NCBI RefSeq assembly: GCF_023276355.1
Contig: NZ_JALLPL010000003.1
Coordinates: forward strand, 1-64,000
DNA from: Haloplanus sp. XH21
GTDB lineage: Archaea > Halobacteriota > Halobacteria > Halobacteriales > Haloferacaceae
Direction: 5' to 3'
Length of the DNA: 64,000 nucleotides
Shown here: piece after piece, positions 1 to 64,000 of the stretch
How positions within the stretch are numbered: the stretch's first letter is position 1
Layout: each line of letters begins with the position of its first letter
Position numbers and translations under genes: made by a program
Notes under the pieces: model-generated
Databases searched by the model: none
Told to the model about the DNA's origin: nothing
Seen by the model: the letters and a program-made list of their open reading frames with translations, nothing else

Positions 1-370
1 CGATGTTCGAGATGCCATCAGTCGGATAGATGTCTTTGCGGTACTCGATATCCTCCGCGTAGACGTCGTACAGCGCGTCGACGAGCCGGTCGGTGCCGTC
101 GGGTCCGTAGACGGTGAGCGATTCGCGGCCGCCCTCGGTCCAGCTCGTGAACGCGAAGTGGAAGAACGATGCGTTGTGATCTAGGTGGTGGTGAGTGAAG
201 AACATCGTCTCGATCTCTCCAAATGGAATCTGCGCTTCCATGAGGCCGTAGACGGTGTTTGGCCCACAGTCAATCAGAACGCGTTCGTCTGCGATCTCGA
301 CGGCGATGCTCGTGCCACCACGCTCGGGAATTGGGATGGGACTTCCCGTACCGACGAGGGTGATTTCCAT
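1..370 (-). CDS. MBL-fold hydrolase, RNase Z/arylsulfatase-like (partial)
   Basis: From the ATG at 370 the frame stays open to the window edge (123 residues), so the C-terminal part is missing. The protein begins MEITLVGTGSPIP, the first strand typical of RNase Z-like metallo-beta-lactamase proteins, followed by VLIDCGPNT and the zinc motif HHHLDH at residues 60-65. Family members are two-metal hydrolases, either tRNA 3'-processing nucleases or sulfatase/phosphodiesterase-type enzymes. Which applies cannot be decided without the remaining metal ligands. Family placement is firm, substrate unknown. Confidence 0.85.
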   Translation of the reverse strand, partial: MEITLVGTGSPIPIPERGGTSIAVEIADERVLIDCGPNTVYGLMEAQIPFGEIETMFFTHHHLDHNASFFHFAFTSWTEGGRESLTVYGPDGTDRLVDALYDVYAEDIEYRKDIYPTDGISNI

Positions 371-462
371 AGTCCTTCTACGGGACAAAGCCGTTTGTAC
401 GTTCGCACGGTCGCTCGGATCACAGGGTTCCTTTGACGGATAGGTACCACTGCTGTAGTGGG

Positions 463-1310
463 TCACGTTTCGCCGGGTCGGCCCCAGAGACTCGCAACCG
501 GGCCCGAGATGACGAGACTGAGGAGTCCGAACGCAACGATGATGGTGAGCACGCCTGGATCGCGGAAACTCGTCGTGGCGATGAGCAACGCGATGGCAAC
601 GTTTCGCGCGGCGGTCGTCGTGGCGAGGACTTCTCGCGTGCCTTTACCTGGTCCGCCGAGGGCGTATCCGAGGAGTAACGCAGCGCCGACGACAGCGACC
701 GAGATGAACAGTGTCCCGGTACCGACGAGTTGGCGCATTTCGCCGGCATAGACGAGCGTCAAGAGGATAATCAGGAGAACGAGCAAGACGGTCGAGAGTC
801 GCTGGATCGGTGGATGCAATCGAGTTGCAACTGACTGAAAGCGCGCCTTGACGCCGAGGCCACCGATCAGGGGGATCAACTGCGTCACGACGACGATTCG
901 GGCGATTCCGAGCGGCTCAGCTGAGACATCGCCGGGCATGAGGAGTGCCACCGTAATCGGTATTGTCGCGACGGAGACGACACCCAGTACAGCCATCAGC
1001 CCGCTCGCGAACGCGACGTCGCTGTTCGAGATCTCGGCGAGTTTCGGACAAAGGGTGCTCCCGGGGCCATGGCGATCAACAGGAGTCCGACGACGTGACC
1101 GGTCTCCATCGGAACAATAAGGACGAATACGAACGCCAGCAGCGGAACGAGGACGAGATTCACGAGCAGTGATTTCGCCAGCAGCCACCGTTGTCCGAGT
1201 GATATGAGGATCTCGTCGGTCGTCAACGCAAGCCCCATCGAAAGCATCGTCGCAAGCACGAAGACGCCCGTCACAAAATCGATGACTGCGGTGACTGTTA
1301 TTGGCCCCAT
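463..1310 (-). pseudogene. SBF/BASS-family Na+-coupled transporter, frameshifted
   Basis: Two overlapping frames together make one polytopic membrane protein of the bile-acid:sodium symporter (SBF) family. The first starts at ATG 1310 (MGPITVTAVIDFVTGVF) and runs to APGAPF. The second continues PKLAEISNSDVAFASG and several further hydrophobic helices to the stop at 463. The family motif APGAPFxPKL spans the break near 1055-1070, where TTTGTCCG appears in place of an expected TTTGGTCCG, so one G seems lost. Family members import organic anions with sodium. As read the gene cannot make a full transporter unless the missing base is a sequence error. Confidence 0.8.
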
Positions 1311-1572
1311 TCGCCTACCACCATATTTCGTGGGTTGGAGAGAAAAGTGGCCCGCACGTCGGTGGGCACAGCTTTTGCATCGATGAACTACGCGGTCGGT
1401 CGAGTTCCGAGGGTGTCTGACTCGCTTCTGCTTCGAGGTGGCTCCTCTCTTTCAGGTATAGGACCTTGCCAATCCGACCCAATTTGAAGGAGTTGAATCG
1501 ATGGCGATCAAACACCCGGTGTTGCTGCTTATGATAAGGGATCGCAGGCGATATGACCGGCATGATGAGCAG

Positions 1573-3363
1573 TTAGCCGCTGTAGTAGTATTCCCCACTC
1601 GATTTCTGTTTACGGTCAAGTTGACTCCCCGGCTTGTTCACCCGTGGTCTACCGGTCCGCTCGTCTCGCCTGAACGTAATTTCGAGCGAGGCGAGGAACG
1701 CGTTCATTCCTGACCGCATTGCTTGTGGGGCACTTGCCCGCCCGTGACGACTCGGTTCTCCATCGAATACAATCAGTCGGTCTGCGACACGGTCGATGAC
1801 GAAAAGGTCGTGATCGACGACTAGTACGGGGTGGTCAGTTTGCTTGCTGAACTGATGAATCTTATCGGCGAGGGACACACGTCGACTGACGTCCAGGAAG
1901 GCTGAGGGCTCGTCCAGGAGATAGAGATCTGCGTCGCGTGCAAGACAGAGTGCAATCCCAGTACGCTGTAACTCTCCCCCTGAGAGCGAACCGAGCGAAC
2001 GATCGTACAACGGCTCGAGCTCGAACGGATCCTGGATTCGCCTCGTGAATGACTGTGAGTGAAGATCGGCGACCGCTGTGAACCGCTCACGAACCGTTTC
2101 GTCGCTATCTGGCGTGATGTACTGTGGCTTGTACGATACTGTTACCTCATCCAGAACCGTTCTCTCGTCGGCTTCAACACTCCCAGCAAGTAATTTCACG
2201 AATGTCGTTTTCCCGAGCGCGTTCTCCCCAACGATTCCGATTGACTCACCGGTATGTATCTGACCGGACTCGACTGTCAGCGAAAAGTCCTCAAACGATT
2301 TTTCCAACCGAGGATAGTCGAGAACCGGGTCACCATACTGGACGCCACGTTCACCGGCCGTGGGGAAGTCGATCGAGTTGCGGCGAATCTGGACGTTTTC
2401 CTCTTTCAGTCGGCCATCGAGGAACTGGTTGATGCCTGTTCGAACTGCGAGTTGTTGGGCGACGACACCGAATCCACCTGGTTCACCGTACAGTACGTGG
2501 ATCGCGTCCGAGAGGAGGTCCAGTGTCGCTAGGTCGTGTTCGACGACAAGGGCCGCTGCATCCGTTTCTTGGACATGGCTGCGGATCGTCTGCGCGACTG
2601 ACAACCGCTGTTCGATATCTAGAAACGACGACGGTTCGTCGAACAGGTAGAGATCCGCATCGGCTGACAAGGTGGCACCGATCGCGACCCGCTGCCGTTC
2701 GCCACCCGAGAGATCAGCCAGCGACCGATCCCGGATCGACCGAAGATCGAGGTCGTCAACGAATCGGTCCGGGTCGTCCGAATGCGCAACAAGCAGGTCT
2801 CTCACCGTCTCGGCATTTGCTTCGTGAAGCGAGTCGACTCGCTGCTGCTTGTAACTGATCGTGACGTTGTCGTCTCGAAGCCGCTCAAGATGCGTCTGCA
2901 GGGTTGTCCCTCGGAAGGCTTCGATAGCCTGATTCCAATCCAATTCCCCATTCGTGATGCCGAAATTCGGAACCAGCTCGCCGGCTAAGATGCGGAGCAC
3001 AGTGCTTTTCCCGATTCCGTTGGGACCGAGGAGGCCGACGATTCTACCATCCTCCGGGATGGGGAGGTCGTACATCCGGAATCCGTTCTCGCCATACTGG
3101 TGAACAAGCTGGCCGGTTTCGGATGGAAGCGGGACAATCTGGATCGCGTCGTTCGGAATTTTCTTCTCGATGAGTTTGTGCTCGCGCATCACGTTCACGT
3201 CGTCGATGTGGAGTTCTGCGTCTTCGGTGACGTGGAACCCCTCGTGGCCGGATCGATTCAGCGGATCGTATTTGACGGCGATGTTCCGCACCTCGTCGGT
3301 GACCTTGTCTTGGTCAATAATCGCGATGTATTTCTGGTCTCGAGAATTCATAGAGTTAGTCAT
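1573..3363 (-). CDS. ABCE1/RLI paralog lacking Fe-S cysteines
   Basis: 596 residues with tandem ABC ATPase domains of the ABCE1 (RLI) family, which splits ribosomes after termination. NBD1 has Walker A GPNGIGKST (about 113-121), signature LSGGERQR (218) and Walker B DLYLFDEP. NBD2 has GENALGKTT (379), LSGGELQR and DLYLLDEP. The tail GRPRVNKPGS...GEYYY is typical ABCE1. Canonical ABCE1 carries eight N-terminal cysteines binding two [4Fe-4S] clusters. Here the equivalent region (residues 11-80, from YIAIIDQDK through YDPLNRSG to PNDAIQIV) is alignable but contains none; the only Cys is near 473. It is therefore probably a second, specialised copy. It lies 78 nt downstream of the enolase-family gene in the same orientation. 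Confidence 0.85.
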   Translation of the reverse strand: MTNSMNSRDQKYIAIIDQDKVTDEVRNIAVKYDPLNRSGHEGFHVTEDAELHIDDVNVMREHKLIEKKIPNDAIQIVPLPSETGQLVHQYGENGFRMYDLPIPEDGRIVGLLGPNGIGKSTVLRILAGELVPNFGITNGELDWNQAIEAFRGTTLQTHLERLRDDNVTISYKQQRVDSLHEANAETVRDLLVAHSDDPDRFVDDLDLRSIRDRSLADLSGGERQRVAIGATLSADADLYLFDEPSSFLDIEQRLSVAQTIRSHVQETDAAALVVEHDLATLDLLSDAIHVLYGEPGGFGVVAQQLAVRTGINQFLDGRLKEENVQIRRNSIDFPTAGERGVQYGDPVLDYPRLEKSFEDFSLTVESGQIHTGESIGIVGENALGKTTFVKLLAGSVEADERTVLDEVTVSYKPQYITPDSDETVRERFTAVADLHSQSFTRRIQDPFELEPLYDRSLGSLSGGELQRTGIALCLARDADLYLLDEPSAFLDVSRRVSLADKIHQFSKQTDHPVLVVDHDLFVIDRVADRLIVFDGEPSRHGRASAPQAMRSGMNAFLASLEITFRRDERTGRPRVNKPGSQLDRKQKSSGEYYYSG

Positions 3364-3441
3364 GGAGTGCCGTTTCTGCGGTTACTCGTGTCTTCGAACC
3401 GTCGCTGGCATCGTATCCCTCGTGGGACAGCGTACTCGAAG

Positions 3442-4536
3442 TCACCTGGAATACCACCCGATTCCGGTCGGTTGGGCTGGTGGTTCCAGTGGACTCGAGG
3501 GATAGGATTTGTCGGCTTGGTAGGTGTGATACGCAGGTGGTGCGAGGTCGTTTGGACCGTTTGGATAGAACAGCGAGGCGAGCGCCTGTGAGTGCGCTCG
3601 GCCAGCGTCGAGTTCGAACATTCCGCCTCCATAGAGTTCGACATCGTGTTGCAAGCCATATTCGAGAATACGACAGAGTGATTCGAGCGTCCCAGACCGA
3701 CACGGCTTGATGTTGAGAGCAGTTGGTTCCCACGGGAGGTTCCGGATACTTTCGACACCTGTTATCGGGGCGTCCCAGGAGACTCTGTCAGCATATTCGT
3801 CGAGTACAGGTCGTGTCGTATCCGTGACGGCCGGGTCTTCGATGAGTGCATCCGGGAACGTCTCGAACAGCTGCCGGTAGAGGTCCGGATCAGTGGGACC
3901 CCCGACATCCGAACCGTACTGTGCTTTCAAATCCAGAATTCGAACCGCACCGGTATCCGATAGGGCCGAGAGTAACTCGTCGCTCGGCGTATCGGGGACG
4001 TCGATCTTGAACTCGATATCCGAATCTGTATCGAGGAACCGGTTCACGGGACGGATGTGTGGTGGATCCCCGAGCTGTAGACTGACGACGAATGCCATCG
4101 GTTCGTACGTACGGTCAAGTACCGATGCCAGCGTTCGCCCCGACTGTTTGAGTGCCAGATCGAGAACTGCACTCTCGATCGCCCAGCGCAAATACTCGGG
4201 AGCGTCCCTGGACGCAGTCTGTGTCGAGAAATTGGCATCGAGAGCGTCCGAAAACGTTCCGATCGTCCAGTCACCCGTCGGAAGCGCTAGTCCCTCTTCG
4301 CGAAGTCGCTCGTGAGCCTCTCTGGAACGGGTGACATCTTCTCCGAATCCAGTCACGCCTTGACCGCGAACACGAATGATGGTTCGCTCGAACGTCCGGT
4401 GTTCTGTCTCGATACGCCTTCCGTCGAACGAGACCGCTTCGACGGTGACCGGTAACGAATTGAGCTCTTCATAGAGCTCGGGGAACTCACTGGGTATCGC
4501 GTCCTCCCGATCCCTTCCGGGTTTGTGGTCGTCCAT
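3442..4536 (-). CDS. Enolase-superfamily enzyme (MR/MLE-type)
   Basis: 364 residues from ATG 4536; an upstream ATG at 4599 would add 21 residues that do not look like the family. The order matches the muconate-lactonising/mandelate-racemase branch: an N-terminal capping region, then barrel strands FKIDVP, ILDLKAQYG, DALIEDPAV, SWDAPITG and LNIKPCRSGTLE. The K-x-D/K-x-Q strand and the D/E residues are the expected Mg2+ and acid-base positions. Members do racemisation, cycloisomerisation or o-succinylbenzoate-type dehydration; the substrate is not deducible here. The start lies 64 nt from an IS6 end, so the native promoter may be disrupted. Confidence 0.75.
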   Translation of the reverse strand: MDDHKPGRDREDAIPSEFPELYEELNSLPVTVEAVSFDGRRIETEHRTFERTIIRVRGQGVTGFGEDVTRSREAHERLREEGLALPTGDWTIGTFSDALDANFSTQTASRDAPEYLRWAIESAVLDLALKQSGRTLASVLDRTYEPMAFVVSLQLGDPPHIRPVNRFLDTDSDIEFKIDVPDTPSDELLSALSDTGAVRILDLKAQYGSDVGGPTDPDLYRQLFETFPDALIEDPAVTDTTRPVLDEYADRVSWDAPITGVESIRNLPWEPTALNIKPCRSGTLESLCRILEYGLQHDVELYGGGMFELDAGRAHSQALASLFYPNGPNDLAPPAYHTYQADKSYPSSPLEPPAQPTGIGWYSR

Positions 4537-4599
4537 ACGTTCAGTGAGTGCTCTGTGCTGAAATACCCAGACGACTTTCCACCCAAAGGGAGGAGACAC

Positions 4600-5298
4600 G
4601 GTCGTGTCAAGTTAAGCGTGAAGAGTGAGGCGTGATGATTTCGTAGTGCTCTATGCCAGAAATCACACGCCTCAGCGACGATAGCGACTGGATCGAATTA
4701 GATTTTGTGGAGCGTCAGTGGACACCCGAGTTCGCGATGCGGCTCGGTATTCAGATGCACGTGGCAGGACTATCACTTTTGGATACCATCTCTATTCTTG
4801 AAAGGTTGGGTGTCGAACGCTCTCGAACGGCTGTCCACAACTGGGTGCAGAAGGCCGATCTACAGCCCGAAGGCGGTGCGAGCCCGAATCACGTTGCACT
4901 CGACGAAACCGTGATTCGAATCAACGGACAGCAGTATTGGCTGTATGCCGCCGTCGATCCTGAAACGAACAAATTCCTTCATATCCGGATCTTTAGCACG
5001 TATACGACCGGCTTAACCGAAATCTTCCTGAGTGAATTACGCGAGAAACACGACGTCGAAACCGCCGTATTTCTCGTCGACGATGCTCAGTGGCTCAAAA
5101 CTGCCCTCGACCGACACGGCCTCGATTGCAGATACGAACTCCATGGCAATCGGAATGCCGTCGAACGTATCTTTAGAGAAGTAAAACGCTGAACCTCTTC
5201 GTTTTCAAATACGTTCAGCCACGTGGAGCCGACGACCGCAGAAACGTGGCTTCAAGCCCTCGCCGTCTGGTGGAATCGATGCCAAAGTTAACGCGACC
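4600..5298 (+). mobile_element. IS6-family insertion sequence, copy A (699 bp, defective)
   Basis: The ends are inverted repeats: the left begins GGTCGTGTCAAGTTAA and the right, read inwards on the minus strand, GGTCGCGTTAACTTTGG. The body matches copy B (10157-10856), which lies in the opposite orientation. The flanking 8-mers GGAGACAC and CTGTCGAG are not a target-site duplication, so the flanks have been rearranged. The right end sits directly on a methyltransferase gene that has lost its 5' half. Confidence 0.85.
4653..5291 (+). pseudogene. IS6-family transposase with nonsense codon
   Basis: Encodes an IS6-type DDE transposase: an N-terminal HTH region (AVHNWVQKADLQ), then ALDETVIRI with the first Asp, FLVDDAQWL with the second, and NAVERIFREVKR with the catalytic Glu region. 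An in-frame TGA at 5190-5192 replaces the CGA present in copy B. After it the frame continues TSSFSNTFSHVEPT to a normal stop at 5291. Without readthrough the product lacks about 32 C-terminal residues, so copy A is probably inactive. Confidence 0.85.
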
Positions 5299-5777
5299 CT
5301 GTCGAGAGCGACGTGACGACGTTTCACGCCATCGAACCTGATCTCTATATGCGGCGACAGGCAGAGGAGAAGGCACGAACTTACTCTTTGGATGTCACCA
5401 TTGACGACTCACCAGCTGAGTCGCTCCCATATCGTGATGACACGTTTGACGTCGTCATTGCATCGATGGTATTCTGTACGATCCCAGACGTCGAGACAGC
5501 GTTGAGTGAGGTGTCACGGGTACTCAAGCCAGGTGGTGAGTTCCGATTCTTCGAACACGTCGCCGATGATGGATGGCGTGGGCGTGTGCAGGGGGTACTC
5601 GCGCCACTCTGGAAACGGCTAGCCGGGGGCTGTCATCTAACGCGCCAAACTGCGTTGCGATTCGCAGCTGAACCAACATTCGATATCGTCGAGATCGAAC
5701 CTCTGCATCTCGGTGTAACACCGATCCGCCCGTTCGTACGAGGTATCCTTCGCAAACGGACGTGGTCTCCTATCTGA
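5299..5777 (+). pseudogene. SAM-dependent methyltransferase, 5'-truncated by IS
   Basis: The frame is open from the IS boundary and encodes the second half of a class I methyltransferase: AIEPDLYMRRQAEEKA, DDTFDVVIASMVFCTIPD (motif IV) and LKPGGEFRFFEHV. The N-terminal glycine-rich SAM loop (motif I), which normally lies just before the EPD acidic residue, is missing because the IS right end is at 5298. A GTG at 5313 could start a shortened protein, but without the SAM loop it should be inactive. Confidence 0.8.
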
Positions 5778-6330
5778 GCTCGCCGATAAGGAGGAACGTC
5801 TCCGGCCGGACGGCCATATGCTCGATGTGAAATCCAGCTTCGCGGAGGTCGTTCGCCGTTTCCGCACCACTGAATCGTTCATCAAGTGGAGGTCCGTGGT
5901 CTCCACTCCCCGTTGCCGCCCAATCGACGATAACCAACCGACCAGCGTCCGCCAACACGCGAGTGATCTCGGCCAGCGCCTCTTCCCCAGCGAACTCATG
6001 GTACGTCATCGTTGAGAATGCAGCGTCGAGGCTGTTCGTATCGAGCGGGAGATCATCGACGCCACTCATCACGAGTTCGACGTTCTCGGGGACGCCTTTC
6101 TCCCGATAGTAATCGTGCATCGCTTCTTGGATGTCGACGGCGTACACGTGGTCGACAGCCGGCGCGATATCGTCGGTGTAGAACCCGGTCCCGCTGCCGA
6201 AGTCCGCTACGGTCTCGTCGCCATCCGGTGACAGTGCCCAGAGCAACCCTTCCGCGGAGAGGAAGCGGTACCGTCGCTGTGCGTCCTCGAGTTTGTCGGC
6301 GCGGTCGGCGTCGAACGTGTGATATCCCAT
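5770..6330 (-). CDS. Class I SAM-dependent methyltransferase
   Basis: 186 residues from ATG 6330; a longer frame to 6510 only overlaps the upstream gene. Motif I is VADFGSGTGFYTDDI, followed by VYAVDIQEAMHDYY, then LDTNSLDAAFSTMTYHEF and LADAGRLVIVDWA, the usual methyltransferase type 11 order. The start codon lies 1 nt beyond the stop of the DUF302 gene, so the two form an operon. The 3' end overlaps the truncated convergent methyltransferase by 8 nt. Substrate unknown; DUF302 proteins, methyltransferases and thioredoxins often neighbour each other in sulfur or redox contexts. Confidence 0.85.
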   Translation of the reverse strand: MGYHTFDADRADKLEDAQRRYRFLSAEGLLWALSPDGDETVADFGSGTGFYTDDIAPAVDHVYAVDIQEAMHDYYREKGVPENVELVMSGVDDLPLDTNSLDAAFSTMTYHEFAGEEALAEITRVLADAGRLVIVDWAATGSGDHGPPLDERFSGAETANDLREAGFHIEHMAVRPETFLLIGELR

Positions 6331-6331
6331 G

Positions 6332-6772
6332 TTAGAAGTTCGCGAACGCCTCGTCAACGAGTTCTCCGGTGTCCGCGACGATGCCCGCCATTTCCTCGTT
6401 GTCGGGCGCCATCCCGACGAGGCGGGCGATGCGCATAATGGAGACATGATAGACGACCTGCTTTCCGGGTTCCTCTTCCCAGATGACGACGTTACAGGCC
6501 ATGAGCGCACCGAGTTTGTTGTCGGTCGCGTCCAGCGCGCGGTCGGCCACCTCTGGGTTGCACGCGCCTAACACGTAGTAGGGGTTGCGGCCCGCGTCGA
6601 CTTTTTCGTTGAGCATCTCGGAGGGCGAGAACTCGACGGGAACGCCGAAGCCGGCATCTGTGAACACGTCCCGGACGTGTTCGACCGCTTCCTCGTGGCT
6701 CATCTCGAGGGTTGCCTGTTGTTCGCCGATGTCTTCCGGGTCGATCTGGCTTGGGTCGATTGGGAGCGTCAT
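6332..6772 (-). CDS. DUF302 family protein
   Basis: 146 residues from ATG 6772 (MTLPIDPSQIDPED); the longer frame to 6853 runs through the promoter repeats and is rejected. The DUF302 core is visible: SHEEAVEHVRDVFTDAGFGV, YYVLGACNPEVADRALDATDNKLGALMACNVVIWEE, VVYHVSIMRIARLVG. The conserved LGACNP and L..C motifs are present. The biochemical role of the family is not established. It is the first gene of a two-gene operon with the downstream methyltransferase and is divergent from thioredoxin. Confidence 0.88.
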   Translation of the reverse strand: MTLPIDPSQIDPEDIGEQQATLEMSHEEAVEHVRDVFTDAGFGVPVEFSPSEMLNEKVDAGRNPYYVLGACNPEVADRALDATDNKLGALMACNVVIWEEEPGKQVVYHVSIMRIARLVGMAPDNEEMAGIVADTGELVDEAFANF

Positions 6773-6939
6773 TCGTGTGTTATATTGGGGTGATAGAACA
6801 AAATCTCTTCGGATATTTTTCGCGAGTCTGGGTTTTTGGGTAGATAGAACCAAATACCTGACGCTATGGGCAAGATCAGGCTAGTTATATTGTGTGATTA
6901 GAACAAGACTATTAAGCACGCGGTGCGTAGAGGCTAGTA
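6773..6939. promoter_or_regulatory. Divergent promoter region with three direct repeats
   Basis: The intergenic region between DUF302 and thioredoxin holds three same-strand copies of one motif: TGATAGAACAAAAT at 6791-6804, TAGATAGAACCAAATAC at 6841-6857 and TGATTAGAACAAGA at 6895-6908. The first and third are each preceded by TATATTG (6781 and 6887). The spacing is about 50-55 nt. This looks like repeated operator sites for one regulator controlling both transcription units; the regulator is not identified. Confidence 0.55.
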
Positions 6940-7278
6940 ATGGCAACCCAGGCAGCAGAGACAGACAATGTGGTTTCGCTTGATGACGACGACATCAAAA
7001 CGGTCGTCGAAGACAGCAGCGTCGCGCTCGTGGAGTTCTACACGGAGTGGTGTGGAACCTGCGAGCGGATGAAGCCGGTTCTCGAAGAACTAGCGAAAGA
7101 TACTGACGCGACGATCCTGACGATCGATATTGAGTCGAACCTTGAAACGGCAATCGAGTTCGGTGCCCAGAGCACGCCCACGTTCGTCCTGTTCGCCGAC
7201 GGGCAACCGGTGAAACAGCTTCGCGGCGGCCAGACCGAACAGACACTCCGCGACCTAATCGTCCAGTACCACGACTAA
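6940..7278 (+). CDS. trxA: Thioredoxin
   Basis: 112 residues, full thioredoxin length. The active site is EFYTEWCGTCERMKPVL (WCGTC, where bacterial thioredoxin has WCGPC). The conserved cis-Pro motif is QSTPTFVLF, and GGQTEQTLRDLI follows in the last helix. It should act as a cytosolic disulfide reductant. It is divergent from the DUF302 operon across a repeat-rich promoter and is followed 15 nt later by a broken class V aminotransferase, which may once have been co-transcribed. Confidence 0.95.
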   Translation: MATQAAETDNVVSLDDDDIKTVVEDSSVALVEFYTEWCGTCERMKPVLEELAKDTDATILTIDIESNLETAIEFGAQSTPTFVLFADGQPVKQLRGGQTEQTLRDLIVQYHD

Positions 7279-7293
7279 CTCACCGACAACGAA

Positions 7294-8003
7294 ATGACCT
7301 CCAGAGAACTCCGCGCCGACACGCCCGCCTTACACGAGGACGTCTACCTGAACTTCGGCGCCCACGGACCGAGTCCACGGTACGTCGTCGAGGCTGCTGA
7401 CGAGTTCGCATGGTCACACGAGTACGAAACGAGCACGCAAACGACCCTACGTGGCGGCGTTCGCCGCCTATGACCGCGTGCGGGAGCGCGTCGCCACCTT
7501 CGTCGGTGCAGATGACGACGAGATCGCGCTCACGGAGAGCACGACCGCGGGCATCAACGCCGTCGCGACCGCCATCGACTGGGAGCCCGGCGATACCGTC
7601 GTTCGAACTGACCTCGAACACCCGGACGGGACGCTTCCGTGGCAACGTTTAGAACAGGAGGGCGTTGAGGTTTGCGTCGTCGAGACGGAGAACGGTCCCG
7701 TCGATCTCGACGCCTTCGCCGAGGCCGTCGCCGACGCACGCCTGACCTGTTTCAGCGCGGTGATGTGGACGCACGGTACCCAGTTGCCGGTCGCCGACCT
7801 CGTCGACCTCGCTCACGAAGCTAGCGCGCTCACGCTCGTCGACGCTGTGCAAGTGCCGGGACAGCTTCCCATCCATATCGGCGAATGGGGGGCCGATGCC
7901 GTCGCGGCGGCCGGTCACAAGTGGCTGCTGGGGCTGTGGGGCGGCGGCTTCCTCTATGTCGACCGGACAGATGTTGATTCCCTGCTGCCCAGTACAGTTC
8001 GGC
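7294..8003 (+). pseudogene. Class V (cysteine desulfurase-like) aminotransferase, broken
   Basis: ATG 7294 starts MTSRELRADTPALHEDVYLNFGAHG and runs to YETSTQ, where the frame breaks near 7435-7450. The next frame continues VAAFAAYDRVRERV, LTESTTAGINAVA, TLVDAVQVPGQ (PLP aspartate) and AAGHKWLLG (PLP lysine). Two missing bases in A- and C-runs would restore the frame. The 3' third is absent: after about 8000 the sequence is the antisense of the next gene, so a recombination joined two unrelated 3' ends. Both lesions make this a pseudogene, formerly a fold-type I PLP enzyme. Confidence 0.8.
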
Positions 8004-8508
8004 CACCGTCGGGAGCGACGGCTTCCGCAGGGCCACTGAGCCGCTCGTGGAGCAGTTCCTCCACCGGATGGCCTTCCGGCCACAGGTAGTGGACCTCGCG
8101 GCGCTCGCGATGGTCGTAGGAGCCGCACGCCGCTGCGCACCCAGTCCAGACGCGCCAAGCACCGAGCGCGCCAATCACGTCGACGATGGCACGGGGACCC
8201 GTCTGGTGGTCGTCCGGGAAGAACACCCGGAAGCGGGTACACCCTTCTTGCGGCGGCACGGTCTCCCACCAGTCTTCGCTGGAGCCCCAGCTGTCGTACA
8301 TCGCCTCGTCGCTCCCGTAGCCGACTGTCACGCCATCGATCGGCGTCCAGTCTGCTGGGAGGTGGCCCGACTCGCCTTCGAGCACCCGGAGGACGGCGTA
8401 TCGGAGGTACTCGTGGGCTTGGTTGTCTGTCGTTCGAGCGATCTGGTCGTGTTGCTTGGCGACGTGCTCGGCTTCCTCGAGGAGCGTCGTGAGATAGGGT
8501 TCAGTCAT
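7954..8508 (-). CDS. Hypothetical plasmid protein, C-terminus chimeric
   Basis: 184 residues from ATG 8508 (MTEPYLTTLLEEAEHVAKQ); the longer frame to 8571 covers the hairpin/leader and is not used. Not recognised. It has an N-terminal helical part, then VTVGYGSDEAMYDSW, CTRFRVFFPDD and WTGCAAACGSYDHRE with closely spaced cysteines. The last 15 or so codons read antisense through the truncated aminotransferase, so the true C-terminus has probably been replaced. It lies 100 nt downstream of the ArdC-like gene in the same direction, with a TTAACCAACA hairpin between them. Confidence 0.55.
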   Translation of the reverse strand: MTEPYLTTLLEEAEHVAKQHDQIARTTDNQAHEYLRYAVLRVLEGESGHLPADWTPIDGVTVGYGSDEAMYDSWGSSEDWWETVPPQEGCTRFRVFFPDDHQTGPRAIVDVIGALGAWRVWTGCAAACGSYDHRERREVHYLWPEGHPVEELLHERLSGPAEAVAPDGGRTVLGSRESTSVRST

Positions 8509-8560
8509 TATTTGACGGAGGTCAGAACGCGCCTCCGCCCCTCCGCGGGCGCTGAAAAAC

Positions 8561-8602
8561 TTAACCAACACAACGGAAGGAACCCATCACTCTGTTGGTT
8601 AA
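8561..8602. repeat. TTAACCAACA inverted repeat, copy 1
   Basis: Perfect 10-bp arms TTAACCAACA (8561-8570) and TGTTGGTTAA (8593-8602) are separated by 22 nt. It lies 53 nt upstream of the start of the 8508 gene. Three further copies are at 22109, 46960 and 48114. Confidence 0.8.
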
Positions 8603-8607
8603 CTGTG

Positions 8608-9546
8608 TTAGGACGAGGATTCGCTTTCGAGCACGTCGATGAGCTCTTCTGCTGTGGAACTGATCCGTCCGAGCCGCTCGCGAACGACCTCGGGATCGTC
8701 CGACTCCCACGCAGCGAGGTAGAACGCCGACCCGCTGGTGTCCAACCCACAGTAGCGCCCGACGACGTACGCGACGGCTTCGGCCTCGACTTCGCGTTTT
8801 GCCCGCTCGGTGTCGTCGTCGACGTCGAAGTGGAGCAGAGCGTGCGCGTACTCGTGAATCAGCGTCCGCGCGAGGTCGGCCTCGTTCTCCCGATCACGCA
8901 CCTCGACGAGCGGCTGAACGTCGACGAGGCTCAGCTGCTCGCAGATGCCCTTCGCCTCGCCGTGGGTCCACTCATCGGCTGGAACGATCCGCACCGTCAC
9001 GCCGAGGTCGTCAGCGGCGGCAGTCAACTGCTCGACGAGGTCGCCGGCGTCCCCGGTTGCTTCTGTGTCCAGGTCGGGAAGCGGCTCGCCCTCGGTCTGG
9101 GAGACGTCGAACACCGGCGCGGGCTTGAACCCGACCAGGCCCTCGGACCACTCCTCGGGTGGCGTCTCGTCGTACTCACAGTCACTGTCCTCGTGGTAGC
9201 TCGGCGAATTCTCGCACTCCGGGCACTGCTTGGAGATGATCGGCGCCCAGATCCAGATGGCCGACTCACCCTCCTTGACGTGGCGGTCGAACTCCTCCTG
9301 CCACGTCCGGTAGCCCGCCACCCGGCTCGCCTCGGGACACTGCCGCTTGATGAGGAGCGTGTTCCGGTAGGAGTAGTCGTGGAAGCGACTCTGGACGTCC
9401 AGCCACTCCTGGAACTCCGCGCTGGCCTGCGCGTCGTCGACGCCGGCGACGAGGTCGTCGATCCACTGTTCGATCGTACTGTTCATCTCGTCGGATCGCG
9501 TGTCGGTCTGGTCGAAGGAGACCGACGAGTCTCTGGTCGTAGCCAT
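8608..9546 (-). CDS. ArdC-like protein with zinc metallopeptidase motif
   Basis: 312 residues from ATG 9546 (MATTRDSSVSFDQTDTRSD). The N-terminal part resembles the ssDNA-binding ArdC anti-restriction domain: IEQWIDDLVAGVDD...FQEWLDVQSRFHDYSYRNTLLI...RVAGYRTWQEEFDRHVKEGESAIWIWAPI. A four-cysteine insertion (CPECENSPSYHEDSDC) follows. The C-terminal half has the zincin motif TLIHEYAHALLH with a downstream EAEAVAYVV glutamate, as in ArdC/ImmA peptidases. ArdC proteins protect incoming DNA from restriction. The upstream GC-rich leader and the 5' coding end are duplicated at about 20459-20580. Confidence 0.8.
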   Translation of the reverse strand: MATTRDSSVSFDQTDTRSDEMNSTIEQWIDDLVAGVDDAQASAEFQEWLDVQSRFHDYSYRNTLLIKRQCPEASRVAGYRTWQEEFDRHVKEGESAIWIWAPIISKQCPECENSPSYHEDSDCEYDETPPEEWSEGLVGFKPAPVFDVSQTEGEPLPDLDTEATGDAGDLVEQLTAAADDLGVTVRIVPADEWTHGEAKGICEQLSLVDVQPLVEVRDRENEADLARTLIHEYAHALLHFDVDDDTERAKREVEAEAVAYVVGRYCGLDTSGSAFYLAAWESDDPEVVRERLGRISSTAEELIDVLESESSS

Positions 9547-9847
9547 TGTGTTCACCGAATCGGATGAATACGATTTCACCAGTTCAGAACGCGCCGCACC
9601 CCTCAGAGGCGGATGAACAACCCCCGAGGAATGCTACCGAAGCTCGGCTGTATCGTCGGTGCGACCGACCGTCGTAACTACTATAACAATTTCGTCATAT
9701 CATAGTCGATATCGAAAACAGGAGATTAACGGCCAGCAGCACTGAAATTTGGCTGACTTCTTGTTGGATGCGTCCGTATTCTCACTGACAACCCCGACAT
9801 TTAACATTTCCCGGAGTGGAAACGCACTATAGATATCAGGTGAAATC
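9547..9847. other. Intergenic leader region of the ArdC-like gene
   Basis: No gene is supported here. Near 9585-9610 is the GC-rich leader segment (CGCGCCGCACCCCTCAGAGG) that recurs at about 20568-20590 before the ArdC remnant. The rest, 9640-9840, is A+T-richer with a TATA-like ACTATAGATAT at about 9826-9836 ahead of the topo VI-B remnant. Confidence 0.5.
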
Positions 9848-10156
9848 GTGTCCTCCGACCCTCCTATTGGGAGCGATTCTCTCAACCCACTATCCGATTT
9901 AGACACATCTGACGCAGGTCCCCGCCTACCATCGCCGAGTTCTTCGAAAAGAACAAACACATGCTCGGCTTCGACTCGGGCGCTAGAGGACTTGTAACGG
10001 CCGTGAAGGAGACGGTCAATAACGCGCTTGAAGCGGCCGAGGAGGCTGATATACTCCCGGAAATCTACATTGAGATCGCGGAGGCCGGGGACTACTACCG
10101 CCTAGTGGTCGAAAATAATGGCCCCGGTGTCACCAAAGAACAGGTTCCCAAGATCT
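9848..10156 (+). pseudogene. top6B: DNA topoisomerase VI subunit B, N-terminal fragment
   Basis: The frame [49 protein letters not shown]...[12 protein letters not shown] (from about 9933) is the N-terminal GHKL ATPase segment of topo VI-B, including the Bergerat N-box (usually EAVDNALDA; here ETVNNALEA) and the DNGPG-like ENNGPG box. The fragment ends at the IS copy B boundary (10157). A GTG at 9848 starts an acidic leader in another frame that would join after one base indel near 9927. It is a truncated second copy and non-functional. Confidence 0.8.
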
Positions 10157-10856
10157 GGTCGTGTTAACTTTGGCATCGATTCCACCAGACAGCGACGGCT
10201 TGGAGCCACGTTTCTGCTGTCGTCGGCTCCACATGGCTGAACGTATTTGAAAACGAAGAGGTTCGTCGTTTTACTTCTCTAAAGATACATTCGACGGCAT
10301 TCCGATTGCCATGGCGTTCGTATCTGCAATCAAGGCCGTGTCGATCGAGGGCTGTTTGAAGCCATTGGGTGCCATCGACGAGAAACACAGCGGTTTCAAC
10401 ATCGTGTTTCTCGCGTAATTCACTCAGGAAAATTTCGGTAAAACCGGCCGTACACGTGCTAAAGAGCCGAATATGAAGGAACATGTTCGTTTCAGGATCG
10501 ATGGCGGCGTATAGCCAGTATTGCTGATCGTTGATTCGAATCACAGTTTTCGTCGAGCGCGACGTGATTCGGGCTCGCACCGCCTTCGGGCTGTAGATCG
10601 GCCTTCTGCACCCAGTTGTGGACGGCCGTTCGAGAGCGTTCGACACCCAACCTCTCAAGAATAGAGATGGTGTTCGAAAGTGATAGTCCAGCCAAATGGA
10701 GTCGGATACCAAGCCGCATCGCGAACTCGGGTGTCCGCTGACGCTCCACAAAATCTAATTCGATCCAGTCGCTACCGTCGCTGAGGCGTGTGATTTCTGG
10801 CATAGAGCACTACGAAATCACCACGCCTCACTCTTCACGCTTAACTTGACACGACC
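10157..10856 (-). mobile_element. IS6-family insertion sequence, copy B (700 bp, defective)
   Basis: The same element as copy A in reverse orientation: ends GGTCGTGTTAACTTTGG (from 10157) and, read inwards, GGTCGTGTCAAGTTAA (to 10856). It is one base longer than copy A, matching the frameshift in its transposase. The flanking 8-mers CAAGATCT and CAAAATAG do not match. The pair A/B brackets about 6.3 kb of truncated and intact genes. Confidence 0.85.
10164..10803 (-). pseudogene. IS6-family transposase with frameshift
   Basis: The first frame (10803 to 10492) gives MPEITRLSDGSDWIELDFVE...HVALDE and then leaves frame. The second (to 10164) continues TVIRINDQQYWLYAAIDPETN...NAVECIFREVKRRTSSFSNTFSHVEPTTAETWLQ. 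The break is in GACGAAAACTG, which has an extra A relative to GACGAAACCG in copy A. The break falls directly at the first catalytic DE, so no active enzyme is expected without frameshifting. Confidence 0.85.
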
Positions 10857-10908
10857 CAAAATAGTTGCACAAAATATAATAACATTGAAGATGATATTCT
10901 AACGGACC

Positions 10909-12888
10909 ATGGCACAAGTTAGCACCCCTGAAGTCGAGCATCCACTTGACCCCCTGACGGCATCCGAAATCGAACTGACGACCGATATCTTGGAGGGTCA
11001 TGACCAGGTGACCGACGACGTCGGCTTCTACAGCTACCAGCCGGTCGAACCTCCAAAGGGCGAACTCGACGGGTGGGACGAGGGCGAGCCGTTCGACCGG
11101 AAGGTCAAGGCGGTCCTCCGGAACTTTGAGAAGAGAGAGACGTATGAGGCTGTGATCTCGCTCGACGACGACGAGATCATCTCCTGGGAACGCCTCCCCA
11201 ACGCCATCCCCCACATCCCGGACATGGACGTCCGCGAGGCCGAGGAGACGATCATCGAAAACGAAGAGTTCCGTGACGCCGCCCGCAAGCGAGGTGTCGA
11301 GGAGTTCGATCACGTCATCGTCGACCCGTGGCCGGTCAACGCCAGCGAGTTCGTCCCCGACGACATCGAGGACCGACGGCTCGCGCGGGGCATCTCCTGG
11401 GTCGGGCGCGACGAGAAGGACAACGCCTACTCCCGCCCGCTCGAGGGTATCCACGTGTTCATCGACCTCGACGACATGGAGGTCCTGGAGGTCGTCGACA
11501 ACGGGGTCGTCGACGAGGACAGCCCGCTCCCGCCCGAGCGGGCGGACTTCCGAGCCGACCAGGTTGACACCCGCGACACCCGCGAACACCTCGATGTCGT
11601 CCAGCCCGACGGCGTCAGCTGGGAGGTCGATGGTCGCGAGGTCGAATGGGAGAAATGGTCGTTCCGCGTCGGCTGGACCGACCGCGAGGGGCTGGTGCTC
11701 CACGACATCTCCTACGACGACGACGGCGAGGAGCGTCAGATCCTCCATCGACTGTCTGCGACGGCGATGGCCGTTCCCTACGGCGATACCGATCCTAACC
11801 ACAGCTGGAAGAACGCCCTCGACATCGGCGAGTTCAACGTCGGCCGCATGGTCAACTCGCTGGACGAGGGCTGTGACTGCCTGGGTGTGATGCACTACTT
11901 CGACGCCGTCACCAACGACCGGGACGGCAACGTTCTGCATTTCCCCAACGCCATCTGTATGCACGAGGAGGACGACGGCCTCCTCTGGAAGCACACGGAG
12001 GTCCGCAAGGGCAACACCGAAGTCCGCCGCCGTCGCCGGCTTGTCATCTCCCAGATCGCCACGGTGTACAACTACGACTACGCGTTTTACTACTACTTCT
12101 ACCAGGACGGCCGCATCGAGGCGGAGATGCGCCTGACCGGCATCGACTCCAACGGCGTCGTGCCCGAAGGGACGACCGCCGACGACACGGGCGGGTTCTA
12201 CGAGATCTCCGCTCCGCAAATCAAGACCTCCCTCCACCAACACTGCTTCAACTTCCGGATGGATTTCGACATCGACGGCGAGGACAACTCCGTCTACGAA
12301 GTCCACAACGAACCGGTCGACGAGGTAGCCTGGACCCACGAGGAGTCCGAGAACCCCGCCGGCCAGGGTTGGTACATGGACGAGACGCTGCTGGAGACCG
12401 AACAGGACGCCCGCATGGACATCGATCCCAACCGGGGTCGGTACTGGCAGGTCGTCAACCCGAACAAGGAAAGCGCCTACGGCTACAATCCGGGTTACAA
12501 ACTCCACCCCAAGACGAACGTCGAGACGCCAATCCAGAGCGGGGCTCCCGCACGGCGGCGGGCAGGCTTCCTCGACAACGACTTCTGGGTGACGCCGTAC
12601 GACCCCGACGAAATGTACGCGGACGGCGAGTACCCGACCCAGAATGACAATCCCTCGGGTCTGCGCGAGTGGACCGCTCAGGACCGCAACATCGTCAACG
12701 AGGACGTGGTCCTGTGGTACACGCTGGGCGTCAACCACCGCACCCGGCCCGAGGACTGGCCGGTGCTGCCCGTCGAGGTGGCCAGCTTCGAACTCGCACC
12801 TGAAGGGTTCTTCGACGAAAACCCGGCAGTCGACGTGGCACCCGAACCCGCTGCCTGCGAACACGACGTCACCGCCGACGACGATTGA
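10909..12888 (+). CDS. Copper amine oxidase (primary-amine oxidase)
   Basis: 659 residues, family length. It oxidises primary amines to aldehydes, ammonia and H2O2 using copper and the self-made cofactor TPQ. Visible hallmarks: catalytic base Asp332 in MHYFDAVTND; TPQ precursor Tyr389 in VYNYDYAF; copper ligands His443 and His445 in LHQHCFNF; and His610 in GVNHRTRPEDWPVLP. No signal peptide is seen, so it is probably cytosolic. Copy B of the IS ends 52 nt upstream, and an A+T-rich AAAATATAATA at about 10868 may be its promoter. The dimethylformamidase genes lie 1 kb downstream, suggesting amine or amide use. Confidence 0.95.
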   Translation: MAQVSTPEVEHPLDPLTASEIELTTDILEGHDQVTDDVGFYSYQPVEPPKGELDGWDEGEPFDRKVKAVLRNFEKRETYEAVISLDDDEIISWERLPNAIPHIPDMDVREAEETIIENEEFRDAARKRGVEEFDHVIVDPWPVNASEFVPDDIEDRRLARGISWVGRDEKDNAYSRPLEGIHVFIDLDDMEVLEVVDNGVVDEDSPLPPERADFRADQVDTRDTREHLDVVQPDGVSWEVDGREVEWEKWSFRVGWTDREGLVLHDISYDDDGEERQILHRLSATAMAVPYGDTDPNHSWKNALDIGEFNVGRMVNSLDEGCDCLGVMHYFDAVTNDRDGNVLHFPNAICMHEEDDGLLWKHTEVRKGNTEVRRRRRLVISQIATVYNYDYAFYYYFYQDGRIEAEMRLTGIDSNGVVPEGTTADDTGGFYEISAPQIKTSLHQHCFNFRMDFDIDGEDNSVYEVHNEPVDEVAWTHEESENPAGQGWYMDETLLETEQDARMDIDPNRGRYWQVVNPNKESAYGYNPGYKLHPKTNVETPIQSGAPARRRAGFLDNDFWVTPYDPDEMYADGEYPTQNDNPSGLREWTAQDRNIVNEDVVLWYTLGVNHRTRPEDWPVLPVEVASFELAPEGFFDENPAVDVAPEPAACEHDVTADDD

Positions 12889-12980
12889 CGACAGGCTCAC
12901 TCCCCGGTCGCTCCGTATCCCACACCGGTTGCGACATGCCGCCGGAACCCGACTGGTGACGGTCGTGGTGATGCACACCT

Positions 12981-13076
12981 CCCTTCGCGGCCGGATCGAT
13001 TCAACGGGTCGTACTCGGCTACGATATTCCGTACTTGGTCGGTGACCTCATTCTAGTCAATGATTGCGACGTGCTT
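12981..13076 (-). pseudogene. ABCE1-paralog N-terminal remnant
   Basis: The minus strand reads KHVAIID, a TAG stop, then NEVTDQVRNIVAEYDPLN and RSGREG. This aligns with residues 11-42 of the 1573-3363 gene (KYIAIIDQDKVTDEVRNIAV, KYDPLNRSGHEG), including loss of the cluster-1 cysteines. Nothing further of the gene is present. It is a decayed second copy of the cysteine-less ABCE1 paralog. Confidence 0.75.
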
Positions 13077-13159
13077 TTCGATCTGTAGGAGTGATCATAT
13101 ATGGGAATCTCGATGAGCGCCATCTCACCGCTGAGGCCACCAACCCGCGCCTGAATCAT

Positions 13160-13296
13160 ACTCTCGAGGTCCTCAAAGGTGGATAGCGGTCGACGTCGTT
13201 GGGAATGATCCCGGTTCACGCTTCATCACTACGGTCACCAGCGGCCAATTCGACGAACTGATTGAACTCGCGGACTGCGTTGCGTCGGTAGTCGAA
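13160..13296 (-). pseudogene. Integrase N-terminal remnant
   Basis: The minus strand reads FDYRRNAVREFNQFVELAAG, DRSDEA, a TGA stop, then TGIIPNDVDRYP and, after a shift, TFEDLES. This matches residues 40-83 of the integrase at 59061-60320 (NYRRNAARELERFAEWAAGD...TGIVPDDVDREPTFDDLD). Only this core-binding segment remains. It indicates that a related integrase was once in this part of the replicon. Confidence 0.65.
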
Positions 13297-13354
13297 CGTT
13301 GAACGGATCGTCCTTCTGCATTGATATCAAAAGTTGTGCACATAGTAACATGGT

Positions 13355-13430
13355 CGTGGCTGCGCGCGCAGCGACCCGCGGGAGCGAGCACGGAGTGGTG
13401 GGAGGGGCGGTGGGGCTTGGGCTGGTCTGG
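13355..13430. repeat. GC-rich element downstream of OB-fold gene, copy 1
   Basis: About 75 bp beginning GTGGCTGCGCGCGCAGCGAC, then GAGCGAGCACGGAG and GGGGCGG..GGG. It recurs at 43306-43379. Both copies lie just beyond the 3' end of an OB-fold gene or its remnant. It may be a shared 3' UTR/terminator structure or a mobile tag. Confidence 0.6.
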
Positions 13431-13468
13431 CGTCCAATAAAAAACGGGGAGACTACGTCAACCTACGA

Positions 13469-13790
13469 CTCCCACCACCGCTCACGATCCAGGAACACGA
13501 TCGGCTCGTCGACGTCAATGCGATCGACCACCGGCCACGATACTAGCTCACCTTCGCCGCCCGGATCCGCATGCGTTCGCCTTTTCGCACCGTCGGTTGA
13601 TCGCTCTTCGTCCACACCGTGAACTTCGTGCGCGCCGTCTCGTCACCGATCAGCCCGGCCTGCTGTACCGACCCGTCTGTCTCGAACAGCGTCTTTACTT
13701 CGCGCTTAAGGCTCACCTCGCCGCGATCCACTTCGAGTACCTGCTCAATCTTCCGAGGAGCAACTCCACGCTGACCAACTGATTCTCAAA
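13469..13790 (-). pseudogene. OB-fold (RPA-like) protein remnant
   Basis: The minus strand carries KIEQVLEVDRGEVSLKREVKTLFETDG, SVQQAGLIGDETARTKFTVW and GERMRIRAAKVS, then a stop. In a shifted frame it continues SWPVVDRIDVDEPIVFLDRERWWES. This parallels EKLEDVDRKEVSIEGRVETLW...GERIRIHKAARNWY...RGRWWE of the gene at 43412-43921. The N-terminal third is missing and the frame is broken. It was a nucleic-acid-binding OB-fold protein common on haloarchaeal plasmids. Confidence 0.7.
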
Positions 13791-13907
13791 GACTGCTAGC
13801 CACCTTGACCCCGATACTACTGGAAATTGGCTGTGAGTCTTCACAGAAATTCACATATTAGATAACTAAAATTAACTGAACTACATTATTTCTAATGGGT
13901 AATAATT

Positions 13908-14513
13908 ATGTTCTTGAATGATAATTTCAGTGAGTGGTACACTGGCATGACAGAACTCAGCCAAATAACCGACGAAGACGTACCGAGACGAATTGTCGAT
14001 GAAGATGAGTACTACGAGATCATCGGGAGCACGTTCGCTAATCGTGCAGAAGTTGATGTGAGCAAATACGAGGCGAGTCTTTCAGAGATAGGTCGACAGA
14101 TCATGTCTACTGCTGGTGGGCCACTCTCTGCACCAGCACAACAGGCCTTTGAGGAGCTTGACGAAAATATCGCTGAAGAGCAGATACTGCCGTTGATCGA
14201 TGAAGAATTGATCCAAGAACACCGTGACAATCCTATCGGAGCTCATAGCGATGATCTAGAGCGTGTTCTGAATTACTTCAGACGGCAACCGATGAGCGGC
14301 AAGTATGTGATCCTTGAAACTGAGAAGTTCGAGACCTTCTATATCGGCCAGCTCACTGGTAACAGGGGAGATAAGCCAGAAAAACTGGAGGATCCGCTCT
14401 CGTCGATCGACGAAGCGGACCATCTCCCCTATCCGCTGACATCGGTCGAACAGGCCGAACATGCTGTCTTCTTGAAGCGTGTGGATGACCTGCGATCCCA
14501 GTTTTCCGATTAA
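13908..14513 (+). CDS. dmfA1: N,N-dimethylformamidase small (alpha) subunit, N-terminally extended
   Basis: 201 residues. The C-terminal 105 residues match, from memory, the small subunit of bacterial dimethylformamidase (132 aa): EEHxxNPxGxHSxxLxRVxNYFRxQPxxGKYxI...E.AEHAVFLKRVDDLRSQ. Here this reads IQEHRDNPIGAHSDDLERVL, NYFRRQPMSGKYVILETE and EQAEHAVFLKRVDDLRSQF. The N-terminal about 95 residues are extra. ATG 13908 is used; ATG 13947 is an alternative. The large subunit follows after 18 nt, so the two are co-transcribed. The A+T-rich region 13845-13900 holds a TATA-like CATATTAGATA. Confidence 0.8.
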   Translation: MFLNDNFSEWYTGMTELSQITDEDVPRRIVDEDEYYEIIGSTFANRAEVDVSKYEASLSEIGRQIMSTAGGPLSAPAQQAFEELDENIAEEQILPLIDEELIQEHRDNPIGAHSDDLERVLNYFRRQPMSGKYVILETEKFETFYIGQLTGNRGDKPEKLEDPLSSIDEADHLPYPLTSVEQAEHAVFLKRVDDLRSQFSD

Positions 14514-14531
14514 AACACACTCAAAATAACA

Positions 14532-16844
14532 ATGACAACCGACGACCTTCCCACGAAAGAGATCACTGGCTACACTGACCAGTGGAGTTTCCAGCCAGGC
14601 GATACCGTACCGTTCAGAATCAACTGCGTTCCAGATGAGTATGAAGCGGAGATCGTCCGCGTCTATTGCGGGGACCTCAACCCTGAGGGGCCAGGCGTGA
14701 AAGAGGAAGTGATTGATGCCCCGGTGAACGACACGTATGATGGGCGAGTACAACAGATCCATGCTGGCTCCTATGCAAAAATTCCGGATGACCCGCATCT
14801 CAATCCAGAGGATGGGCTGACCCTGCAGGCGATGGTGCAACCCACCCTCCCAGAGAGAGGCACGCAAGCGATACTCAGCAAATTTTCTGACGGGGCGGGA
14901 TACGGCCTCTACGTCGGAGAGGATGGTGACCTCTGTCTGCGACTCGCCGGTTCCGATGGCGACGTTGAAGAGGTAGCGACTGGTCTCTCGTTCGAGGGCG
15001 GCAAGCGGCAAGGAGCGACGTGGTACTTCGTTGGTGCAACATTCGACTCGGAATCGGGCGAGGTCATGCTCTATCAGGAGCCCCACCATGAGAGCCAACG
15101 TAAGCTCCTTCATCCGCTTGACGAGTACGAGGCTGTGGTCGAAGAAACGGTGAGTATCGACGGGATCGCAGCGAACGAATCTCCCTTCATGATCGGCGGA
15201 GAACCGATGGAACTCGACGACGGGACGTTCGTCGCTGAGAGCTGTTTCAACGGAAAAATAGAACGCCCGCGAGTGTTCAGTGAGTTGCTCGACCTCGCGG
15301 ACATGCGCTCTGCCATTACCGGAACTGCACCCGCCGATGTGGCCAGTTCGCTGGCGGGCGCATGGGACTTCTCCGAAGAGATCTCCTCCAATGGCATCCC
15401 GGAATACACAGACGTCTCCGATGCCTCACCACACGAGAACCATGGCGAATTGATCAACACTCCTGCGCGGGGGATGACTGGATACAACTGGAGTGAAGAC
15501 GAATACAACTTCACTAATGCGCCGGAGGAGTACGGTGCGATACACTTCCACCACGATGACCTGACGGACGCAGATTGGGAGTTGGACTTTGAGTACACCC
15601 TCCCGGACGGTTTGGAGAGTGGGGTGTACGCTGCCAGACTGCGCACTGACGATGATGAATTTTATATTCCCTTCTTTGTGCGTCCGGCGAGTCCGGAAGA
15701 CACTGCACCAATCGCGTTCCTTGCGCCGACCGCCAGCTATCTAGCCTACACAAACGATCACTTGACGACAGATGGAGTGATCACTGAACCGCTGTCGGCA
15801 CAGGTATCGGTTATGCGGGAGGAGGACATCTTCCTGAGCGAGCACCGTGAATATGGGCTTTCTCTGTACGATAGTCATGCCGATGGCAGCGGCATCATGT
15901 ACTCTTCGCGGAAGCGACCGGTAATGAATATGGTGCCGAAGTATAAACATTGGCTCTCCTCGGTCCCGAGCACCCTGTGGCAATTCAACGCCGATCTTCA
16001 CATCGTCGACTGGTTGGAAGAAATGGGATACGAGTATGATGTCGTGACCGACGAAGATCTCTATGAGGAAGGGTCTGATCTACTAGAACCGTACAACGTT
16101 GTGTTGACCGGAAGCCATCCGGAGTATTACTCCTCGGAAATGTGGGATGGCGTAGAAGCCTACCAACGGCAGGGCGGCCGATTCATGTACATGGGCGCAA
16201 ACGGCTTCTACTGGTCAATTGCGTTCCATCCCCAAGATTCCCAGATCATTGAGGTCCGACGGGGAATCACGGGTTCAGGGGCGTGGTTCAACAACCCCGG
16301 AGAAATGCGGCACAGTTTCACCGGCGAGATGGGCGGTATCTGGCGGGACCGCAACAAACCCCCACAGAAGATCGCCGGAGTCGGCTGGATTGCTGAAGGA
16401 TTCGACAAGTCTTCATATTACATGCGGAAGCCGGATAGTTACGAGCCGGAAACGGAGTTCATTTTCGAGGGAATCGAAGATGAACAGCTCGGTGATTTCG
16501 GCCTGATCGGACACGGGGCTGCTGGCCTCGAACTCGATATCTACAACGAGGATCTCGGCACCCCTGAAAACACGTACTTATTAGCTTCTTCGGAAGATCA
16601 CACGCCAAACTACCTGCGGGTCGTCGAAGAAATTTTCTTCAATCTCCCGTACTATGGGGGCCCCGACGATCCTGAAGCGCGTGGTGATATCGTCTACTAT
16701 AAACTGCCGAACGATGGGGCCGTCTTCTCGACTAGCTCCATTGGGTTCCACGGAAGCCTCTCACATAACGACTATGACAATAACATCTCTCAGATGATAG
16801 AAAATGTGCTGGATGAATTCGTGAAGGACGAACCACTCCCGTAG
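14532..16844 (+). CDS. dmfA2: N,N-dimethylformamidase large (beta) subunit
   Basis: 770 residues, the size of the bacterial large subunit. The enzyme hydrolyses N,N-dimethylformamide to dimethylamine and formate using a mononuclear iron site. Residues about 100-260 form a LamG/concanavalin-like insert (LTLQAMVQPTLPERGTQAIL...GARLxF-type pattern ending IERPRVFSELL). The catalytic half follows, with PTASYLAYTNDH (Tyr403), EYGLSLYDSHADGSG (Tyr441) and GSHPEYYSSEMWD (Glu531). These fit the Tyr399/Tyr440/Glu521 iron ligands I recall for the Paracoccus enzyme. No signal peptide. Known family members are mostly bacterial, so this archaeal pair is notable. Confidence 0.9.
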   Translation: MTTDDLPTKEITGYTDQWSFQPGDTVPFRINCVPDEYEAEIVRVYCGDLNPEGPGVKEEVIDAPVNDTYDGRVQQIHAGSYAKIPDDPHLNPEDGLTLQAMVQPTLPERGTQAILSKFSDGAGYGLYVGEDGDLCLRLAGSDGDVEEVATGLSFEGGKRQGATWYFVGATFDSESGEVMLYQEPHHESQRKLLHPLDEYEAVVEETVSIDGIAANESPFMIGGEPMELDDGTFVAESCFNGKIERPRVFSELLDLADMRSAITGTAPADVASSLAGAWDFSEEISSNGIPEYTDVSDASPHENHGELINTPARGMTGYNWSEDEYNFTNAPEEYGAIHFHHDDLTDADWELDFEYTLPDGLESGVYAARLRTDDDEFYIPFFVRPASPEDTAPIAFLAPTASYLAYTNDHLTTDGVITEPLSAQVSVMREEDIFLSEHREYGLSLYDSHADGSGIMYSSRKRPVMNMVPKYKHWLSSVPSTLWQFNADLHIVDWLEEMGYEYDVVTDEDLYEEGSDLLEPYNVVLTGSHPEYYSSEMWDGVEAYQRQGGRFMYMGANGFYWSIAFHPQDSQIIEVRRGITGSGAWFNNPGEMRHSFTGEMGGIWRDRNKPPQKIAGVGWIAEGFDKSSYYMRKPDSYEPETEFIFEGIEDEQLGDFGLIGHGAAGLELDIYNEDLGTPENTYLLASSEDHTPNYLRVVEEIFFNLPYYGGPDDPEARGDIVYYKLPNDGAVFSTSSIGFHGSLSHNDYDNNISQMIENVLDEFVKDEPLP

Positions 16845-16895
16845 TAGATATTTCCATCTTCTTTTCAGTCCGGTGGTAAAACACTTCTCGGCCGA

Positions 16896-17627
16896 TCAGC
16901 TGCTTACTTGAATATTCTCAAGGAGCCCCCAAGTGCCCACCACGAGTAGTATACCACCAATCACTGACACGATGCCCGACTGTGCTACGTCGGGTAGTCC
17001 TCCAGTCGCCATGCCGAGTGCCCCCGTCACGATGAGAAGGGCTTGGATGCCGGTCGCACGGGCGAGTGCCCCCCGTGGCGACGATTCAAACCGGTCGGCG
17101 TAGACGACCGCAATTTCGACGGCGGCGTGGGCCGTTATAACGACGGATGTCATGACCCCGACGCCGGTTCCGGAGAGGTACGCGGCCCCCAGAGCGAACC
17201 CCTCAATTGCCCTGTGAACGCTAACACTTCCAGTCGCCACGGTTCCCCTCAGACCAATGGGGTTCCTTGATTTCAATATCACCGTCGTTCCAATGAGTGT
17301 CATTCCGACTGTCGTCCCCACTAGGCCGACTATTGATACGTTATGGATGAAAGGAAGCACGAGGCTCACCCCGATCAGCGCAACCAATATGTGGATTCCA
17401 CGATCCAAGAGTTGGCCCCACTGAGACAGGAATCGCCAGCCTACTCGAGCCAGCGTAACACCGCCGACGAGACCGCCGATCCCAGAGACAAAAAGGAGCG
17501 GCCAGAATGGAACGGCGGCGGCGTCCCCAAGGCTCCCATGAGCGACCGCTGGCCGGGTACACATCAGGATCAGCAACCACGGGGGTAATACCCGAAGCAG
17601 GCAATTGAACCCGGTGATCCGTGTCAT
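16896..17627 (-). CDS. ZIP-like metal transporter/membrane protein
   Basis: 243 residues, mostly hydrophobic, about seven or eight helices. The N-terminus (MTRITGFNCLLRVLPPWLLILM...AVAHG) looks like a first membrane or signal segment. VSVHRAIEGFALGAAYL and TAHAAVEIAVVYAD resemble the paired HxxxEG and H.xxE metal-binding helices of ZIP transporters. ZIP proteins import zinc, iron or other divalent cations. The match is by motif only. It is convergent with the dimethylformamidase operon. Confidence 0.6.
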   Translation of the reverse strand: MTRITGFNCLLRVLPPWLLILMCTRPAVAHGSLGDAAAVPFWPLLFVSGIGGLVGGVTLARVGWRFLSQWGQLLDRGIHILVALIGVSLVLPFIHNVSIVGLVGTTVGMTLIGTTVILKSRNPIGLRGTVATGSVSVHRAIEGFALGAAYLSGTGVGVMTSVVITAHAAVEIAVVYADRFESSPRGALARATGIQALLIVTGALGMATGGLPDVAQSGIVSVIGGILLVVGTWGLLENIQVSS

Positions 17628-17851
17628 GAACTATAATCTAATTCAAGTTGGTCTAAATATATTTCTATCCTAAGGGTAGTGCTCCAATTAGCTAATCCCA
17701 TGCGAAGACAATACCTGCAACCAACTTTTGGTAGTGCTCGATTTGGCGCGATTAAATATATTGGTCGTGTCGCAAAGTCCTCTAGAGTTCAGTAGCAACT
17801 GACTCCCGTGAGGACGGAGTCACCTCTGGTGTCCATCCCACGAGGTGTCCC

Positions 17852-18190
17852 ATGCACGCCACAATCGACGTGCGGTTCACGATTAGCATCGACGAGGCCA
17901 AAACGATTCCGCTCGCCACGGTCGCCGAATTCGTCACCGAGCAGAACGTCGAGTCGGTCTTGGTGGAAGCCGTGGTCGAGAGCCTCGACGATCTCGTCGG
18001 TCTCGTGGCGGATCGACGCGACGGTCCCGATGTCCTCGTGGTCGCCACGCGCGAACTGTACGCGCTCGGTGACGAACGACCGCGCGTCGTCCTCTCCCGG
18101 CTCAACGTCCTCGATCGTCGGCACTGCGTCGGTCGCATCCGACCGGGCGAGCAGGCGCTCGACCACGTGGCGGCGCTCGATGACCACATC
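17852..18190 (+). pseudogene. Possible haloarchaeal transposase N-terminal remnant
   Basis: The plus frame begins MHATIDVRFTISIDEAKTIP, LATVAEFVTEQNVESVLVEA and VVESLD, which resembles, from memory, the start of a haloarchaeal IS transposase. After VESLD the similarity is lost and the frame wanders into low-quality sequence. The opposite strand is also open (17789-18187) and was weighed as an alternative, but has no recognisable motif. Low confidence. Confidence 0.35.
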
Positions 18191-18308
18191 GCCGATCGGA
18201 TAATGAACAACGCTCTTGTGTCGAGGATTGTTGGTCGCGGCGGGAAGGGTTGGTTCGGGACGGTTGACTGCTCGGTTAAGCCCATAGTAACCGGAATCTG
18301 GCTCATTA

Positions 18309-18470
18309 ATCTTCGAACGGCACTCGGCACGAAATCACCAGACAGCTCTCCACCAACAATCGCTTACCCAAGAGCGAGAGCAGTATGTGGATATCGCCGA
18401 GGCGCGGATCAAGCAAGAACGTGGGACGCTGACGAACTACGAATCGCTCAACGTAGAAGTTATTCGATAA
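18309..18470 (+). pseudogene. 3' tail of an unidentified gene
   Basis: A 53-codon open tail reads IFERHSARNHQTALHQQSLT, QEREQYVDIAEARIKQERGT, LTNYESLNVEVIR, stop at 18470. The charged helical composition looks coding, but no start codon fits and upstream sequence differs. Probably the 3' remnant of a gene cut by rearrangement. Identity unknown. Confidence 0.35.
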
Positions 18471-18507
18471 ATTATCCCGATTCCGGGTCTTTGAGCCCGC
18501 TGAGTCC

Positions 18508-19893
18508 CTACACCCCCAACTCGCCCTCGGGCAGCGCCGCCGCGAGGTCGGGCGCCGCGGCGAGCAGCGCCTCGTCGGCGGCGTAGGGGGTGACGAACTG
18601 GACGGCGACGGGGAGCCCGTCGACCCGGCCGGCCGGGAGGCCCACGACGGGCGTGCCCGCGTGGGTCCAGGGCAGGTTCATCACGGGGTCGCCCGTGGTG
18701 TCGAGGCTCTCGGGGGCGGGGCCGGGCGCGGCGGGGCAGGCGAGGACGTCGACGCCGGCCTCGGCCATCCACTCAGCGACGTGGGTCCGGAACGCCTCTC
18801 GGTTCCGACGGGCGTCGACTAGCGTCGAGACGTCCGTGTCCCGGCCGCTCTCGATCAGCTTCACCGTCTCCTCGGCGTAGCGGTCGCCGTACGCCTCGAA
18901 CCACTCCTCGTGGGAGAGGGCGAACTCCGCGGCGACGAGCGAGCGGTGGTGCTCGTAGGCGCTCGTCGTGTCGAGTTCGAACCGGCGCACGTCGAGGCTC
19001 TCGTCGAGCGCCTCGACGGCGGCCTCGAACGCCGCCTGCCCCGTCTCGGAGGCCCGGTCGAGGTAGCTCCCCTCGGGGACGCCGACGGTCGGTCGCTCCC
19101 CCGTCGGCTCGGCGGCGACCGCGTCCCATTCGTCACAGAGAACCCCGGCGGCGAGCTGCGCGCCCGCCACGTCGACGGTGAACGCCCCCATCTGGTCGAC
19201 CGAGGGGGCACAGGGAACCACGCCATTGACGGAGATGCGTCCGTAACTCGGCTTGAAGCCGACGATTCCACAGAAAGCCGCGGGGCGGATCACCGAACCG
19301 ATGGTCTGGCTGCCCAGCGCGAGGGGGAGCGCGCCGGCCGCGACCGCGGCCGCGCTCCCGGAGGACGACCCGCCGGGGGTGTGGTCGAGGTCGTGCGGGT
19401 TCCGGGTCGGGCCGGGCTCGAAGTGGGCGAACTCGGTGGTGACGGTCTTTCCGGCGACGTAGGCGCCGGCCCCCCGGAGCGCCGTCACCGCGGCGGACTC
19501 GGGGCCGGTGAGGGCCACCGGCGGGACGGCGGACCCGGCGCGGGTCGGGAACCCGTCGACGTGGTAGATGTCCTTCACTCCGACCGGGACGCCGTACAGC
19601 GGCGGCCGGGACCAGGCGTCGTGCTCGCGGGCGACGCGTGCCGCCGTCGTAGTCACGCGGTCGCGGTCGAACTGCACGAACGCCCGGACGTCCGGCTCGA
19701 CCGCCTCGATGCGGTCGCACAGGGTCTCGGCGTACGTCACGGGGTTGCGGGCGCCGCTCGCGGGGGCGCCGACGGCCTCTCCCAGGGGCTCCTCACCGAC
19801 GGTGTCGGTTATGTCACCCCTTGACGACACGGGGGGTGTTATATCTGTGCCCTGTGTCGACTTCGTGTTTAGTTTGGAGCATTGTGCCAGCAA
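18508..19893 (-). CDS. Amidase (amidase-signature family), 5' end chimeric
   Basis: Amidase-signature hydrolase with the Ser-cisSer-Lys triad visible: Lys in YGVPVGVKDIYHV, cis-Ser in HTPGGSSSGSAAAVAAG, and nucleophile Ser in GSQTIGSVIRPAAFCG. The C-terminal GTPVVGLPAGRVDGLPVAVQF is also typical. It hydrolyses amides to acid and ammonia; substrate unknown. The open frame starts at TTG 19893, but its first 12 or so codons lie over the end of an IS6-type remnant whose transposase stop is at 19869, so the native start seems lost. G+C is clearly higher than in neighbours, suggesting separate acquisition. Confidence 0.85.
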   Translation of the reverse strand: MLAQCSKLNTKSTQGTDITPPVSSRGDITDTVGEEPLGEAVGAPASGARNPVTYAETLCDRIEAVEPDVRAFVQFDRDRVTTTAARVAREHDAWSRPPLYGVPVGVKDIYHVDGFPTRAGSAVPPVALTGPESAAVTALRGAGAYVAGKTVTTEFAHFEPGPTRNPHDLDHTPGGSSSGSAAAVAAGALPLALGSQTIGSVIRPAAFCGIVGFKPSYGRISVNGVVPCAPSVDQMGAFTVDVAGAQLAAGVLCDEWDAVAAEPTGERPTVGVPEGSYLDRASETGQAAFEAAVEALDESLDVRRFELDTTSAYEHHRSLVAAEFALSHEEWFEAYGDRYAEETVKLIESGRDTDVSTLVDARRNREAFRTHVAEWMAEAGVDVLACPAAPGPAPESLDTTGDPVMNLPWTHAGTPVVGLPAGRVDGLPVAVQFVTPYAADEALLAAAPDLAAALPEGELGV

Positions 19894-20362
19894 GCGAAAC
19901 TCTGCAACCAGTTTTCAGCTGTTGTTGGTTCGACGTGGCTGAAATAATTTGAAAACGAAGAAGTTCGTCGTTTTACTTCTCTAAAGATACGTTCGATGGC
20001 ATTCCGATTTCCGTGGCGTTCTGTCTGAAATCAGAGCCCTGATCGGTCGAGTGCAGTTTGGAGATGTTTGGCGCCATCGACGAGAAACAGGGCGGATTCG
20101 ACATTGTGTTTCTCCCGCAGTTCGTTGAGAAAGAGTTCGGTGAGACCGATTGTAGTGGTCGAAAACAGCCGTAGATGGAGTAATTCGTTCGTCTAAGGAT
20201 TCGCGGCGGCATACAGCCAGAACTGCTGGTCGTTGATGCGAATCACCGTTTCGTCAACCGCAACCTGATTCGGAGCCTTTCCGCTGACCGGCTGTAGATC
20301 GGCCTTCTGGACCCAATCGTGAACCGCTTTCCGAGAACGTTTGACACCCAAACTATCAAGAG
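19858..20362 (-). mobile_element. IS6-type element remnant
   Basis: The minus strand carries a decayed transposase: SLGVKRSRKAVHDWVQKADL, VAVDETVIRINDQQFWLYAA, then stops and shifts through HLRLFST..LREKHNVE..FLVDGA, and finally TAENWLQSFACWHNAPN with a stop at 19869. The N-terminal about 50 residues and the left terminal repeat are missing at 20362. It shares the architecture of the copies at 4600, 10157 and 62036 but is more divergent. Confidence 0.75.
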
Positions 20363-20372
20363 CAGAGGGAGC

Positions 20373-20429
20373 GTGGTCGCGACGATTCTGCTCGTTGTCG
20401 GACTCCTCGTCATCGGCGGCATCATCTGA
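20373..20429 (+). other. C-terminal membrane helix of a lost gene
   Basis: Directly beyond the IS remnant the plus strand reads VVATILLVVGLLVIGGII followed by TGA at 20427. This is a clean membrane helix with no start and probably the 3' end of a membrane protein gene cut by the IS. Too short to identify. Confidence 0.3.
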
Positions 20430-20458
20430 GCGGGTTAGGTGTTCACGCCGGCTCAGCG

Positions 20459-20590
20459 ACCATCTCGTCGGATCGCGTGTCGGTCTGGTCGAAGGAGACC
20501 GACGAATCACTGGTCGTAGCCATTGGGTTCACCGAATCAAGTTCACGGCAACTGCGTCTGCTCAGACCGCGCCGCACCCCTCAGGGGCGT
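20459..20590 (-). pseudogene. ArdC-like gene, 5' end and leader remnant
   Basis: The sequence from 20461 to about 20545 is nearly identical to 9484-9570, the first 21 codons and leader of the ArdC-like gene (ATG at 20523, reading MATTSDSSVSFDQTDTRSDE). The GC-rich leader CCGCGCCGCACCCCTCAGGG follows. The gene body is absent. It lies immediately downstream of the 20611-20958 gene, suggesting that ArdC followed that gene in the ancestral order. Confidence 0.8.
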
Positions 20591-20610
20591 TCAAAAAACC
20601 GCTCTGTCGG

Positions 20611-20958
20611 TCAGCGGAGCTCGTGGCGTTCGTTCGCAAAGCCAACCGAGACGAGGTACTCGAGGAACTCGTCGAACCGCTCGACGTCACTGGGCGTGTC
20701 GGTCGCAAGATGACGCGCCCACTCGATGGCCCACTGGAAGGCAGGATCCGTGCCACCCTTGCCGTGAATGTACCACCAGCGCGCCGCCTTGAGAACCACT
20801 ATGGGATTCGTCGGCGGCTGCTCACCGGCGAGCCCACGGGTGATGGATTCGATTTCGTCGGGCACGTCGGCGGAATCGACCTCCCCTGATTGCGTGTTGT
20901 CGATATCGACGGGAATATCGTCGACCGAGACGTTGTCGGGACTCTGTTGTTGACTCAC
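20611..20958 (-). CDS. Hypothetical haloarchaeal plasmid protein
   Basis: 115 residues from ATG 20958. Not recognised. The N-terminal about 45 residues are acidic and likely disordered. A compact part follows: NPIVVLKAARWWYIHGKGG, FQWAIEWARHLATDTPSDVE and RFDEFLEYLVSVGF. It lies 73 nt downstream of the TGT/DpdA-like gene and upstream of the ArdC remnant, each preceded by a GC-rich leader, so it probably belongs to the same cassette. Confidence 0.7.
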   Translation of the reverse strand: MSQQQSPDNVSVDDIPVDIDNTQSGEVDSADVPDEIESITRGLAGEQPPTNPIVVLKAARWWYIHGKGGTDPAFQWAIEWARHLATDTPSDVERFDEFLEYLVSVGFANERHELR

Positions 20959-21031
20959 TGGAAGTCACCTCTGAGAGCTTTCGAAGGAGCCCTCGCCCTC
21001 TCTGGGGGGGCACGAAAAACAGGTCGCGAAG

Positions 21032-22033
21032 TCACGCCGGCGGGAGGTAGACGCTCTGTTCGCCGGCGATCTCCTCCAGGTTGTTTCGATGACGGTGGCT
21101 GAAGTAGCACTCGTAGCTGCAGTATCCACAGATAGCGCCGGTATCGTATTCGGCCACGTACGGGCCGCGGCGAGTTCGCCAGACGTTCGTCCCGCACTCG
21201 GTACAGACAGCGTCCTCGAGATCGGCAGGATTCGGACCCTCGTACTCGATGTCGAGCCCCTCGTCTTGTGGAGTCGTTTCGGGCCAGATTCCGTGGTTCC
21301 TCCAAAACTTACGGACGCGAGCGAGGCTGTGGCGCACCGTCTTTCGCACGGTGACGTGGTCGGCGTCGCGACCGCTGTCGTCCCAGCCGTCGGCCGTCCA
21401 GAACTCACCGAACTGCGCGCCGCGATGCAGCCCGTTCCAGTCGACGCCGACGATGTCGGCTGGTGGCTCGTCCGTGAGTGTCGGCCTGGTCAGCTGTCGA
21501 ATGGCGTCGAGCTGCTTGGGCGGACTCCCGCCGAGGATGTGGACGCGCCGCCCTCTCCAATCGGCAGGGTCGGAGAACTCGTGGGCCAGGCGGTCGGCGT
21601 ATCCTCGTGAATACCCGAGGACGAGGGTCTCCGGGATCGCGTCGATCACCGCTTGACACTTCGGGACGATGATGAGCTCGGCTTCGGGGTAGCTGCCCTG
21701 AATCTCGCGCGCAGCAGTGACGTGGTCGTCGATGTCGGCAGGTTCGCAGACGTCGCCGACGATGCCGACCTGTGGCTCGTGCTCGAAGAAGCGATCGACG
21801 AATCGATTCAGGTCGGGATTCCGGAAGTCGTTGTCGAGCATTCCGACGGGGATGTCCAGACCCTGATACTGGGTCTGCTGGTACCCGCAGTCCTCCCGGA
21901 ACCCTGGTAGGAATCCGAGCTTGTATGCATCCAGAGCAAATGGCGCTCGATGGAGGAACGCCACGCTGTCGGCTTGTCTAGCGGCGTCAATTTCACGCGC
22001 AGTGCTGCAGCTCGTACTGATTTCGAGCGACAT
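21032..22033 (-). CDS. TGT/DpdA-like TIM-barrel protein with C-terminal zinc finger (tentative)
   Basis: 333 residues from ATG 22033. The pattern recalls the tRNA-guanine transglycosylase/DpdA superfamily: VGIVGDVCEPADIDDHV, ELIIVPKCQAVIDAIPETLVLGYSRG (residues 119-144), RRVHILGGSPPKQLDAI (162-178) and DIVGVDWNGLHRGAQFGEFW (193-212), where an Asp would be the nucleophile. DpdA exchanges guanine in DNA for a 7-deazaguanine. The C-terminus has a four-Cys zinc site (C277, C280, C302, C305). Known annotation may be only a haloarchaeal domain of unknown function. The superfamily call is inference from motif order. A TTAACCAACA hairpin lies 76 nt upstream. Confidence 0.5.
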   Translation of the reverse strand: MSLEISTSCSTAREIDAARQADSVAFLHRAPFALDAYKLGFLPGFREDCGYQQTQYQGLDIPVGMLDNDFRNPDLNRFVDRFFEHEPQVGIVGDVCEPADIDDHVTAAREIQGSYPEAELIIVPKCQAVIDAIPETLVLGYSRGYADRLAHEFSDPADWRGRRVHILGGSPPKQLDAIRQLTRPTLTDEPPADIVGVDWNGLHRGAQFGEFWTADGWDDSGRDADHVTVRKTVRHSLARVRKFWRNHGIWPETTPQDEGLDIEYEGPNPADLEDAVCTECGTNVWRTRRGPYVAEYDTGAICGYCSYECYFSHRHRNNLEEIAGEQSVYLPPA

Positions 22034-22108
22034 GAGTAGTGGCTGCGAGGGCGATCTGGCCGCCCTGCACTCTCTCAGGGGGACGAAAAACAGAGCTGCA
22101 GTCGGACA

Positions 22109-22150
22109 TTAACCAACACAATCCTCCGAAACCAGCATGGTGTTGGTTAA
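22109..22150. repeat. TTAACCAACA inverted repeat, copy 2
   Basis: Perfect arms TTAACCAACA (22109-22118) and TGTTGGTTAA (22141-22150) with a 22-nt spacer, identical in layout to copy 1. It is upstream of the TGT/DpdA-like gene. Confidence 0.8.
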
Positions 22151-22302
22151 TCCGGAGGATCTTTACCGCCGACACTCGCTACGAGGCTGTTCACGATAGA
22201 TCTGTACTCACGGTCCCGTTCAGCGATGAGTCAGATACTCAGTCAAATCGGCGGGATGCACAGGATGAAACAGGAATCCGAACCGTGTCTTGCATCATGG
22301 AT

Positions 22303-22584
22303 TCAACCACGTTCGAGGTAGAGCGAGTACAAGACGATCGCCAGGCCAATTGCCACGAGGATGCTATTGATCAGGATCCCCATCTCCAGGGAGACCGAGA
22401 GAATTTGATGGGCGATCCCTGCGAGAAATACGCCGAACGTGATGACACCAAACCCGATGCCGAGAACGCGGAGCGATGGCGTTCCCGTGTTCCGATAGGC
22501 TCTGAACGCGATATACGTGATCCCGCTTCCCAGGAGTAGAATCACCGTCTTGACGACGACGATGGCTGTTTCCACCCAAATCAT
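22303..22584 (-). CDS. Small haloarchaeal membrane protein (DUF7521-like)
   Basis: 93 residues with three hydrophobic helices (WVETAIVVVKTVILLLGSGI, LGIGFGVITFGVFLAGIAHQ, INSILVAIGLAIVLYSLYL). Haloarchaea often have such a protein directly behind a winged-helix regulator. Here its ATG overlaps the regulator's stop by 4 nt (22581-22584), so the two are translationally coupled. It may sense a membrane state for the regulator; function is not known. Confidence 0.75.
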   Translation of the reverse strand: MIWVETAIVVVKTVILLLGSGITYIAFRAYRNTGTPSLRVLGIGFGVITFGVFLAGIAHQILSVSLEMGILINSILVAIGLAIVLYSLYLERG

Positions 22585-22958
22585 AGTTCATCCCCCATCT
22601 TCGACCAGATGTCCGCAAGCCGTTCGTCAGCGTTCCGTGGCGGCCGCTCGACGGTCACCGAGAAGTCGTCGTCCTCGTCCATGGAGATCGTCACGTCGTC
22701 GAAGTCGCGTTCGTATTTCGTAGTTCGCCCCCCGCCAGGATTGATCGTGTCCTGTTCGTGGACGAGTGAGGCATCGCTAAGGAGTTCGAGTTTCCGATAC
22801 AACGTCGATTTTGGGATGTCGCAGGTGTCAATAAGTTCGGTTGCGGTCATGGGTTCAGCTGTTTCACGGAGGATGGCCCGACAGTCGGCGTCGTCCAGCG
22901 CATCAAGGACAGCCTGCAACGATGGCGAGTCCTCAGATGACGCTGAATCACGCACCAT
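22581..22958 (-). CDS. Winged-helix transcriptional regulator
   Basis: 125 residues. The helix-turn-helix is AVLDALDDADCRAILRETAE, PMTATELIDTCDIPKSTLYR and KLELLSDASLVHEQ, the ArsR/HTH arrangement of haloarchaeal regulators. The acidic C-terminal part is DDVTISMDEDDDFSVTVERPP. It is the first gene of the two-gene unit with the membrane protein. Target genes unknown. Confidence 0.8.
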   Translation of the reverse strand: MVRDSASSEDSPSLQAVLDALDDADCRAILRETAEPMTATELIDTCDIPKSTLYRKLELLSDASLVHEQDTINPGGGRTTKYERDFDDVTISMDEDDDFSVTVERPPRNADERLADIWSKMGDEL

Positions 22959-23054
22959 TGTCTGAATTTGGCAGGTACTCGGGATATGCTATGCGATTAC
23001 GATTTCCCAGGTAGGGAATGGGACTAGCCTGCGAACGCTGGTATCTTCCAGGGA

Positions 23055-23282
23055 TTACGACTCGGAGTCGTCTCCGGGCTGCCGTTTTCCATCGTCGATA
23101 ATCTTGTAGAGGCCTCGACCGACCGGATGGATCTGTCCGTGCTCATGGAGTCGGGCACACGTTTGGTCGACCGTGATCGGATGCTGATCTGCAGTGCGGG
23201 CGATGTCCATGACATGGAGCGGCGACTCATCCCCGAGTATAGCCAGGACTTCCCGGTCGAGTTCGCGACCAATGTCACTCAT
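23055..23282 (-). CDS. Small winged-helix protein
   Basis: 75 residues from ATG 23282 (MSDIGRELDREVLAILGDES). An HTH fold is suggested by PLHVMDIARTADQHPITVDQTCARLHEHGQIHPVGRGLYKI. Longer starts at 23345 and 23360 would overlap TFB by about 70-85 nt; from 23282 the overlap is 8 nt, typical of coupling. It therefore appears to be co-translated with TFB and could modulate it or bind the same promoters. Confidence 0.65.
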   Translation of the reverse strand: MSDIGRELDREVLAILGDESPLHVMDIARTADQHPITVDQTCARLHEHGQIHPVGRGLYKIIDDGKRQPGDDSES

Positions 23283-24318
23283 CACATCCGTTGCTCGGCC
23301 AGCGGTCGCTTCCTTCTCCTGACGCGATTCTGCATGCTTGGTCATCACGCGTAGCCCCACTCTCTGCGTAGACCTCCAGCAGTTCCTGGTAGCGATTCCG
23401 AATCGTAACCCGGCTCACGTGGGCCGCGTTGCTCACCGTCTCCTGTGTCAGTTGTTCGTTCGTGAGGTGCGTCGCCGCGTAGAGTGCGGCTGCGGCGAGT
23501 CCGGCAGGACTTTTCCCACTATGTGCGCCCGCTGCCTTTGCCGTGGTGAGGAGATCGCGCGCTTGACGCACGGCCTCGTCGCTCACATCGAGTGCTGACG
23601 CGAACTGAGGGACGTATTCCAGGGGATCCGCTGGTTCAATCTCTAGTCCGAGTTCCCTGGAGATATATCGATAGGCTCGCTGAATTCGGATTTCTGCGAC
23701 ACGACTGACCTCAGCGAATTCAGCCAGCTGTCGGGGCGTCCCGTGTTGTCTGGCTGCGGCGTATAGTGCGGCTGTTGCCATGCCTTCGATGGACCGGCCC
23801 GGCAGGAGATCTTCTTCGACTGCCCGTCGATAGATCGCTCCTGCCGTCTCTCGAACTGGGTCCGGAACATCGAGGGCGGATGCCATCCGACTGATCTCGC
23901 CGAGTGCCTGTTTGAGATTCCGCTCGTGGGCGTCTTTCGTTCGGAACCGTTCGTCCCACGTGCGAAGCCGCTGGAGGCGGGCTCGCTTCCGGCCGGATAC
24001 CGATTGGCCGTACGCATCCTTGTCTTGCCAGCTGATCGTCGTACTGAGCCCCTTATCGTGCATGAGCTGGGTGGTCGGCGCGCCGACACGGCTTTTCTCG
24101 TCGTTTTCGTCGCTATGGAACGCCCGCCACTCCGGCCCACGGTCGATGGAATCCTCGTCGAGGACCAAACCGCAGTCGTCGCAGGTCGTCTCTCCGTGCT
24201 CATGGTCCTGCACGATCTGCCCGTCGCACTCCGGACACGATGAGAGCGACTGAGATTCGGTGACCGACTGCCCGTCATCTGTGCGGTCGTCTTCGATATC
24301 GAGTTGTGTTTTAGTCAT
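23275..24318 (-). CDS. tfb: Transcription initiation factor IIB (TFB)
   Basis: 347 residues. The N-terminal zinc ribbon is CPECDGQIV...TTCDDCGLVLDEDS (about 28-53). The B-finger/reader region is GPEWRAFHSDENDEKSRVGAP. Two cyclin repeats follow, marked by GRSIEGMATAALYAAARQHGTPRQLAEFAEV and SPAGLAAAALYAATHLTNEQLTQETVS. TFB recruits RNA polymerase to TBP-bound promoters. Haloarchaea carry several TFBs with different promoter sets, and this is a plasmid-type extra copy beside copper genes. A palindrome shared with the copper promoters lies 85-113 nt upstream. Confidence 0.95.
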   Translation of the reverse strand: MTKTQLDIEDDRTDDGQSVTESQSLSSCPECDGQIVQDHEHGETTCDDCGLVLDEDSIDRGPEWRAFHSDENDEKSRVGAPTTQLMHDKGLSTTISWQDKDAYGQSVSGRKRARLQRLRTWDERFRTKDAHERNLKQALGEISRMASALDVPDPVRETAGAIYRRAVEEDLLPGRSIEGMATAALYAAARQHGTPRQLAEFAEVSRVAEIRIQRAYRYISRELGLEIEPADPLEYVPQFASALDVSDEAVRQARDLLTTAKAAGAHSGKSPAGLAAAALYAATHLTNEQLTQETVSNAAHVSRVTIRNRYQELLEVYAESGATRDDQACRIASGEGSDRWPSNGCDE

Positions 24319-24402
24319 GGATGCTGGGGTTCAGTACTGACGTTCGCTCACTCTGAATGGGTCTCTCTAACAATGGTGGGGGTCGGTAGTCGAAGAGCAT
24401 GC

Positions 24403-24431
24403 GGCGGAATCCCAGGCTTTGGGAATCTGCC
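24403..24431. promoter_or_regulatory. 29-bp palindromic operator, copy 1 (upstream of TFB)
   Basis: Arms GGCGGAATCCC and GGGAATCTGCC are separated by 7 nt. The same structure recurs at 25100-25128. The consensus is GGCGGAWTCCC and GGGAWTCYGCC with a 7-nt centre. It lies upstream of TFB, likely a dimeric regulator site. Confidence 0.65.
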
Positions 24432-24524
24432 AATATGATTTACCATCACCAAATGAAAAATGCTAGCTCAGAAAAGTGGCCACGTCTCCTCGCAAAGTTT
24501 CAGCCAGTATATGGTGTGCTGTCG

Positions 24525-25064
24525 TCACCCAGAGAAGTCGCTGTACGACACCGCACCCTGGTCGACGATTGTCTGGCTCTCGGGGACCTCTCCGTCTGGC
24601 GGCATACTCCCTTCAGCTGGGCCGCCGGGTTCACCCACGACGATGCGGCCGATCATGCCGAGACCCTTGTGCGGGGTACAGAAGTAGTCGTACGTCCCTT
24701 CGGTCTCGAATGTATGTTCAAACGTTGCGCCCTGTTCGCTGATGATCCCACTGTCGAAGGTTTCAGCCCCGTCTGGGATACGTGTAACTGACGCCTGTCC
24801 TGTCCCCTTCTTGTACGCTGTCGCAGAGTGGCTTCCGCTGTCGATCTCGAACGTGATCGTCTCGCCGGATTCGACGAGGAGCCCGATCGGATCGAAGTAA
24901 TAGTCGCTTCCCTCGGTGACCATCAGAACGGTGTTCGTTCCCCCGTTCGTCGGTGAATCCGTCTCACCGCTTGCGTCGGGGTTCGAACTACTACAGCCAG
25001 CCAGCCCGGTGAGACCGGCGGTTGCAGCGATTCCACCTGCTTTCAGGACCTGTCGACGCTCCAT
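24525..25064 (-). CDS. Halocyanin/plastocyanin-like blue copper lipoprotein
   Basis: 179 residues. The N-terminus MERRQVLKAGGIAATAGLTG with LAGCSSS is a Tat-type signal with a lipobox cysteine, so the protein is exported and lipid-anchored. The cupredoxin domain shows SGSHSATAY with the first copper His and YDYFCTPHKGLGMIGRIVV with Cys, His and Met ligands. It should carry electrons outside the membrane. It is divergent from the multicopper oxidase over a shared 29-bp palindrome. Confidence 0.9.
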   Translation of the reverse strand: MERRQVLKAGGIAATAGLTGLAGCSSSNPDASGETDSPTNGGTNTVLMVTEGSDYYFDPIGLLVESGETITFEIDSGSHSATAYKKGTGQASVTRIPDGAETFDSGIISEQGATFEHTFETEGTYDYFCTPHKGLGMIGRIVVGEPGGPAEGSMPPDGEVPESQTIVDQGAVSYSDFSG

Positions 25065-25099
25065 ACCTGATTATCGGAACGCCACTGATAGACCACTTG

Positions 25100-25128
25100 G
25101 GCGGATTCCCACCCCTCGGGATTCCGCC
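25100..25128. promoter_or_regulatory. 29-bp palindromic operator, copy 2 (cupredoxin/MCO divergent promoter)
   Basis: Arms GGCGGATTCCC and GGGATTCCGCC are separated by 7 nt. It lies 36 nt upstream of the cupredoxin start and 42 nt upstream of the oxidase start, overlapping the expected core-promoter zone for both. It matches the site at 24403. Confidence 0.7.
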
Positions 25129-25169
25129 ATCGGTTGACTATCGCTGCTCTCGAAATTCTACCCATAGCA

Positions 25170-26993
25170 ATGAGTGATCGCCTCGGAACGTCCGGAACTG
25201 GCATCTCACGGCGAGAATTCATCGCAACGGCGGGCAGTGCTGGCGCGGTGAGTCTCGCGGGGTGTGCAGCCTCGACCGGTAGCACAGAGACTCCGGTCCC
25301 AGCCACCCCCACTGCCCATTCGTCGCCCGACCTGGAAAAGTGGGTCGAGGAAGTCCCTCGGCCAGGTGTCGTGGAACCGGTCGGGACGAAGGACGGGAGC
25401 CCGTATTACGAGGTGGAAATGCGCGAGGTTGAGCAGGAAATCCATCCTGATATTCCCCCGACGACCGTCTGGGGATACGATGGCCAGTACCCAGGGCCGA
25501 CGATCGAGGTTCGGCAGGGTGACCCAGTATACGTGCGCTGGAAGAACAAGCTGCCGGACGAGCATCTCCTGCCGGTCGATACGACCATACACAGCAGCAC
25601 GATTCCCTACGACAGTACCGGCGTGCGGGTCGTGACTCACCTCCACGGCGGGAACGTCGAGCACACGAGCGACGGCAAGCCGAAGGCGTGGTTCACGCGG
25701 AACTTCGAGCACACCGGCCCGAAGTTCGAGAAGAAGGACTACTACTACGTCAACGACCAGCCCCCGGCCACGCTCTGGTATCACGACCACTCGCTCGGCA
25801 TCACTCGACTGAACGTCTACGCCGGTCTCGCCGGACTCTACCTCCTCCGGAACGATCACGAGGAGTCTCTCGGTCTGCCGTCGGGCGAGTACGAGATTTC
25901 ACTGGTGCTCCAGGACCGCAGCTTCAACGAGGACGGTTCGTTGTTCTACCCGACCGCCGTCTCCGGCACGGACGGCGACTCGCCGAATCCCGACCCGAGC
26001 ATCGTTCCGCAGTTCTTCGGCGACACGTCCGTCGTCAACGGGAAGGCCTGGCCGCGGCTTTCGGTCGACCCCCGGAAGTACCGATTCCGGATCCTCAACG
26101 GTTCGAACTGCCGGTTCTATAACCTCAAGCTGTTCGAGTACGACGAGTCGGACGGAACGACCGGCACGGGCGGGCCACCGTTCACCCTCGTCGGCAACGA
26201 CGGTGGCCTCCTGGCCTCACCGGTCACGATCGAGGAGCGACTGGAGATCGGCACGGGCAAGCGTGCCGACGTCGTCGTTGACTTCTCGGACTACGCCGGA
26301 CAGACGCTCCTGTTGCACAACGACGCCGCGGCGCCCTACCGTGGACCGAACATCAATACCGGGGGTCAACAGCCGCTGCCGGAAGTGATGCTCATCGACG
26401 TCGCAGCCGGTGATATCGACGACCCTAGCCAGGTTCCGAATACGCTGACGGACGTGCCCGACATCCCCGTCGACTCGGTTACCGAGGAACGGTATCTCCC
26501 ATTGACCATGAGTACCGACGACTACGGACGACGATTGCACCTCCTGGGTTCGGATGCGGAGTCCTTGCCCCACAGGCTGTACGACCCAGCTACCGAGGAG
26601 CCCATCCTTAACGACACGGAAATCTGGAGCTTCGCGAATCAGACAGGCACGTCCCACCCGATGCATCTGCACCTCGTGCACTTCCAGGTGCTCGGGCGAC
26701 AGCCGTTCAGTGAGTACGACCCCGAAGCGGAGACGATCGATGTCGAGGCCCTCGAATCCCCCGCATCGGAAGAAACTGGCTGGAATGATGTCGTCACGGC
26801 GAACCCGGGAGAGGTAACCCACGTGCTCGTGCACTTCGGCGAGTTTGAGGGCCTATTCAACGACCAGATCGGCTGGTATATGTGGCATTGCCATATGCTC
26901 GAACACGAGGACCACGACATGATGCGGCCCTTTAGAGTACTGCCGAGTGCTGACGAGGATATACGTGAACGACCTCATCATTCGGTGGACTAG
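25170..26993 (+). CDS. Multicopper oxidase (laccase/CotA-like), Tat lipoprotein
   Basis: 607 residues from ATG 25170, just before the Tat motif ISRREFIATAGSAGAVSLAGC; the longer frame from 25134 is less likely. The four copper motifs are present: VVTHLHGGNVEH, LWYHDHSLGITRLNVYAG, HPMHLHLVHFQVLG, and IGWYMWHCHMLEHEDHDMM with the type 1 Cys and Met. It oxidises phenolics, bilirubin-like compounds or Cu(I) with O2 reduced to water. It resembles the haloarchaeal laccase LccA type. Shares its promoter region with the cupredoxin gene. Confidence 0.95.
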   Translation: MSDRLGTSGTGISRREFIATAGSAGAVSLAGCAASTGSTETPVPATPTAHSSPDLEKWVEEVPRPGVVEPVGTKDGSPYYEVEMREVEQEIHPDIPPTTVWGYDGQYPGPTIEVRQGDPVYVRWKNKLPDEHLLPVDTTIHSSTIPYDSTGVRVVTHLHGGNVEHTSDGKPKAWFTRNFEHTGPKFEKKDYYYVNDQPPATLWYHDHSLGITRLNVYAGLAGLYLLRNDHEESLGLPSGEYEISLVLQDRSFNEDGSLFYPTAVSGTDGDSPNPDPSIVPQFFGDTSVVNGKAWPRLSVDPRKYRFRILNGSNCRFYNLKLFEYDESDGTTGTGGPPFTLVGNDGGLLASPVTIEERLEIGTGKRADVVVDFSDYAGQTLLLHNDAAAPYRGPNINTGGQQPLPEVMLIDVAAGDIDDPSQVPNTLTDVPDIPVDSVTEERYLPLTMSTDDYGRRLHLLGSDAESLPHRLYDPATEEPILNDTEIWSFANQTGTSHPMHLHLVHFQVLGRQPFSEYDPEAETIDVEALESPASEETGWNDVVTANPGEVTHVLVHFGEFEGLFNDQIGWYMWHCHMLEHEDHDMMRPFRVLPSADEDIRERPHHSVD

Positions 26994-27109
26994 GTACGAA
27001 CCGAGTCGGACAGCAGTCCCAGTTGAGGCACCCCTATGTGGATTATCAGGGCAATACAATTCCGACTGAATCAGTCAGGTAGAAGTTGCTCCTCGGCCAA
27101 GATTCGATA

Positions 27110-28273
27110 ATGGTTCCGGAACGGTCCCGGCTTCGTGGTTCACGTCGGCCATTTTCAGTTCTGTTCTGCGCTCTCGTCGGACTTACGCAGGTGCCCATCG
27201 TATCCGCCCATGGGTCGACGGCGACTGGTGGGCTCTCTCAGGGGCATGGCATCGTTCTCGCCATCGTGGGCGTCGGTTTGCTCGGCGGAGCCAGCGTGCT
27301 CAAACGAACGAACCGCATCTCGCCAACAGTCGCCCTCTATGGTGTATTCTTGGGCATCACCGCGACTGCCCTCGGTGCCGTCCTCTTCGAGGGGTTGTCA
27401 CCGGATCCCACGTACACGGCGCGTTCGATGCCGTTTCCGCGATCGTGGTATCCCCTCATATCGGTCACAACTGGGTTCCTGATCATGCTGGTGAGTGTAG
27501 TCGTCGGCTGGCTTCGCTGGCCGACCCGGCCACGGTACACCTACCTCGGCATCCTCATGGGGTTGTGGATCACGTACCCCTACCTCATCCCAGGGCCAGC
27601 AAGCGACTCGCATCCACTCGGCTATGCGATCGTCTTGGGAACGCCAGTCCTCGTCGGCTACGTCGTCTGGACGGACGCTGGAAGCGTCCTACGCAGGATT
27701 CTGCAAGATCCGGTTGTCCGGCGGTTCGGTATCGGTGTGGGAGTCGTCATGGCGTTGTTCTTCGTCTCCGTCACCGGCTATCTCTCGTTCTTCCCGGAAG
27801 AGGGGCTCCCCCACGAGCGGGTGGTCGTCGTCATTCCTACGATTTACCAGCTCGTGACGTGGCCCGTTCTCGAAGTCTATCTCCCACATATCCCCCTGTT
27901 CGTCGCGATATCACCCGCGCAACTCATCGTCGTCGGAATGCTGAGCACGCTCATCGGATTGAATGCGGCGCTCATCGCCCGCCACTGGCGGGTCGAAGAA
28001 CGGGCCGGGCTGACGGAGGGCACTGCGGGAAGTGCTGCGATTGTGGGGTCGTGTACCTGTGGCTGCTGTGGGCCACTCGTCGCTAAAATCGCGGTACTGG
28101 CGGCGGGGCCATCGATTGCCGCGCCGCTGTACTGGGTGTTTGTCGACTCCGCCTCCCCGGTCAGTACCCTATTCGTCATCGGGAGTGTCGTTCTGTTCGC
28201 AGGGAGCCTGATTTATTCCGTCGAATCCGCACAAGAGGCCGGACAATCCGCGTCGATCGCTCCAGCCGATTAA
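27110..28273 (+). CDS. Polytopic membrane protein of copper cluster
   Basis: 387 residues from ATG 27110 (27086 is possible). A signal or first helix is FSVLFCALVGLTQVPIVSAHG, followed by about nine more helices. The notable segment GSCTCGCCGPLVAKIAVLAAG, with three clustered cysteines, sits at the start of a late helix and could bind a metal or heme-like ligand. Family not recognised. It follows the multicopper oxidase by 116 nt in the same direction, so a role with it is plausible. Confidence 0.7.
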   Translation: MVPERSRLRGSRRPFSVLFCALVGLTQVPIVSAHGSTATGGLSQGHGIVLAIVGVGLLGGASVLKRTNRISPTVALYGVFLGITATALGAVLFEGLSPDPTYTARSMPFPRSWYPLISVTTGFLIMLVSVVVGWLRWPTRPRYTYLGILMGLWITYPYLIPGPASDSHPLGYAIVLGTPVLVGYVVWTDAGSVLRRILQDPVVRRFGIGVGVVMALFFVSVTGYLSFFPEEGLPHERVVVVIPTIYQLVTWPVLEVYLPHIPLFVAISPAQLIVVGMLSTLIGLNAALIARHWRVEERAGLTEGTAGSAAIVGSCTCGCCGPLVAKIAVLAAGPSIAAPLYWVFVDSASPVSTLFVIGSVVLFAGSLIYSVESAQEAGQSASIAPAD

Positions 28274-28420
28274 CTCCGGCACCAACTGAATCCCCTCTCC
28301 GACGGTCGACAACGAGGATCTGTGAACTGCCGCTGACGTCCGTCCCGAAACAGCGGCGAGTCGTGAAGCGGGATGGTACGAGTGGAAACCTATACGCCTC
28401 TCCCCCACAGGAGTTCGTAT

Positions 28421-28816
28421 ATGGCGAATTCCGGTCCGTCCACGTTCATGCTGGGCATCGTGCTCGGAATCGTACTCGTCGTCTTGGGTGTCGGTGCCTA
28501 CGTGCTTTCTGACTTTGCGAGTATTACGGCGCTCATTCCTGCCATCTTCGGGGTTGTCATCGCTATCTTGGGCGTCGTGGGTCGCCAGCAGCCGGCTCGG
28601 CAACGGCTGGCTGCCTACGGGATTGGTGTCCTGGCGGTGCTCGGCGTGCTGGGGTCGATGCGGGGGATTCCAGCGATTCTTGCGTTGCTGACCGGCGAGG
28701 CAGTCGACTCCGTTATCGCGACCGTTTCACAGGGCGCGATGATCGTCATCTGCCTCGTCCTCCTCGCCGCTGTGATCCAGTTCGTCCGCGAGACGCGTGC
28801 ATCGACGAATCCGTGA
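28421..28816 (+). CDS. Small membrane protein, four helices
   Basis: 131 residues from ATG 28421 (MANSGPSTFMLGIVLGIVLV); the longer frame from 28373 adds a non-hydrophobic tail. Helices: LGIVLGIVLVVLGVGAYVLS, ALIPAIFGVVIAILGVVG, LAAYGIGVLAVLGVLGSM and QGAMIVICLVLLAAVIQFV. Resembles common haloarchaeal small membrane proteins of unknown role. Stands alone 147 nt after the copper-cluster membrane protein. Confidence 0.7.
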   Translation: MANSGPSTFMLGIVLGIVLVVLGVGAYVLSDFASITALIPAIFGVVIAILGVVGRQQPARQRLAAYGIGVLAVLGVLGSMRGIPAILALLTGEAVDSVIATVSQGAMIVICLVLLAAVIQFVRETRASTNP

Positions 28817-29093
28817 CCAATCATCTCATCGGCGACATTCTTCCAGGAGATGCGAATCCATTCCAAGCATTCCGGCGGAGATGTAGTGCTGCCTGAGTTG
28901 GGCCTGCTGTTACCTCGAGTACTTTGAGAAACCCCCTATTCGATAGTCAATGCCTCGATAGAGGCTGAAGACACGTATTGATGAATCTCGCTAATAGGCA
29001 GAGACAGAGACCGTCACGACTCTGAACTGGGCTGTAGTACCCGTCCTGGTCCGGGACGCTTCGGACCCTTGAATACCCGTTCGACCGAACACG

Positions 29094-30029
29094 ATGAGTA
29101 TGGAAGTCTCGAGTATCGCAGTCGATGAGTCCGTCTCGACCGTCTTCCCCCCCGAACAGCTGCGGGATGCCCTCACGGACATCGTCGACGTAGCGATCCT
29201 CGATGCTGGTGCCGACTCGCTCGAACCGTACGACGGTGTCGTCACGATGGCCTATCACGAGAGCTACCTCGAGGGGGTCGACTGGATACACTCGATTCAG
29301 GCTGGTGTCGACCGATTTTCTTTCGAGGAATTGCGCGAGCACGGAGTGCTCCTCACGAACAGCAGCGGCATCCACGGTCCGGCGGTCGGCGAGACCGTCG
29401 CGGGATACATGCTTTCGTTCGCACGTCGACTGCTGCCAGCCGTGAAATCGCAGACTCAGCGGGAGTGGTCGCCTCCCGCATGGGACGACGCCTATACGCT
29501 GGCAGACGAGCGATGTTGCATCGTCGGGTTAGGGACGCTCGGACGGGGAATCGTGGACCGGGCGACCGCGCTCGGACTCGACGTCGTCGGCGTCCGTCGC
29601 TCGGGTGACTTGCTCGACGGGGTTCGAACAGTCTACACACCGGACGACCTCCATACGGCGATCCGGGATGCGAAGTTTGTCGTGCTCGCGATACCGCTCG
29701 TCGACGAGACTCGCCATCTCATGTCCACCGAGGAATTCGCCGCGATGCGTGACGATGCGATTCTGATCAACGTCGCGCGTGGCCCTGTCGTCGACCAGGC
29801 GGCTCTCGTCGACGCCCTCGAAGCTGGGGCGCTCGGTGGGGCTGCACTCGACGTCTTCGAGGCGGAACCGCTGCCCGAGGAGTCCCCCCTTTGGGAGTTC
29901 GAGGAGGTTCTCATCACTCCCCACTGCGCAGGATTCACTGAGGACTACTATCGGAACGTCGCGGATCTCGTCCGGGAGAACATCGCCCACATCGACGCCG
30001 GCGAGGAACTCGTCAATCGGATCGTGTAG
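29094..30029 (+). CDS. D-2-hydroxyacid dehydrogenase
   Basis: 311 residues; ATG 29094 is used, and a second ATG at 29100 is equally possible. The NAD-binding loop is CCIVGLGTLGRGIVDRATALG. Catalytic residues appear as Arg in ILINVARGPVVDQAALVDAL, Glu in DVFEAEPLPEESPLW and His in LITPHCAGFTEDYY. It reduces a 2-oxoacid or oxidises the D-hydroxyacid with NAD(H); substrate unknown. No partner gene is evident. Confidence 0.93.
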   Translation: MSMEVSSIAVDESVSTVFPPEQLRDALTDIVDVAILDAGADSLEPYDGVVTMAYHESYLEGVDWIHSIQAGVDRFSFEELREHGVLLTNSSGIHGPAVGETVAGYMLSFARRLLPAVKSQTQREWSPPAWDDAYTLADERCCIVGLGTLGRGIVDRATALGLDVVGVRRSGDLLDGVRTVYTPDDLHTAIRDAKFVVLAIPLVDETRHLMSTEEFAAMRDDAILINVARGPVVDQAALVDALEAGALGGAALDVFEAEPLPEESPLWEFEEVLITPHCAGFTEDYYRNVADLVRENIAHIDAGEELVNRIV

Positions 30030-30090
30030 CCGAGTGGCTTGGGATTACGCGGATCGCATAGATCGAACAGAGGCACACGATAGACTTCCA

Positions 30091-30525
30091 CTATAGCTGT
30101 TCAGTGATATGCTCCTTGAGCAGCGTCCGGTGACAGCGTTTCTTGTCGGTGTTCTCGAAACAGACGAAGACAAGGTGTTCGTCGTCACGAAGCCGATCCG
30201 TGAGCTCAGCAACTGCCTCCTGAGCATCCGGTGCTTCGGTGAGATGTGTTCGGTACCGGTCCTCGAATCCGACCTCGTCCCAGGCAGCATTATGGGCGCC
30301 TTCGTCACACATCCCCTGCATTTTGAAATCCTCGTGGCGCTGTTTGAACTCGTCCAGGAGGTCTGGCGGTGGACCGAGTGCCGGGTAGTTCTCGTCGATC
30401 GTCGTTCTGAACCAGCCAGTAGGCCGTCGTACCACACCCACGAGCGTAGCCTCCGGGGAGATGTCTACGAGATCATGCTGTAGCGCTGCGACGTACGTGT
30501 CCTCGAGGAGGTCAGAGGTGGTCAC
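30091..30525 (-). CDS. DUF488 family protein
   Basis: 144 residues. The C-terminal HLVFVCFENTDKKRCHRTLLKEHI is the family's conserved C...CHR.LL segment. The N-terminal half is VVRRPTGWFRTTIDENYPAL..PDLLDEFKQRHEDFKMQGM. DUF488 proteins are small single-domain proteins without an established activity. Convergent with the dehydrogenase gene, separated by 61 nt. Confidence 0.75.
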   Translation of the reverse strand: MTTSDLLEDTYVAALQHDLVDISPEATLVGVVRRPTGWFRTTIDENYPALGPPPDLLDEFKQRHEDFKMQGMCDEGAHNAAWDEVGFEDRYRTHLTEAPDAQEAVAELTDRLRDDEHLVFVCFENTDKKRCHRTLLKEHITEQL

Positions 30526-30815
30526 GATCTCTGTCTTTGCCGTTCGGCGCCCAGCGTAGTCAACCTCCCGGTGGATGTCTATGGCCCCTGCCCGCTGGGG
30601 GGTTTTGTGATCGTTCGCAGAGCGAGAATATGGCTGGGCTATGCTGTCGAGACTGTCCAGCGGGTAGGACGACCGACATCGATTCGGTTAGCGGATTGAC
30701 GCATTACTGCCGGAGTACGGTCCAAATAGAAACTGCACGTCCAACAGGTATCGAATCAACGGCTGTTTGTCGATATCGAAAGCTATAGTCCGATTTGTGA
30801 GCAAGAGCTAGGGGA

Positions 30816-31139
30816 ATGTCGTGGATCTTGCTCTTTGTAGCTGGCCTGTTCGAGATCGCTTGGGCAATTGGCTTAGAGTATTCTGACGGCCTCTCAGAAC
30901 CAATCCCGACAGCGGGTACAGTCATCGCGCTCATCATCAGCATGGTGTTACTCGCGAAAGCGATACAAAACCTGCCGATCGGAACCGCGTATGCTGTCTG
31001 GACGGGGATCGGCGCAGTTGGCACTGCCACGCTCGGCATCGTCTTATTCGACGAACCGGCGACGAGTGCCCGTCTCCTCTTCATCTCCGTGATCGTCTTC
31101 GGGATCGTTGGCCTCCACTTCGTCTCTGGAGGCCATTAA
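30816..31139 (+). CDS. SMR-family exporter (SugE/Gdx or EmrE-like)
   Basis: 107 residues with four helices, the standard SMR length. The essential membrane Glu is in helix 1 (AGLFEIAWAIGLEYSDGL). The conserved PIGTAYAVWTGIGAVGTATL GIVLFDEP signature is clear. SugE/Gdx members export guanidinium, EmrE members export quaternary cations, both in exchange for protons as dimers. The AIGLEYSDG start leans towards the Gdx side, but this is not decisive. Confidence 0.9.
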   Translation: MSWILLFVAGLFEIAWAIGLEYSDGLSEPIPTAGTVIALIISMVLLAKAIQNLPIGTAYAVWTGIGAVGTATLGIVLFDEPATSARLLFISVIVFGIVGLHFVSGGH

Positions 31140-31167
31140 CGACGACTCACCGAACGGAGTCCGGCGG

Positions 31168-31632
31168 TTACCAGCCGTACTCCTGGTGGACCTGGCGACC
31201 TTCTTCGTTCAACAGTGGTCCGACCACATCGCTGACGCCATCCAGAATTTCCGCGCACCGAACTGTTGGCTCGCTCCCGGTGAACGCCGCGATTTCATCA
31301 CTCCCGACACTGTAGACGACGCGGCCGAACCCAGCTGTCGCCATCCCACCAGCACACATCGGACACGGCTCGGTGCTCGTATACATGACCATTGCAGCGC
31401 GCTCATCAGCGTCGTACTCTCGGCACGCACGGTACGCGAGATGGAGTTCGGGATGGCGTCGGATATCATCCTCCGTAATCTCGCGGTTCGAATCGTTCAT
31501 GATGACAGTATCGTCGCGGACGAGCACGGAGCCAAACGGTTTGTCGCCACGAACGGTAGCCTCGCGCGCTAGCTCGAAGGTCTCGCGCATATGTGCGTCG
31601 TGATCAAAATCGTCGAAATTGGGAGTTGCCAT
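31168..31632 (-). CDS. Nucleoside/CMP-type deaminase
   Basis: 154 residues of the zinc-dependent cytidine/guanine deaminase-like fold. FGSVLVRDDTVIMNDSN is followed by RRHPELHLAYRACREY, where HPE gives the first zinc ligand and the proton-shuttle Glu, and by STEPCPMCAGGMATAGFGRVVY with the two zinc Cys. Such enzymes deaminate guanine, cytosine or related bases; the exact substrate is not evident. Convergent with the SMR gene (28 nt). Confidence 0.9.
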   Translation of the reverse strand: MATPNFDDFDHDAHMRETFELAREATVRGDKPFGSVLVRDDTVIMNDSNREITEDDIRRHPELHLAYRACREYDADERAAMVMYTSTEPCPMCAGGMATAGFGRVVYSVGSDEIAAFTGSEPTVRCAEILDGVSDVVGPLLNEEGRQVHQEYGW

Positions 31633-31861
31633 AGCTGTATGGTAGTCTCTCTGGGTGAAGTACTTGGTTGGAACGGCGACTCAGGCTTCGTTTGGCCTGT
31701 GACGGTCCCTGTCGGTTGGTCTATCCTTCGGGAGGTGATGACGGTGATTTTTCACCCCGCTGCCAGCCTCCCCTCTGACCTCCAGTATTCCAGATGTAGA
31801 GTGGTTAAGAGTCTGCAACGCGGACTTACCTACCGAGGAATGATTCTAAGTGACGGATAGA

Positions 31862-32800
31862 ATGAAGGCTGTTCGCATGCACGAGTTCGGCTCACCGGAT
31901 GTCCTCAGATACGAGGATGCGCCCCGCCCGGATCCGGTTGATGATGACGTTCTCGTTCGGGTTCACGCAGCGGGTGTCAACCCAGTCGATTGGCGGATTC
32001 GTCAGGGAATGCAGATGGTGTCGATGCTGCCCGAGAATCCGTTCCCCATTATTCTCGGGATGGATGTTTCAGGCGTCGTTGAGGAGGTTGGCGCGTCAGT
32101 TACCGAATTTGAGTCGGGCGATGCAGTGTTCGGTGTCAATGGGTTCCCGGAGTTAGGCTCCTATGCGGAGTATTCGACTACACCTGCCGAACAACTTGCC
32201 CCGAAGCCAAAATCTCTCGATCACGAGGGGGCAGCTGGCGTGCCGGTCGTCACGCAGACCGCCTGGCAAGCGTTGTTCGAGTATGCTGATTGCACGGCCG
32301 ACCAGCGAGTTCTCATCCACGGCGCAGCCGGTGGTGTCGGACACATGGCCGTTCAGCTGGCGAAATGGAAGGGGGCCGACGTAATCGTCACGGCATCGGG
32401 ATACAGCGAAGACTATCTCCGGGAGTTAGGCGTCGACGAGTTCGTGAACTACCGCGAGGAGCGCTTCGAGTCAGTGATTGACGAGGTCGATATCGTGGTA
32501 GATACAGTCGGGGGTGAAGTCCCAGCACGCTCAGTCGACGTGCTCAAGGAAAATGGGGTGCTCGTTTCAGTCGTTGGACAACCATCGGGAGCGCTCACCA
32601 ACAACCACGACATCGATGTACAGGTGGTAAGTGGGCGGTCGAATTCCCCGTCGCTGCTAACCACCATTAGCGAACTGATTGACGCCGGGGAAGTACGCCC
32701 CACGATCAGTGCCGAATTCCCACTCGAAAATGCAGCTCAGGCACACGAAGTAGGTGAGACAGAACACGTACGAGGGAAACTGGTTCTCAGCGTAGCGTGA
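31862..32800 (+). CDS. Zinc-free MDR oxidoreductase (quinone oxidoreductase-like)
   Basis: 312 residues from ATG 31862 (MKAVRMHEFGSPDVL); GTG 31850 would add four residues. The GroES-like N-terminal fold is VRVHAAGVNPVDWRIRQGM..FPIILGMDVSGVVEEVG. The nucleotide-binding loop is VLIHGAAGGVGHMAVQLAKW. No catalytic zinc cysteines are present, so it belongs to the NADPH-dependent quinone/enone reductase branch. Single-gene unit. Confidence 0.92.
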   Translation: MKAVRMHEFGSPDVLRYEDAPRPDPVDDDVLVRVHAAGVNPVDWRIRQGMQMVSMLPENPFPIILGMDVSGVVEEVGASVTEFESGDAVFGVNGFPELGSYAEYSTTPAEQLAPKPKSLDHEGAAGVPVVTQTAWQALFEYADCTADQRVLIHGAAGGVGHMAVQLAKWKGADVIVTASGYSEDYLRELGVDEFVNYREERFESVIDEVDIVVDTVGGEVPARSVDVLKENGVLVSVVGQPSGALTNNHDIDVQVVSGRSNSPSLLTTISELIDAGEVRPTISAEFPLENAAQAHEVGETEHVRGKLVLSVA

Positions 32801-32970
32801 TTCGACGTGTCATACATTGAATTGGGATCTACAGCCAATATCGAGAGGATCTACCACTTCAATTTTTGTGACAATAATATTAGAACTAATCCTCCAACAC
32901 CGATCAACGTGACCATCGCCCTGTAGCGGATGACTTACGGGATGCACTTACCGAGAGAGTAATAGAACGG

Positions 32971-34137
32971 ATGGAATGGATACGGAAACTCCGGAACTCA
33001 CCAGCAGCAGCCGTGATTTTCGCGAGTACGCTCGTCGCTGTCATGGGTGTCTCACTCATCAGCCCAGTACTCCCAGCGGTACAGGAGGCGTGGAACATTT
33101 CGGAGGCACAGGCCAGCCTCTTGCTGTCGGCGTTCACGCTCCCCGGAATCTTTCTCACTCTCCCGATTGGACTGCTAACCGACCGCATCGGTCGGAAACC
33201 GATTTTGATCCCGGCGCTCGTCATCTTCGGACTCAGTGGCGGCGGCATCATCTTCATTTCCGATTTCACCCTGATCTTGGTCCTGCGAGCCATCCAAGGG
33301 GCGGCGAGTAGTGCGATTGCGATGCTCACGGTCACACTCCTCGGCGACCTCTATTCCGGTGAACAACGACGAGTGCTGATTGGGACCAACGCGGCGATTC
33401 TCGCGGTGGGTGCTGCTGGCTATCCGTTACTCGGCGGTGCGCTCGCGACAGTCGCTTGGTCGGCTCCCTTCGCGTGTTTCTTCCTCGCGTTACTCGTCGC
33501 TGTTCCCGGTATAACTCTGCTTGAGGAGCCACAACGTGAGGAGAACGGTGGGAATTCGAGCATCCGTGCATTCCTCACCGGGCCCACATCGATGACCCCC
33601 TTCGTCGTGCTCTATCTCGCAATCTTCGGTATCTTCGTCATCCTCTATGGCGCGCAACTCACTGCCGTTCCGTTCCTGCTCGCCAACGAATATCAGCTCT
33701 CTTCAGCGGGTATCGGCCTTCTCGTGGGATTACCCGCGGTTACGATGGGAGCGACAGCCATGCAGGGTGATCGCGTGCTTCGGTCGCTTACCAGTTTTCA
33801 ATCGATCGCACTGGGATTCATGAGTTACGGGGCCGGACTCGTCATCGTCGCCGCCGCGGACTCCATCCACGTGGTTGCTGTCGCACTCTTACTGTTCGGT
33901 CTTGGCCAGGGACTCGCTGAACCGATTACGGATACTGCACTCAACGAACGAGCACCAGAGGAATTTCGCGGAAGCATCATGAGTGTGCGAACTAGTGTAC
34001 TCCGACTTGGCACGACAGTCGGCCCGCCGCTTAGTGTCGGGGCTGCAGCACTGTTCGGCTATCGTCAAACCCTGTTAGTGTCTGGTGCCGCTGCCTTCTT
34101 GATCGGCGTAACGTGGTTTACGGTGAGACGTCAGTGA
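32971..34137 (+). CDS. MFS transporter (drug/proton antiporter type)
   Basis: 388 residues, about twelve helices. The motif A loop is GLLTDRIGRKPILIPALV after helix 2, typical of the major facilitator superfamily. The second-half loop is LGQGLAEPITDTALNERAPEEFRGSIMSVRTS. Length and motifs fit 12-TM proton-coupled exporters. Substrate unknown. Stands alone after the MDR gene. Confidence 0.92.
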   Translation: MEWIRKLRNSPAAAVIFASTLVAVMGVSLISPVLPAVQEAWNISEAQASLLLSAFTLPGIFLTLPIGLLTDRIGRKPILIPALVIFGLSGGGIIFISDFTLILVLRAIQGAASSAIAMLTVTLLGDLYSGEQRRVLIGTNAAILAVGAAGYPLLGGALATVAWSAPFACFFLALLVAVPGITLLEEPQREENGGNSSIRAFLTGPTSMTPFVVLYLAIFGIFVILYGAQLTAVPFLLANEYQLSSAGIGLLVGLPAVTMGATAMQGDRVLRSLTSFQSIALGFMSYGAGLVIVAAADSIHVVAVALLLFGLGQGLAEPITDTALNERAPEEFRGSIMSVRTSVLRLGTTVGPPLSVGAAALFGYRQTLLVSGAAAFLIGVTWFTVRRQ

Positions 34138-34176
34138 ACACTCAAAGTCAGCTAACAGATTGGAGATGGAATGTGT

Positions 34177-34914
34177 TCATTGGTGGGTATCCAGAATTCG
34201 ACGTACGGTGACCTCGGCAAGCTGTGTGAAACCCACTGTATCCGGCATAACATCGACAGCGATCCCATGCTTGTCGACAGCACGTTTTGTTGGTGCTCCT
34301 ATCGCTCCAACAATCGTCTCCTCTAGCTCGCGTTGGAGTGCAGCGACAGCGTCACGTTCAGTCGCAATTTGAACGAAGTGCTCTACCGTCTTTGGCGAGG
34401 TGAACAGTATACCGTCCAGCTTACCGTCTACCGCAAGTGAGACCGACTGTCCCGCAGTCTCCGGTCGTTCCAAGCGATATAAGGCTGTTTCGCTGACAAT
34501 TGCACCAGCTGCTTCCAGTCCTTCAACAAGTACTTCGCTGCCGTGTGCACTTCGAGCAAGTTCAACGGTTTGGCCCTCGACATCAGTAAATAACTCGTCG
34601 ACGAGTCCTGTGGAAGTGAACGTCGATGGAACGATATCGACTGAATAGCCCCGATTGCATAATGCGGTTGCAGTCTGATCCCCGACAGCACAAACAGTGG
34701 CTCCTCGTTGTTTCCATCCCGCTGTCGCAGCTAGATCGACACCGGTCTCGCTTGTGAAGATACAGTAATCCGCATGTTGGGGAACCTGACCGGTCGGTGT
34801 GATTGCCAGCATCGGATCTGGAATCGGGGATACATCGAGTGACTGGAGATACTCGACCGCCTCAACGATACGGCTGTCGTCGGGTCGGAGAACAGCCACC
34901 GTCGGCTGGGACAT
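34177..34914 (-). CDS. hemD: Uroporphyrinogen-III synthase-like protein
   Basis: 245 residues with the two-lobe HemD pattern: MSQPTVAVLRPDDSRIVEAV, YCIFTSETGVDLA, ATVCAVGDQTATALCNRGYS, VELARSAHGSEVLVEGLEAAG, GILFTSPKTVEHFVQIA and VGAIGAPTKRAVDKHGI. HemD cyclises hydroxymethylbilane in heme and corrinoid synthesis. A stand-alone HemD away from other hem genes suggests an extra or relocated copy. Divergent from the deoxyhypusine synthase gene. Confidence 0.85.
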   Translation of the reverse strand: MSQPTVAVLRPDDSRIVEAVEYLQSLDVSPIPDPMLAITPTGQVPQHADYCIFTSETGVDLAATAGWKQRGATVCAVGDQTATALCNRGYSVDIVPSTFTSTGLVDELFTDVEGQTVELARSAHGSEVLVEGLEAAGAIVSETALYRLERPETAGQSVSLAVDGKLDGILFTSPKTVEHFVQIATERDAVAALQRELEETIVGAIGAPTKRAVDKHGIAVDVMPDTVGFTQLAEVTVRRILDTHQ

Positions 34915-35005
34915 ATTGAACAGTTAGCCGATGCTGGACTTGTGTGTATCGAGAATCGGCGACCAGTCTCGAACGATTCAAACCGGCATCCTGCTAATTG
35001 CCGGT

Positions 35006-35980
35006 ATGGACGACGAGTCTCACGACCACGTTGTTCCGGGAAGTGATGAAGAGTTGGCCACGCCAGACGTGCAGGGCTACGACTTCAGTGGCGAATTCGA
35101 TTTTCAGGAGATGCTGGAAGCGTATGCAACGACGGGCTTTCAGGCGACGCAACTCGCAGAGGCCATCGACATCGCCGAGCAAATGCAAGACGCCGATGCC
35201 ACGATCTATCTCACATGCACGTCGAATATCATCTCGTCGGGATTGCGTGAAGTCGTCGCCTACCTCGTTCGTGAAGGGTACGTCGACGTGCTTATCACGA
35301 CCGCGGGATCGCTGGCGGAGGATGTTATCAAAACGGCGAAGCCGTTCAAAATGGGAGAGTGGGATGTGGACGAGGCCGCGCTCCGGGAACAAGGAATCAA
35401 CCGTCTTGGGAATCTCTTTGTTCCTTCCGACCGATACGTCTGGTTGGAAGAGTACCTGTACGACTTCTTCGAGGAGTTCTTTGCCGAGGAAAAGGTTCGG
35501 ACGCCGACGGCGTTTGCCCGCGAGTTAGGGGAGACACTCGACGATCCGGATTCAGTTCTGAAACAAGCAGCGGACCACGACGTTCCCGTGTACTGTCCGG
35601 CACTGACAGACGCCGAGGTTGGGAACTTCCTCTATTATTACCGACAAGGATACGATTCGGAGGTTGGCATCGAGATTCTCGACGACTACGACTCGCTCAT
35701 CGAGGACGGGATGCTCGCCGACACGACGGGTCTGATCGCAGTCGGAGGGGGCGTCCCGAAACACCATGCGATCATGACGAATCTGTTCCGCGGCGGGGCG
35801 GATTATGTCGTCTACATCTCGACTGGTATGGAAGGGGATGGCTCACTCTCTGGAGCGCCCCCGAACGAGGCAGTATCATGGGGGAAAATCAAAGACGATG
35901 AGCAGACGAATTACACGCAGGTCGAAGCAGAGGCGACGCTCGTCTTCCCACTGCTCGTGGCGGGTGCTTTCAGCGAGTGA
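35006..35980 (+). CDS. dhs: Deoxyhypusine synthase
   Basis: 324 residues from ATG 35006 (MDDESHDHVVPGSDEELATP); ATG 34931 would add an unlikely N-terminus. The NAD-binding/active-site motifs are LTCTSNIISSGLREVVAYLV, TTAGSLAEDVIK, GGGVPKHHAIMTNLFRGGADYV and PPNEAVSWGKIKDDEQT, with the WGKI lysine that forms the enzyme-butylamine intermediate. It transfers a butylamine unit from spermidine to eIF5A. Core archaeal gene; its presence in an accessory region suggests relocation or a second copy. Confidence 0.93.
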   Translation: MDDESHDHVVPGSDEELATPDVQGYDFSGEFDFQEMLEAYATTGFQATQLAEAIDIAEQMQDADATIYLTCTSNIISSGLREVVAYLVREGYVDVLITTAGSLAEDVIKTAKPFKMGEWDVDEAALREQGINRLGNLFVPSDRYVWLEEYLYDFFEEFFAEEKVRTPTAFARELGETLDDPDSVLKQAADHDVPVYCPALTDAEVGNFLYYYRQGYDSEVGIEILDDYDSLIEDGMLADTTGLIAVGGGVPKHHAIMTNLFRGGADYVVYISTGMEGDGSLSGAPPNEAVSWGKIKDDEQTNYTQVEAEATLVFPLLVAGAFSE

Positions 35981-36012
35981 GCGTGATCTGCTGATACTTG
36001 GCGGTCGACCGT

Positions 36013-38448
36013 TTACTCCGAGTGAGCGGGAGATCCAAGTTGATCGTTGCCTTCTCTGGAGGCGGTCGCAGCCACCTGATCTCCGTTCGCCGGGAGCAGG
36101 CGGCGCTTCGAGTTGAAGACGACAATGAGACTGCTGATAGCCATCATAACGGCGGCGATCAACGGCGTGATTACGCCAACTATTGCCAGTGGGAGTGCGA
36201 TCGCGTTGTAGCCAGCCGCCCAGAGGAGGTTCTGTTTGATTCGGCTCCGAGTGTCACTCGCCAGTCCGAAGAGTTCGGGAACAGCGCCGAGACGGTCGTC
36301 CAGCACCACCGCATCGGCCGCCTCAATCGCAAGTTCGGTGCCGCTTGAGACCGCAATCCCGAGGTCTGCGCTGGCGAGTGCGGGCGCGTCGTTCGTCCCA
36401 TCACCGATCATCGTTGTTGTTCCGCGCTCGCGGAGTCCCTGGACGATTGCTTCCTTGGACTCGGGGCGCACACCTGCAAATACGTGATCGATCGCTGGAT
36501 GGTTCGCGAACGTCTCGGTCATCCGCTCGTCGTCGCCGGTCAGTACGACGATTTCTCGACCCCCATCCGCGAGATCGGAAACCACGCGGTCCCAGTTCTC
36601 ACGGGGCGTATCTCGGACCGTGACGATCCCGTGGACGACGCCTTCCCATGCGACCGCCGTGGGATGCGTGCCCGACTCGTAGGCGTCCGTGACGGCGGCC
36701 TCGATATCCGCAGAGATCGTCCACTCGTCGTCGGTGAAGGAGTCGGGATGGCCAACTATCACGCGGGTATCGTCGACGAGCGCCGATACGGTACGGTCGG
36801 AACGCTCGAAGCTCGATACCGAGCGTGTGGTTGGCGGGGCGGCGTCGTCGATCGCAGCGGCGATAGGGTGGCTCGATCGGCGCTCAACGGCAGCCGCCAT
36901 TGCAAGCACTTCGTCGGGGGTGTCGCCAACGACGTCTGCGAGTTTCATTTCCCCCGTTGTGAGTGTCCCTGTCTTGTCGAATACGACGATTGAGGAGTCG
37001 TCGATCCGTTCGAGTACCGTCTCGTTGAGAACGAGCATCCGATTGTCGGTGGCATCGCGAGTGGCCGCCGCGAGGGCAAGCGGGGTCGCGATCCCGAGCG
37101 AGCACGGACACGAGACCACTAACACGGAGACACCGACTAGTATGGCTGTATTCAAGTCGTTGCCAAGGGCGAACCAGCCAGCGGCAGTCAGCGCGGCGAG
37201 TCCGAGTACGAGCGGGACGAACAGCACTGCAAAGCGGTTGACAATACGCTGGACGCCCGTTGCCGAACTCTTGACGTTCCAGAGGAGTTCGACGAGACGA
37301 TCCATCGTGCTGGTGGCATCTGGGCCAACTTCGACGACAATCGCGCTGTCAGTGAGAATCGATCCCCCGAGTACGCTGTCCCCGACGGATTTGCGTTGCG
37401 GGAGCGATTCGCCTGTGACGAGCGCTTCGTCGATCGCGGCAGTCCCGTCGACGATCTGGCCGTCGACTGGGATCCGTTCGCCAGGTTTGACTAACAGCCG
37501 ATCGCCGGGCTCACACTCTTCTATTTCGATGGTTTCGGTGGCCTCGCTGCCGTTGTCGAGCCGGCGGGCCTCATCAACGCGTGAATCAGTGAGGTCAGCG
37601 CGATTGCCGAGCGCAGCACGTTTGACTTGTGACTCGAGATGGTTGCCGATAGTGACGATCGCGAGCACCATCACTGCGACGTCGAAGTACGGGTCGCGCC
37701 CGCCCGTGAGATAGGTGGCCATCGAGTAGAGATACGCGGCGAGCACCGCGATGGCGATCAATACGTCCATATTCGGGCGACCGACTTTTAAGCTCACGTA
37801 GGCACCGCGGAAGATCGGGTATCCAAGCCCGATGACAATGAGCGTGCTCCAGACCGCTAGCGGCCCGAACACCATCGCCTCAACGGTACTCCCGTAGAGG
37901 AAGCTCTCAGGATAGATGCCGAGATACACTGGATAGATGAATAGGACGTAGAGAATCAACACAGGCATCATCAGTAACGCCGCGAGCACCGCACGGTATT
38001 TGCCGAACTCGACGCGCGAGCGCAGCGAGTCGTTTTCCTCGTCGGGACCGTGGGCCTGATAGCCCAGTCGACTTAGTGCAGCGGCGATCGTGTTGCGATC
38101 GATACGGTCTGGATCGTACACCACCTGCGCCATTTCAGTCGCGTAGCTCGCACGCGCCTCATGAACGCCCTCCTCTTCCTCAGCAAGGAGTTCGATGAAG
38201 CCTTCGCAGGTCTGACAGTGCATGCCGTCGATCGAGAGATACGCCGTTTCGGCATCCTCAGGGACATCGGATTGAGAATCCCCGGCCTCGACACGGTCAC
38301 GGACGGCCGCAATCGAGAGGTCGACATCCTCACCGTTGTCAACCAAGCGTGCAACCTCTAGACAGCCCCGACAGCAGAATTTGCTGTCGGTGTTCTCGTC
38401 GGTGATTGGGTCTTCGACAGGGAGCTCACAGAGTGTGCAGGTGGACAT
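36013..38448 (-). CDS. Copper-type P1B ATPase (CcoI/FixI-like)
   Basis: 811 residues from ATG 38448 (MSTCTLCELPVEDPITDENT). An N-terminal Cys-rich module (CTLCEL...KFCCRGCLEV) precedes an HMA domain with the metal-binding pair GMHCQTCEGF. Eight transmembrane helices include the CPC motif VVSCPCSLGIATPLALA. The phosphorylation site is FDKTGTLTTGE, the hinge MIGDGTNDAPALASADLGIA. The Cys-rich front resembles FixI/CcoI pumps that export copper for oxidase assembly. It begins 1 nt after the SafE-like gene, so they form an operon. Confidence 0.93.
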   Translation of the reverse strand: MSTCTLCELPVEDPITDENTDSKFCCRGCLEVARLVDNGEDVDLSIAAVRDRVEAGDSQSDVPEDAETAYLSIDGMHCQTCEGFIELLAEEEEGVHEARASYATEMAQVVYDPDRIDRNTIAAALSRLGYQAHGPDEENDSLRSRVEFGKYRAVLAALLMMPVLILYVLFIYPVYLGIYPESFLYGSTVEAMVFGPLAVWSTLIVIGLGYPIFRGAYVSLKVGRPNMDVLIAIAVLAAYLYSMATYLTGGRDPYFDVAVMVLAIVTIGNHLESQVKRAALGNRADLTDSRVDEARRLDNGSEATETIEIEECEPGDRLLVKPGERIPVDGQIVDGTAAIDEALVTGESLPQRKSVGDSVLGGSILTDSAIVVEVGPDATSTMDRLVELLWNVKSSATGVQRIVNRFAVLFVPLVLGLAALTAAGWFALGNDLNTAILVGVSVLVVSCPCSLGIATPLALAAATRDATDNRMLVLNETVLERIDDSSIVVFDKTGTLTTGEMKLADVVGDTPDEVLAMAAAVERRSSHPIAAAIDDAAPPTTRSVSSFERSDRTVSALVDDTRVIVGHPDSFTDDEWTISADIEAAVTDAYESGTHPTAVAWEGVVHGIVTVRDTPRENWDRVVSDLADGGREIVVLTGDDERMTETFANHPAIDHVFAGVRPESKEAIVQGLRERGTTTMIGDGTNDAPALASADLGIAVSSGTELAIEAADAVVLDDRLGAVPELFGLASDTRSRIKQNLLWAAGYNAIALPLAIVGVITPLIAAVMMAISSLIVVFNSKRRLLPANGDQVAATASREGNDQLGSPAHSE

Positions 38449-38449
38449 G

Positions 38450-39277
38450 TTACGCAACCGCCTCCGATTCGGCGATCGGTTGATAGTACGGAATGTCGGG
38501 CAACGGGAGCATGACGCCAAACCGCATGAGTCCCATCGCTAACAGGACGTATCCGAGCCCGATGAACAACACACCGATTCCATAGTGGACCACCTGTCGC
38601 TGGCGGGCGCTCACGGACTGGATTACCGTTCCGTAGAGGAACACGCTGGGGATCGTCCCAAGCCCGAGCGCGCCGAGCGAGAGGAGGCCATATACAGGCG
38701 AGCCCTGTGCGAATGCGTACAGGAATGCGGGATAGAGAAGCATACACGGCAACAGTCCATGAAGCGCGCCGAGACCAACGATACCGACGCCGTTGACCCA
38801 GCGGTCGATCCGCGTTGAGATGACTGTGTAGGTTCGCGCGAATACGGATCCGATGCCAGTACCGGCAATCACACCTTCAACGGCTCCTTGTTGATAGCCG
38901 GCTAACCGTGTAAATCCCATACCGAGGATTGCCACGCCGATGCAGATGCCGACGATACCCTGGACTGGCCCGAGAATTCCGGCGAGCCCGATGGTTCCGT
39001 AGAGCAGCGCGCCGGCAGTCCCGAAGACAGCTCCGATAAGAGCGTAGCTCATCGTCCGGCCGAGGTTGAACAGCGTGTGCTGACGCACTTCATAGAGGGT
39101 GAGTGCGCCCGACCAGCGGTCATCGGTTTCCATTCTCTCGGCGTAGGTTGTAACGAGCGGACCGCACATTCCAATACAGTGTGCACCGCCGAAGAGGCCA
39201 ATCAGGAAAAACACTACCAGTCCGTAGCCGCTTGTGACACCAATCTCACTCAGTTGTACTAGGACTGCCGATCTCAT
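38450..39277 (-). CDS. SafE/UreH-like membrane protein (CcoI partner)
   Basis: 275 residues from ATG 39277 (39301 possible). Six or so helices. The hallmark LFGGAHCIGMCGPLVTTYA at the first helix is the GxxHCxGMCG motif of the TauE/SafE-annotated, DsbD-like membrane family that sits beside ccoI in many bacteria. A second conserved helix is GLGALHGLLPCMLLYPAF. It may bind or pass copper to the ATPase encoded next. Operonic with it (1-nt spacing). Confidence 0.85.
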   Translation of the reverse strand: MRSAVLVQLSEIGVTSGYGLVVFFLIGLFGGAHCIGMCGPLVTTYAERMETDDRWSGALTLYEVRQHTLFNLGRTMSYALIGAVFGTAGALLYGTIGLAGILGPVQGIVGICIGVAILGMGFTRLAGYQQGAVEGVIAGTGIGSVFARTYTVISTRIDRWVNGVGIVGLGALHGLLPCMLLYPAFLYAFAQGSPVYGLLSLGALGLGTIPSVFLYGTVIQSVSARQRQVVHYGIGVLFIGLGYVLLAMGLMRFGVMLPLPDIPYYQPIAESEAVA

Positions 39278-39401
39278 ACTCGAGGCTGGCAGAGCCAGCA
39301 TAGATTAGAGTGTACAAATTGTCCTGTGTAGTGGGTTTTAGCGGAACCGGCTACCTCGTCGCCTGACTCGTCGCAAGTACTCTCGGATTTCGACGCCACA
39401 G

Positions 39402-39545
39402 TTATTCGAGCGGTATACCTCGGTTTCGTATCGGCCCACTACAGTCGGGACATTGGCCGGGGCTGGTTTCTGCGATAATGACCTTTCCACACTCGAAGCA
39501 CTCGTATATGTCTTCTTTGTCTGGTTCAGGGGCGATATCTTTCAT
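39402..39545 (-). CDS. Rubrerythrin-like zinc-ribbon mini-protein
   Basis: 47 residues from ATG 39545. Two CxxC pairs form a zinc ribbon: YECFECGKVIIAETSPGQCP and DCSGPIRN. The size and spacing match the haloarchaeal rubrerythrin-like mini-proteins (about 47 aa). Its role is not known, but many are linked to stress or regulation. It lies between the copper ATPase operon and the large PAS/GAF regulator, all on the same strand. Confidence 0.8.
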   Translation of the reverse strand: MKDIAPEPDKEDIYECFECGKVIIAETSPGQCPDCSGPIRNRGIPLE

Positions 39546-39657
39546 TGTGAGTTCACGAGTGCCAGCATGCAGACCGGGCACTCTGGATACGAATAATAAG
39601 TGTATACGGGAATATTTGGGTGTTGATCACCGAACGCTCTCGAAAATTCGCTGTTTG

Positions 39658-42540
39658 TTATCTAGCTGTTTTAGTGGAAGCAGCGATGGGATGACTGTTC
39701 TCTTCGAAGAGCGTCGCGAACAGTTTGCGCTGGACGGTCCGAGCGTGCGTATAGAAGGCCGGTGGAGAAATCCCCAATGTTGCTGCAACGTCTTCACCGG
39801 TGCTCTCGCGTGGTGACTCGAAGTACCCGCTGTAGTATGCGGTTTGAATCACCTCAAGCTGTCGCTCGGTTAGCTTGTCGAGGAATCTCGTATAGAGGTC
39901 GTGTGTCGCCGTCTGATCGAGCGTCTGTTTGGCGCGGAGTTCAACAGTGGAGACTGTCTCGCGGACGAGCTGTGAGATCGTCCGGACGTCGATACTGTCT
40001 GGGATATCGATAACGAGCGTCGTCGTGGTCGGATCAGCGGTGGCTTCGCGGAACACAGCACCATGATCGGCCAGCTCCAAGGCGAGAAACGGCTGCGTGA
40101 GCCGGAGTCGCAGAACGCCGCCCACATCCTCGGCACTGATCGTCTGGACCTCATCGATAGCAACAAGCTGCGAGGCGGCTTCTACGACGTCCTCTAGAGA
40201 TACGCCTTCGACGGTGACGAACACGTAACTTCCTTCCGTAGATTGCTGGACTCCACCCTGGTACGAGAGAGTGCACCCTGCGTCCTGCGCGAGCCGTGAG
40301 AGGACGAATGTCGGATCATCGATTGCGAACTCGACACGCGTCATCGATGTCGTGAGGAGTGCATTCTTTCGTTCGATCGCACTGAGGGCAGAGGCGATGG
40401 TTTCGCCGAGTTCGGCTAGAACGGCGTTCGTCGTGTCGTCGAACGCGTCCCGAGTCGGTGCGTAGACCGTCAGTACCCCGTGTGTGAGGTCATTGTATAT
40501 GAGGGGAATGCTCAGTACAGAGAGGTAGTCGCGAGCGAGTGCGTCTTTACGCCACTGGTCGTCACGGAGACCGGCAGCGACGTTTGTTACCATCGTCACG
40601 TCGCCAGTGGTCGCGGTTTGTGCGGCTGGCTCTCCATTTGCCCCGTTGACTGCAAACGATTGGCTATCCAGATAGCCCTGTTCGAAGCCTGCCCAGGCCC
40701 GTAGCTCAATGGTGTCGGTCGCCGGGTTAACCGTACCTATCCAAGCGAATCTGAATCGATCATCGGCGGTCAATAGCTCACAGACCGTATGATCAATCTC
40801 CTCTTGTGTTTCGGCTTGCACGATCGCCTGATCGATCTCTCGAATCGTCTCATTTATGCGGTTTAGAGCGGTGAGCTGTTCGTTTTTCCGTTGGAGTGTT
40901 CGGTCCTGTTCGCGGAGTTGAGACTCTCGTGTGACGCGGTCGAGGGCTGCCTCGGCGGTTGCGGCGAGAAGATCTGCTAGTTCCCGAGTCACGTTGTCGA
41001 AGTCGCCAACGTGGTCTGAGCCAGCGACGAACACACCGTGGCTGCCGAGGGGAATGTAGGCTGCACTACGAAGATCAGTCGCTCGGTTTTCGAGTCGGTC
41101 TGCTTCGTGAACATCGTCGAAAAATAGCGCCTCGTCCTCAACGAAACTATAACTCGGAAGCGTTTCGCCGTCGGCGCGAACGGCGGGAAGCGGTCCGTTG
41201 AGCTCTTTCATCGTCGCGGAGTGTCCTGCGGGCCGAAGTTCGTTGGCATCGGCATCGAAGAGATAGACTGCACTCGCATCCAGATTGAGGACACCCGGTG
41301 TGTCGTCGACGACGTGCTGGGCGATTTCTCGGTGCGTTTCGGCGTATAGGAAGTCTCGGGCGGTCTCCTGGAGGGTGGCGAGCGCTTCCTCGCGTTGTTT
41401 GCGTTTCGTGATATCCCGGCAGCTGAAGAGGTGTTTCCCGTCCTGAATCGAGACTTCGCGAACGTTAACCAAAAGCGTGTGTTCGCGACCAGCCTTGTCC
41501 GTTGCCGTAGTTTCAATGTTCTTGAGCACACCGTCTTCCGCGAGTTCGTCACGGTCGAAGAGATCCTCTCCCAGAAGGTCGTCGATCGTCCCTTGATCGT
41601 GAATTTCGTCAGCCGTGTAGCCGAATATGAAGTGGACGTTCGGACAGACGTACGTGTACTCACCGTCCTCGTCTGTGATGAGGACGGTATCGGTCATATT
41701 GTTAAGGGTGATTCGATGAAGTTCCTCTGATTTACGGAGATCGCGTTCGAGGGCGACACGATCGGTTATATCGACGCCTTCAACGACGATCGAGACGAGC
41801 TCCCCGCGTTCGTTCTCAACTGGACGCACGGAGAGGTCGATAACACGTGGATCCTCAACGTGTGGCGGCTGTTTGACGACCACATTATCGAACTCTCCAT
41901 CCCGTGCATTCTCCACAATCTGTTGGATGTCGGCGTTCGCTGCATCAGTTTGTGACCACCACGGAAGCGTCCAGAAGGGGTTACCGACAATTGCTTCGAT
42001 GTCTGTATCGATCATCTCTCGTGCTGTTTCGTTCACCCGGGCGAGTGAACCGTCCGGGTCAAGTACCCACGTCGCAGTCCGTGAATCATTGAATATTGCG
42101 TCGAATTGTCTGGCACGCTCCCGTTGCGTGGTTGAGCGCTGTGCGGACCGGACGGCTCGCTCAGTTCGTTTAATGAGTTCGTCGGTCATCTGTTCGACTG
42201 ACTCCGTGAGCGCGATGTAATCAGTGACACCAGCCTCGATAGCCTCGCTAGCGATTGCTTCGCTCCCGTCCGAAGTACCTAGTAGTACTGGAAGCGTCGT
42301 AGTCTCGTTACGGATCTCTCTAAGCAGTTCGAGTCCAACTGTCTCTTCCAGCGCGTATTCGGTGATGAGACAATCCGTATCTTGGTTCCGGACGACATCG
42401 ATTGCCTTTGCCTTCGTTTGAACCCGGTTTACAGTCGCATCAGTCCGTGTCTGGAGCGTCTCGTCGAGTTGTATGATCCAGTCACTTGCCCCGACCAGCA
42501 ACACTACCGATGAATCGAGGACTATCGTGGAGGCGGTCAT
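39658..42540 (-). CDS. PAS/GAF sensor regulator, bacterio-opsin activator (HTH-10) type
   Basis: 960 residues. Order: receiver-like N-terminus (SSVVLLVGASDWIIQLDETL..ALTESVEQMTDELI), PAS domain (about 150-265, ending VSIVVEGVDITDRVALERDL), second PAS (LHRITLNNMTDTVLITDEDG to CRDITKRK), GAF domain (about 395-535), coiled linker, second GAF (about 575-715), bacterio-opsin-activator middle region, and C-terminal HTH-10 (LTERQLEVIQTAYYSGYFES, DVAATLGISPPAFYTHARTV). Such proteins sense redox, oxygen or light and activate nearby promoters. Adjacency suggests control of the copper ATPase set. Confidence 0.92.
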   Translation of the reverse strand: MTASTIVLDSSVVLLVGASDWIIQLDETLQTRTDATVNRVQTKAKAIDVVRNQDTDCLITEYALEETVGLELLREIRNETTTLPVLLGTSDGSEAIASEAIEAGVTDYIALTESVEQMTDELIKRTERAVRSAQRSTTQRERARQFDAIFNDSRTATWVLDPDGSLARVNETAREMIDTDIEAIVGNPFWTLPWWSQTDAANADIQQIVENARDGEFDNVVVKQPPHVEDPRVIDLSVRPVENERGELVSIVVEGVDITDRVALERDLRKSEELHRITLNNMTDTVLITDEDGEYTYVCPNVHFIFGYTADEIHDQGTIDDLLGEDLFDRDELAEDGVLKNIETTATDKAGREHTLLVNVREVSIQDGKHLFSCRDITKRKQREEALATLQETARDFLYAETHREIAQHVVDDTPGVLNLDASAVYLFDADANELRPAGHSATMKELNGPLPAVRADGETLPSYSFVEDEALFFDDVHEADRLENRATDLRSAAYIPLGSHGVFVAGSDHVGDFDNVTRELADLLAATAEAALDRVTRESQLREQDRTLQRKNEQLTALNRINETIREIDQAIVQAETQEEIDHTVCELLTADDRFRFAWIGTVNPATDTIELRAWAGFEQGYLDSQSFAVNGANGEPAAQTATTGDVTMVTNVAAGLRDDQWRKDALARDYLSVLSIPLIYNDLTHGVLTVYAPTRDAFDDTTNAVLAELGETIASALSAIERKNALLTTSMTRVEFAIDDPTFVLSRLAQDAGCTLSYQGGVQQSTEGSYVFVTVEGVSLEDVVEAASQLVAIDEVQTISAEDVGGVLRLRLTQPFLALELADHGAVFREATADPTTTTLVIDIPDSIDVRTISQLVRETVSTVELRAKQTLDQTATHDLYTRFLDKLTERQLEVIQTAYYSGYFESPRESTGEDVAATLGISPPAFYTHARTVQRKLFATLFEENSHPIAASTKTAR

Positions 42541-42785
42541 TAGTCGAACAGAGAGAGAAAACTGCTCTCATCCTCGATACTGATTTGCGCTTGAGTCCTG
42601 CTTTGCAGATGGAGTTGCTCAGAATGAATGTACATGTCTTATTTACTATCAAACTCCCATCTGATAAAGAAGTTTTTTATCTAACCCCTGAAGGTATGAG
42701 GAGCGACACGTAACCTGGAGATACGCTCATCGGGACTCGTCTCACCCGATCTCTGCGGGCCACATTCCGACCACACTCTCGAGTA

Positions 42786-43219
42786 ATGCCTACCCGACCT
42801 ACTACACCCACTCCGAAGACTCCAGAAGCAACGACCCGAAACAGAAGACTCAGTCGGTATGGGGGATCGTCATTGGAGCGAGTCTCGTTTCGACAGGATT
42901 GGCTGCCTATCTTGATACGTCGACAACAATCGAAGCAGGCATACGAGCCCACGAACAGTCCCAATTTGACGCAGCACGCTCTACATTAACTGAAGCCCGT
43001 GAGTCACTATCTACAGGGATTCCACGAACGGAATTCTCCTACCGGTTGTACAACGCCGGGTTCTCGCTTGAACAATATGCGGCAGTGTTGAGCCTTCGTC
43101 GTGAAGGCGTATCGAAACTCCTCAGTGTCTGTGATGAGTCTGTCCCTGAACAACAGAGACAGACTGTAACTGATACGGCTCTCGATCACTTCTTCGAAGC
43201 ACGTCGAATCGTGAGTTGA
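42786..43219 (+). pseudogene. Membrane-anchored hypothetical protein, frameshifted
   Basis: ATG 42786 gives a Pro/Thr-rich start (MPTRPTTPTPKTPEATTR). One base shift near 42842 joins it to KQKTQSVWGIVIGASLVSTG, a membrane helix, and then TTIEAGIRAHEQSQFDAARSTLTEARESL...HFFEARRIVS ending at 43219. The second frame alone has no ATG or GTG before TTG 42899, which supports a frameshift rather than a short gene. Not recognised; the soluble part is helical, TPR-like in feel. Confidence 0.55.
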
Positions 43220-43305
43220 CGAATCCTTCAAGGAATAGGTAGACACTCTCGAGTTGCACACTGATTCTCCGGTCTCCAACAGAATAACAGAGAAGTTCTT
43301 GAGGT

Positions 43306-43379
43306 TGTGGCTGCGCGCGCAGCGACGTAGGAGCGAGCACGGAGCGGAGGGTGGGGCGGCGGGGTCTGGGTCGGTCCGG
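43306..43379. repeat. GC-rich element downstream of OB-fold gene, copy 2
   Basis: TGTGGCTGCGCGCGCAGCGA, then GAGCGAGCACGGAG and GGGGCGGCGGGG. Partner of 13355-13430. It begins 33 nt beyond the OB-fold gene's stop. Confidence 0.6.
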
Positions 43380-43411
43380 CACGTAGCAAAAAAGAAGGCT
43401 GCGGCGACTGG

Positions 43412-43921
43412 CTATTCCCACCACCGACCGCGCTCTGGGAAGTGGATTGTCGTCCACCCGGTCACGGCTAGGGAGACACGCCCCTCGTACCAGTTCCGAG
43501 CCGCCTTGTGAATGCGAATCCGCTCCCCTTCCTTAATCCACGGTGCGTCCGATGCCTCCCAGATCGTCACGCGCGTTTTTCCACTGTCGTCCGCGATGAG
43601 CCCCACTTGGGCGATACTCGGATGCGAGGGATCCCATAACGTTTCGACACGCCCTTCGATGCTCACTTCCTTGCGGTCGACGTCTTCAAGTTTCTCGATT
43701 GGAACGATCCGCCCAGGCGCCGTCTGCAACGCTTCGAACGTCCCGACAACTGCCGCCATCAGGCTCTTCCCACTGGCCACGGCTTCGCCCAATCGTCGCC
43801 CGATCATTGCTCGCGACCAGCCGTCCAACTGCGCCGCTAAGCGCTTCGCGTGTTTGTTCACCGCTGCCAACTCGTCTTGGTCGAGCCCCGCTCGGGGATC
43901 CGCCCGCTCCGGGTCTGCCAT
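43412..43921 (-). CDS. OB-fold DNA-binding protein (RPA-like)
   Basis: 169 residues; ATG 43921 and 43924 are adjacent. A helical N-terminal region (LAAVNKHAKRLAAQLDGWSR, IGRRLGEAVASGKSL) precedes an OB-fold: KEVSIEGRVETLW, IAQVGLIADDSGKTRVTIWE, IKEGERIRIHKAARNWYEGR and VSLAVTGWTTIHF. OB proteins of this type bind single-stranded DNA and are frequent on haloarchaeal plasmids. Co-oriented with the upstream 43976-44311 gene. A decayed paralog lies at 13469-13790. Confidence 0.75.
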   Translation of the reverse strand: MADPERADPRAGLDQDELAAVNKHAKRLAAQLDGWSRAMIGRRLGEAVASGKSLMAAVVGTFEALQTAPGRIVPIEKLEDVDRKEVSIEGRVETLWDPSHPSIAQVGLIADDSGKTRVTIWEASDAPWIKEGERIRIHKAARNWYEGRVSLAVTGWTTIHFPERGRWWE

Positions 43922-43975
43922 CATCGGATTCGCACTCGCAGCCCGTTTCTGAAACTCTGCACGCCGATTCGCACT

Positions 43976-44311
43976 TCACTTCACGGCCATCGTTCGCGAC
44001 CGCTTTTCCCTACCCTCCTGCGTTCCCAGTTCGGCCTGGGCACTGATACGCTCCAGTTCGGCTTCCCGCGCCCGAATGCGCTCCTCCTGTTCGAGAGTGA
44101 CACCGTGAATCCGGTTCTCGCTCGTGTCTGCGATTCCGTCCGGGTGGTTGGCATCCACCTTCGCCTGTATTTCCTGCTCAACTGTCGCCTCGAACTCCGC
44201 CGTCTCGTCGACAACCGGGAAGCCGTCTTCATCGACCGCCTGACCGCCCGCTTTCTCGAATGCCTGTTCATCCACCGTAACGACCTTGCGACTCGAGTTG
44301 GTACTAGACAT
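43976..44311 (-). CDS. Hypothetical acidic helical protein
   Basis: 111 residues from ATG 44311 (MSSTNSSRKVVTVDEQAFEK). Not recognised. Highly charged, with a probable coiled coil in EQEERIRAREAELERISAQA. It precedes the OB-fold gene by 52 nt on the same strand, and the two form a likely operon. A role with the OB-fold protein in plasmid replication or maintenance is only a guess. Confidence 0.65.
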   Translation of the reverse strand: MSSTNSSRKVVTVDEQAFEKAGGQAVDEDGFPVVDETAEFEATVEQEIQAKVDANHPDGIADTSENRIHGVTLEQEERIRAREAELERISAQAELGTQEGREKRSRTMAVK

Positions 44312-44941
44312 TGGAATCACTCACAAGGTGATTTCCGACGAAGGCGCTCACGCGCCGACACCGCGATGCTACCACATCGCGGTTTTCCGACGACAACGAC
44401 CGACAGAACCATCTGCGCGCTCTCGCTCGCGCCTTCGCGAGCGCCCTCCCGGGCGCGAGCGAGAGCGCGCCTGCATGTGGTGGCCCCATCCAGCACCGCG
44501 CGCCGTCCTGCCGAGCGCAGCGAGGCAGGGCTTGGAAGACGAACGGAGTGAGTCTTCCAGCGACCCGCCCAGAGCGAGCGACCAGCGGAGAAAGCGTGGG
44601 GGGTGAGCAGCCACGCCGCGCAACCCCCCGCGCTTTCCCGCTGGCGTCGAGGGCACATTCACTTTAGCCCGGAACGGGCGCGGGCGGTGCGGAGAGCGCC
44701 CGCATGCCCGGAATGGTCGGTCGCGAGCGACGCGGAGGGCGGCAGCGGCGAGCGGCGCGAGCGGCGCGAGCCGTTCGAGACACACCGGACAGCCGATATC
44801 GTCGATGGAGAACCAGGCCACTACCTGGCGGACTCAGAAAGGGCGAGACCGCCTCGACCGTCGCTCGACCCCGCAAGCACCGATTCCGACGAGGCGCGCA
44901 GCGTGGGTCGCGGGGCGTCGAGCGGCCGAGGGCTTTCGACG
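44312..44941. other. GC-rich, hairpin-dense noncoding region
   Basis: No gene is supported. The segment is very G+C-rich and packed with inverted repeats. The best is an 18-bp perfect stem, GCGCGCTCTCGCTCGCGC (44415-44432) with its complement at 44453-44470 and a 20-nt loop. Others are GGAAGAC/GTCTTCC near 44535-44560 and CAGCGG..AAAGCG facing CGCTTTCCCGCTGG near 44583-44643. The open frame 44603-44941 is a by-product of high G+C. Could encode a structured RNA. Confidence 0.5.
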
Positions 44942-45502
44942 ATGATGCTTTACAATTGCGGGCTGGCTATCGGCACCCGAATGTCTGGCCTGTATGATGC
45001 GATTATGTCGTGGGCTGCGGACAGTGAGTACATTGACCCCGAACACGTCTGGCCGCTCGGGATTGGCTCCATCGTCGTCATCGTTGCGCTCGTCGATGTC
45101 CGGGCCCTGGACCAACTTCTGGCGTCGCTTGACGGATTCACGCAGCTACGACAGTTGCTGGTGATGGCACTGAAGGGGGTTGCCGCCGGGATGATTACGC
45201 ACTTCGCCTACAGTACGAGCGACATCTCGTTTCGAAGCCGGCAGACACTCCAAAGCAAGGAACGGGCACTCCTGATCATTCTCAGCGTCGGTGTCGGCGC
45301 TGGCCTCCTGATTGACGTCGTCATTCCCCAGCTAGTGGAGCCCTTCCCGTTCGTCGTTGTCCAGACGACCGGCCTCCTGCTCGTGGTCGGTATGTGGTAC
45401 CTGCATCTGCTGATCGAGAATTGGAAACTGTCGAACGAGTGGCCCCACGTACTAAGTGGGCTGCTCATCGCCTTCGGTCCCTATGTCCCATACCTGCTGT
45501 AG
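44942..45502 (+). CDS. Hypothetical membrane protein
   Basis: 186 residues from ATG 44942; ATG 44981 (MSGLYDAIMSWAADSEYIDP) gives 173 and is perhaps better. The frame is open further upstream only because of GC-rich noncoding DNA. Helices: PLGIGSIVVIVALVDVRALD, LLVMALKGVAAGMITHFAYS, LLIILSVGVGAGLLIDVVIP, FVVVQTTGLLLVVGMWYLHL and VLSGLLIAFGPYVPYLL. No family recognised. Confidence 0.6.
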   Translation: MMLYNCGLAIGTRMSGLYDAIMSWAADSEYIDPEHVWPLGIGSIVVIVALVDVRALDQLLASLDGFTQLRQLLVMALKGVAAGMITHFAYSTSDISFRSRQTLQSKERALLIILSVGVGAGLLIDVVIPQLVEPFPFVVVQTTGLLLVVGMWYLHLLIENWKLSNEWPHVLSGLLIAFGPYVPYLL

Positions 45503-45634
45503 GACGAAGACAGGGTATATCGCGGTGAATGGCCGTATTCGGGGCTATAGGAATCACTACAGGATTTGCTAACAACCACCGCTCCCGTCGGCACTGTCAG
45601 AAGCATCCCCCGGACGCTGCGGCAGGAATCAATC

Positions 45635-45967
45635 TCAATCGTCCTGTCGCGCATTTAGCCCTGCAAGGAATTGGCCGGCCGCCGTCCCGATTCGGACGCA
45701 GTCGACGTTGTCGACGTCAAGGTCCGCCGTCGCAGTTCGAAACGGATACTCCTCAACGAGAATCCGATGGATAACGGTCCGAATAGTCTCCGAACCATAT
45801 CTGTCGACGACAGTCGCCATCGCTTCGTCCAGGTGGGCGTCTTGATGGTCCACTCGTGGGTTCTCCGCCCGCTCGAAGACGAGGTCGATGACGTCATCAA
45901 CCGATGGATGCTCGGGGTTCCCGGTGCGCTCACGAACGTCATAGAGGGGCTCAGCGTCGGTCATCAT
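45635..45967 (-). CDS. Hypothetical small protein
   Basis: 110 residues from ATG 45967 (or 45964). Not recognised. Soluble and helical: HPSVDDVIDLVFERAENPRV, DEAMATVVDRYGSETIRTVI and HRILVEEYPFRTATADLDVD. The start follows the stop of the zinc-ribbon gene by 2 nt, so the pair is an operon. Probably plasmid-type conserved protein. Confidence 0.6.
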   Translation of the reverse strand: MMTDAEPLYDVRERTGNPEHPSVDDVIDLVFERAENPRVDHQDAHLDEAMATVVDRYGSETIRTVIHRILVEEYPFRTATADLDVDNVDCVRIGTAAGQFLAGLNARQDD

Positions 45968-45969
45968 AC

Positions 45970-46323
45970 TTACTCCGTCACGTCCTCGTTCGTGTCTTCC
46001 GCCGCTAGCTCCAGCCGTCGCTGTCGACGAATCTCTGCGAGCGTGTCCTCCAGCGTCCCGAGAGCCTCGATGGCTTCGAGTTCATCGGTAATCTCTTCCA
46101 GAAGGCGGGCTCGCTCGATTGCGTCTGCATCGCCGGCGGTCGTCTCGATTGCCTCCACGCGGAGCCGGCGCTCCTCTTGCCACCCACAGTCCCAGCACGT
46201 CCGGACGACGTCGAGACGCTCGTCTTCAGCAGCTTCGAGAACCGCGTCGGACAGTGACGTCGACGGCGGTCGGTCCGGCCCGACCTCGAGCGTGACCGGG
46301 CCACCGCACGCAGGACAGTCCAT
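45970..46323 (-). CDS. Zinc-ribbon protein
   Basis: 117 residues from ATG 46323 (MDCPACGGPVTLEVG); earlier ATGs up to 46380 are less likely. Two zinc pairs are visible: CPACGG at the N-terminus and TCWDCGWQEE about 40 residues later. The rest is a long charged helix (ERARLLEEITDELEAIEALG). Possible nucleic-acid or protein adaptor. First gene of a two-gene unit. Confidence 0.65.
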   Translation of the reverse strand: MDCPACGGPVTLEVGPDRPPSTSLSDAVLEAAEDERLDVVRTCWDCGWQEERRLRVEAIETTAGDADAIERARLLEEITDELEAIEALGTLEDTLAEIRRQRRLELAAEDTNEDVTE

Positions 46324-46543
46324 ATCCGACAGGATGCGCGCCGCGGTCATCAACATCAGGGGCCCATGAGATGGACTCACAGACAGAGCTGTCGAGGACC
46401 CGATCCCGATACCCCAGGCAGTTGGGAGGACGATCGCCCCGGTGACCCAGGAGACGAGACTGTGCTCTCAAACTGATACATTTCGGAGATCAGGACCCCA
46501 GAGATGGCCCCTCGGCCTGAGAGAGCCGGCGGCCTTCGCACAT

Positions 46544-46586
46544 TGCATATCGCCTCTTTCTTTGGACGAAAACCGCGATATGCAAA
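46544..46586. repeat. TTGCATATCGC inverted repeat
   Basis: Perfect 11-bp arms TTGCATATCGC (46544-46554) and GCGATATGCAA (46576-46586) with a 21-nt spacer. The layout matches the TTAACCAACA family (10-bp arms, 20-22-nt spacers), though the arm sequence differs. Confidence 0.6.
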
Positions 46587-46959
46587 CCGGAATAACGGTC
46601 TCAAATCGCAGAAGAACCCCGTCGGGCCAATTTGAGGCGGTAGAAAATGTCTCGACGAGCTGTCGGTTCACCACTATTTCGCTAAAATTGCTCGACCACG
46701 GGGTAAGCGGGGGGAATTCGGAGAGTACCAATGAGGAATACGACTGGCCCTGTGTCAAGAACGCCTCGCTGGATGACCGCGCTCTCCCGGGAGATGGCGA
46801 AAGAAATCCCGATTCCAGCGAATTCGGGACGCTTAACCCACTCAAAATTGCCCGACTGGGTTTCAATACAAGATCGACAGTACTACAGCCAATTCTCTCG
46901 ATATCCTGAGAGGTCGGCCCGTTCACAGCCCGTGCTCGACAGTGGACATATTCGGAGTG

Positions 46960-47000
46960 TTAACCAACAATCCGAATCGAAAGGAGAGCTTGTTGGTTAA
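46960..47000. repeat. TTAACCAACA inverted repeat, copy 3
   Basis: Arms TTAACCAACA (46960-46969) and TGTTGGTTAA (46991-47000), 21-nt spacer. Lies downstream of the UDG-like gene, not in front of a clear gene start. Confidence 0.75.
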
Positions 47001-47114
47001 TGATTACCCCCTCCACTGTTTCCGAAGCTTTCGTTTCATCGACCATCCGAGCAGATCGTTTCCAGTGACTCCAAGAAATTACGAGGAAGCATCGACACAG
47101 AAGCAGGAAGGATA

Positions 47115-47930
47115 CTATCTGTGCTGCTGGAGGACCTGGAGTGCAGTACTGAGCCGGCCGATGTATTCGTCGGGTGGGAACCGCCACCAGACTTGCCCAC
47201 TCATATGCGCTAAGGGAAGCACGTAGGTATCGACGGGGTCACTGATCCGATGCAGCGTGCCGTGAATGTCCATCACACTAGCTGGATCGGCATCCGTCTC
47301 TACAACGGGTTCCGGTGACGTGTGCCGGCGAAGTGCCGGCCACGCGTTGCCACCAAAGGTGAACACCACCTCGGGATCGAGCGCTTGGAGTTCCCGCTCG
47401 AGCAGTGCGTGATACGATACACGTTCCTCGCTCGTTCCAAACCCGTCGACACGGTATTTCACTACGTCTCCGAGGTAGAAGTCGTGGTAGAACTGCCCAG
47501 AGGCGACGTACTGGTGCCAGCCATTAGGGAGCGAGATGAGATCGTGGTGCGCAAGCGTCTCGAAGAATCGTTCGGTGAAATCGGCGTTGCGACCGGTCAG
47601 CCAGCTCTGTCCGAACGCCCGGTAGACACCAATCTGATCGCGGGCAGCACAGTCGCCTGCAAGCGGATTGTGGGGCCGCAACTCCGAGAGATGTCGCTCG
47701 TGGAGGTTCCCCGGATCCTGGACCAGCAACACGTAATCCGGATCGTCAGTTTCCCAGTCGTAGTAGAATGTGTACGAGAGACGCCTGCAAACCTCTGCTT
47801 GAACGGGGAAGCCTGCCTGTGACAGGACCGACTCGATATCGTCGATGGCTGACTCCTGTAACGTTTGTAACCCGGGCTGCGGTGGTTGGTCAATCAGAGA
47901 AAGAAGATCGCGAGCCGTCGTCTCGTCCAT
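47115..47930 (-). CDS. Uracil-DNA glycosylase-like superfamily protein
   Basis: 271 residues from ATG 47930 (MDETTARDLLSLIDQPPQPG); a GTG at 48020 would add 30 residues and is closer to the promoter. The fold pattern resembles UDG-like proteins: DYVLLVQDPGN near the first strand, a middle EVVFTFGGNAWPAL strand, and VLPLAHMSGQVWWRF near the end, where UDGs have H-P-S. Active-site residues differ from standard UDGs, so glycosylase activity is uncertain. TTAACCAACA copy 4 lies upstream. Confidence 0.55.
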   Translation of the reverse strand: MDETTARDLLSLIDQPPQPGLQTLQESAIDDIESVLSQAGFPVQAEVCRRLSYTFYYDWETDDPDYVLLVQDPGNLHERHLSELRPHNPLAGDCAARDQIGVYRAFGQSWLTGRNADFTERFFETLAHHDLISLPNGWHQYVASGQFYHDFYLGDVVKYRVDGFGTSEERVSYHALLERELQALDPEVVFTFGGNAWPALRRHTSPEPVVETDADPASVMDIHGTLHRISDPVDTYVLPLAHMSGQVWWRFPPDEYIGRLSTALQVLQQHR

Positions 47931-48020
47931 TTGTGGATGAATGATCTCGTGCCCTCCAATTGAGACTTTGGGCGTGGGCGATACAAAATACGACGGCGAC
48001 AAGCGGTCGGAAACCGTCAC

Positions 48021-48331
48021 TACCCACAGCCCACTGAGTTCTATAGAGGAATAGCTATAGGATATTTTATAGAGATTACTATAGCAATTACGAGAGTAGA
48101 TCGTATCGCGACGATAACCAACAGAACGGGTCGGATCGGGGGGTGTTGGTTAATCAGAGGAAGCCCCTCCATCGTTTCCGGAGCTTTGACTAACTCCGAT
48201 AATCCGAGATCACCTTCCTGTACGCTGGACAAAAACAACTCACAGGCTCGACCAAGCCCGTGAAGGTGACCTGAATAGGCCTATTCTACCGGTATCTTTA
48301 TTTAACAGATGCGACTTCGTTGCAGTCCGAC
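48021..48331. promoter_or_regulatory. Divergent promoter region with CTATAG repeats
   Basis: A+T-rich stretch 48040-48085 holds three CTATAG hexamers (within TTCTATAGAGG, AGCTATAGGAT and TACTATAGCAA), and rightwards of it TTAACCAACA copy 4 (48114-48153). Near 48292 TATCTTTATTTAAC is a TATA-like box about 30 nt before the 48332 gene, implying a leaderless transcript. Confidence 0.45.
48114..48153. repeat. TTAACCAACA inverted repeat, copy 4
   Basis: Arms ATAACCAACA (48114-48123) and TGTTGGTTAA (48144-48153), 20-nt spacer, one arm base changed. It lies upstream of the UDG-like gene. Confidence 0.7.
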
Positions 48332-48814
48332 ATGTACGGGGAACTCGGTCGAGGCGATTGGCGGAACGGGATTACCCAACTCAATATCGTGGATGGCAAT
48401 ACCGTCGAGCCAGTTCAAGACTATGCAAAAGCGGAAGTCGGCTACGAATTCCGATCCAAATTCAAAGATGAGACCCGAAACCCACCAGCCGTCCGATTCA
48501 CACCGGCAGAACTCCGGGCAATGATTGAGCAAATCAAATCTGAGGTTGACGATCCCTTTGCTGCGCCGGACTTCGAACCGCTTCGTGGCTGGCTCGAGAC
48601 ACACGGTGACGATGTTATCGCTGAGGTCGGTCACGAGGACAGTCTTCGCAAACAGTTCCGGATGAAATGGAATGACGACACTGGAACCCCGTATCTCAAA
48701 GTTCAACGCCGTCGCCAGGACAGCAAGACTGGGGACGATTCTTGGCTGATCTCGTCACCGACACTTGGGCCGGGCGAGTTTGAGGGAGTCTTCGAGGACG
48801 TTTTCGTACCATAA
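48332..48814 (+). CDS. Hypothetical protein
   Basis: 160 residues from ATG 48332 (MYGELGRGDWRNGITQLNIV), chosen because a TATA-like TTTATTTA lies about 30 nt upstream; TTG 48320 is in frame. Not recognised. Mixed composition: VRFTPAELRAMIEQIKSEVD, FEPLRGWLETHGDDVIAEVG and WNDDTGTPYLKVQRRRQDS. Convergent with the HNH-like gene. Confidence 0.6.
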   Translation: MYGELGRGDWRNGITQLNIVDGNTVEPVQDYAKAEVGYEFRSKFKDETRNPPAVRFTPAELRAMIEQIKSEVDDPFAAPDFEPLRGWLETHGDDVIAEVGHEDSLRKQFRMKWNDDTGTPYLKVQRRRQDSKTGDDSWLISSPTLGPGEFEGVFEDVFVP

Positions 48815-48859
48815 CAGCTCCAAAATCACCTATGTACAGTGTCGACAATAACGCCGCAT

Positions 48860-50086
48860 CTAACGGCCGAATCGTTGCCGCATTTGCCTGTGGAAGTCCT
48901 CGGAATACTTCTCCCAAGCTGCTCGGCCGAATTCTTCTGGTTCCACTTCTTCAGGATGTTCTCGTTCTTCACCGACAATCCAGCCGTGGTCAACGTAGAA
49001 CTGTAGAATACGTGTAGAATCCTCTGTTGAGATCACCAACACGTCCGTGATGTTCGTCGGAATTTCATCCACCACCTCGTCCGGATTCGGGAACGTTCCC
49101 CGGACAAACGGAAGCTGCTCGTCTAGTTTCTCAACAGCGGACTTCGTCAACGGCTGGTTTGGCAAGCTATCGACTATCCTGTGATTTGTGAAACAAACAG
49201 GACACTCCTCTTCATCCAAATAATCTAGGAGGTCGTGCTCGGCGTACTGACGCCGCATCTCTGCGAGTTGCGCTTCGAAATAGTCCGACTCGAAAAATCG
49301 CTCCGGGTCCTCTAGAATACGGTCTTGTACCTTCTCGCGTTCCGATTCAGACATCGATACCTGTCCGAATAACTCAGCCCGACTGTATAGGAAACTCCCC
49401 CATAGCTCACCCAGTTCCTGCGGTTGCTCGATAATCCCCTCGTCGTCGATACGAGTCCCTGTGAATCCACCCGGATCCTGAGAGACAATCGTCGAGAAAA
49501 ACAGGATTCTGGGGAATTTGAAATAGGCGTGGGTTTGATCGTCACCGTAGACACTAGTGCCGTCGAGGTTCCGCTGTATGTACACCTCAAACCCCTCGGG
49601 TGCCTCCGGATCCGACTTGACGAGGTCGATCTCGTCGGCAAAGAAGATGTGGTGCTGAGAGGGATCCTTCGAGATCGGTTTCTCGCCCAGCAAAATCGCT
49701 TCCCACGTCTCCAACCGCTCTTCGACGACCGTATTCTGCGGATGCTCTTCTTCGTGCCAGACAGCCATTTCTGAGACAAGAAGCCGCCAAGACACGGATA
49801 GAACAAACTTGTACAACCACTCTTCGTACTCGAACTCCTCCTTCTCGCCACGGATATGCGGGTAGAACACTTGAGAGGCGAATTTGCCCTCCCAGTCGGA
49901 GAATATCTGTTCGCAATCTTCGCAGAGTAGCTTTTCGTGATGGTCTTGAATCCGAGTATTCGGATCAACCGCTTTTCTGAGAAATGGCGTCGGACCAGAC
50001 TTCTTCATCCACCGAATCACAAATCGAGGGATGATGTGGCTGTTCTGTAGCTCGCGTGTTTCTCCACAGAGCCTACATTCATCCAT
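48860..50086 (-). CDS. HNH-like zinc protein
   Basis: 408 residues from ATG 50086 (MDECRLCGETRELQNSHIIP); the frame extends to 50491 but only across the next gene's opposite strand. The N-terminus combines CRLCG, LQNSHIIPRFV and, 33 residues on, LLCEDCEQIFSDWE: a CxxC...SHIIP...CxxC arrangement typical of HNH-type nuclease-like proteins found near mobile elements. A further CPVCFTNH lies near residue 315. The second half is unknown. Catalytic function is plausible but unproven. Confidence 0.65.
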   Translation of the reverse strand: MDECRLCGETRELQNSHIIPRFVIRWMKKSGPTPFLRKAVDPNTRIQDHHEKLLCEDCEQIFSDWEGKFASQVFYPHIRGEKEEFEYEEWLYKFVLSVSWRLLVSEMAVWHEEEHPQNTVVEERLETWEAILLGEKPISKDPSQHHIFFADEIDLVKSDPEAPEGFEVYIQRNLDGTSVYGDDQTHAYFKFPRILFFSTIVSQDPGGFTGTRIDDEGIIEQPQELGELWGSFLYSRAELFGQVSMSESEREKVQDRILEDPERFFESDYFEAQLAEMRRQYAEHDLLDYLDEEECPVCFTNHRIVDSLPNQPLTKSAVEKLDEQLPFVRGTFPNPDEVVDEIPTNITDVLVISTEDSTRILQFYVDHGWIVGEEREHPEEVEPEEFGRAAWEKYSEDFHRQMRQRFGR

Positions 50087-50212
50087 AGTATATCGAATTG
50101 CCTGGCATCGTACAATTTTCTGGTGGTGAGCGGAGTTCGCTATGTGAGTCGCGCTGGAACGGAGTTTCAAGGCCACGGCACCATTAGAACAACATAATCG
50201 AGAATACGACCA

Positions 50213-51181
50213 ATGGCACGCGTACCGCCTGAAGCACAAACCCGAGCTGACGACGTCCTCGAGGACTGGTCCCCGCCAGCGCTCGATATTCTCTGGGCGA
50301 TCGCGCAGTGGTACAACGGCGCCGTGCTGGAGCGAGACAACCAGCGCTATCACATCGGGTGGCACCGTCCACCGGACCTCCAGACGCTCCTCGGCTGTTC
50401 CGACGCGGAGTGGGAGCAACGATACGAAGCTGCGTTCACCGATCTCCAGGCCCCCGCGACCTCGCCGACGCTCGTCGACGACCGACACCACGGCCAGAGC
50501 GAGGAGTCACAGCCGTGGCTCACGGAGCAGTACATCCTCCGGCGTAAGGTTCGGTGGACACCGACCCGGAGGGCGCGAACCGCGATGGACACGCTCTTCG
50601 CCGGCCTGTTCGACGCCGACGACCTCCCACAGCACCAGCTCGAGGCCGACACCGGCCTCGTCGGCGACTGGGACGAGTCGCTCCTCCACCGCACCGGCGT
50701 CGCCGTCGTCGCCGCGGTCTGGCGCCAGCAGGGACGCTCCGTCGAGCTGTATCCCGGCGAACAGGGGCAGGCTCAGCCAGACGTTCGGAGTACCGCACTC
50801 GACGGAACTACCTGGGAAGCCGAGGTGCTGACTGACCACCACGACCGGGCGATGCCCCGGTCGAAGTTTGCCACCTTCGCCGAACAGCCGGAGGGACAGC
50901 ATCTCTGGATCTTCGAGAACCGAGAAACTGCTTTCAAGACACTGAACCGCCTCCACGAGGCCGGCGACATCGACTGCCAGATCGCAAACGCACCGTTCGA
51001 CACGCCGGAGAACTACAGCCTCCAGGTCGGCAACCGCTACCTCGACCAGAGCCACACCGACGCCGATTACCACTGTCCCGGCATCGACCGGATCGACACG
51101 ATCACCGGCCTCTACGAACGCTTCTATGACGATGCTATGCGCGCCCGCCTTGCGGAACCTTCGACCACCACTCACTCCTGA
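50213..51181 (+). CDS. Haloarchaeal plasmid protein with possible PD-(D/E)XK domain
   Basis: 322 residues from ATG 50213. N-terminal half is helical (LDILWAIAQWYNGAVLERDN, HRPPDLQTLLGCSDAEWEQR). The C-terminal half has QPDVRSTALDGTTWEAEVLT and RSKFATFAEQ, spaced like the D...ExE...K core of restriction-endonuclease-fold nucleases, then LWIFENRETAFKTLNRLHEA. The nuclease reading is inference from spacing only. Divergent from the HNH-like gene by 126 nt. Confidence 0.55.
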   Translation: MARVPPEAQTRADDVLEDWSPPALDILWAIAQWYNGAVLERDNQRYHIGWHRPPDLQTLLGCSDAEWEQRYEAAFTDLQAPATSPTLVDDRHHGQSEESQPWLTEQYILRRKVRWTPTRRARTAMDTLFAGLFDADDLPQHQLEADTGLVGDWDESLLHRTGVAVVAAVWRQQGRSVELYPGEQGQAQPDVRSTALDGTTWEAEVLTDHHDRAMPRSKFATFAEQPEGQHLWIFENRETAFKTLNRLHEAGDIDCQIANAPFDTPENYSLQVGNRYLDQSHTDADYHCPGIDRIDTITGLYERFYDDAMRARLAEPSTTTHS

Positions 51182-51595
51182 TATATCTCACCAATCAAAC
51201 ATACCTCACCTAGACACCTCTCTTGCAGTATAACCCACTCTCACTTCCCTTAATAATCGCGGAGATTTACGCAGGTGGGGACCATCTATTCAAGGGCGGC
51301 TCAATGCGCTGAATCTACAGAATCAACCTGAAACACCTGCGTAAACACCGTACTACTGAGAATGACGAATTTACAGACCTCTACATCGGAAATAGTCATA
51401 ATACTAGAACACATTCAGCTCGAACACACAGATTTCTCGGGGTGGGCTTGAACGTAGGAATGATTTGAACCATTCCAACAGTAGTAGATAGAGCAGTAAG
51501 CCCCATTAACACAGCTTTCAGGCCCATTCGACGAAATTCTGAAAAACTGAAAGTGAGCCAAAACCCACATATAGTTTCGAAATAGATGTATGGGT
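51182..51595. other. A+T-rich intergenic region with distant inverted repeat
   Basis: No gene is seen. A perfect 12-bp inverted repeat TTTACGCAGGTG (51266-51277) and CACCTGCGTAAA (51334-51345) is separated by 56 nt. The region is A+T-richer than its surroundings and lies near the primase gene. Candidate replication origin or regulatory region, unproven. A TATA-like ACATATAG at about 51568 precedes the next gene. Confidence 0.45.
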
Positions 51596-51997
51596 ATGGC
51601 GCGAGAGATACGCTTCGAGCTTGATGATGACCAGCACAAAGAAATGAAAGAAATAAAAGATGAACAAGGTAGGACGTGGGCAGGCTTGTTCGTTGCAGGT
51701 GTTAGAGAGTTAGAAGGGACTAGCAGCGGCGATCGGCTTGATGGACTAAAACACGACTGGGATAAGGACCAACGAGTCTTTCCTGAACCTGGGAATGATC
51801 GACTTGGATCCTTCAAGGCTGGTTGGACAAAAGCAGAAAATGGCGAAGAATTCGGCCCAAGAGCACTAGAGGGCCTTTCGTGGCATAACCTTGGATGGCG
51901 ATTAGGAATGATATTCGACGACACGCCCACAGAGCTGAAAGAGGAACTCTACCGATGGTGTGTTGAGCAACAAAAGGAGACGCAGGAAGAAGAATAA
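51596..51997 (+). CDS. Hypothetical protein
   Basis: 133 residues from ATG 51596 (51590 also possible). The start MAREIRFELDDDQHKEMKEI and KDEQGRTWAGLFVAGVRELE resembles the strand-helix-helix of a ribbon-helix-helix DNA-binding protein. The remainder, SFKAGWTKAENGEEFGPRAL, EGLSWHNLGWRLGMIFDDTP, is not recognised. Codon use is less G+C-rich than elsewhere, suggesting recent transfer. Confidence 0.55.
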   Translation: MAREIRFELDDDQHKEMKEIKDEQGRTWAGLFVAGVRELEGTSSGDRLDGLKHDWDKDQRVFPEPGNDRLGSFKAGWTKAENGEEFGPRALEGLSWHNLGWRLGMIFDDTPTELKEELYRWCVEQQKETQEEE

Positions 51998-52013
51998 TCG
52001 ACGGAACAGTATT

Positions 52014-52961
52014 TTATAATGCGTCTCGAGGGTGGTAGTAATCGTCGGTCAGCTCGAGTGCCTGTTCGATAGTTCGCTCATCATACAGCGTGCCCTCCGA
52101 AACAAGACTCACCCACTCAGCTCGATTTCGATCCGATTGTCGAACCAGCCGTTCTATTTGCTCGCCATCACCGCCGGTCCAATACGCGAGCTGGCTACAG
52201 AACGCGACGTCAGCCTCCGTTTGATTCGCATACCCCGCACTACTGCCAGTCCATAACCGCCGGAAGACGTCACCAGCGGGCCCGTACTGTGCCCGTTCGA
52301 TGACTGCGGTATCACTCAAATCAACGTCGACACCGGGCTCTGATGGCAGTCCACCGAATTCCTGCACATCGACGGCAGACAGCGTGGCCGCAGCTTCGGC
52401 TGGGTCAGTAGCTCCTTTCCACGCCTTGTAGACACCCCGGAGTTCCGTCGTTCGCTCGGTGACCGTCGCCGGCGTCGACGACAGCCGATCACCCGTAACC
52501 GGTATGTAGAACTCCGCATCACAGATGTCGATCGGGCCGGAGGTCCAACTCGGTGGCTGCCCCGCAACGATAATTCGAATGCTCTGACCGTCGTATGCAG
52601 CTTCAGTATAGGAATCAAGCGTCTCGATCACCGTCCGGGCCCAGTCATCAAGGGCGCCGGTCTCAGGATCACGACAGGCGGAAAGTTCGACAGCAGTAAA
52701 TGGGCCATCGTGTGTGGGATAGAAGGCGAGTCCGTCGACATCGAGTTCGGACGCCGTCGCCGTGGCGTATGCATCCTCAAAACCACTCCACGTATCTTCG
52801 TCATCGAAGGTTGCGTACTCGCCGGTCGTCGGATCGATCGGTGTGAGTGAAATCCCGTCTACCGAGTCGTCAGTATCAGCTGCTCGCCAACAGATCCACT
52901 GCTCGCGCTTGCGAAGCGCCTCGGGAACGGTCTCCCAGCCGGGGATGCGCTCACTGAGCAT
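52014..52961 (-). CDS. Primase-like replication protein (NrS-1/haloviral type)
   Basis: 315 residues from ATG 52961 (52979 possible). The first half, RKREQWICWRAADTDDSVDG..FDDEDTWSGFEDAYATATA..DGLAFYPTHDGPFTAVELSAC, is the pattern of phage/plasmid bifunctional primase-polymerases. The C-terminal RLWTGSSAGYANQTEADVAF..LAYWTGGDGEQIERLVRQSD matches the helical bundle that follows such primase domains. The helicase part found in longer relatives is absent. Catalytic acidic residues were not assigned. Confidence 0.65.
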   Translation of the reverse strand: MLSERIPGWETVPEALRKREQWICWRAADTDDSVDGISLTPIDPTTGEYATFDDEDTWSGFEDAYATATASELDVDGLAFYPTHDGPFTAVELSACRDPETGALDDWARTVIETLDSYTEAAYDGQSIRIIVAGQPPSWTSGPIDICDAEFYIPVTGDRLSSTPATVTERTTELRGVYKAWKGATDPAEAAATLSAVDVQEFGGLPSEPGVDVDLSDTAVIERAQYGPAGDVFRRLWTGSSAGYANQTEADVAFCSQLAYWTGGDGEQIERLVRQSDRNRAEWVSLVSEGTLYDERTIEQALELTDDYYHPRDAL

Positions 52962-53584
52962 CGGTATGACCTCCCTCATGGTGGCCGGAACGCCTCCTCT
53001 TGTCCGAACTATGCCACAGTTCTGTAGAGGATCGATACCTGGAGGGCGACATTAGTGAGTGACAGAACCGCATGGAACTTGTACTCTCTGGGGGCGGTGA
53101 AGTCTCACACTCGATCATAATCGGAATAACCCCGTCTACTAGCGGAGAGAATTCCGATTGTGAAATCCTGTTTTAGCGCCTTATCCGCAGAATATCCCCG
53201 AAATCAGAGGGTGAATCGGAGCTAGGAAAGCTGACGAGGAGCTGACTGAATTGATTATCCGAGAGCAACCGTTACAATATCTTGATACAATACGTTTGAT
53301 TCTAAGAGATCTGTATCCAGAAATCTCGGGGCAAAATCCCTTATTCGGACTTATTTCGATGTTTCAGGATATGCCTGTTGCGTATAAGACAATAGTAACA
53401 CGGAGAACAAGGTGGAAAACCATTAAGTTCAGACAGTACCTCTGTTAGAGTAGGCCGTTGGGAATGCGACGTCGTCCGGTGAGAGCCCGCTCAGAGTGCC
53501 GTGGACGCCTACTTCTCGAACAGAACCCGGACCCACGCCGAGGAACTGCCACCCGTAGTGATCGAGAACCCACCACACTACACA
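52962..53584. other. Intergenic region, no supported gene
   Basis: Only short weak frames occur (for example 53072-53176, MELVLSGGGEVSHSIIIGIT, and 53251-53448). The composition is A+T-richer than average. I see no promoter or repeat strong enough to name. Confidence 0.45.
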
Positions 53585-54361
53585 ATGAGTACCAGCGATT
53601 CCGACGACACTGACCGACTCGAACAGTATATCCGCGACGAGAAAGGGGACCTGCCCAGTAGCGAGAGCATAGTCGCGCTCGCGAACTGGCTCTACGCGAA
53701 CGAGTATTTCGAAACCAACGATCGCGTCGCTCCTACAAGTACTCTCAAGGACACCCTCGGCGACCGGCTCGAATATGGGATCAACACAGTCCTTGACCAT
53801 CTTGAAGAGATTGACGTTGTCGCTGAGGTTTCGCGTGGTAGTGGACAACTGATCCTACACGAACGGAAGAACGAGGGCTTCTTCGACCCGAGCAACCGGG
53901 ATATGATCCCACTTCTCGAAGAAGAAGTCTCACGCTTCCTTGAGGACCTCCAAGAGCAGGAAAGCCGGACACTGGAGTCCGAAGACGCCAGTGACGACGA
54001 GACGCCGTCGGTCGCTGATGGTGGTGAGCCTGAAACAGATGCAGAGAACGCTGAGGGGGAGGACATCGACGAGAGCGAAGCCAGCGATGAAGAGGACACA
54101 GACGATGTGCCGACGACGCTCCGCGCAGTTGCCGCGGCTGCGCTAGACGTCGACGTGCCTATCGAGGATGCGCTCACGAATCCTACGGACCACATCGAGA
54201 GAATTGAGCGGTTTGATGATGTAGTCTCAGCGATTATCGAGAGTGACGAAGTAAGTCGCCGGCGTGAGTACGAGCCGATGGGTTGGCGCAATACTTCCAA
54301 TAAGTGGGTGCTGACGAGGACAGCGAAAGCTCGGAAGGAGAACGAATCACTACCGGGCTGA
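53585..54361 (+). CDS. Hypothetical acidic protein
   Basis: 258 residues from ATG 53585 (MSTSDSDDTDRLEQYIRDEK). The N-terminal half has a winged-helix feel (LGDRLEYGINTVLDHLEEID, VVAEVSRGSGQLILHERKNE). A very acidic linker follows (residues about 120-175, rich in D/E/S). The C-terminal part is TTLRAVAAAALDVDVPIEDA and GWRNTSNKWVLTRTAKARKE. Two-domain DNA-associated protein of haloarchaeal plasmids; function unknown. Confidence 0.6.
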   Translation: MSTSDSDDTDRLEQYIRDEKGDLPSSESIVALANWLYANEYFETNDRVAPTSTLKDTLGDRLEYGINTVLDHLEEIDVVAEVSRGSGQLILHERKNEGFFDPSNRDMIPLLEEEVSRFLEDLQEQESRTLESEDASDDETPSVADGGEPETDAENAEGEDIDESEASDEEDTDDVPTTLRAVAAAALDVDVPIEDALTNPTDHIERIERFDDVVSAIIESDEVSRRREYEPMGWRNTSNKWVLTRTAKARKENESLPG

Positions 54362-54453
54362 ATGGCCCAGTGTTACGAAGTAGTCGTTGGATTTGAGGAA
54401 AACGGCTCTCACTGTGTGGGAGAAACACTCCGCTGAGCTACTCGTCCGACCAT

Positions 54454-54786
54454 TCACTCACTGGCAACGGAATCGATCAGCGTCCACTCAAGCTTGTGTA
54501 GCTGTTCAGCGACATCGCTGTCCTTGTTGATCTGGTACAGCGGGCTCCCACTGATCTTTCGAGTCTGTTCTACGACCTCCAGCGCCTGGAGATCCTCAAT
54601 ATGGTCGTACACGGTGCTACGACTCATCCCAGCCTGCTCGGCGATCTGACTGACGTTGATGTCACGGCCTTCGCTCAGGAGGACAGCAAGGATCTTCACT
54701 TTCGGATGATTTCCGAGGAGTTCCGTTAGCGCGGTCTGTTCTGCGAACGATCCGCCCCCGGGTTGTACGTCTGGGTTGGTCGCCAT
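54454..54786 (-). CDS. Winged-helix transcriptional regulator
   Basis: 110 residues from ATG 54786 (MATNPDVQPGGGSFAEQTAL). HTH: LLGNHPKVKILAVLLSEGRD, INVSQIAEQAGMSRSTVYDH and IEDLQALEVVEQTRKISGSP. It resembles ArsR/TrmB-type haloarchaeal regulators. A 13-bp perfect palindrome lies 132-164 nt upstream, a possible binding site. Convergent with the 53585 gene. Confidence 0.8.
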   Translation of the reverse strand: MATNPDVQPGGGSFAEQTALTELLGNHPKVKILAVLLSEGRDINVSQIAEQAGMSRSTVYDHIEDLQALEVVEQTRKISGSPLYQINKDSDVAEQLHKLEWTLIDSVASE

Positions 54787-55167
54787 GGGTGTGGATATGG
54801 ATGCGGATAGACACACCATCACCCCCGGACATCGAGTTGATACAGGTGGTGGGTTTAGCGGTGGCCGGTGGGATTACCGGTGTGAATCTATCCGAGCTTG
54901 GGTGTTGTTTGATCTGAGCTCACGAATACTGGTGTAACAGTATTCGTGAGTCGGGCTTTGTCTACACAGTACTGTAGTGTGCTGGATGGTATAAGTGTTT
55001 CGCAAAATAGCCAGATATTGGAGTATAGAAATACAAAATCGTCTGTTTGAAACATCAGAAGTAGATATCAGATACTCAACTCTGTTTGCCGAAAATAGAA
55101 GAGTGTTGTTTCAACAAAACACTTATGTGCGTGCGCGTTCTAGATAAAGCACTGAGTTGATACAGGT
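54787..55167. promoter_or_regulatory. Intergenic region with strong hairpin
   Basis: No gene is seen. Contains the perfect palindrome CTCACGAATACTG (54919-54931), 6-nt loop, CAGTATTCGTGAG (54938-54950). It could be an operator for the regulator at 54454-54786 or a transcript hairpin. The right part, 55000-55160, is A+T-rich. Confidence 0.5.
54919..54950. repeat. 13-bp perfect inverted repeat
   Basis: Arms CTCACGAATACTG and CAGTATTCGTGAG flank GTGTAA. See the enclosing intergenic entry. Confidence 0.7.
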
Positions 55168-55443
55168 ATGAGCGACTGGAAAACTGTTCATCTGACCGTG
55201 GTAGCGAAGATGGTACGGGTGCCTGTGGTGGGGTCTCACCACAAGCAGAAAGACACCATCAAGGGATGGTGCGGGGGTTTCGACGGCGACGTCGTCGACG
55301 GCGCGATCGACGATCTCGTCACCGATCCGACTGGGCCGCTTCAGGAGAAGGGGCGGGGGACGATTCAACTTACGAGCGTCGCTGACGCCAAGCAGTTCCT
55401 CGAACAGCACGACGATGACGATAAGTTCACGTGGTTCACCTGA
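55168..55443 (+). CDS. Hypothetical plasmid protein
   Basis: 91 residues from ATG 55168 (MSDWKTVHLTVVAKMVRVPV). Not recognised. Contains WCGGFDGDVVDGAIDDLVTD and IQLTSVADAKQFLEQHDDDD. It reads like a small winged or swapped-hairpin domain. The RHH-like gene follows 84 nt later on the same strand, perhaps co-transcribed. Confidence 0.55.
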   Translation: MSDWKTVHLTVVAKMVRVPVVGSHHKQKDTIKGWCGGFDGDVVDGAIDDLVTDPTGPLQEKGRGTIQLTSVADAKQFLEQHDDDDKFTWFT

Positions 55444-55527
55444 TACGGTGACAAGATCGAGCTTACGGAGATGCAGCTGACTAGTCAGCGTGGCTACTAT
55501 GCAGATGCAGATTCTACATCTACCCTG

Positions 55528-55923
55528 ATGACTGAAGAGAGAACCCGAGTCGGTTTCAACGCCCCGAAGCTCCTCATCGAACGTGCTGATAGCGTCGGTG
55601 AAATCCTCGGGATCTCTCGGACTCGCCTTCTGATTGACGCTCTGGAGGACAAACTCGCCGCCCTCGCCGACGACGAGGAGTTCCGCCAGCGCCTGAACAG
55701 GGCCTATTACGACGGTCGTGTCGACGGCGACACCGTCGAAGCAATTCTCGGTCGTGAAGAAGCGATGCGGCTGAAACTCCTTCGAGAGTCGATCGACCAG
55801 ACTCTAATTATCCCCCAGATCGAGGGCGATCTCCCGAGTGACGATACTTTCTACGATGGAGGGGTTTCCGAATGGAAGGACTCGAGTTCGCCTAATGCAT
55901 CGGATGGCGAGTCACACTCCTAA
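55528..55923 (+). CDS. Ribbon-helix-helix-type DNA-binding protein
   Basis: 131 residues from ATG 55528 (MTEERTRVGFNAPKLLIERA); a start at 55471 is also open. RVGFNAPKLLIERADSVGEI and LGISRTRLLIDALEDKL fit the ribbon-helix-helix of CopG/Arc proteins. The C-terminal part (RLNRAYYDGRVDGDTVEAIL) resembles antitoxin tails that bind a toxin, but no toxin gene is adjacent. Regulator or orphan antitoxin. Confidence 0.6.
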   Translation: MTEERTRVGFNAPKLLIERADSVGEILGISRTRLLIDALEDKLAALADDEEFRQRLNRAYYDGRVDGDTVEAILGREEAMRLKLLRESIDQTLIIPQIEGDLPSDDTFYDGGVSEWKDSSSPNASDGESHS

Positions 55924-56214
55924 CGACATCGAAGCCCACCGTTGACTCCAGTAGCATCGAGGAGAGCGTCACCAAAATCTTCACCATACAATAGTGACAT
56001 CCGTACAAGCAGTTTAGCTACTATTGAAATACTATAGGAATTCCTAAATGTGAGCAAATAGGTATTCATATAGAATAAGCAAGGGCTGTTCTAGGGGAAG
56101 ACCCTCAGCGAGCCATCAAGAACTCGGAGAATCCCGGTGAGCTACCCTAAATCGTGTGACCACTTTCACCTTGCTATGCGGACATTTAGTTTATCTCGGA
56201 CCCTTGACCGATTT

Positions 56215-57111
56215 ATGAGCGACAGTGGAGCCGAGACAGGTTCTGTAGAAACAAGCAGCCGGGGGGCAGTTATTTTGGATGAGTCAGATCCACGAACGGT
56301 GATAGAACGCTTACCAAATACCGTCTTCCCGATCATGATTCGATTTGCTCTCCAGAAATCGACGAGTGGTGACCGGGCACACGAGTCGCTAAGGACACCA
56401 GATTACCCTGTAGACGTGCGAATTCCACAGGGAGCATACATCCCGCAATCTACAGTCTATTTCGATAATCCTGCAGAGCGGCCGCCACGAAATGCAGCGG
56501 CCTGGCGGCCACGCGAATTCGTTGATTCGCTCTCTGAGCTGTTAGATGAAATCGAGGACTCACCACATGTCGATCCAGATCGATTGCAATTCACCGACCT
56601 TTGTGTGGCCGAGATAGCCCCCCGGTATACTACCAGCGACCCACAAACAGGTGACACCGTCGCCACACCAGAATTGTACGGCGACCAGGGGGACATCACC
56701 CTCGGGTATTTCCGTCGTGAGGGGAGTCTCTCTGCAACCGAAGTTCGGGATTCCCTCGATACTGCAATGCCTGGTGAAACGCGATCTCCCCCACAGCTCA
56801 TCCAGATCACTGAAGCAACGGCTAAACCGGCTCGGTCAAGTCGAGAGACACAGCAACCAGCGGGACGACACAAATACTTCACAGAGGGTGAAGCTGAGCG
56901 GGTAGACAAACTTGATGCAACTCCTGACGCCTGGATGCTGGACCAAGTTGCTGCGGCATCTGAGAGTCACCGGCCGCTTGATCCGGTACTCTCCGAAATT
57001 GAACGATTTTTCCCACAGCTCGCAGAGACTGATCTCCTCAAGTTCATTCAGCTACAGGGACGCACTGAGACGAGTGAGCGATTTTACGCAAACGAAGTAC
57101 TGTCACGATGA
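56215..57111 (+). CDS. Hypothetical protein coupled to beta-CASP nuclease
   Basis: 298 residues from ATG 56215 (MSDSGAETGSVETSSRGAVI). This start is preferred because TTTAGTTTATCTC lies about 28 nt upstream, giving a leaderless transcript; 56137 is open too. Not recognised. Segments: VFPIMIRFALQKSTSGDRAH, VRIPQGAYIPQSTVYFDNPA, FVDSLSELLDEIEDSPHVDP, ITLGYFRREGSLSATEVRDS. Its stop overlaps the nuclease's ATG by 4 nt (57108-57111), so the two proteins are made in a fixed ratio and probably act together. Confidence 0.65.
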   Translation: MSDSGAETGSVETSSRGAVILDESDPRTVIERLPNTVFPIMIRFALQKSTSGDRAHESLRTPDYPVDVRIPQGAYIPQSTVYFDNPAERPPRNAAAWRPREFVDSLSELLDEIEDSPHVDPDRLQFTDLCVAEIAPRYTTSDPQTGDTVATPELYGDQGDITLGYFRREGSLSATEVRDSLDTAMPGETRSPPQLIQITEATAKPARSSRETQQPAGRHKYFTEGEAERVDKLDATPDAWMLDQVAAASESHRPLDPVLSEIERFFPQLAETDLLKFIQLQGRTETSERFYANEVLSR

Positions 57112-58973
57112 GTGAAGCAGTTCAAGAATCTGATGACGAGGGGTCGCAAAATGAGTACATCCCACGAGTCGGTGGGGAGATCGATCTCGATATTTCGGTT
57201 GACAGCGAATCCCCGTTCGTGGTTATCCCCCGTGGGGGAGCAAAGGAGATCGGCCGGAGTTGCTATCAGGTTGAGACGCGTAATGGAACGTATCTCGTCG
57301 ACGTCGGACTGAATCAAGGTGACGGGGGATTATTCCCTGATCTAAGGGGACTCGATGAGGGACAGATAGACGCGGTTTTTCTCACCCATGCTCATATCGA
57401 CCACGTCGGCTCGCTCCCCCTGTTGGAGAGTCACGACTTCCTCTCTGATCAGGCACCAGTGATTACAACGAGGCCAACAGCTGCGCTTGCAGACACATTA
57501 CTCCGAGATTCACTGAAGCTTCACCGACGAGCGACGCAAAAACCAGGGAGAGAACAACAATACTCGGAAACCGATCTGAGGAAAGTCATCGACCGATTCC
57601 GTCCCTGCGGATACCAGGCGGCAGACCTCAGTGATCACGTCGCACATATTGAGGATACCGAAACGCTCCATTTCGAATTTGGAAATGCGGCCCACCTACT
57701 GGGTAGTGCCTGGTTAGCACTAACAGTAGACGGCTCACGGGTAGTCTTCTCGGGAGATGTTGGCGGCCGGTCGAATCATCTTCCCGAAATCGATGAGCCT
57801 CCGCAGGCAGACGCCCTCTTTCTTGAATCGACATACGGAGGCACCCATTCGCACACCAGTGCCACTGACACCCGAACGGACATCTACAACGAGGCTGTCG
57901 ACGCAGCTACCGATGGGAAGCCAGTCCTCATCCCCTGCTTCGGGGTCGGGCGATCCCAAGAGTTGCTCTATATGTTCAAAAACCGGATTCACACGCTTCC
58001 GGAAGAGGACCGAAAGCAGCTCAACGTAGTCTACGATGGGATGGCGCAAAGCGCTACAGACACGTATAACGAGCACTGTAGAGCCGAGTTCGCAGCCGAA
58101 TCGATCCGGAACTACATAGTGAATTCGGGTGACCAACAACCGTTCCTCTTCGATCAGGCGTCGGCTGCTAGACGAATGCCGATGTCTCGCGAGGAATTGC
58201 TCGAAGCTGATGAGACACCGATCATTATTGCTCCATCTGGAATGCTCTCGGGTGGATTTTCACCGACCTACTTACTCGAATTCTGCCAGCGATACGATGA
58301 TGCACGCGTAATTCTCTGTGGATATCAAGCCGAGGGGACACCTGGTCGTCAATTGGAGGATGCTATAGAGGAAGATCTCGAGAGAGTTGGTGTCACTCTT
58401 CCCTCGAACGGACTTAACGGAGGGATACCAGATGAGGGCGATGGAACCCGTGTGAAGGTACCTGTAAGCTGGATAAGTCGATATCATGGGCTCTCAGCCC
58501 ACGCAGCCCGAAACACGTTGCTTCAATTCGCTCGCCAAGTTTCACCGTCCCAGGTGTACCTTATTCACGGTGAACAGGAGCAGCAGGAGAAGATGGCGCA
58601 GCACCTGGTAGATAATCTAGACTCAGTTTCCGAGATCCAGCTGACAGGAATGATGCATCCGGTATCCGTGACACCGGACCTTCCCGAAGAAGAGATCGTT
58701 GGTGACAGGCCTGCAAAACGGATACTAGACGAGCGTGGTGCTGACATCGAGGTTGGTGATAGTGCCCAATTCGGGTCAGACGCAATCCACGGGACGTTAT
58801 CTGAATTCAGCGATCAGATCGAAGCTCTTGAATTAGCACTGCGCACGTTGAGTGGTCAGCTCGCCGTTGAACGACATGATAGTGGATTTTCGGAGGAGGA
58901 CATCCGCCAAATTGTCCGCGATGAGATGGACGAGATCGTCCGTGAAGCAGTTGAAGAGAACCAATCCAACTGA
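57108..58973 (+). CDS. MBL/beta-CASP ribonuclease (CPSF/RNase J-like)
   Basis: 621 residues. MBL motif 2 is FLTHAHIDHVGSLP (residues 92-105). Motif 3 is GNAAHLLGSA, motif 4 VVFSGDVGGRSN. The beta-CASP insert follows with LFLESTYGGTHS, LIPCFGVGRSQELLY, IIIAPSGMLSGG and WISRYHGLSAHAARNTLLQF. These are RNA endo/exonucleases of the CPSF73/RNase J group. After the catalytic core is a C-terminal tail (about 545-621) with FSDQIEALELALRTL, a probable coiled coil. The KH domains of archaeal CPSF1 are absent. Coupled to the preceding unknown gene. Confidence 0.9.
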   Translation: MSEAVQESDDEGSQNEYIPRVGGEIDLDISVDSESPFVVIPRGGAKEIGRSCYQVETRNGTYLVDVGLNQGDGGLFPDLRGLDEGQIDAVFLTHAHIDHVGSLPLLESHDFLSDQAPVITTRPTAALADTLLRDSLKLHRRATQKPGREQQYSETDLRKVIDRFRPCGYQAADLSDHVAHIEDTETLHFEFGNAAHLLGSAWLALTVDGSRVVFSGDVGGRSNHLPEIDEPPQADALFLESTYGGTHSHTSATDTRTDIYNEAVDAATDGKPVLIPCFGVGRSQELLYMFKNRIHTLPEEDRKQLNVVYDGMAQSATDTYNEHCRAEFAAESIRNYIVNSGDQQPFLFDQASAARRMPMSREELLEADETPIIIAPSGMLSGGFSPTYLLEFCQRYDDARVILCGYQAEGTPGRQLEDAIEEDLERVGVTLPSNGLNGGIPDEGDGTRVKVPVSWISRYHGLSAHAARNTLLQFARQVSPSQVYLIHGEQEQQEKMAQHLVDNLDSVSEIQLTGMMHPVSVTPDLPEEEIVGDRPAKRILDERGADIEVGDSAQFGSDAIHGTLSEFSDQIEALELALRTLSGQLAVERHDSGFSEEDIRQIVRDEMDEIVREAVEENQSN

Positions 58974-59060
58974 CCGAGTCAGAGCGTCTCCATAGCCAAG
59001 ACACCAGTTCGAATCATACTGACTCGATGGTGGCTACCTCATCTCCTAGAAATTTCAAGT

Positions 59061-60320
59061 CTACGCGACATCATCAATTTCTTCGAGGGCCTCCGTAGCC
59101 ACGTCGCCCAACTCACCGGCCTCGATGTGCGAGTATCGTTCGCGAACCATCTCTTCGGAGTTATCCAGATACCGGGCCGCCACCGTGTACCCGAACGCTC
59201 GGACGAGGACCTCACCCATCCCACGACGGCCGCCGTGCGGAGCAAGATAGTCGTGTTTCGGATGGTCGATTTCGATCTCTGCGGCCTCCGAGAGTCGTTG
59301 GAGAATCGACCTTGCGCCGTCTGTCGTGATCGACGGCGGCCGAATATCCTCATCGAGTGCCAGTAATAGGTCGCGAGCGTATTCTTCCCGGCGCTCAGTA
59401 ATTGCTTCTGAGCGTTCTCCCCGGTCTGTGAGCCCATCCTGAACAAGTCTCGCAAGCGTCCGTTGGTCGAACGTCGGAAACACCGGCCAGCGCTCCGTCG
59501 GCGGGTCCATCAATTCACGATAGCTCCGTAGCGGCGAGAGCACCGGATCGGGGAGACTCGCGGCGTCCCACTGCTGTTTCTTCCGGTAGACGTCCATACT
59601 CCCGTCGTCGAGGGAGAGATCCTCCCAGCGGACGCCGCGCCGGCGCGGGTCGTTCGGATCCCGGAGTAGCTCCCCGACACGGACAGCTGTGTACGCGAGG
59701 ACGAACACAAGCGCACGGTCACGAGCCGTCTTCAGCGCCGTGTAGCGCGCTCGCTGCTTGTCGAGGAGGTCAGTATCCTCCGGAAGTGTCGTGTACGCCT
59801 CGACGGCGTCGCGGGCCCGTTCGTCTACGTGGCGGGTGAGGGCGTGGCGCTGTTCGGACGTCCAAGCCTGTTGGTCGCCGGGCTTCCGGCCGTCGTCCTC
59901 CGGCAGCGGCGCCATCGCACTCGCCCGCTGGGCGTAGTGCGCTTCGAGATACCCTTCGTTGACACACCAGCCACACCACGCAGAAATATAGCGATAATAG
60001 GTTTGAACGGTGTTCTGTTTGAGGCCACGGTCACCAGCGAGATGTCGGGCGTACTCGCGGAAGACACGTTCGTCGAGATCGTCGAAGGTCGGCTCCCGGT
60101 CAACGTCGTCGGGGACGATCCCAGTCCAGTCGTCATCGCCACGGTCGCCGGCGGCCCACTCGGCGAACCGTTCAAGCTCGCGTGCAGCGTTACGTCGATA
60201 GTTCCCACCGTCGCCGCCGCGGCCTTTCCCCTTGTCCTGGAGGTATCGCTCGAAGGAACTCGTGAGCGGTGTCGAACCATCGCGTGTCGATGAGGTGTTC
60301 TGATTCATAAGTTTCGTCAC
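59061..60320 (-). CDS. Tyrosine recombinase/integrase
   Basis: 419 residues from GTG 60320, whose codon overlaps the PIN gene stop; ATG 60308 is an alternative. Core-binding domain: GNYRRNAARELERFAEWAAG and YYRYISAWCGWCV. Catalytic residues are visible: Arg214 in AYTAVRVGELL, His362 and Arg365 in APHGGRRGMGEVL, and Tyr396 in VRERYSHIEAGELG. It cuts and rejoins DNA at short sites for integration or plasmid dimer resolution. Last gene of the antitoxin-PIN-integrase operon. A decayed relative lies at 13160. Confidence 0.9.
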   Translation of the reverse strand: MTKLMNQNTSSTRDGSTPLTSSFERYLQDKGKGRGGDGGNYRRNAARELERFAEWAAGDRGDDDWTGIVPDDVDREPTFDDLDERVFREYARHLAGDRGLKQNTVQTYYRYISAWCGWCVNEGYLEAHYAQRASAMAPLPEDDGRKPGDQQAWTSEQRHALTRHVDERARDAVEAYTTLPEDTDLLDKQRARYTALKTARDRALVFVLAYTAVRVGELLRDPNDPRRRGVRWEDLSLDDGSMDVYRKKQQWDAASLPDPVLSPLRSYRELMDPPTERWPVFPTFDQRTLARLVQDGLTDRGERSEAITERREEYARDLLLALDEDIRPPSITTDGARSILQRLSEAAEIEIDHPKHDYLAPHGGRRGMGEVLVRAFGYTVAARYLDNSEEMVRERYSHIEAGELGDVATEALEEIDDVA

Positions 60321-60921
60321 GGGAGCAAGTGGTCATCCAGAATATCACTGCAATCAATCGGAATCCCCTCCCACGCAGCCTTCACGGCGTTGTATCCGGT
60401 CCAGCCCTCACGTTCTAACAGCTCGCCGCACGCTTCGCAGAACTCACGACGCGAAATGATGTCGTTGTCGTAGAGGATATAGAACAGAAACGGCGGTGTC
60501 ACAACACGGATATCTTCGGCTTGGTCGTCGACAGCGCGGCGAATCGAACGCCGGCCCGCTGCGTCCATCAAGATGACGTAGTCGATAGTCTCGGGATTCT
60601 GTACCACTTCCTGTCGGAGCGATTCCTCGCCGGCGTCCGCTCCGTGGGGCCGGGGGACGCTCGTCACTTGGGTAAGCGGTTTCTCGTCATCTTCCAGCGC
60701 CCCGAGAGCGGTACGGCTCCCGTAATGAAGCCGGTATGGGCGGCTTCCCTCTGGGGCGGTCTCGCGCGTGTTTTCGACGTGCCGCTTGAGTTCCTGTTTG
60801 CAGACGTTCGTCGTCGTGAGACCGACGTGTTCAGTTAGTTGGGTCCACAAGGAGCTATTCGCAACGGCGATCAGCGTGTCCGTATCGACGAGGATCGGAT
60901 ACCGTGTGTCGGCGCTACCAT
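60317..60921 (-). pseudogene. PIN-domain protein, frameshifted near start
   Basis: ATG 60921 starts directly after the antitoxin stop (TAA, then ATG), but the frame is off by one. From RYPILVDTDTLIAVANSSLW onwards the protein is a PIN-like fold: first Asp in VDTD, Glu in VCKQELKRHV, and DYVILMDAAGRRS. One missing base in GCGCCGACAC near 60910 would join them. A TTG at 60850 would start after the first catalytic Asp and is unlikely. PIN proteins are often VapC-type RNases. The stop overlaps the integrase start. Confidence 0.65.
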
Positions 60922-61233
60922 TTAGACGAGATAGTCACTGGTGTCGTCGTCGGCAGCCTCACAGAAGGCGTCAATATCCTCTTCGAGGAAGTCGAGTTCG
61001 TCGTCGAGGAGCACTCGAGCAGCGTCCTCCGAGAGGTCACCTGCCGAATAGCGCTCGTAAATCGCGATTTTGTCGTCATCCGTCATCGATCGCTGAAGCA
61101 TCTGCGTAAGCCCCTCACGTGCGAGTTCGCTGATATTGATGCCACCCAAATGGACGGAATCCAGTTCGGTTGCCGCTTCTTTAAGCGGACCAGCACGGAA
61201 TTTGATCGTATCGTCGAGCGATTCCTGACTCAT
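60922..61233 (-). CDS. Antitoxin-like protein
   Basis: 103 residues from ATG 61233. The first part, DTIKFRAGPLKEAATELDSV, HLGGINISELAREGLTQMLQ, fits a ribbon-helix-helix DNA-binding domain. The acidic C-terminal tail DELDFLEEDIDAFCEAADDD could wrap a toxin. Followed directly by the PIN gene, as in VapBC pairs. A palindrome CCCCTATGTG..CACAGGGG at 61269-61290 lies 36 nt upstream and is a likely autoregulatory site. Confidence 0.65.
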   Translation of the reverse strand: MSQESLDDTIKFRAGPLKEAATELDSVHLGGINISELAREGLTQMLQRSMTDDDKIAIYERYSAGDLSEDAARVLLDDELDFLEEDIDAFCEAADDDTSDYLV

Positions 61234-61268
61234 ACCAAGAGATACACGGTCCAGTTTGATAAATTGTT

Positions 61269-61290
61269 CCCCTATGTGTGAACACAGGGG
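61269..61290. promoter_or_regulatory. Palindrome upstream of antitoxin gene
   Basis: Near-perfect inverted repeat with arms CCCCTATGTG and CACAGGGG around a short centre, 36 nt before the antitoxin ATG. Position suits an operator for autorepression, as in toxin-antitoxin operons. Confidence 0.5.
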
Positions 61291-61328
61291 TACAAATCTA
61301 CACGGGCACAGTAGCTGTCGACACGTCT

Positions 61329-61545
61329 CTATTCATCAACAGTTCCTTCCTCCAAGAGGAGGTTCTCGACAGTCTCGAAGTCACTCGTCTTGAAGACCGG
61401 AAACCCTGAAACGACGATCTCTCGGATGTCTTCGGAGTACGCCGGGATCGCCTAGACGGCCTCGACGTCGATATCATAGGCGTATCGGTCACCATTGAAC
61501 ACCGTGTCTTCGAGGTCACGGGCAATGGTGTTCGCGTCGGTTCAT
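61329..61545 (-). pseudogene. Broken small hypothetical gene
   Basis: ATG 61545 reads MNRRE in the wrong frame. One extra A (ATGAACC instead of ATGACC) hides MTDANTIARDLEDTVFNGDR, YAYDIDVEAV, a TAG stop, then AIPAYSEDIREIVVSGFPVF, KTSDFETVENLLLEEGTVDE. A TATA-like TATTATAT is 15-20 nt upstream. Unknown family; two lesions make it a pseudogene. Confidence 0.55.
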
Positions 61546-61593
61546 AGTTTATTTGTATATTATATGGGTGGGCAATGACGTTGCCAAGAGATC

Positions 61594-62030
61594 TTATCGT
61601 ACGAGGTTCCGAATTTGTTCACAATCCTCTCTAAACGAAGCAGTCGGCGAATCAGTGTCGTACGCGTACGTACATCCGTTACGAATCGTTCCCTCACAGC
61701 GGTCGGACGCTGTTGCAACGTCTGTAAGGGCTCTGTCTAATCGGCACTGAGCTTCGGTTCTAAACAGTCTACCTCGGCTTCGCTTCTTTTCTACGTCCTC
61801 GTATGAAACGTATTCCCGGACGACCGCGAAGCGGTATTTGAGGGGTTCACTATTGCGATCTCAGGGAGAACCTTCGCGGCCGCCAAGGCAATTGCTCGTT
61901 CGGTCCGGTCAAACTGGTCGAGTGTGTTCGGTGGAATACTGTATCGGCGGTTAATAGCACCGATGAGTTCCCTTCCGTTATCCTTGTTTATCTCGCTGAA
62001 ATCTTCAGCATCAGACAGTTCGGTACACAT
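61594..62030 (-). pseudogene. Broken hypothetical gene next to IS
   Basis: ATG 62030 gives MCTELSDAEDFSEINKDNGR, ELIGAINRRYSIPPNTLDQF and DRTERAIALAAAKVLPEIA, then a one-base shift near 61845 continues NSEPLKYRFAVVREYVSYED, VEKKRSRGRLFRTEAQCRLD, to CEQIRNLVR and the stop at 61594. The combined 145 or so residues look like one protein. Not recognised. The start lies 6 nt from the IS6 end at 62036, so the IS may drive or have displaced its promoter. Confidence 0.55.
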
Positions 62031-62035
62031 AGGTT

Positions 62036-62728
62036 GGTAGTGTTCAGATTAGCTGATTCCATGCGAAGGCGAACGCTCGAAGCCAATTTTCAACGGTGTC
62101 TGCTTCAGCATGGCTGAAACAATTTGAAAACTGATTGGTTCGACGTTTTAGTTCTCGAAAGACACGTTCGACGGTATTCCGATTACCATGTTTTTCGTAT
62201 CTGTAATCGAGGCCGTGTCGATGGAGTGCCGCTTGCAGCCACGGTGCAGAATCGACGAGAAAGAGCGCATCATCGACGAGATGTTTCTCGCGGAGTTCCG
62301 AAAGGAACATCTCGGTAATCGCTTGGTTTCTCGTCGGAGAGAGCTTCACATGCAGCAAGCGGTTCGTGTCGGCATCGACCGCAGCGTACAGCCAATATCG
62401 TTCGTTATTGAGCTGGATCACAGTCTCGTCGACCGCAACGTGATCCGGGTCGGCACCATCTGTGGGCTGTAAATCGGCCTTCTGCACCCAGTTGTGAACG
62501 GTGGATCGACAACGTTCGACACCCAACATTTCAAGAATCGAGATGATATTCGAAAGTGATAATCCAGCTAAATGTCGAATACCGAGCTTCATCGCTGGCT
62601 CGGGTGTCGCCTCTCGCTCCACAAGTCCTAACTCGAAGCGGTCGCTACCGTCGCTGAGGCGTGCGATTTCGAGCATAGCCACTCAAAAATCGCACCGCCT
62701 CATCCTTGATCCTTATCTGAACACCGCC
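62036..62728 (-). mobile_element. IS6-family insertion sequence (693 bp)
   Basis: Ends GGTAGTGTTCAGATTAGC (from 62036) and, inwards, GGCGGTGTTCAGATAAGG (to 62728) are inverted repeats. It contains an intact transposase. The flanking 8-mers CATAGGTT and CGGCGACA are not duplicates. It is a different IS6 group from copies A/B. Confidence 0.85.
62044..62676 (-). CDS. IS6-family transposase, intact
   Basis: 210 residues from ATG 62676 (62682 possible). HTH region SLSNIISILEMLGVERCRST..VHNWVQKADLQP. DDE residues: Asp in HVAVDETVIQL, Asp in FLVDSAPWLQ, and Glu in NTVERVFRELKRRT. The frame is uninterrupted and ends in AFAWNQLI near the IS end. The only complete transposase in the window. Confidence 0.93.
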   Translation of the reverse strand: MLEIARLSDGSDRFELGLVEREATPEPAMKLGIRHLAGLSLSNIISILEMLGVERCRSTVHNWVQKADLQPTDGADPDHVAVDETVIQLNNERYWLYAAVDADTNRLLHVKLSPTRNQAITEMFLSELREKHLVDDALFLVDSAPWLQAALHRHGLDYRYEKHGNRNTVERVFRELKRRTNQFSNCFSHAEADTVENWLRAFAFAWNQLI

Positions 62729-62785
62729 CGGCGACAATATACTACACTTCTTCAACGGGAGCGTGAACAGCAAGGACAGGATTGA
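62729..62785 (+). other. 3' tail of a gene cut by the IS
   Basis: Directly beyond the IS the plus strand reads RRQYTTLLQREREQQGQD and a TGA at 62783. It looks like a truncated coding end. Too short to identify. Confidence 0.35.
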
Positions 62786-62825
62786 GACATGGCACTCAAG
62801 GGACCCGCCATCGTAGGCGAATGTA

Positions 62826-63482
62826 GTGAATCAGGACGTCATCGCGATCCTCTTCCATGACCCGTTCGCCGTCATGAACACGATCGGATTGGTCGCGTTC
62901 GCCCTCGTCGGTTCGTCGAAGGCGGTCCGCGAGGAGTTCGACCTACTGGGGATTACCATTGTCGGGCTAGCGATGGCGTTTGCCGGTGGTGCGACCCGCG
63001 ATATGCTGGTTGCGCGCGTTCCGTTGGTACTTCAATCCCCTATCGAGATCGGTCTGGGATTGTTCGGCGTCGGCTTAGCCATCGCACTCAGAATCGTGTT
63101 GTCAGCTCCGGATACGCACCCCATTACCCTCGTCGCGGATGCGATCGGTCTCGCGGCCTTTGCGACAACCGGTGCTATCGTCGCGACTGATGCGGGTATC
63201 TCAGCATTTGGGGTCGTTGCAATTGCGACGATCAACGCCGTTGGTGGGGGTGCGGTAGCAGATATCTTCCTTGACCGCGCCCCGTTCATCCTCTTCGAGG
63301 ATTTCTACGCGAGTTGTGCCGTCCTCGGGGGGAGCGCATACTGGCTCGCGGGAGCGTTGGGCGCGGCAGGGAGCACGGCTGCTGCGGTGTGTGCAGGGAT
63401 GACCGTCGTGACTCGCTTAGCCGCGGTAACATTCGACTGGCATCTCCCGACAGTCCAACAGTTGGGTACACGACGTGACTAA
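62826..63482 (+). CDS. TRIC-family (UPF0126) cation channel
   Basis: 218 residues from GTG 62826. Two repeats of three helices plus a seventh, each marked by a glycine-rich motif: MAFAGGATRDMLVARVP and INAVGGGAVADIFLDRAPFI. This GGG..RD pattern identifies prokaryotic TRIC/UPF0126 proteins, which form trimeric cation channels; some relatives transport glycine. Stands alone between the IS and the window end. Confidence 0.92.
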   Translation: MNQDVIAILFHDPFAVMNTIGLVAFALVGSSKAVREEFDLLGITIVGLAMAFAGGATRDMLVARVPLVLQSPIEIGLGLFGVGLAIALRIVLSAPDTHPITLVADAIGLAAFATTGAIVATDAGISAFGVVAIATINAVGGGAVADIFLDRAPFILFEDFYASCAVLGGSAYWLAGALGAAGSTAAAVCAGMTVVTRLAAVTFDWHLPTVQQLGTRRD

Positions 63483-63724
63483 AGATGATGTCAGAGTGGG
63501 GACAATTCCCATGCAGTTTGCAGGCACCCTAACCAATTGATGCACTCACCGAGTATGGAACAACACGAATCACATACTGGCTACATCCTCCATATAGAGC
63601 AGGTCATTTCTATCAGAAATTAAGTGTTTCAACCGAGTCAGCGAAAAGAGACTCACGCGGTCTGTAACTGCGCGTGTTGTTGCGCCAGCGATGGCTGCCG
63701 GCGCACACGTGCCGACGATCATCG

Positions 63725-64000
63725 ATGTCAACACGAAGTCAGCTCCGAGTCGTCGAACTCGTCGCCGACGACCTCTTCGAGTTCATCCGTGACGCCCAGG
63801 ACAGCGACCTCGACTTCTCGGAGCTCCCGTTCACCGTCACGGAGTTCTACAGTCTGCTGGGCTTCCCGGACTACCTAGCCGAGCGCGCTGCGAGCGATGC
63901 GGAGGCCAACGCGACCTCTCCCGTCGAGATCGATATGTGGACGCTGCATTCCGGCGCGACGTACGCGCTCACTCACTTCTTCCAGGGCAAGGAGGGTGCG
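63725..64000 (+). CDS. Unidentified protein, partial
   Basis: From ATG 63725 the frame is open to the window edge (92 codons): MSTRSQLRVVELVADDLFEF, IRDAQDSDLDFSELPFTVTE, FYSLLGFPDYLAERAASDAE, then MWTLHSGATYALTHFFQGKE. The composition looks coding and haloarchaeal. It might be a transposase or plasmid protein start, but I do not recognise it. G+C is higher than in the segment just upstream. Confidence 0.55.
   Translation, partial: MSTRSQLRVVELVADDLFEFIRDAQDSDLDFSELPFTVTEFYSLLGFPDYLAERAASDAEANATSPVEIDMWTLHSGATYALTHFFQGKEGA

Follow-up and report, generated by a model that had tools for sequence, protein, structure and literature searches.

Do archaea possess the two-subunit N,N-dimethylformamidase (DMFase) known from Paracoccus and, if so, is DMF the amide that it hydrolyses? 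This question is raised by two neighbouring genes in the stretch of DNA analysed here, called the window (positions 1–64000 of a 103,840-base contig). The contig is plasmid-like and belongs to a genome of 2.94 Mb whose relatives are haloarchaea, Halalkalicoccus being of the same order. The original prediction, made from the DNA letters, saw in the pair a complete archaeal DMFase with a modified small subunit. We find that the two genes almost certainly encode a two-subunit amidase of the DMFase family and that, judged from their sequences, they are probably a complete and functional haloarchaeal member of it. As far as the substrate is concerned, we lean towards a main substrate other than DMF. 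The explanation that best covers the whole, and that we hold with reasonable confidence, is a two-subunit iron amidase acting on a small N-substituted amide, with a possible coupling to an amine oxidase. The pair adds a solid member to a known enzyme family and is not a novel type of system. With it an unusual family of iron enzymes, whose ligands are two tyrosines and one carboxylate, reaches into the halophilic archaea in its two-subunit form, and work on amidases and bioremediation gains a natural high-salt homolog. A literature search found no paper on an archaeal DMFase.

The gene pair and its locus

The two ORFs are consecutive, read in the same direction and only 18 bases apart, an operon-like arrangement (Table 1); both are found where the original prediction had placed them. 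On pAMI2 of Paracoccus a LuxR-family gene precedes dmfA1, whereas none is apparent upstream of the pair in the window. Remnants of transposase genes of the IS6 and ISH6 types (10164–10803 and about 17752–17990) flank the block formed by the amine oxidase and amidase genes. The convergent membrane protein that follows the pair has no match in a Pfam search and is not kept beside the pairs of the relatives, and a palindrome search gave nothing useful. Elsewhere in the window, genes for a HemD-type uroporphyrinogen-III synthase and a deoxyhypusine synthase, which normally have core functions, stand side by side in divergent orientation (34177–35980), and copper-related genes (for a plastocyanin-like protein, a multicopper oxidase, a heavy-metal P-type ATPase and a DsbD-like protein) are found together with a TFB gene at 23275–26993 and 36013–39301.

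Table 1. Features of the amidase locus (window coordinates)
Feature	Position and length	Strand	Evidence or remark
Small (alpha, DmfA1-like) subunit, ORF from ATG 13908	13908–14513, 201 aa	+	
Small subunit, probable start M14	13947–14513, 188 aa	+	6LVB_B, E=4.1e-10; profile–profile 99.9%; alignment with Halalkalicoccus MSEL
Small subunit, N-terminal extension (residues 14–74 of the window protein)	13947–14129	+	Alignment; helices in a low-confidence model
Large (beta, DmfA2-like) subunit	14532–16844, 770 aa	+	6LVB_A; PF20254, E=1.5e-91; Laminin_G_3; ligands Y406, Y446, E531
AGAO-like copper primary-amine oxidase, a possible partner	10909–12888	+	PF01179, E=3.4e-151; PRK11504 over cut-off
Gene fragment, haloarchaeal plasmid DNA-binding protein	13349–13671	-	Separates the amine oxidase gene from that of the small subunit; does not belong to the enzyme
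Convergent membrane protein	16896–17627	-	Context only

The large subunit and its catalytic residues

The large subunit is matched over its full length by that of the Paracoccus enzyme (residues 11–770 against 6–760 of 6LVB_A, E=3.4e-173, about 40% identity). The N-acetyl-(R)-beta-phenylalanine acylase 8HUY is also a full-length relative, with a weaker match (E=1.7e-129). The three-domain layout (Ig-like, pentraxin-like and PF20254) is found at the sequence level, in the full-length alignment to 6LVB_A and in Pfam matches to Laminin_G_3 and DMFA2_C; an AlphaFold model built from a four-row alignment had a pLDDT of 44, too poor for use.

In the published structure 6LVB, the iron is held by Y399, Y440 and E521, H519 is essential, N547 lies nearby in the active site and F693 is contributed to the pocket by a neighbouring subunit. 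An alignment of 36 family sequences places the three ligands at Y406, Y446 and E531 of the window protein, and H519, N547 and F693 at H529, N557 and F703. Throughout this alignment the two tyrosine ligands and the histidine are invariant, and the glutamate and asparagine nearly so (the glutamate is missing in one duplicated copy, and aspartate replaces the asparagine in the pAMI5 protein). The original prediction had named Tyr403, Tyr441 and Glu531 as ligands; it was right about the glutamate, but the two tyrosines align to Y396 and Y435 of 6LVB, and the ligand positions are Y406 and Y446. Indeed, Tyr441 cannot be a ligand, because its equivalent Y435 is replaced by Phe, Val, Ile or Leu in many relatives. 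As read from this alignment, the catalytic residue set of the window large subunit is complete. It should be noted that the large subunit is present twice, in tandem, in Aminobacter sp. MDW-2; in the second copy (L051:8426-10747) the glutamate ligand has become an alanine, which makes this copy a probable catalytically dead paralog.

We propose that the two subunits would assemble, probably as an alpha2beta2 complex, into an amidohydrolase whose large subunit would hold a mononuclear Fe(III) through Y406, Y446 and E531. The iron would polarise the carbonyl and a bound water, with the help of H529, and hydrolysis of an N-substituted amide would then yield a carboxylate and an amine. The role of the small subunit would be to stabilise the complex and to help to form the entry for the substrate.

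Purifying selection acts on both genes. A comparison of the window with Halalkalicoccus gives, for codon positions 1/2/3, 0.14/0.08/0.57 differences per codon in the large-subunit gene and 0.31/0.19/0.59 in the small-subunit gene, the synonymous divergence being saturated. The region is broken up by insertion-sequence and plasmid gene fragments and the pair has a patchy distribution among haloarchaea, as might be expected of an inactive or decaying plasmid passenger; yet with both ORFs intact, all of the catalytic residues kept and this codon pattern, such a fate for the pair is hardly credible.

The small subunit and its N-terminal extension

Residues 90–199 of the small subunit match 6LVB_B (E=4.1e-10). 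Searches of Pfam and NCBIfam with this protein showed that no family exists for it there. The similarity to the bacterial small subunits, which the original prediction drew from a short core motif, survives profile comparison: five haloarchaeal sequences compared with twelve bacterial ones give a probability of 99.9% and E=3.8e-31. Moreover, a fold search with a model of the small subunit returned 6LVV_B and 6LVB_B as the only significant matches, the model itself being of low confidence (pLDDT about 56–89 in the core and under 50 in the extension, where helices are seen). An archaeal, two-subunit enzyme with a complete catalytic set is thus supported by the matches to 6LVB_A and 6LVB_B, the residue alignment and the purifying selection.

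The small subunit of Halalkalicoccus begins with MSELEGV, which aligns to M14 of the window protein (MTELSQI); therefore, translation probably starts at 13947. Residue 17 of DmfA1 aligns to window residue 75, so that about 16 residues of DmfA1 precede the alignable part and, on balance, the window protein is longer than bacterial DmfA1 at the N-terminus by about 45 residues (by about 58 with M1 as the start). The original prediction had described an extension of 95 residues: the longer N-terminus is real, but its size was overstated. To it is added a 12-residue insert near residues 163–174, common only to the window and Halalkalicoccus proteins. Between these two, the amino-acid identity is 48% in the extension compared with 72% in the core.

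The extension is shared with Halalkalicoccus, exists in a shorter version in one further haloarchaeon (G130) and is absent from another (G764), whose small subunit has 133 residues. Because G764 is of the window's own genus, the extension is the trait of one sub-branch and not of halophily. The Paracoccus DMFase, which has no extension, is most active at about 2.5 M NaCl. These two observations speak against salt adaptation, one of the two reasons originally offered for the extension; the other, a different amide, remains the better of the two. It is the acidic composition and not the extension that, at the level of sequence, carries the salt signature: haloarchaeal large subunits have a pI of 4.2–4.5 and 15–19% D+E, against about 4.8–6.2 and 11–14% in bacteria.

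Distribution and phylogeny

PF20254 is found over its cut-off in 14 of the 391 sampled genomes of the class, with the full-length (~770 aa) DMFase-like form in only four. A search for the small subunit in 392 genomes of the order returned exactly the same four genomes, and a family-wide search added a fifth haloarchaeal pair, that of G764. At each of the five haloarchaeal loci, the small gene directly precedes the large one. A scan of genome contigs with the large subunit found only four bacterial relatives. Ten haloarchaeal genomes (L028-L037) have PF20254 in proteins that are for the most part shorter and resemble the window protein only remotely (E about 1e-8 to 1e-14 or worse).

The large subunits of the five haloarchaea group together in a single clade (support 100/98), outside that of the proven DMFases. 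Besides 6LVB, the DMFase clade comprises DmfA2 of P. aminophilus and the Methylobacterium DM1 protein, and proteins of Mycobacterium, A. vitis and Rhodococcus USK13 join it. 8HUY belongs to a third, distinct clade. Within the haloarchaea, the pair on plasmid 2 of Halalkalicoccus jeotgali B3 (WP_238532928/WP_238532929) is 82% identical to that of the window for the large subunit and 65% for the small one, with the same extension, the same insert and an adjacent copper amine oxidase.

Which amide?

A genuine DMFase would convert DMF to formate and dimethylamine as in Paracoccus, and we consider it unlikely that the window pair does so. The resemblance to Paracoccus DmfA1–DmfA2 extends to the two subunits, their gene order, the iron ligands, the histidine, the asparagine and the pocket phenylalanine, with identities of about 40% (large) and 32% (small). 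However, the window protein stands outside the DMFase clade, is acidic (pI 4.2 compared with about 5.1) and has the longer small-subunit N-terminus, and relatives at a similar distance do not use DMF. The dmfA1A2-like pair of P. aminophilus pAMI5, with 34/40% identity to DmfA1A2 and the same phenylalanine, is not linked to DMF use (PMC4543880), and AceAB, an acetamiprid amidase and two-subunit relative of DMFase that we compared by description and not by alignment, is reported to be inactive on DMF (PMC11573777). The DMFase name is therefore unproven. In addition, the DmmA-type dimethylamine monooxygenase family is absent from all five haloarchaeal genomes, that of the window included; in this search, which covered the DmmA family, we found no route for the dimethylamine that DMF hydrolysis leaves. 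The oxidase next to the pair is of the primary-amine type, and dimethylamine would not be expected among its substrates. As a statement about the substrate, 'N,N-dimethylformamidase' does not hold up against the position in the tree, the non-DMF relatives and the missing DmmA family. This automatic name spans a broad amidase family, and DMF activity needs testing for each member.

At the other end of the substrate range, the pair might be an acylase that acts on N-acylated amino acids or on comparable, larger amides. The ligands of 8HUY align over its full-length match, several bacterial relatives adjoin genes for D-amino-acid dehydrogenase, alanine racemase and polyamine/amino-acid transporters, and M20, M19 and FAD-dependent DAO-family genes lie near the haloarchaeal locus G313. 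We nevertheless find this improbable, more so than activity on DMF: the 8HUY clade is a separate one, and no small subunit was found upstream of its sampled members for which there is upstream sequence (L021, L076 and L078), which suggests that the 8HUY branch works as a single-subunit enzyme. Furthermore, the window protein keeps the pocket-narrowing phenylalanine where 8HUY has a serine. This residue, F703, is kept in the window, Halalkalicoccus and Rhodococcus USK13 proteins, in the DMFases and in the pAMI5 protein. Taken as a sequence feature it would argue for a small substrate, although its presence in the pAMI5 protein means that it is not diagnostic.

We favour the view that the haloarchaeal lineage has an amide substrate of its own, probably a small one, which need not be DMF. 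The simplest candidate would be an N-monosubstituted formamide or acetamide; the neighbouring copper amine oxidase would then oxidise the primary amine released from it. Formamidase-family genes are present in all five haloarchaeal genomes.

The neighbouring copper amine oxidase

That the amine product goes to this oxidase is a tentative idea, which we hold to be possible and somewhat short of probable. The Halalkalicoccus pair is also bordered by a primary-amine oxidase, which is divergent from that of the window and lies in the opposite orientation. On the plasmid of Rhodococcus sp. USK13, a distant primary-amine oxidase (39% identity) lies ~5 kb from the pair, beside an ethanolamine permease; as in the window, the small gene is upstream of the large one and the pocket phenylalanine is kept, whereas the protein belongs to the DMFase side of the tree, the small subunit has no extension and a gene for an AmiS/UreI amide channel comes after the pair. 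No linked amine oxidase was found at the G130, G313 and G764 loci (for G764, from inspection of ORFs and a partial Pfam analysis). Oxidases at least 70% identical are present in only 4 of 194 sampled genomes, among them the window genome and Halalkalicoccus.

In the oxidase tree, the enzyme of the window clusters with those of its own genus, that of Halalkalicoccus falling on another branch, so the oxidase/amidase neighbourhood may have formed more than once. A transfer of amine oxidase and amidase as one unit is unsupported by this grouping. The adjacency in the window may also be accidental, because a plasmid gene fragment separates the two. The boldest form of the proposal is that the haloarchaeal clade represents a distinct two-subunit Fe(III) amidase for an N-monosubstituted amide, its amine burned by the plasmid-linked oxidase and the extension acting as a docking or regulatory element; we rate this as less likely still than the coupling itself, if not as remote as a true DMFase.

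Permease fusions of the small-subunit domain

Plasmids of Agrobacterium, Rhizobium, Aminobacter and Ensifer (Rhizobiales) encode a LivM-type ABC permease that carries the DMFase small-subunit domain at its C-terminal end, and this fusion gene precedes the gene of the large subunit (L048:4308-5963, L054:4288-5946, L051:4275-5930 and L068:1952-3610). The fusion at L048 matches both PF02653 and 6LVB_B (E=5e-12). A literature search on such fusions gave nothing useful; they are possibly transporter-coupled amidases. Ensifer M8 has a separate small subunit in addition (L068:3607-4008). The Halalkalicoccus small subunit (L044:11440-11982) is annotated as an 'inner-membrane translocator'. We reject this name, since the haloarchaeal small subunits are short and acidic, without an obvious membrane stretch; it is probably an annotation carried over from the permease fusions.
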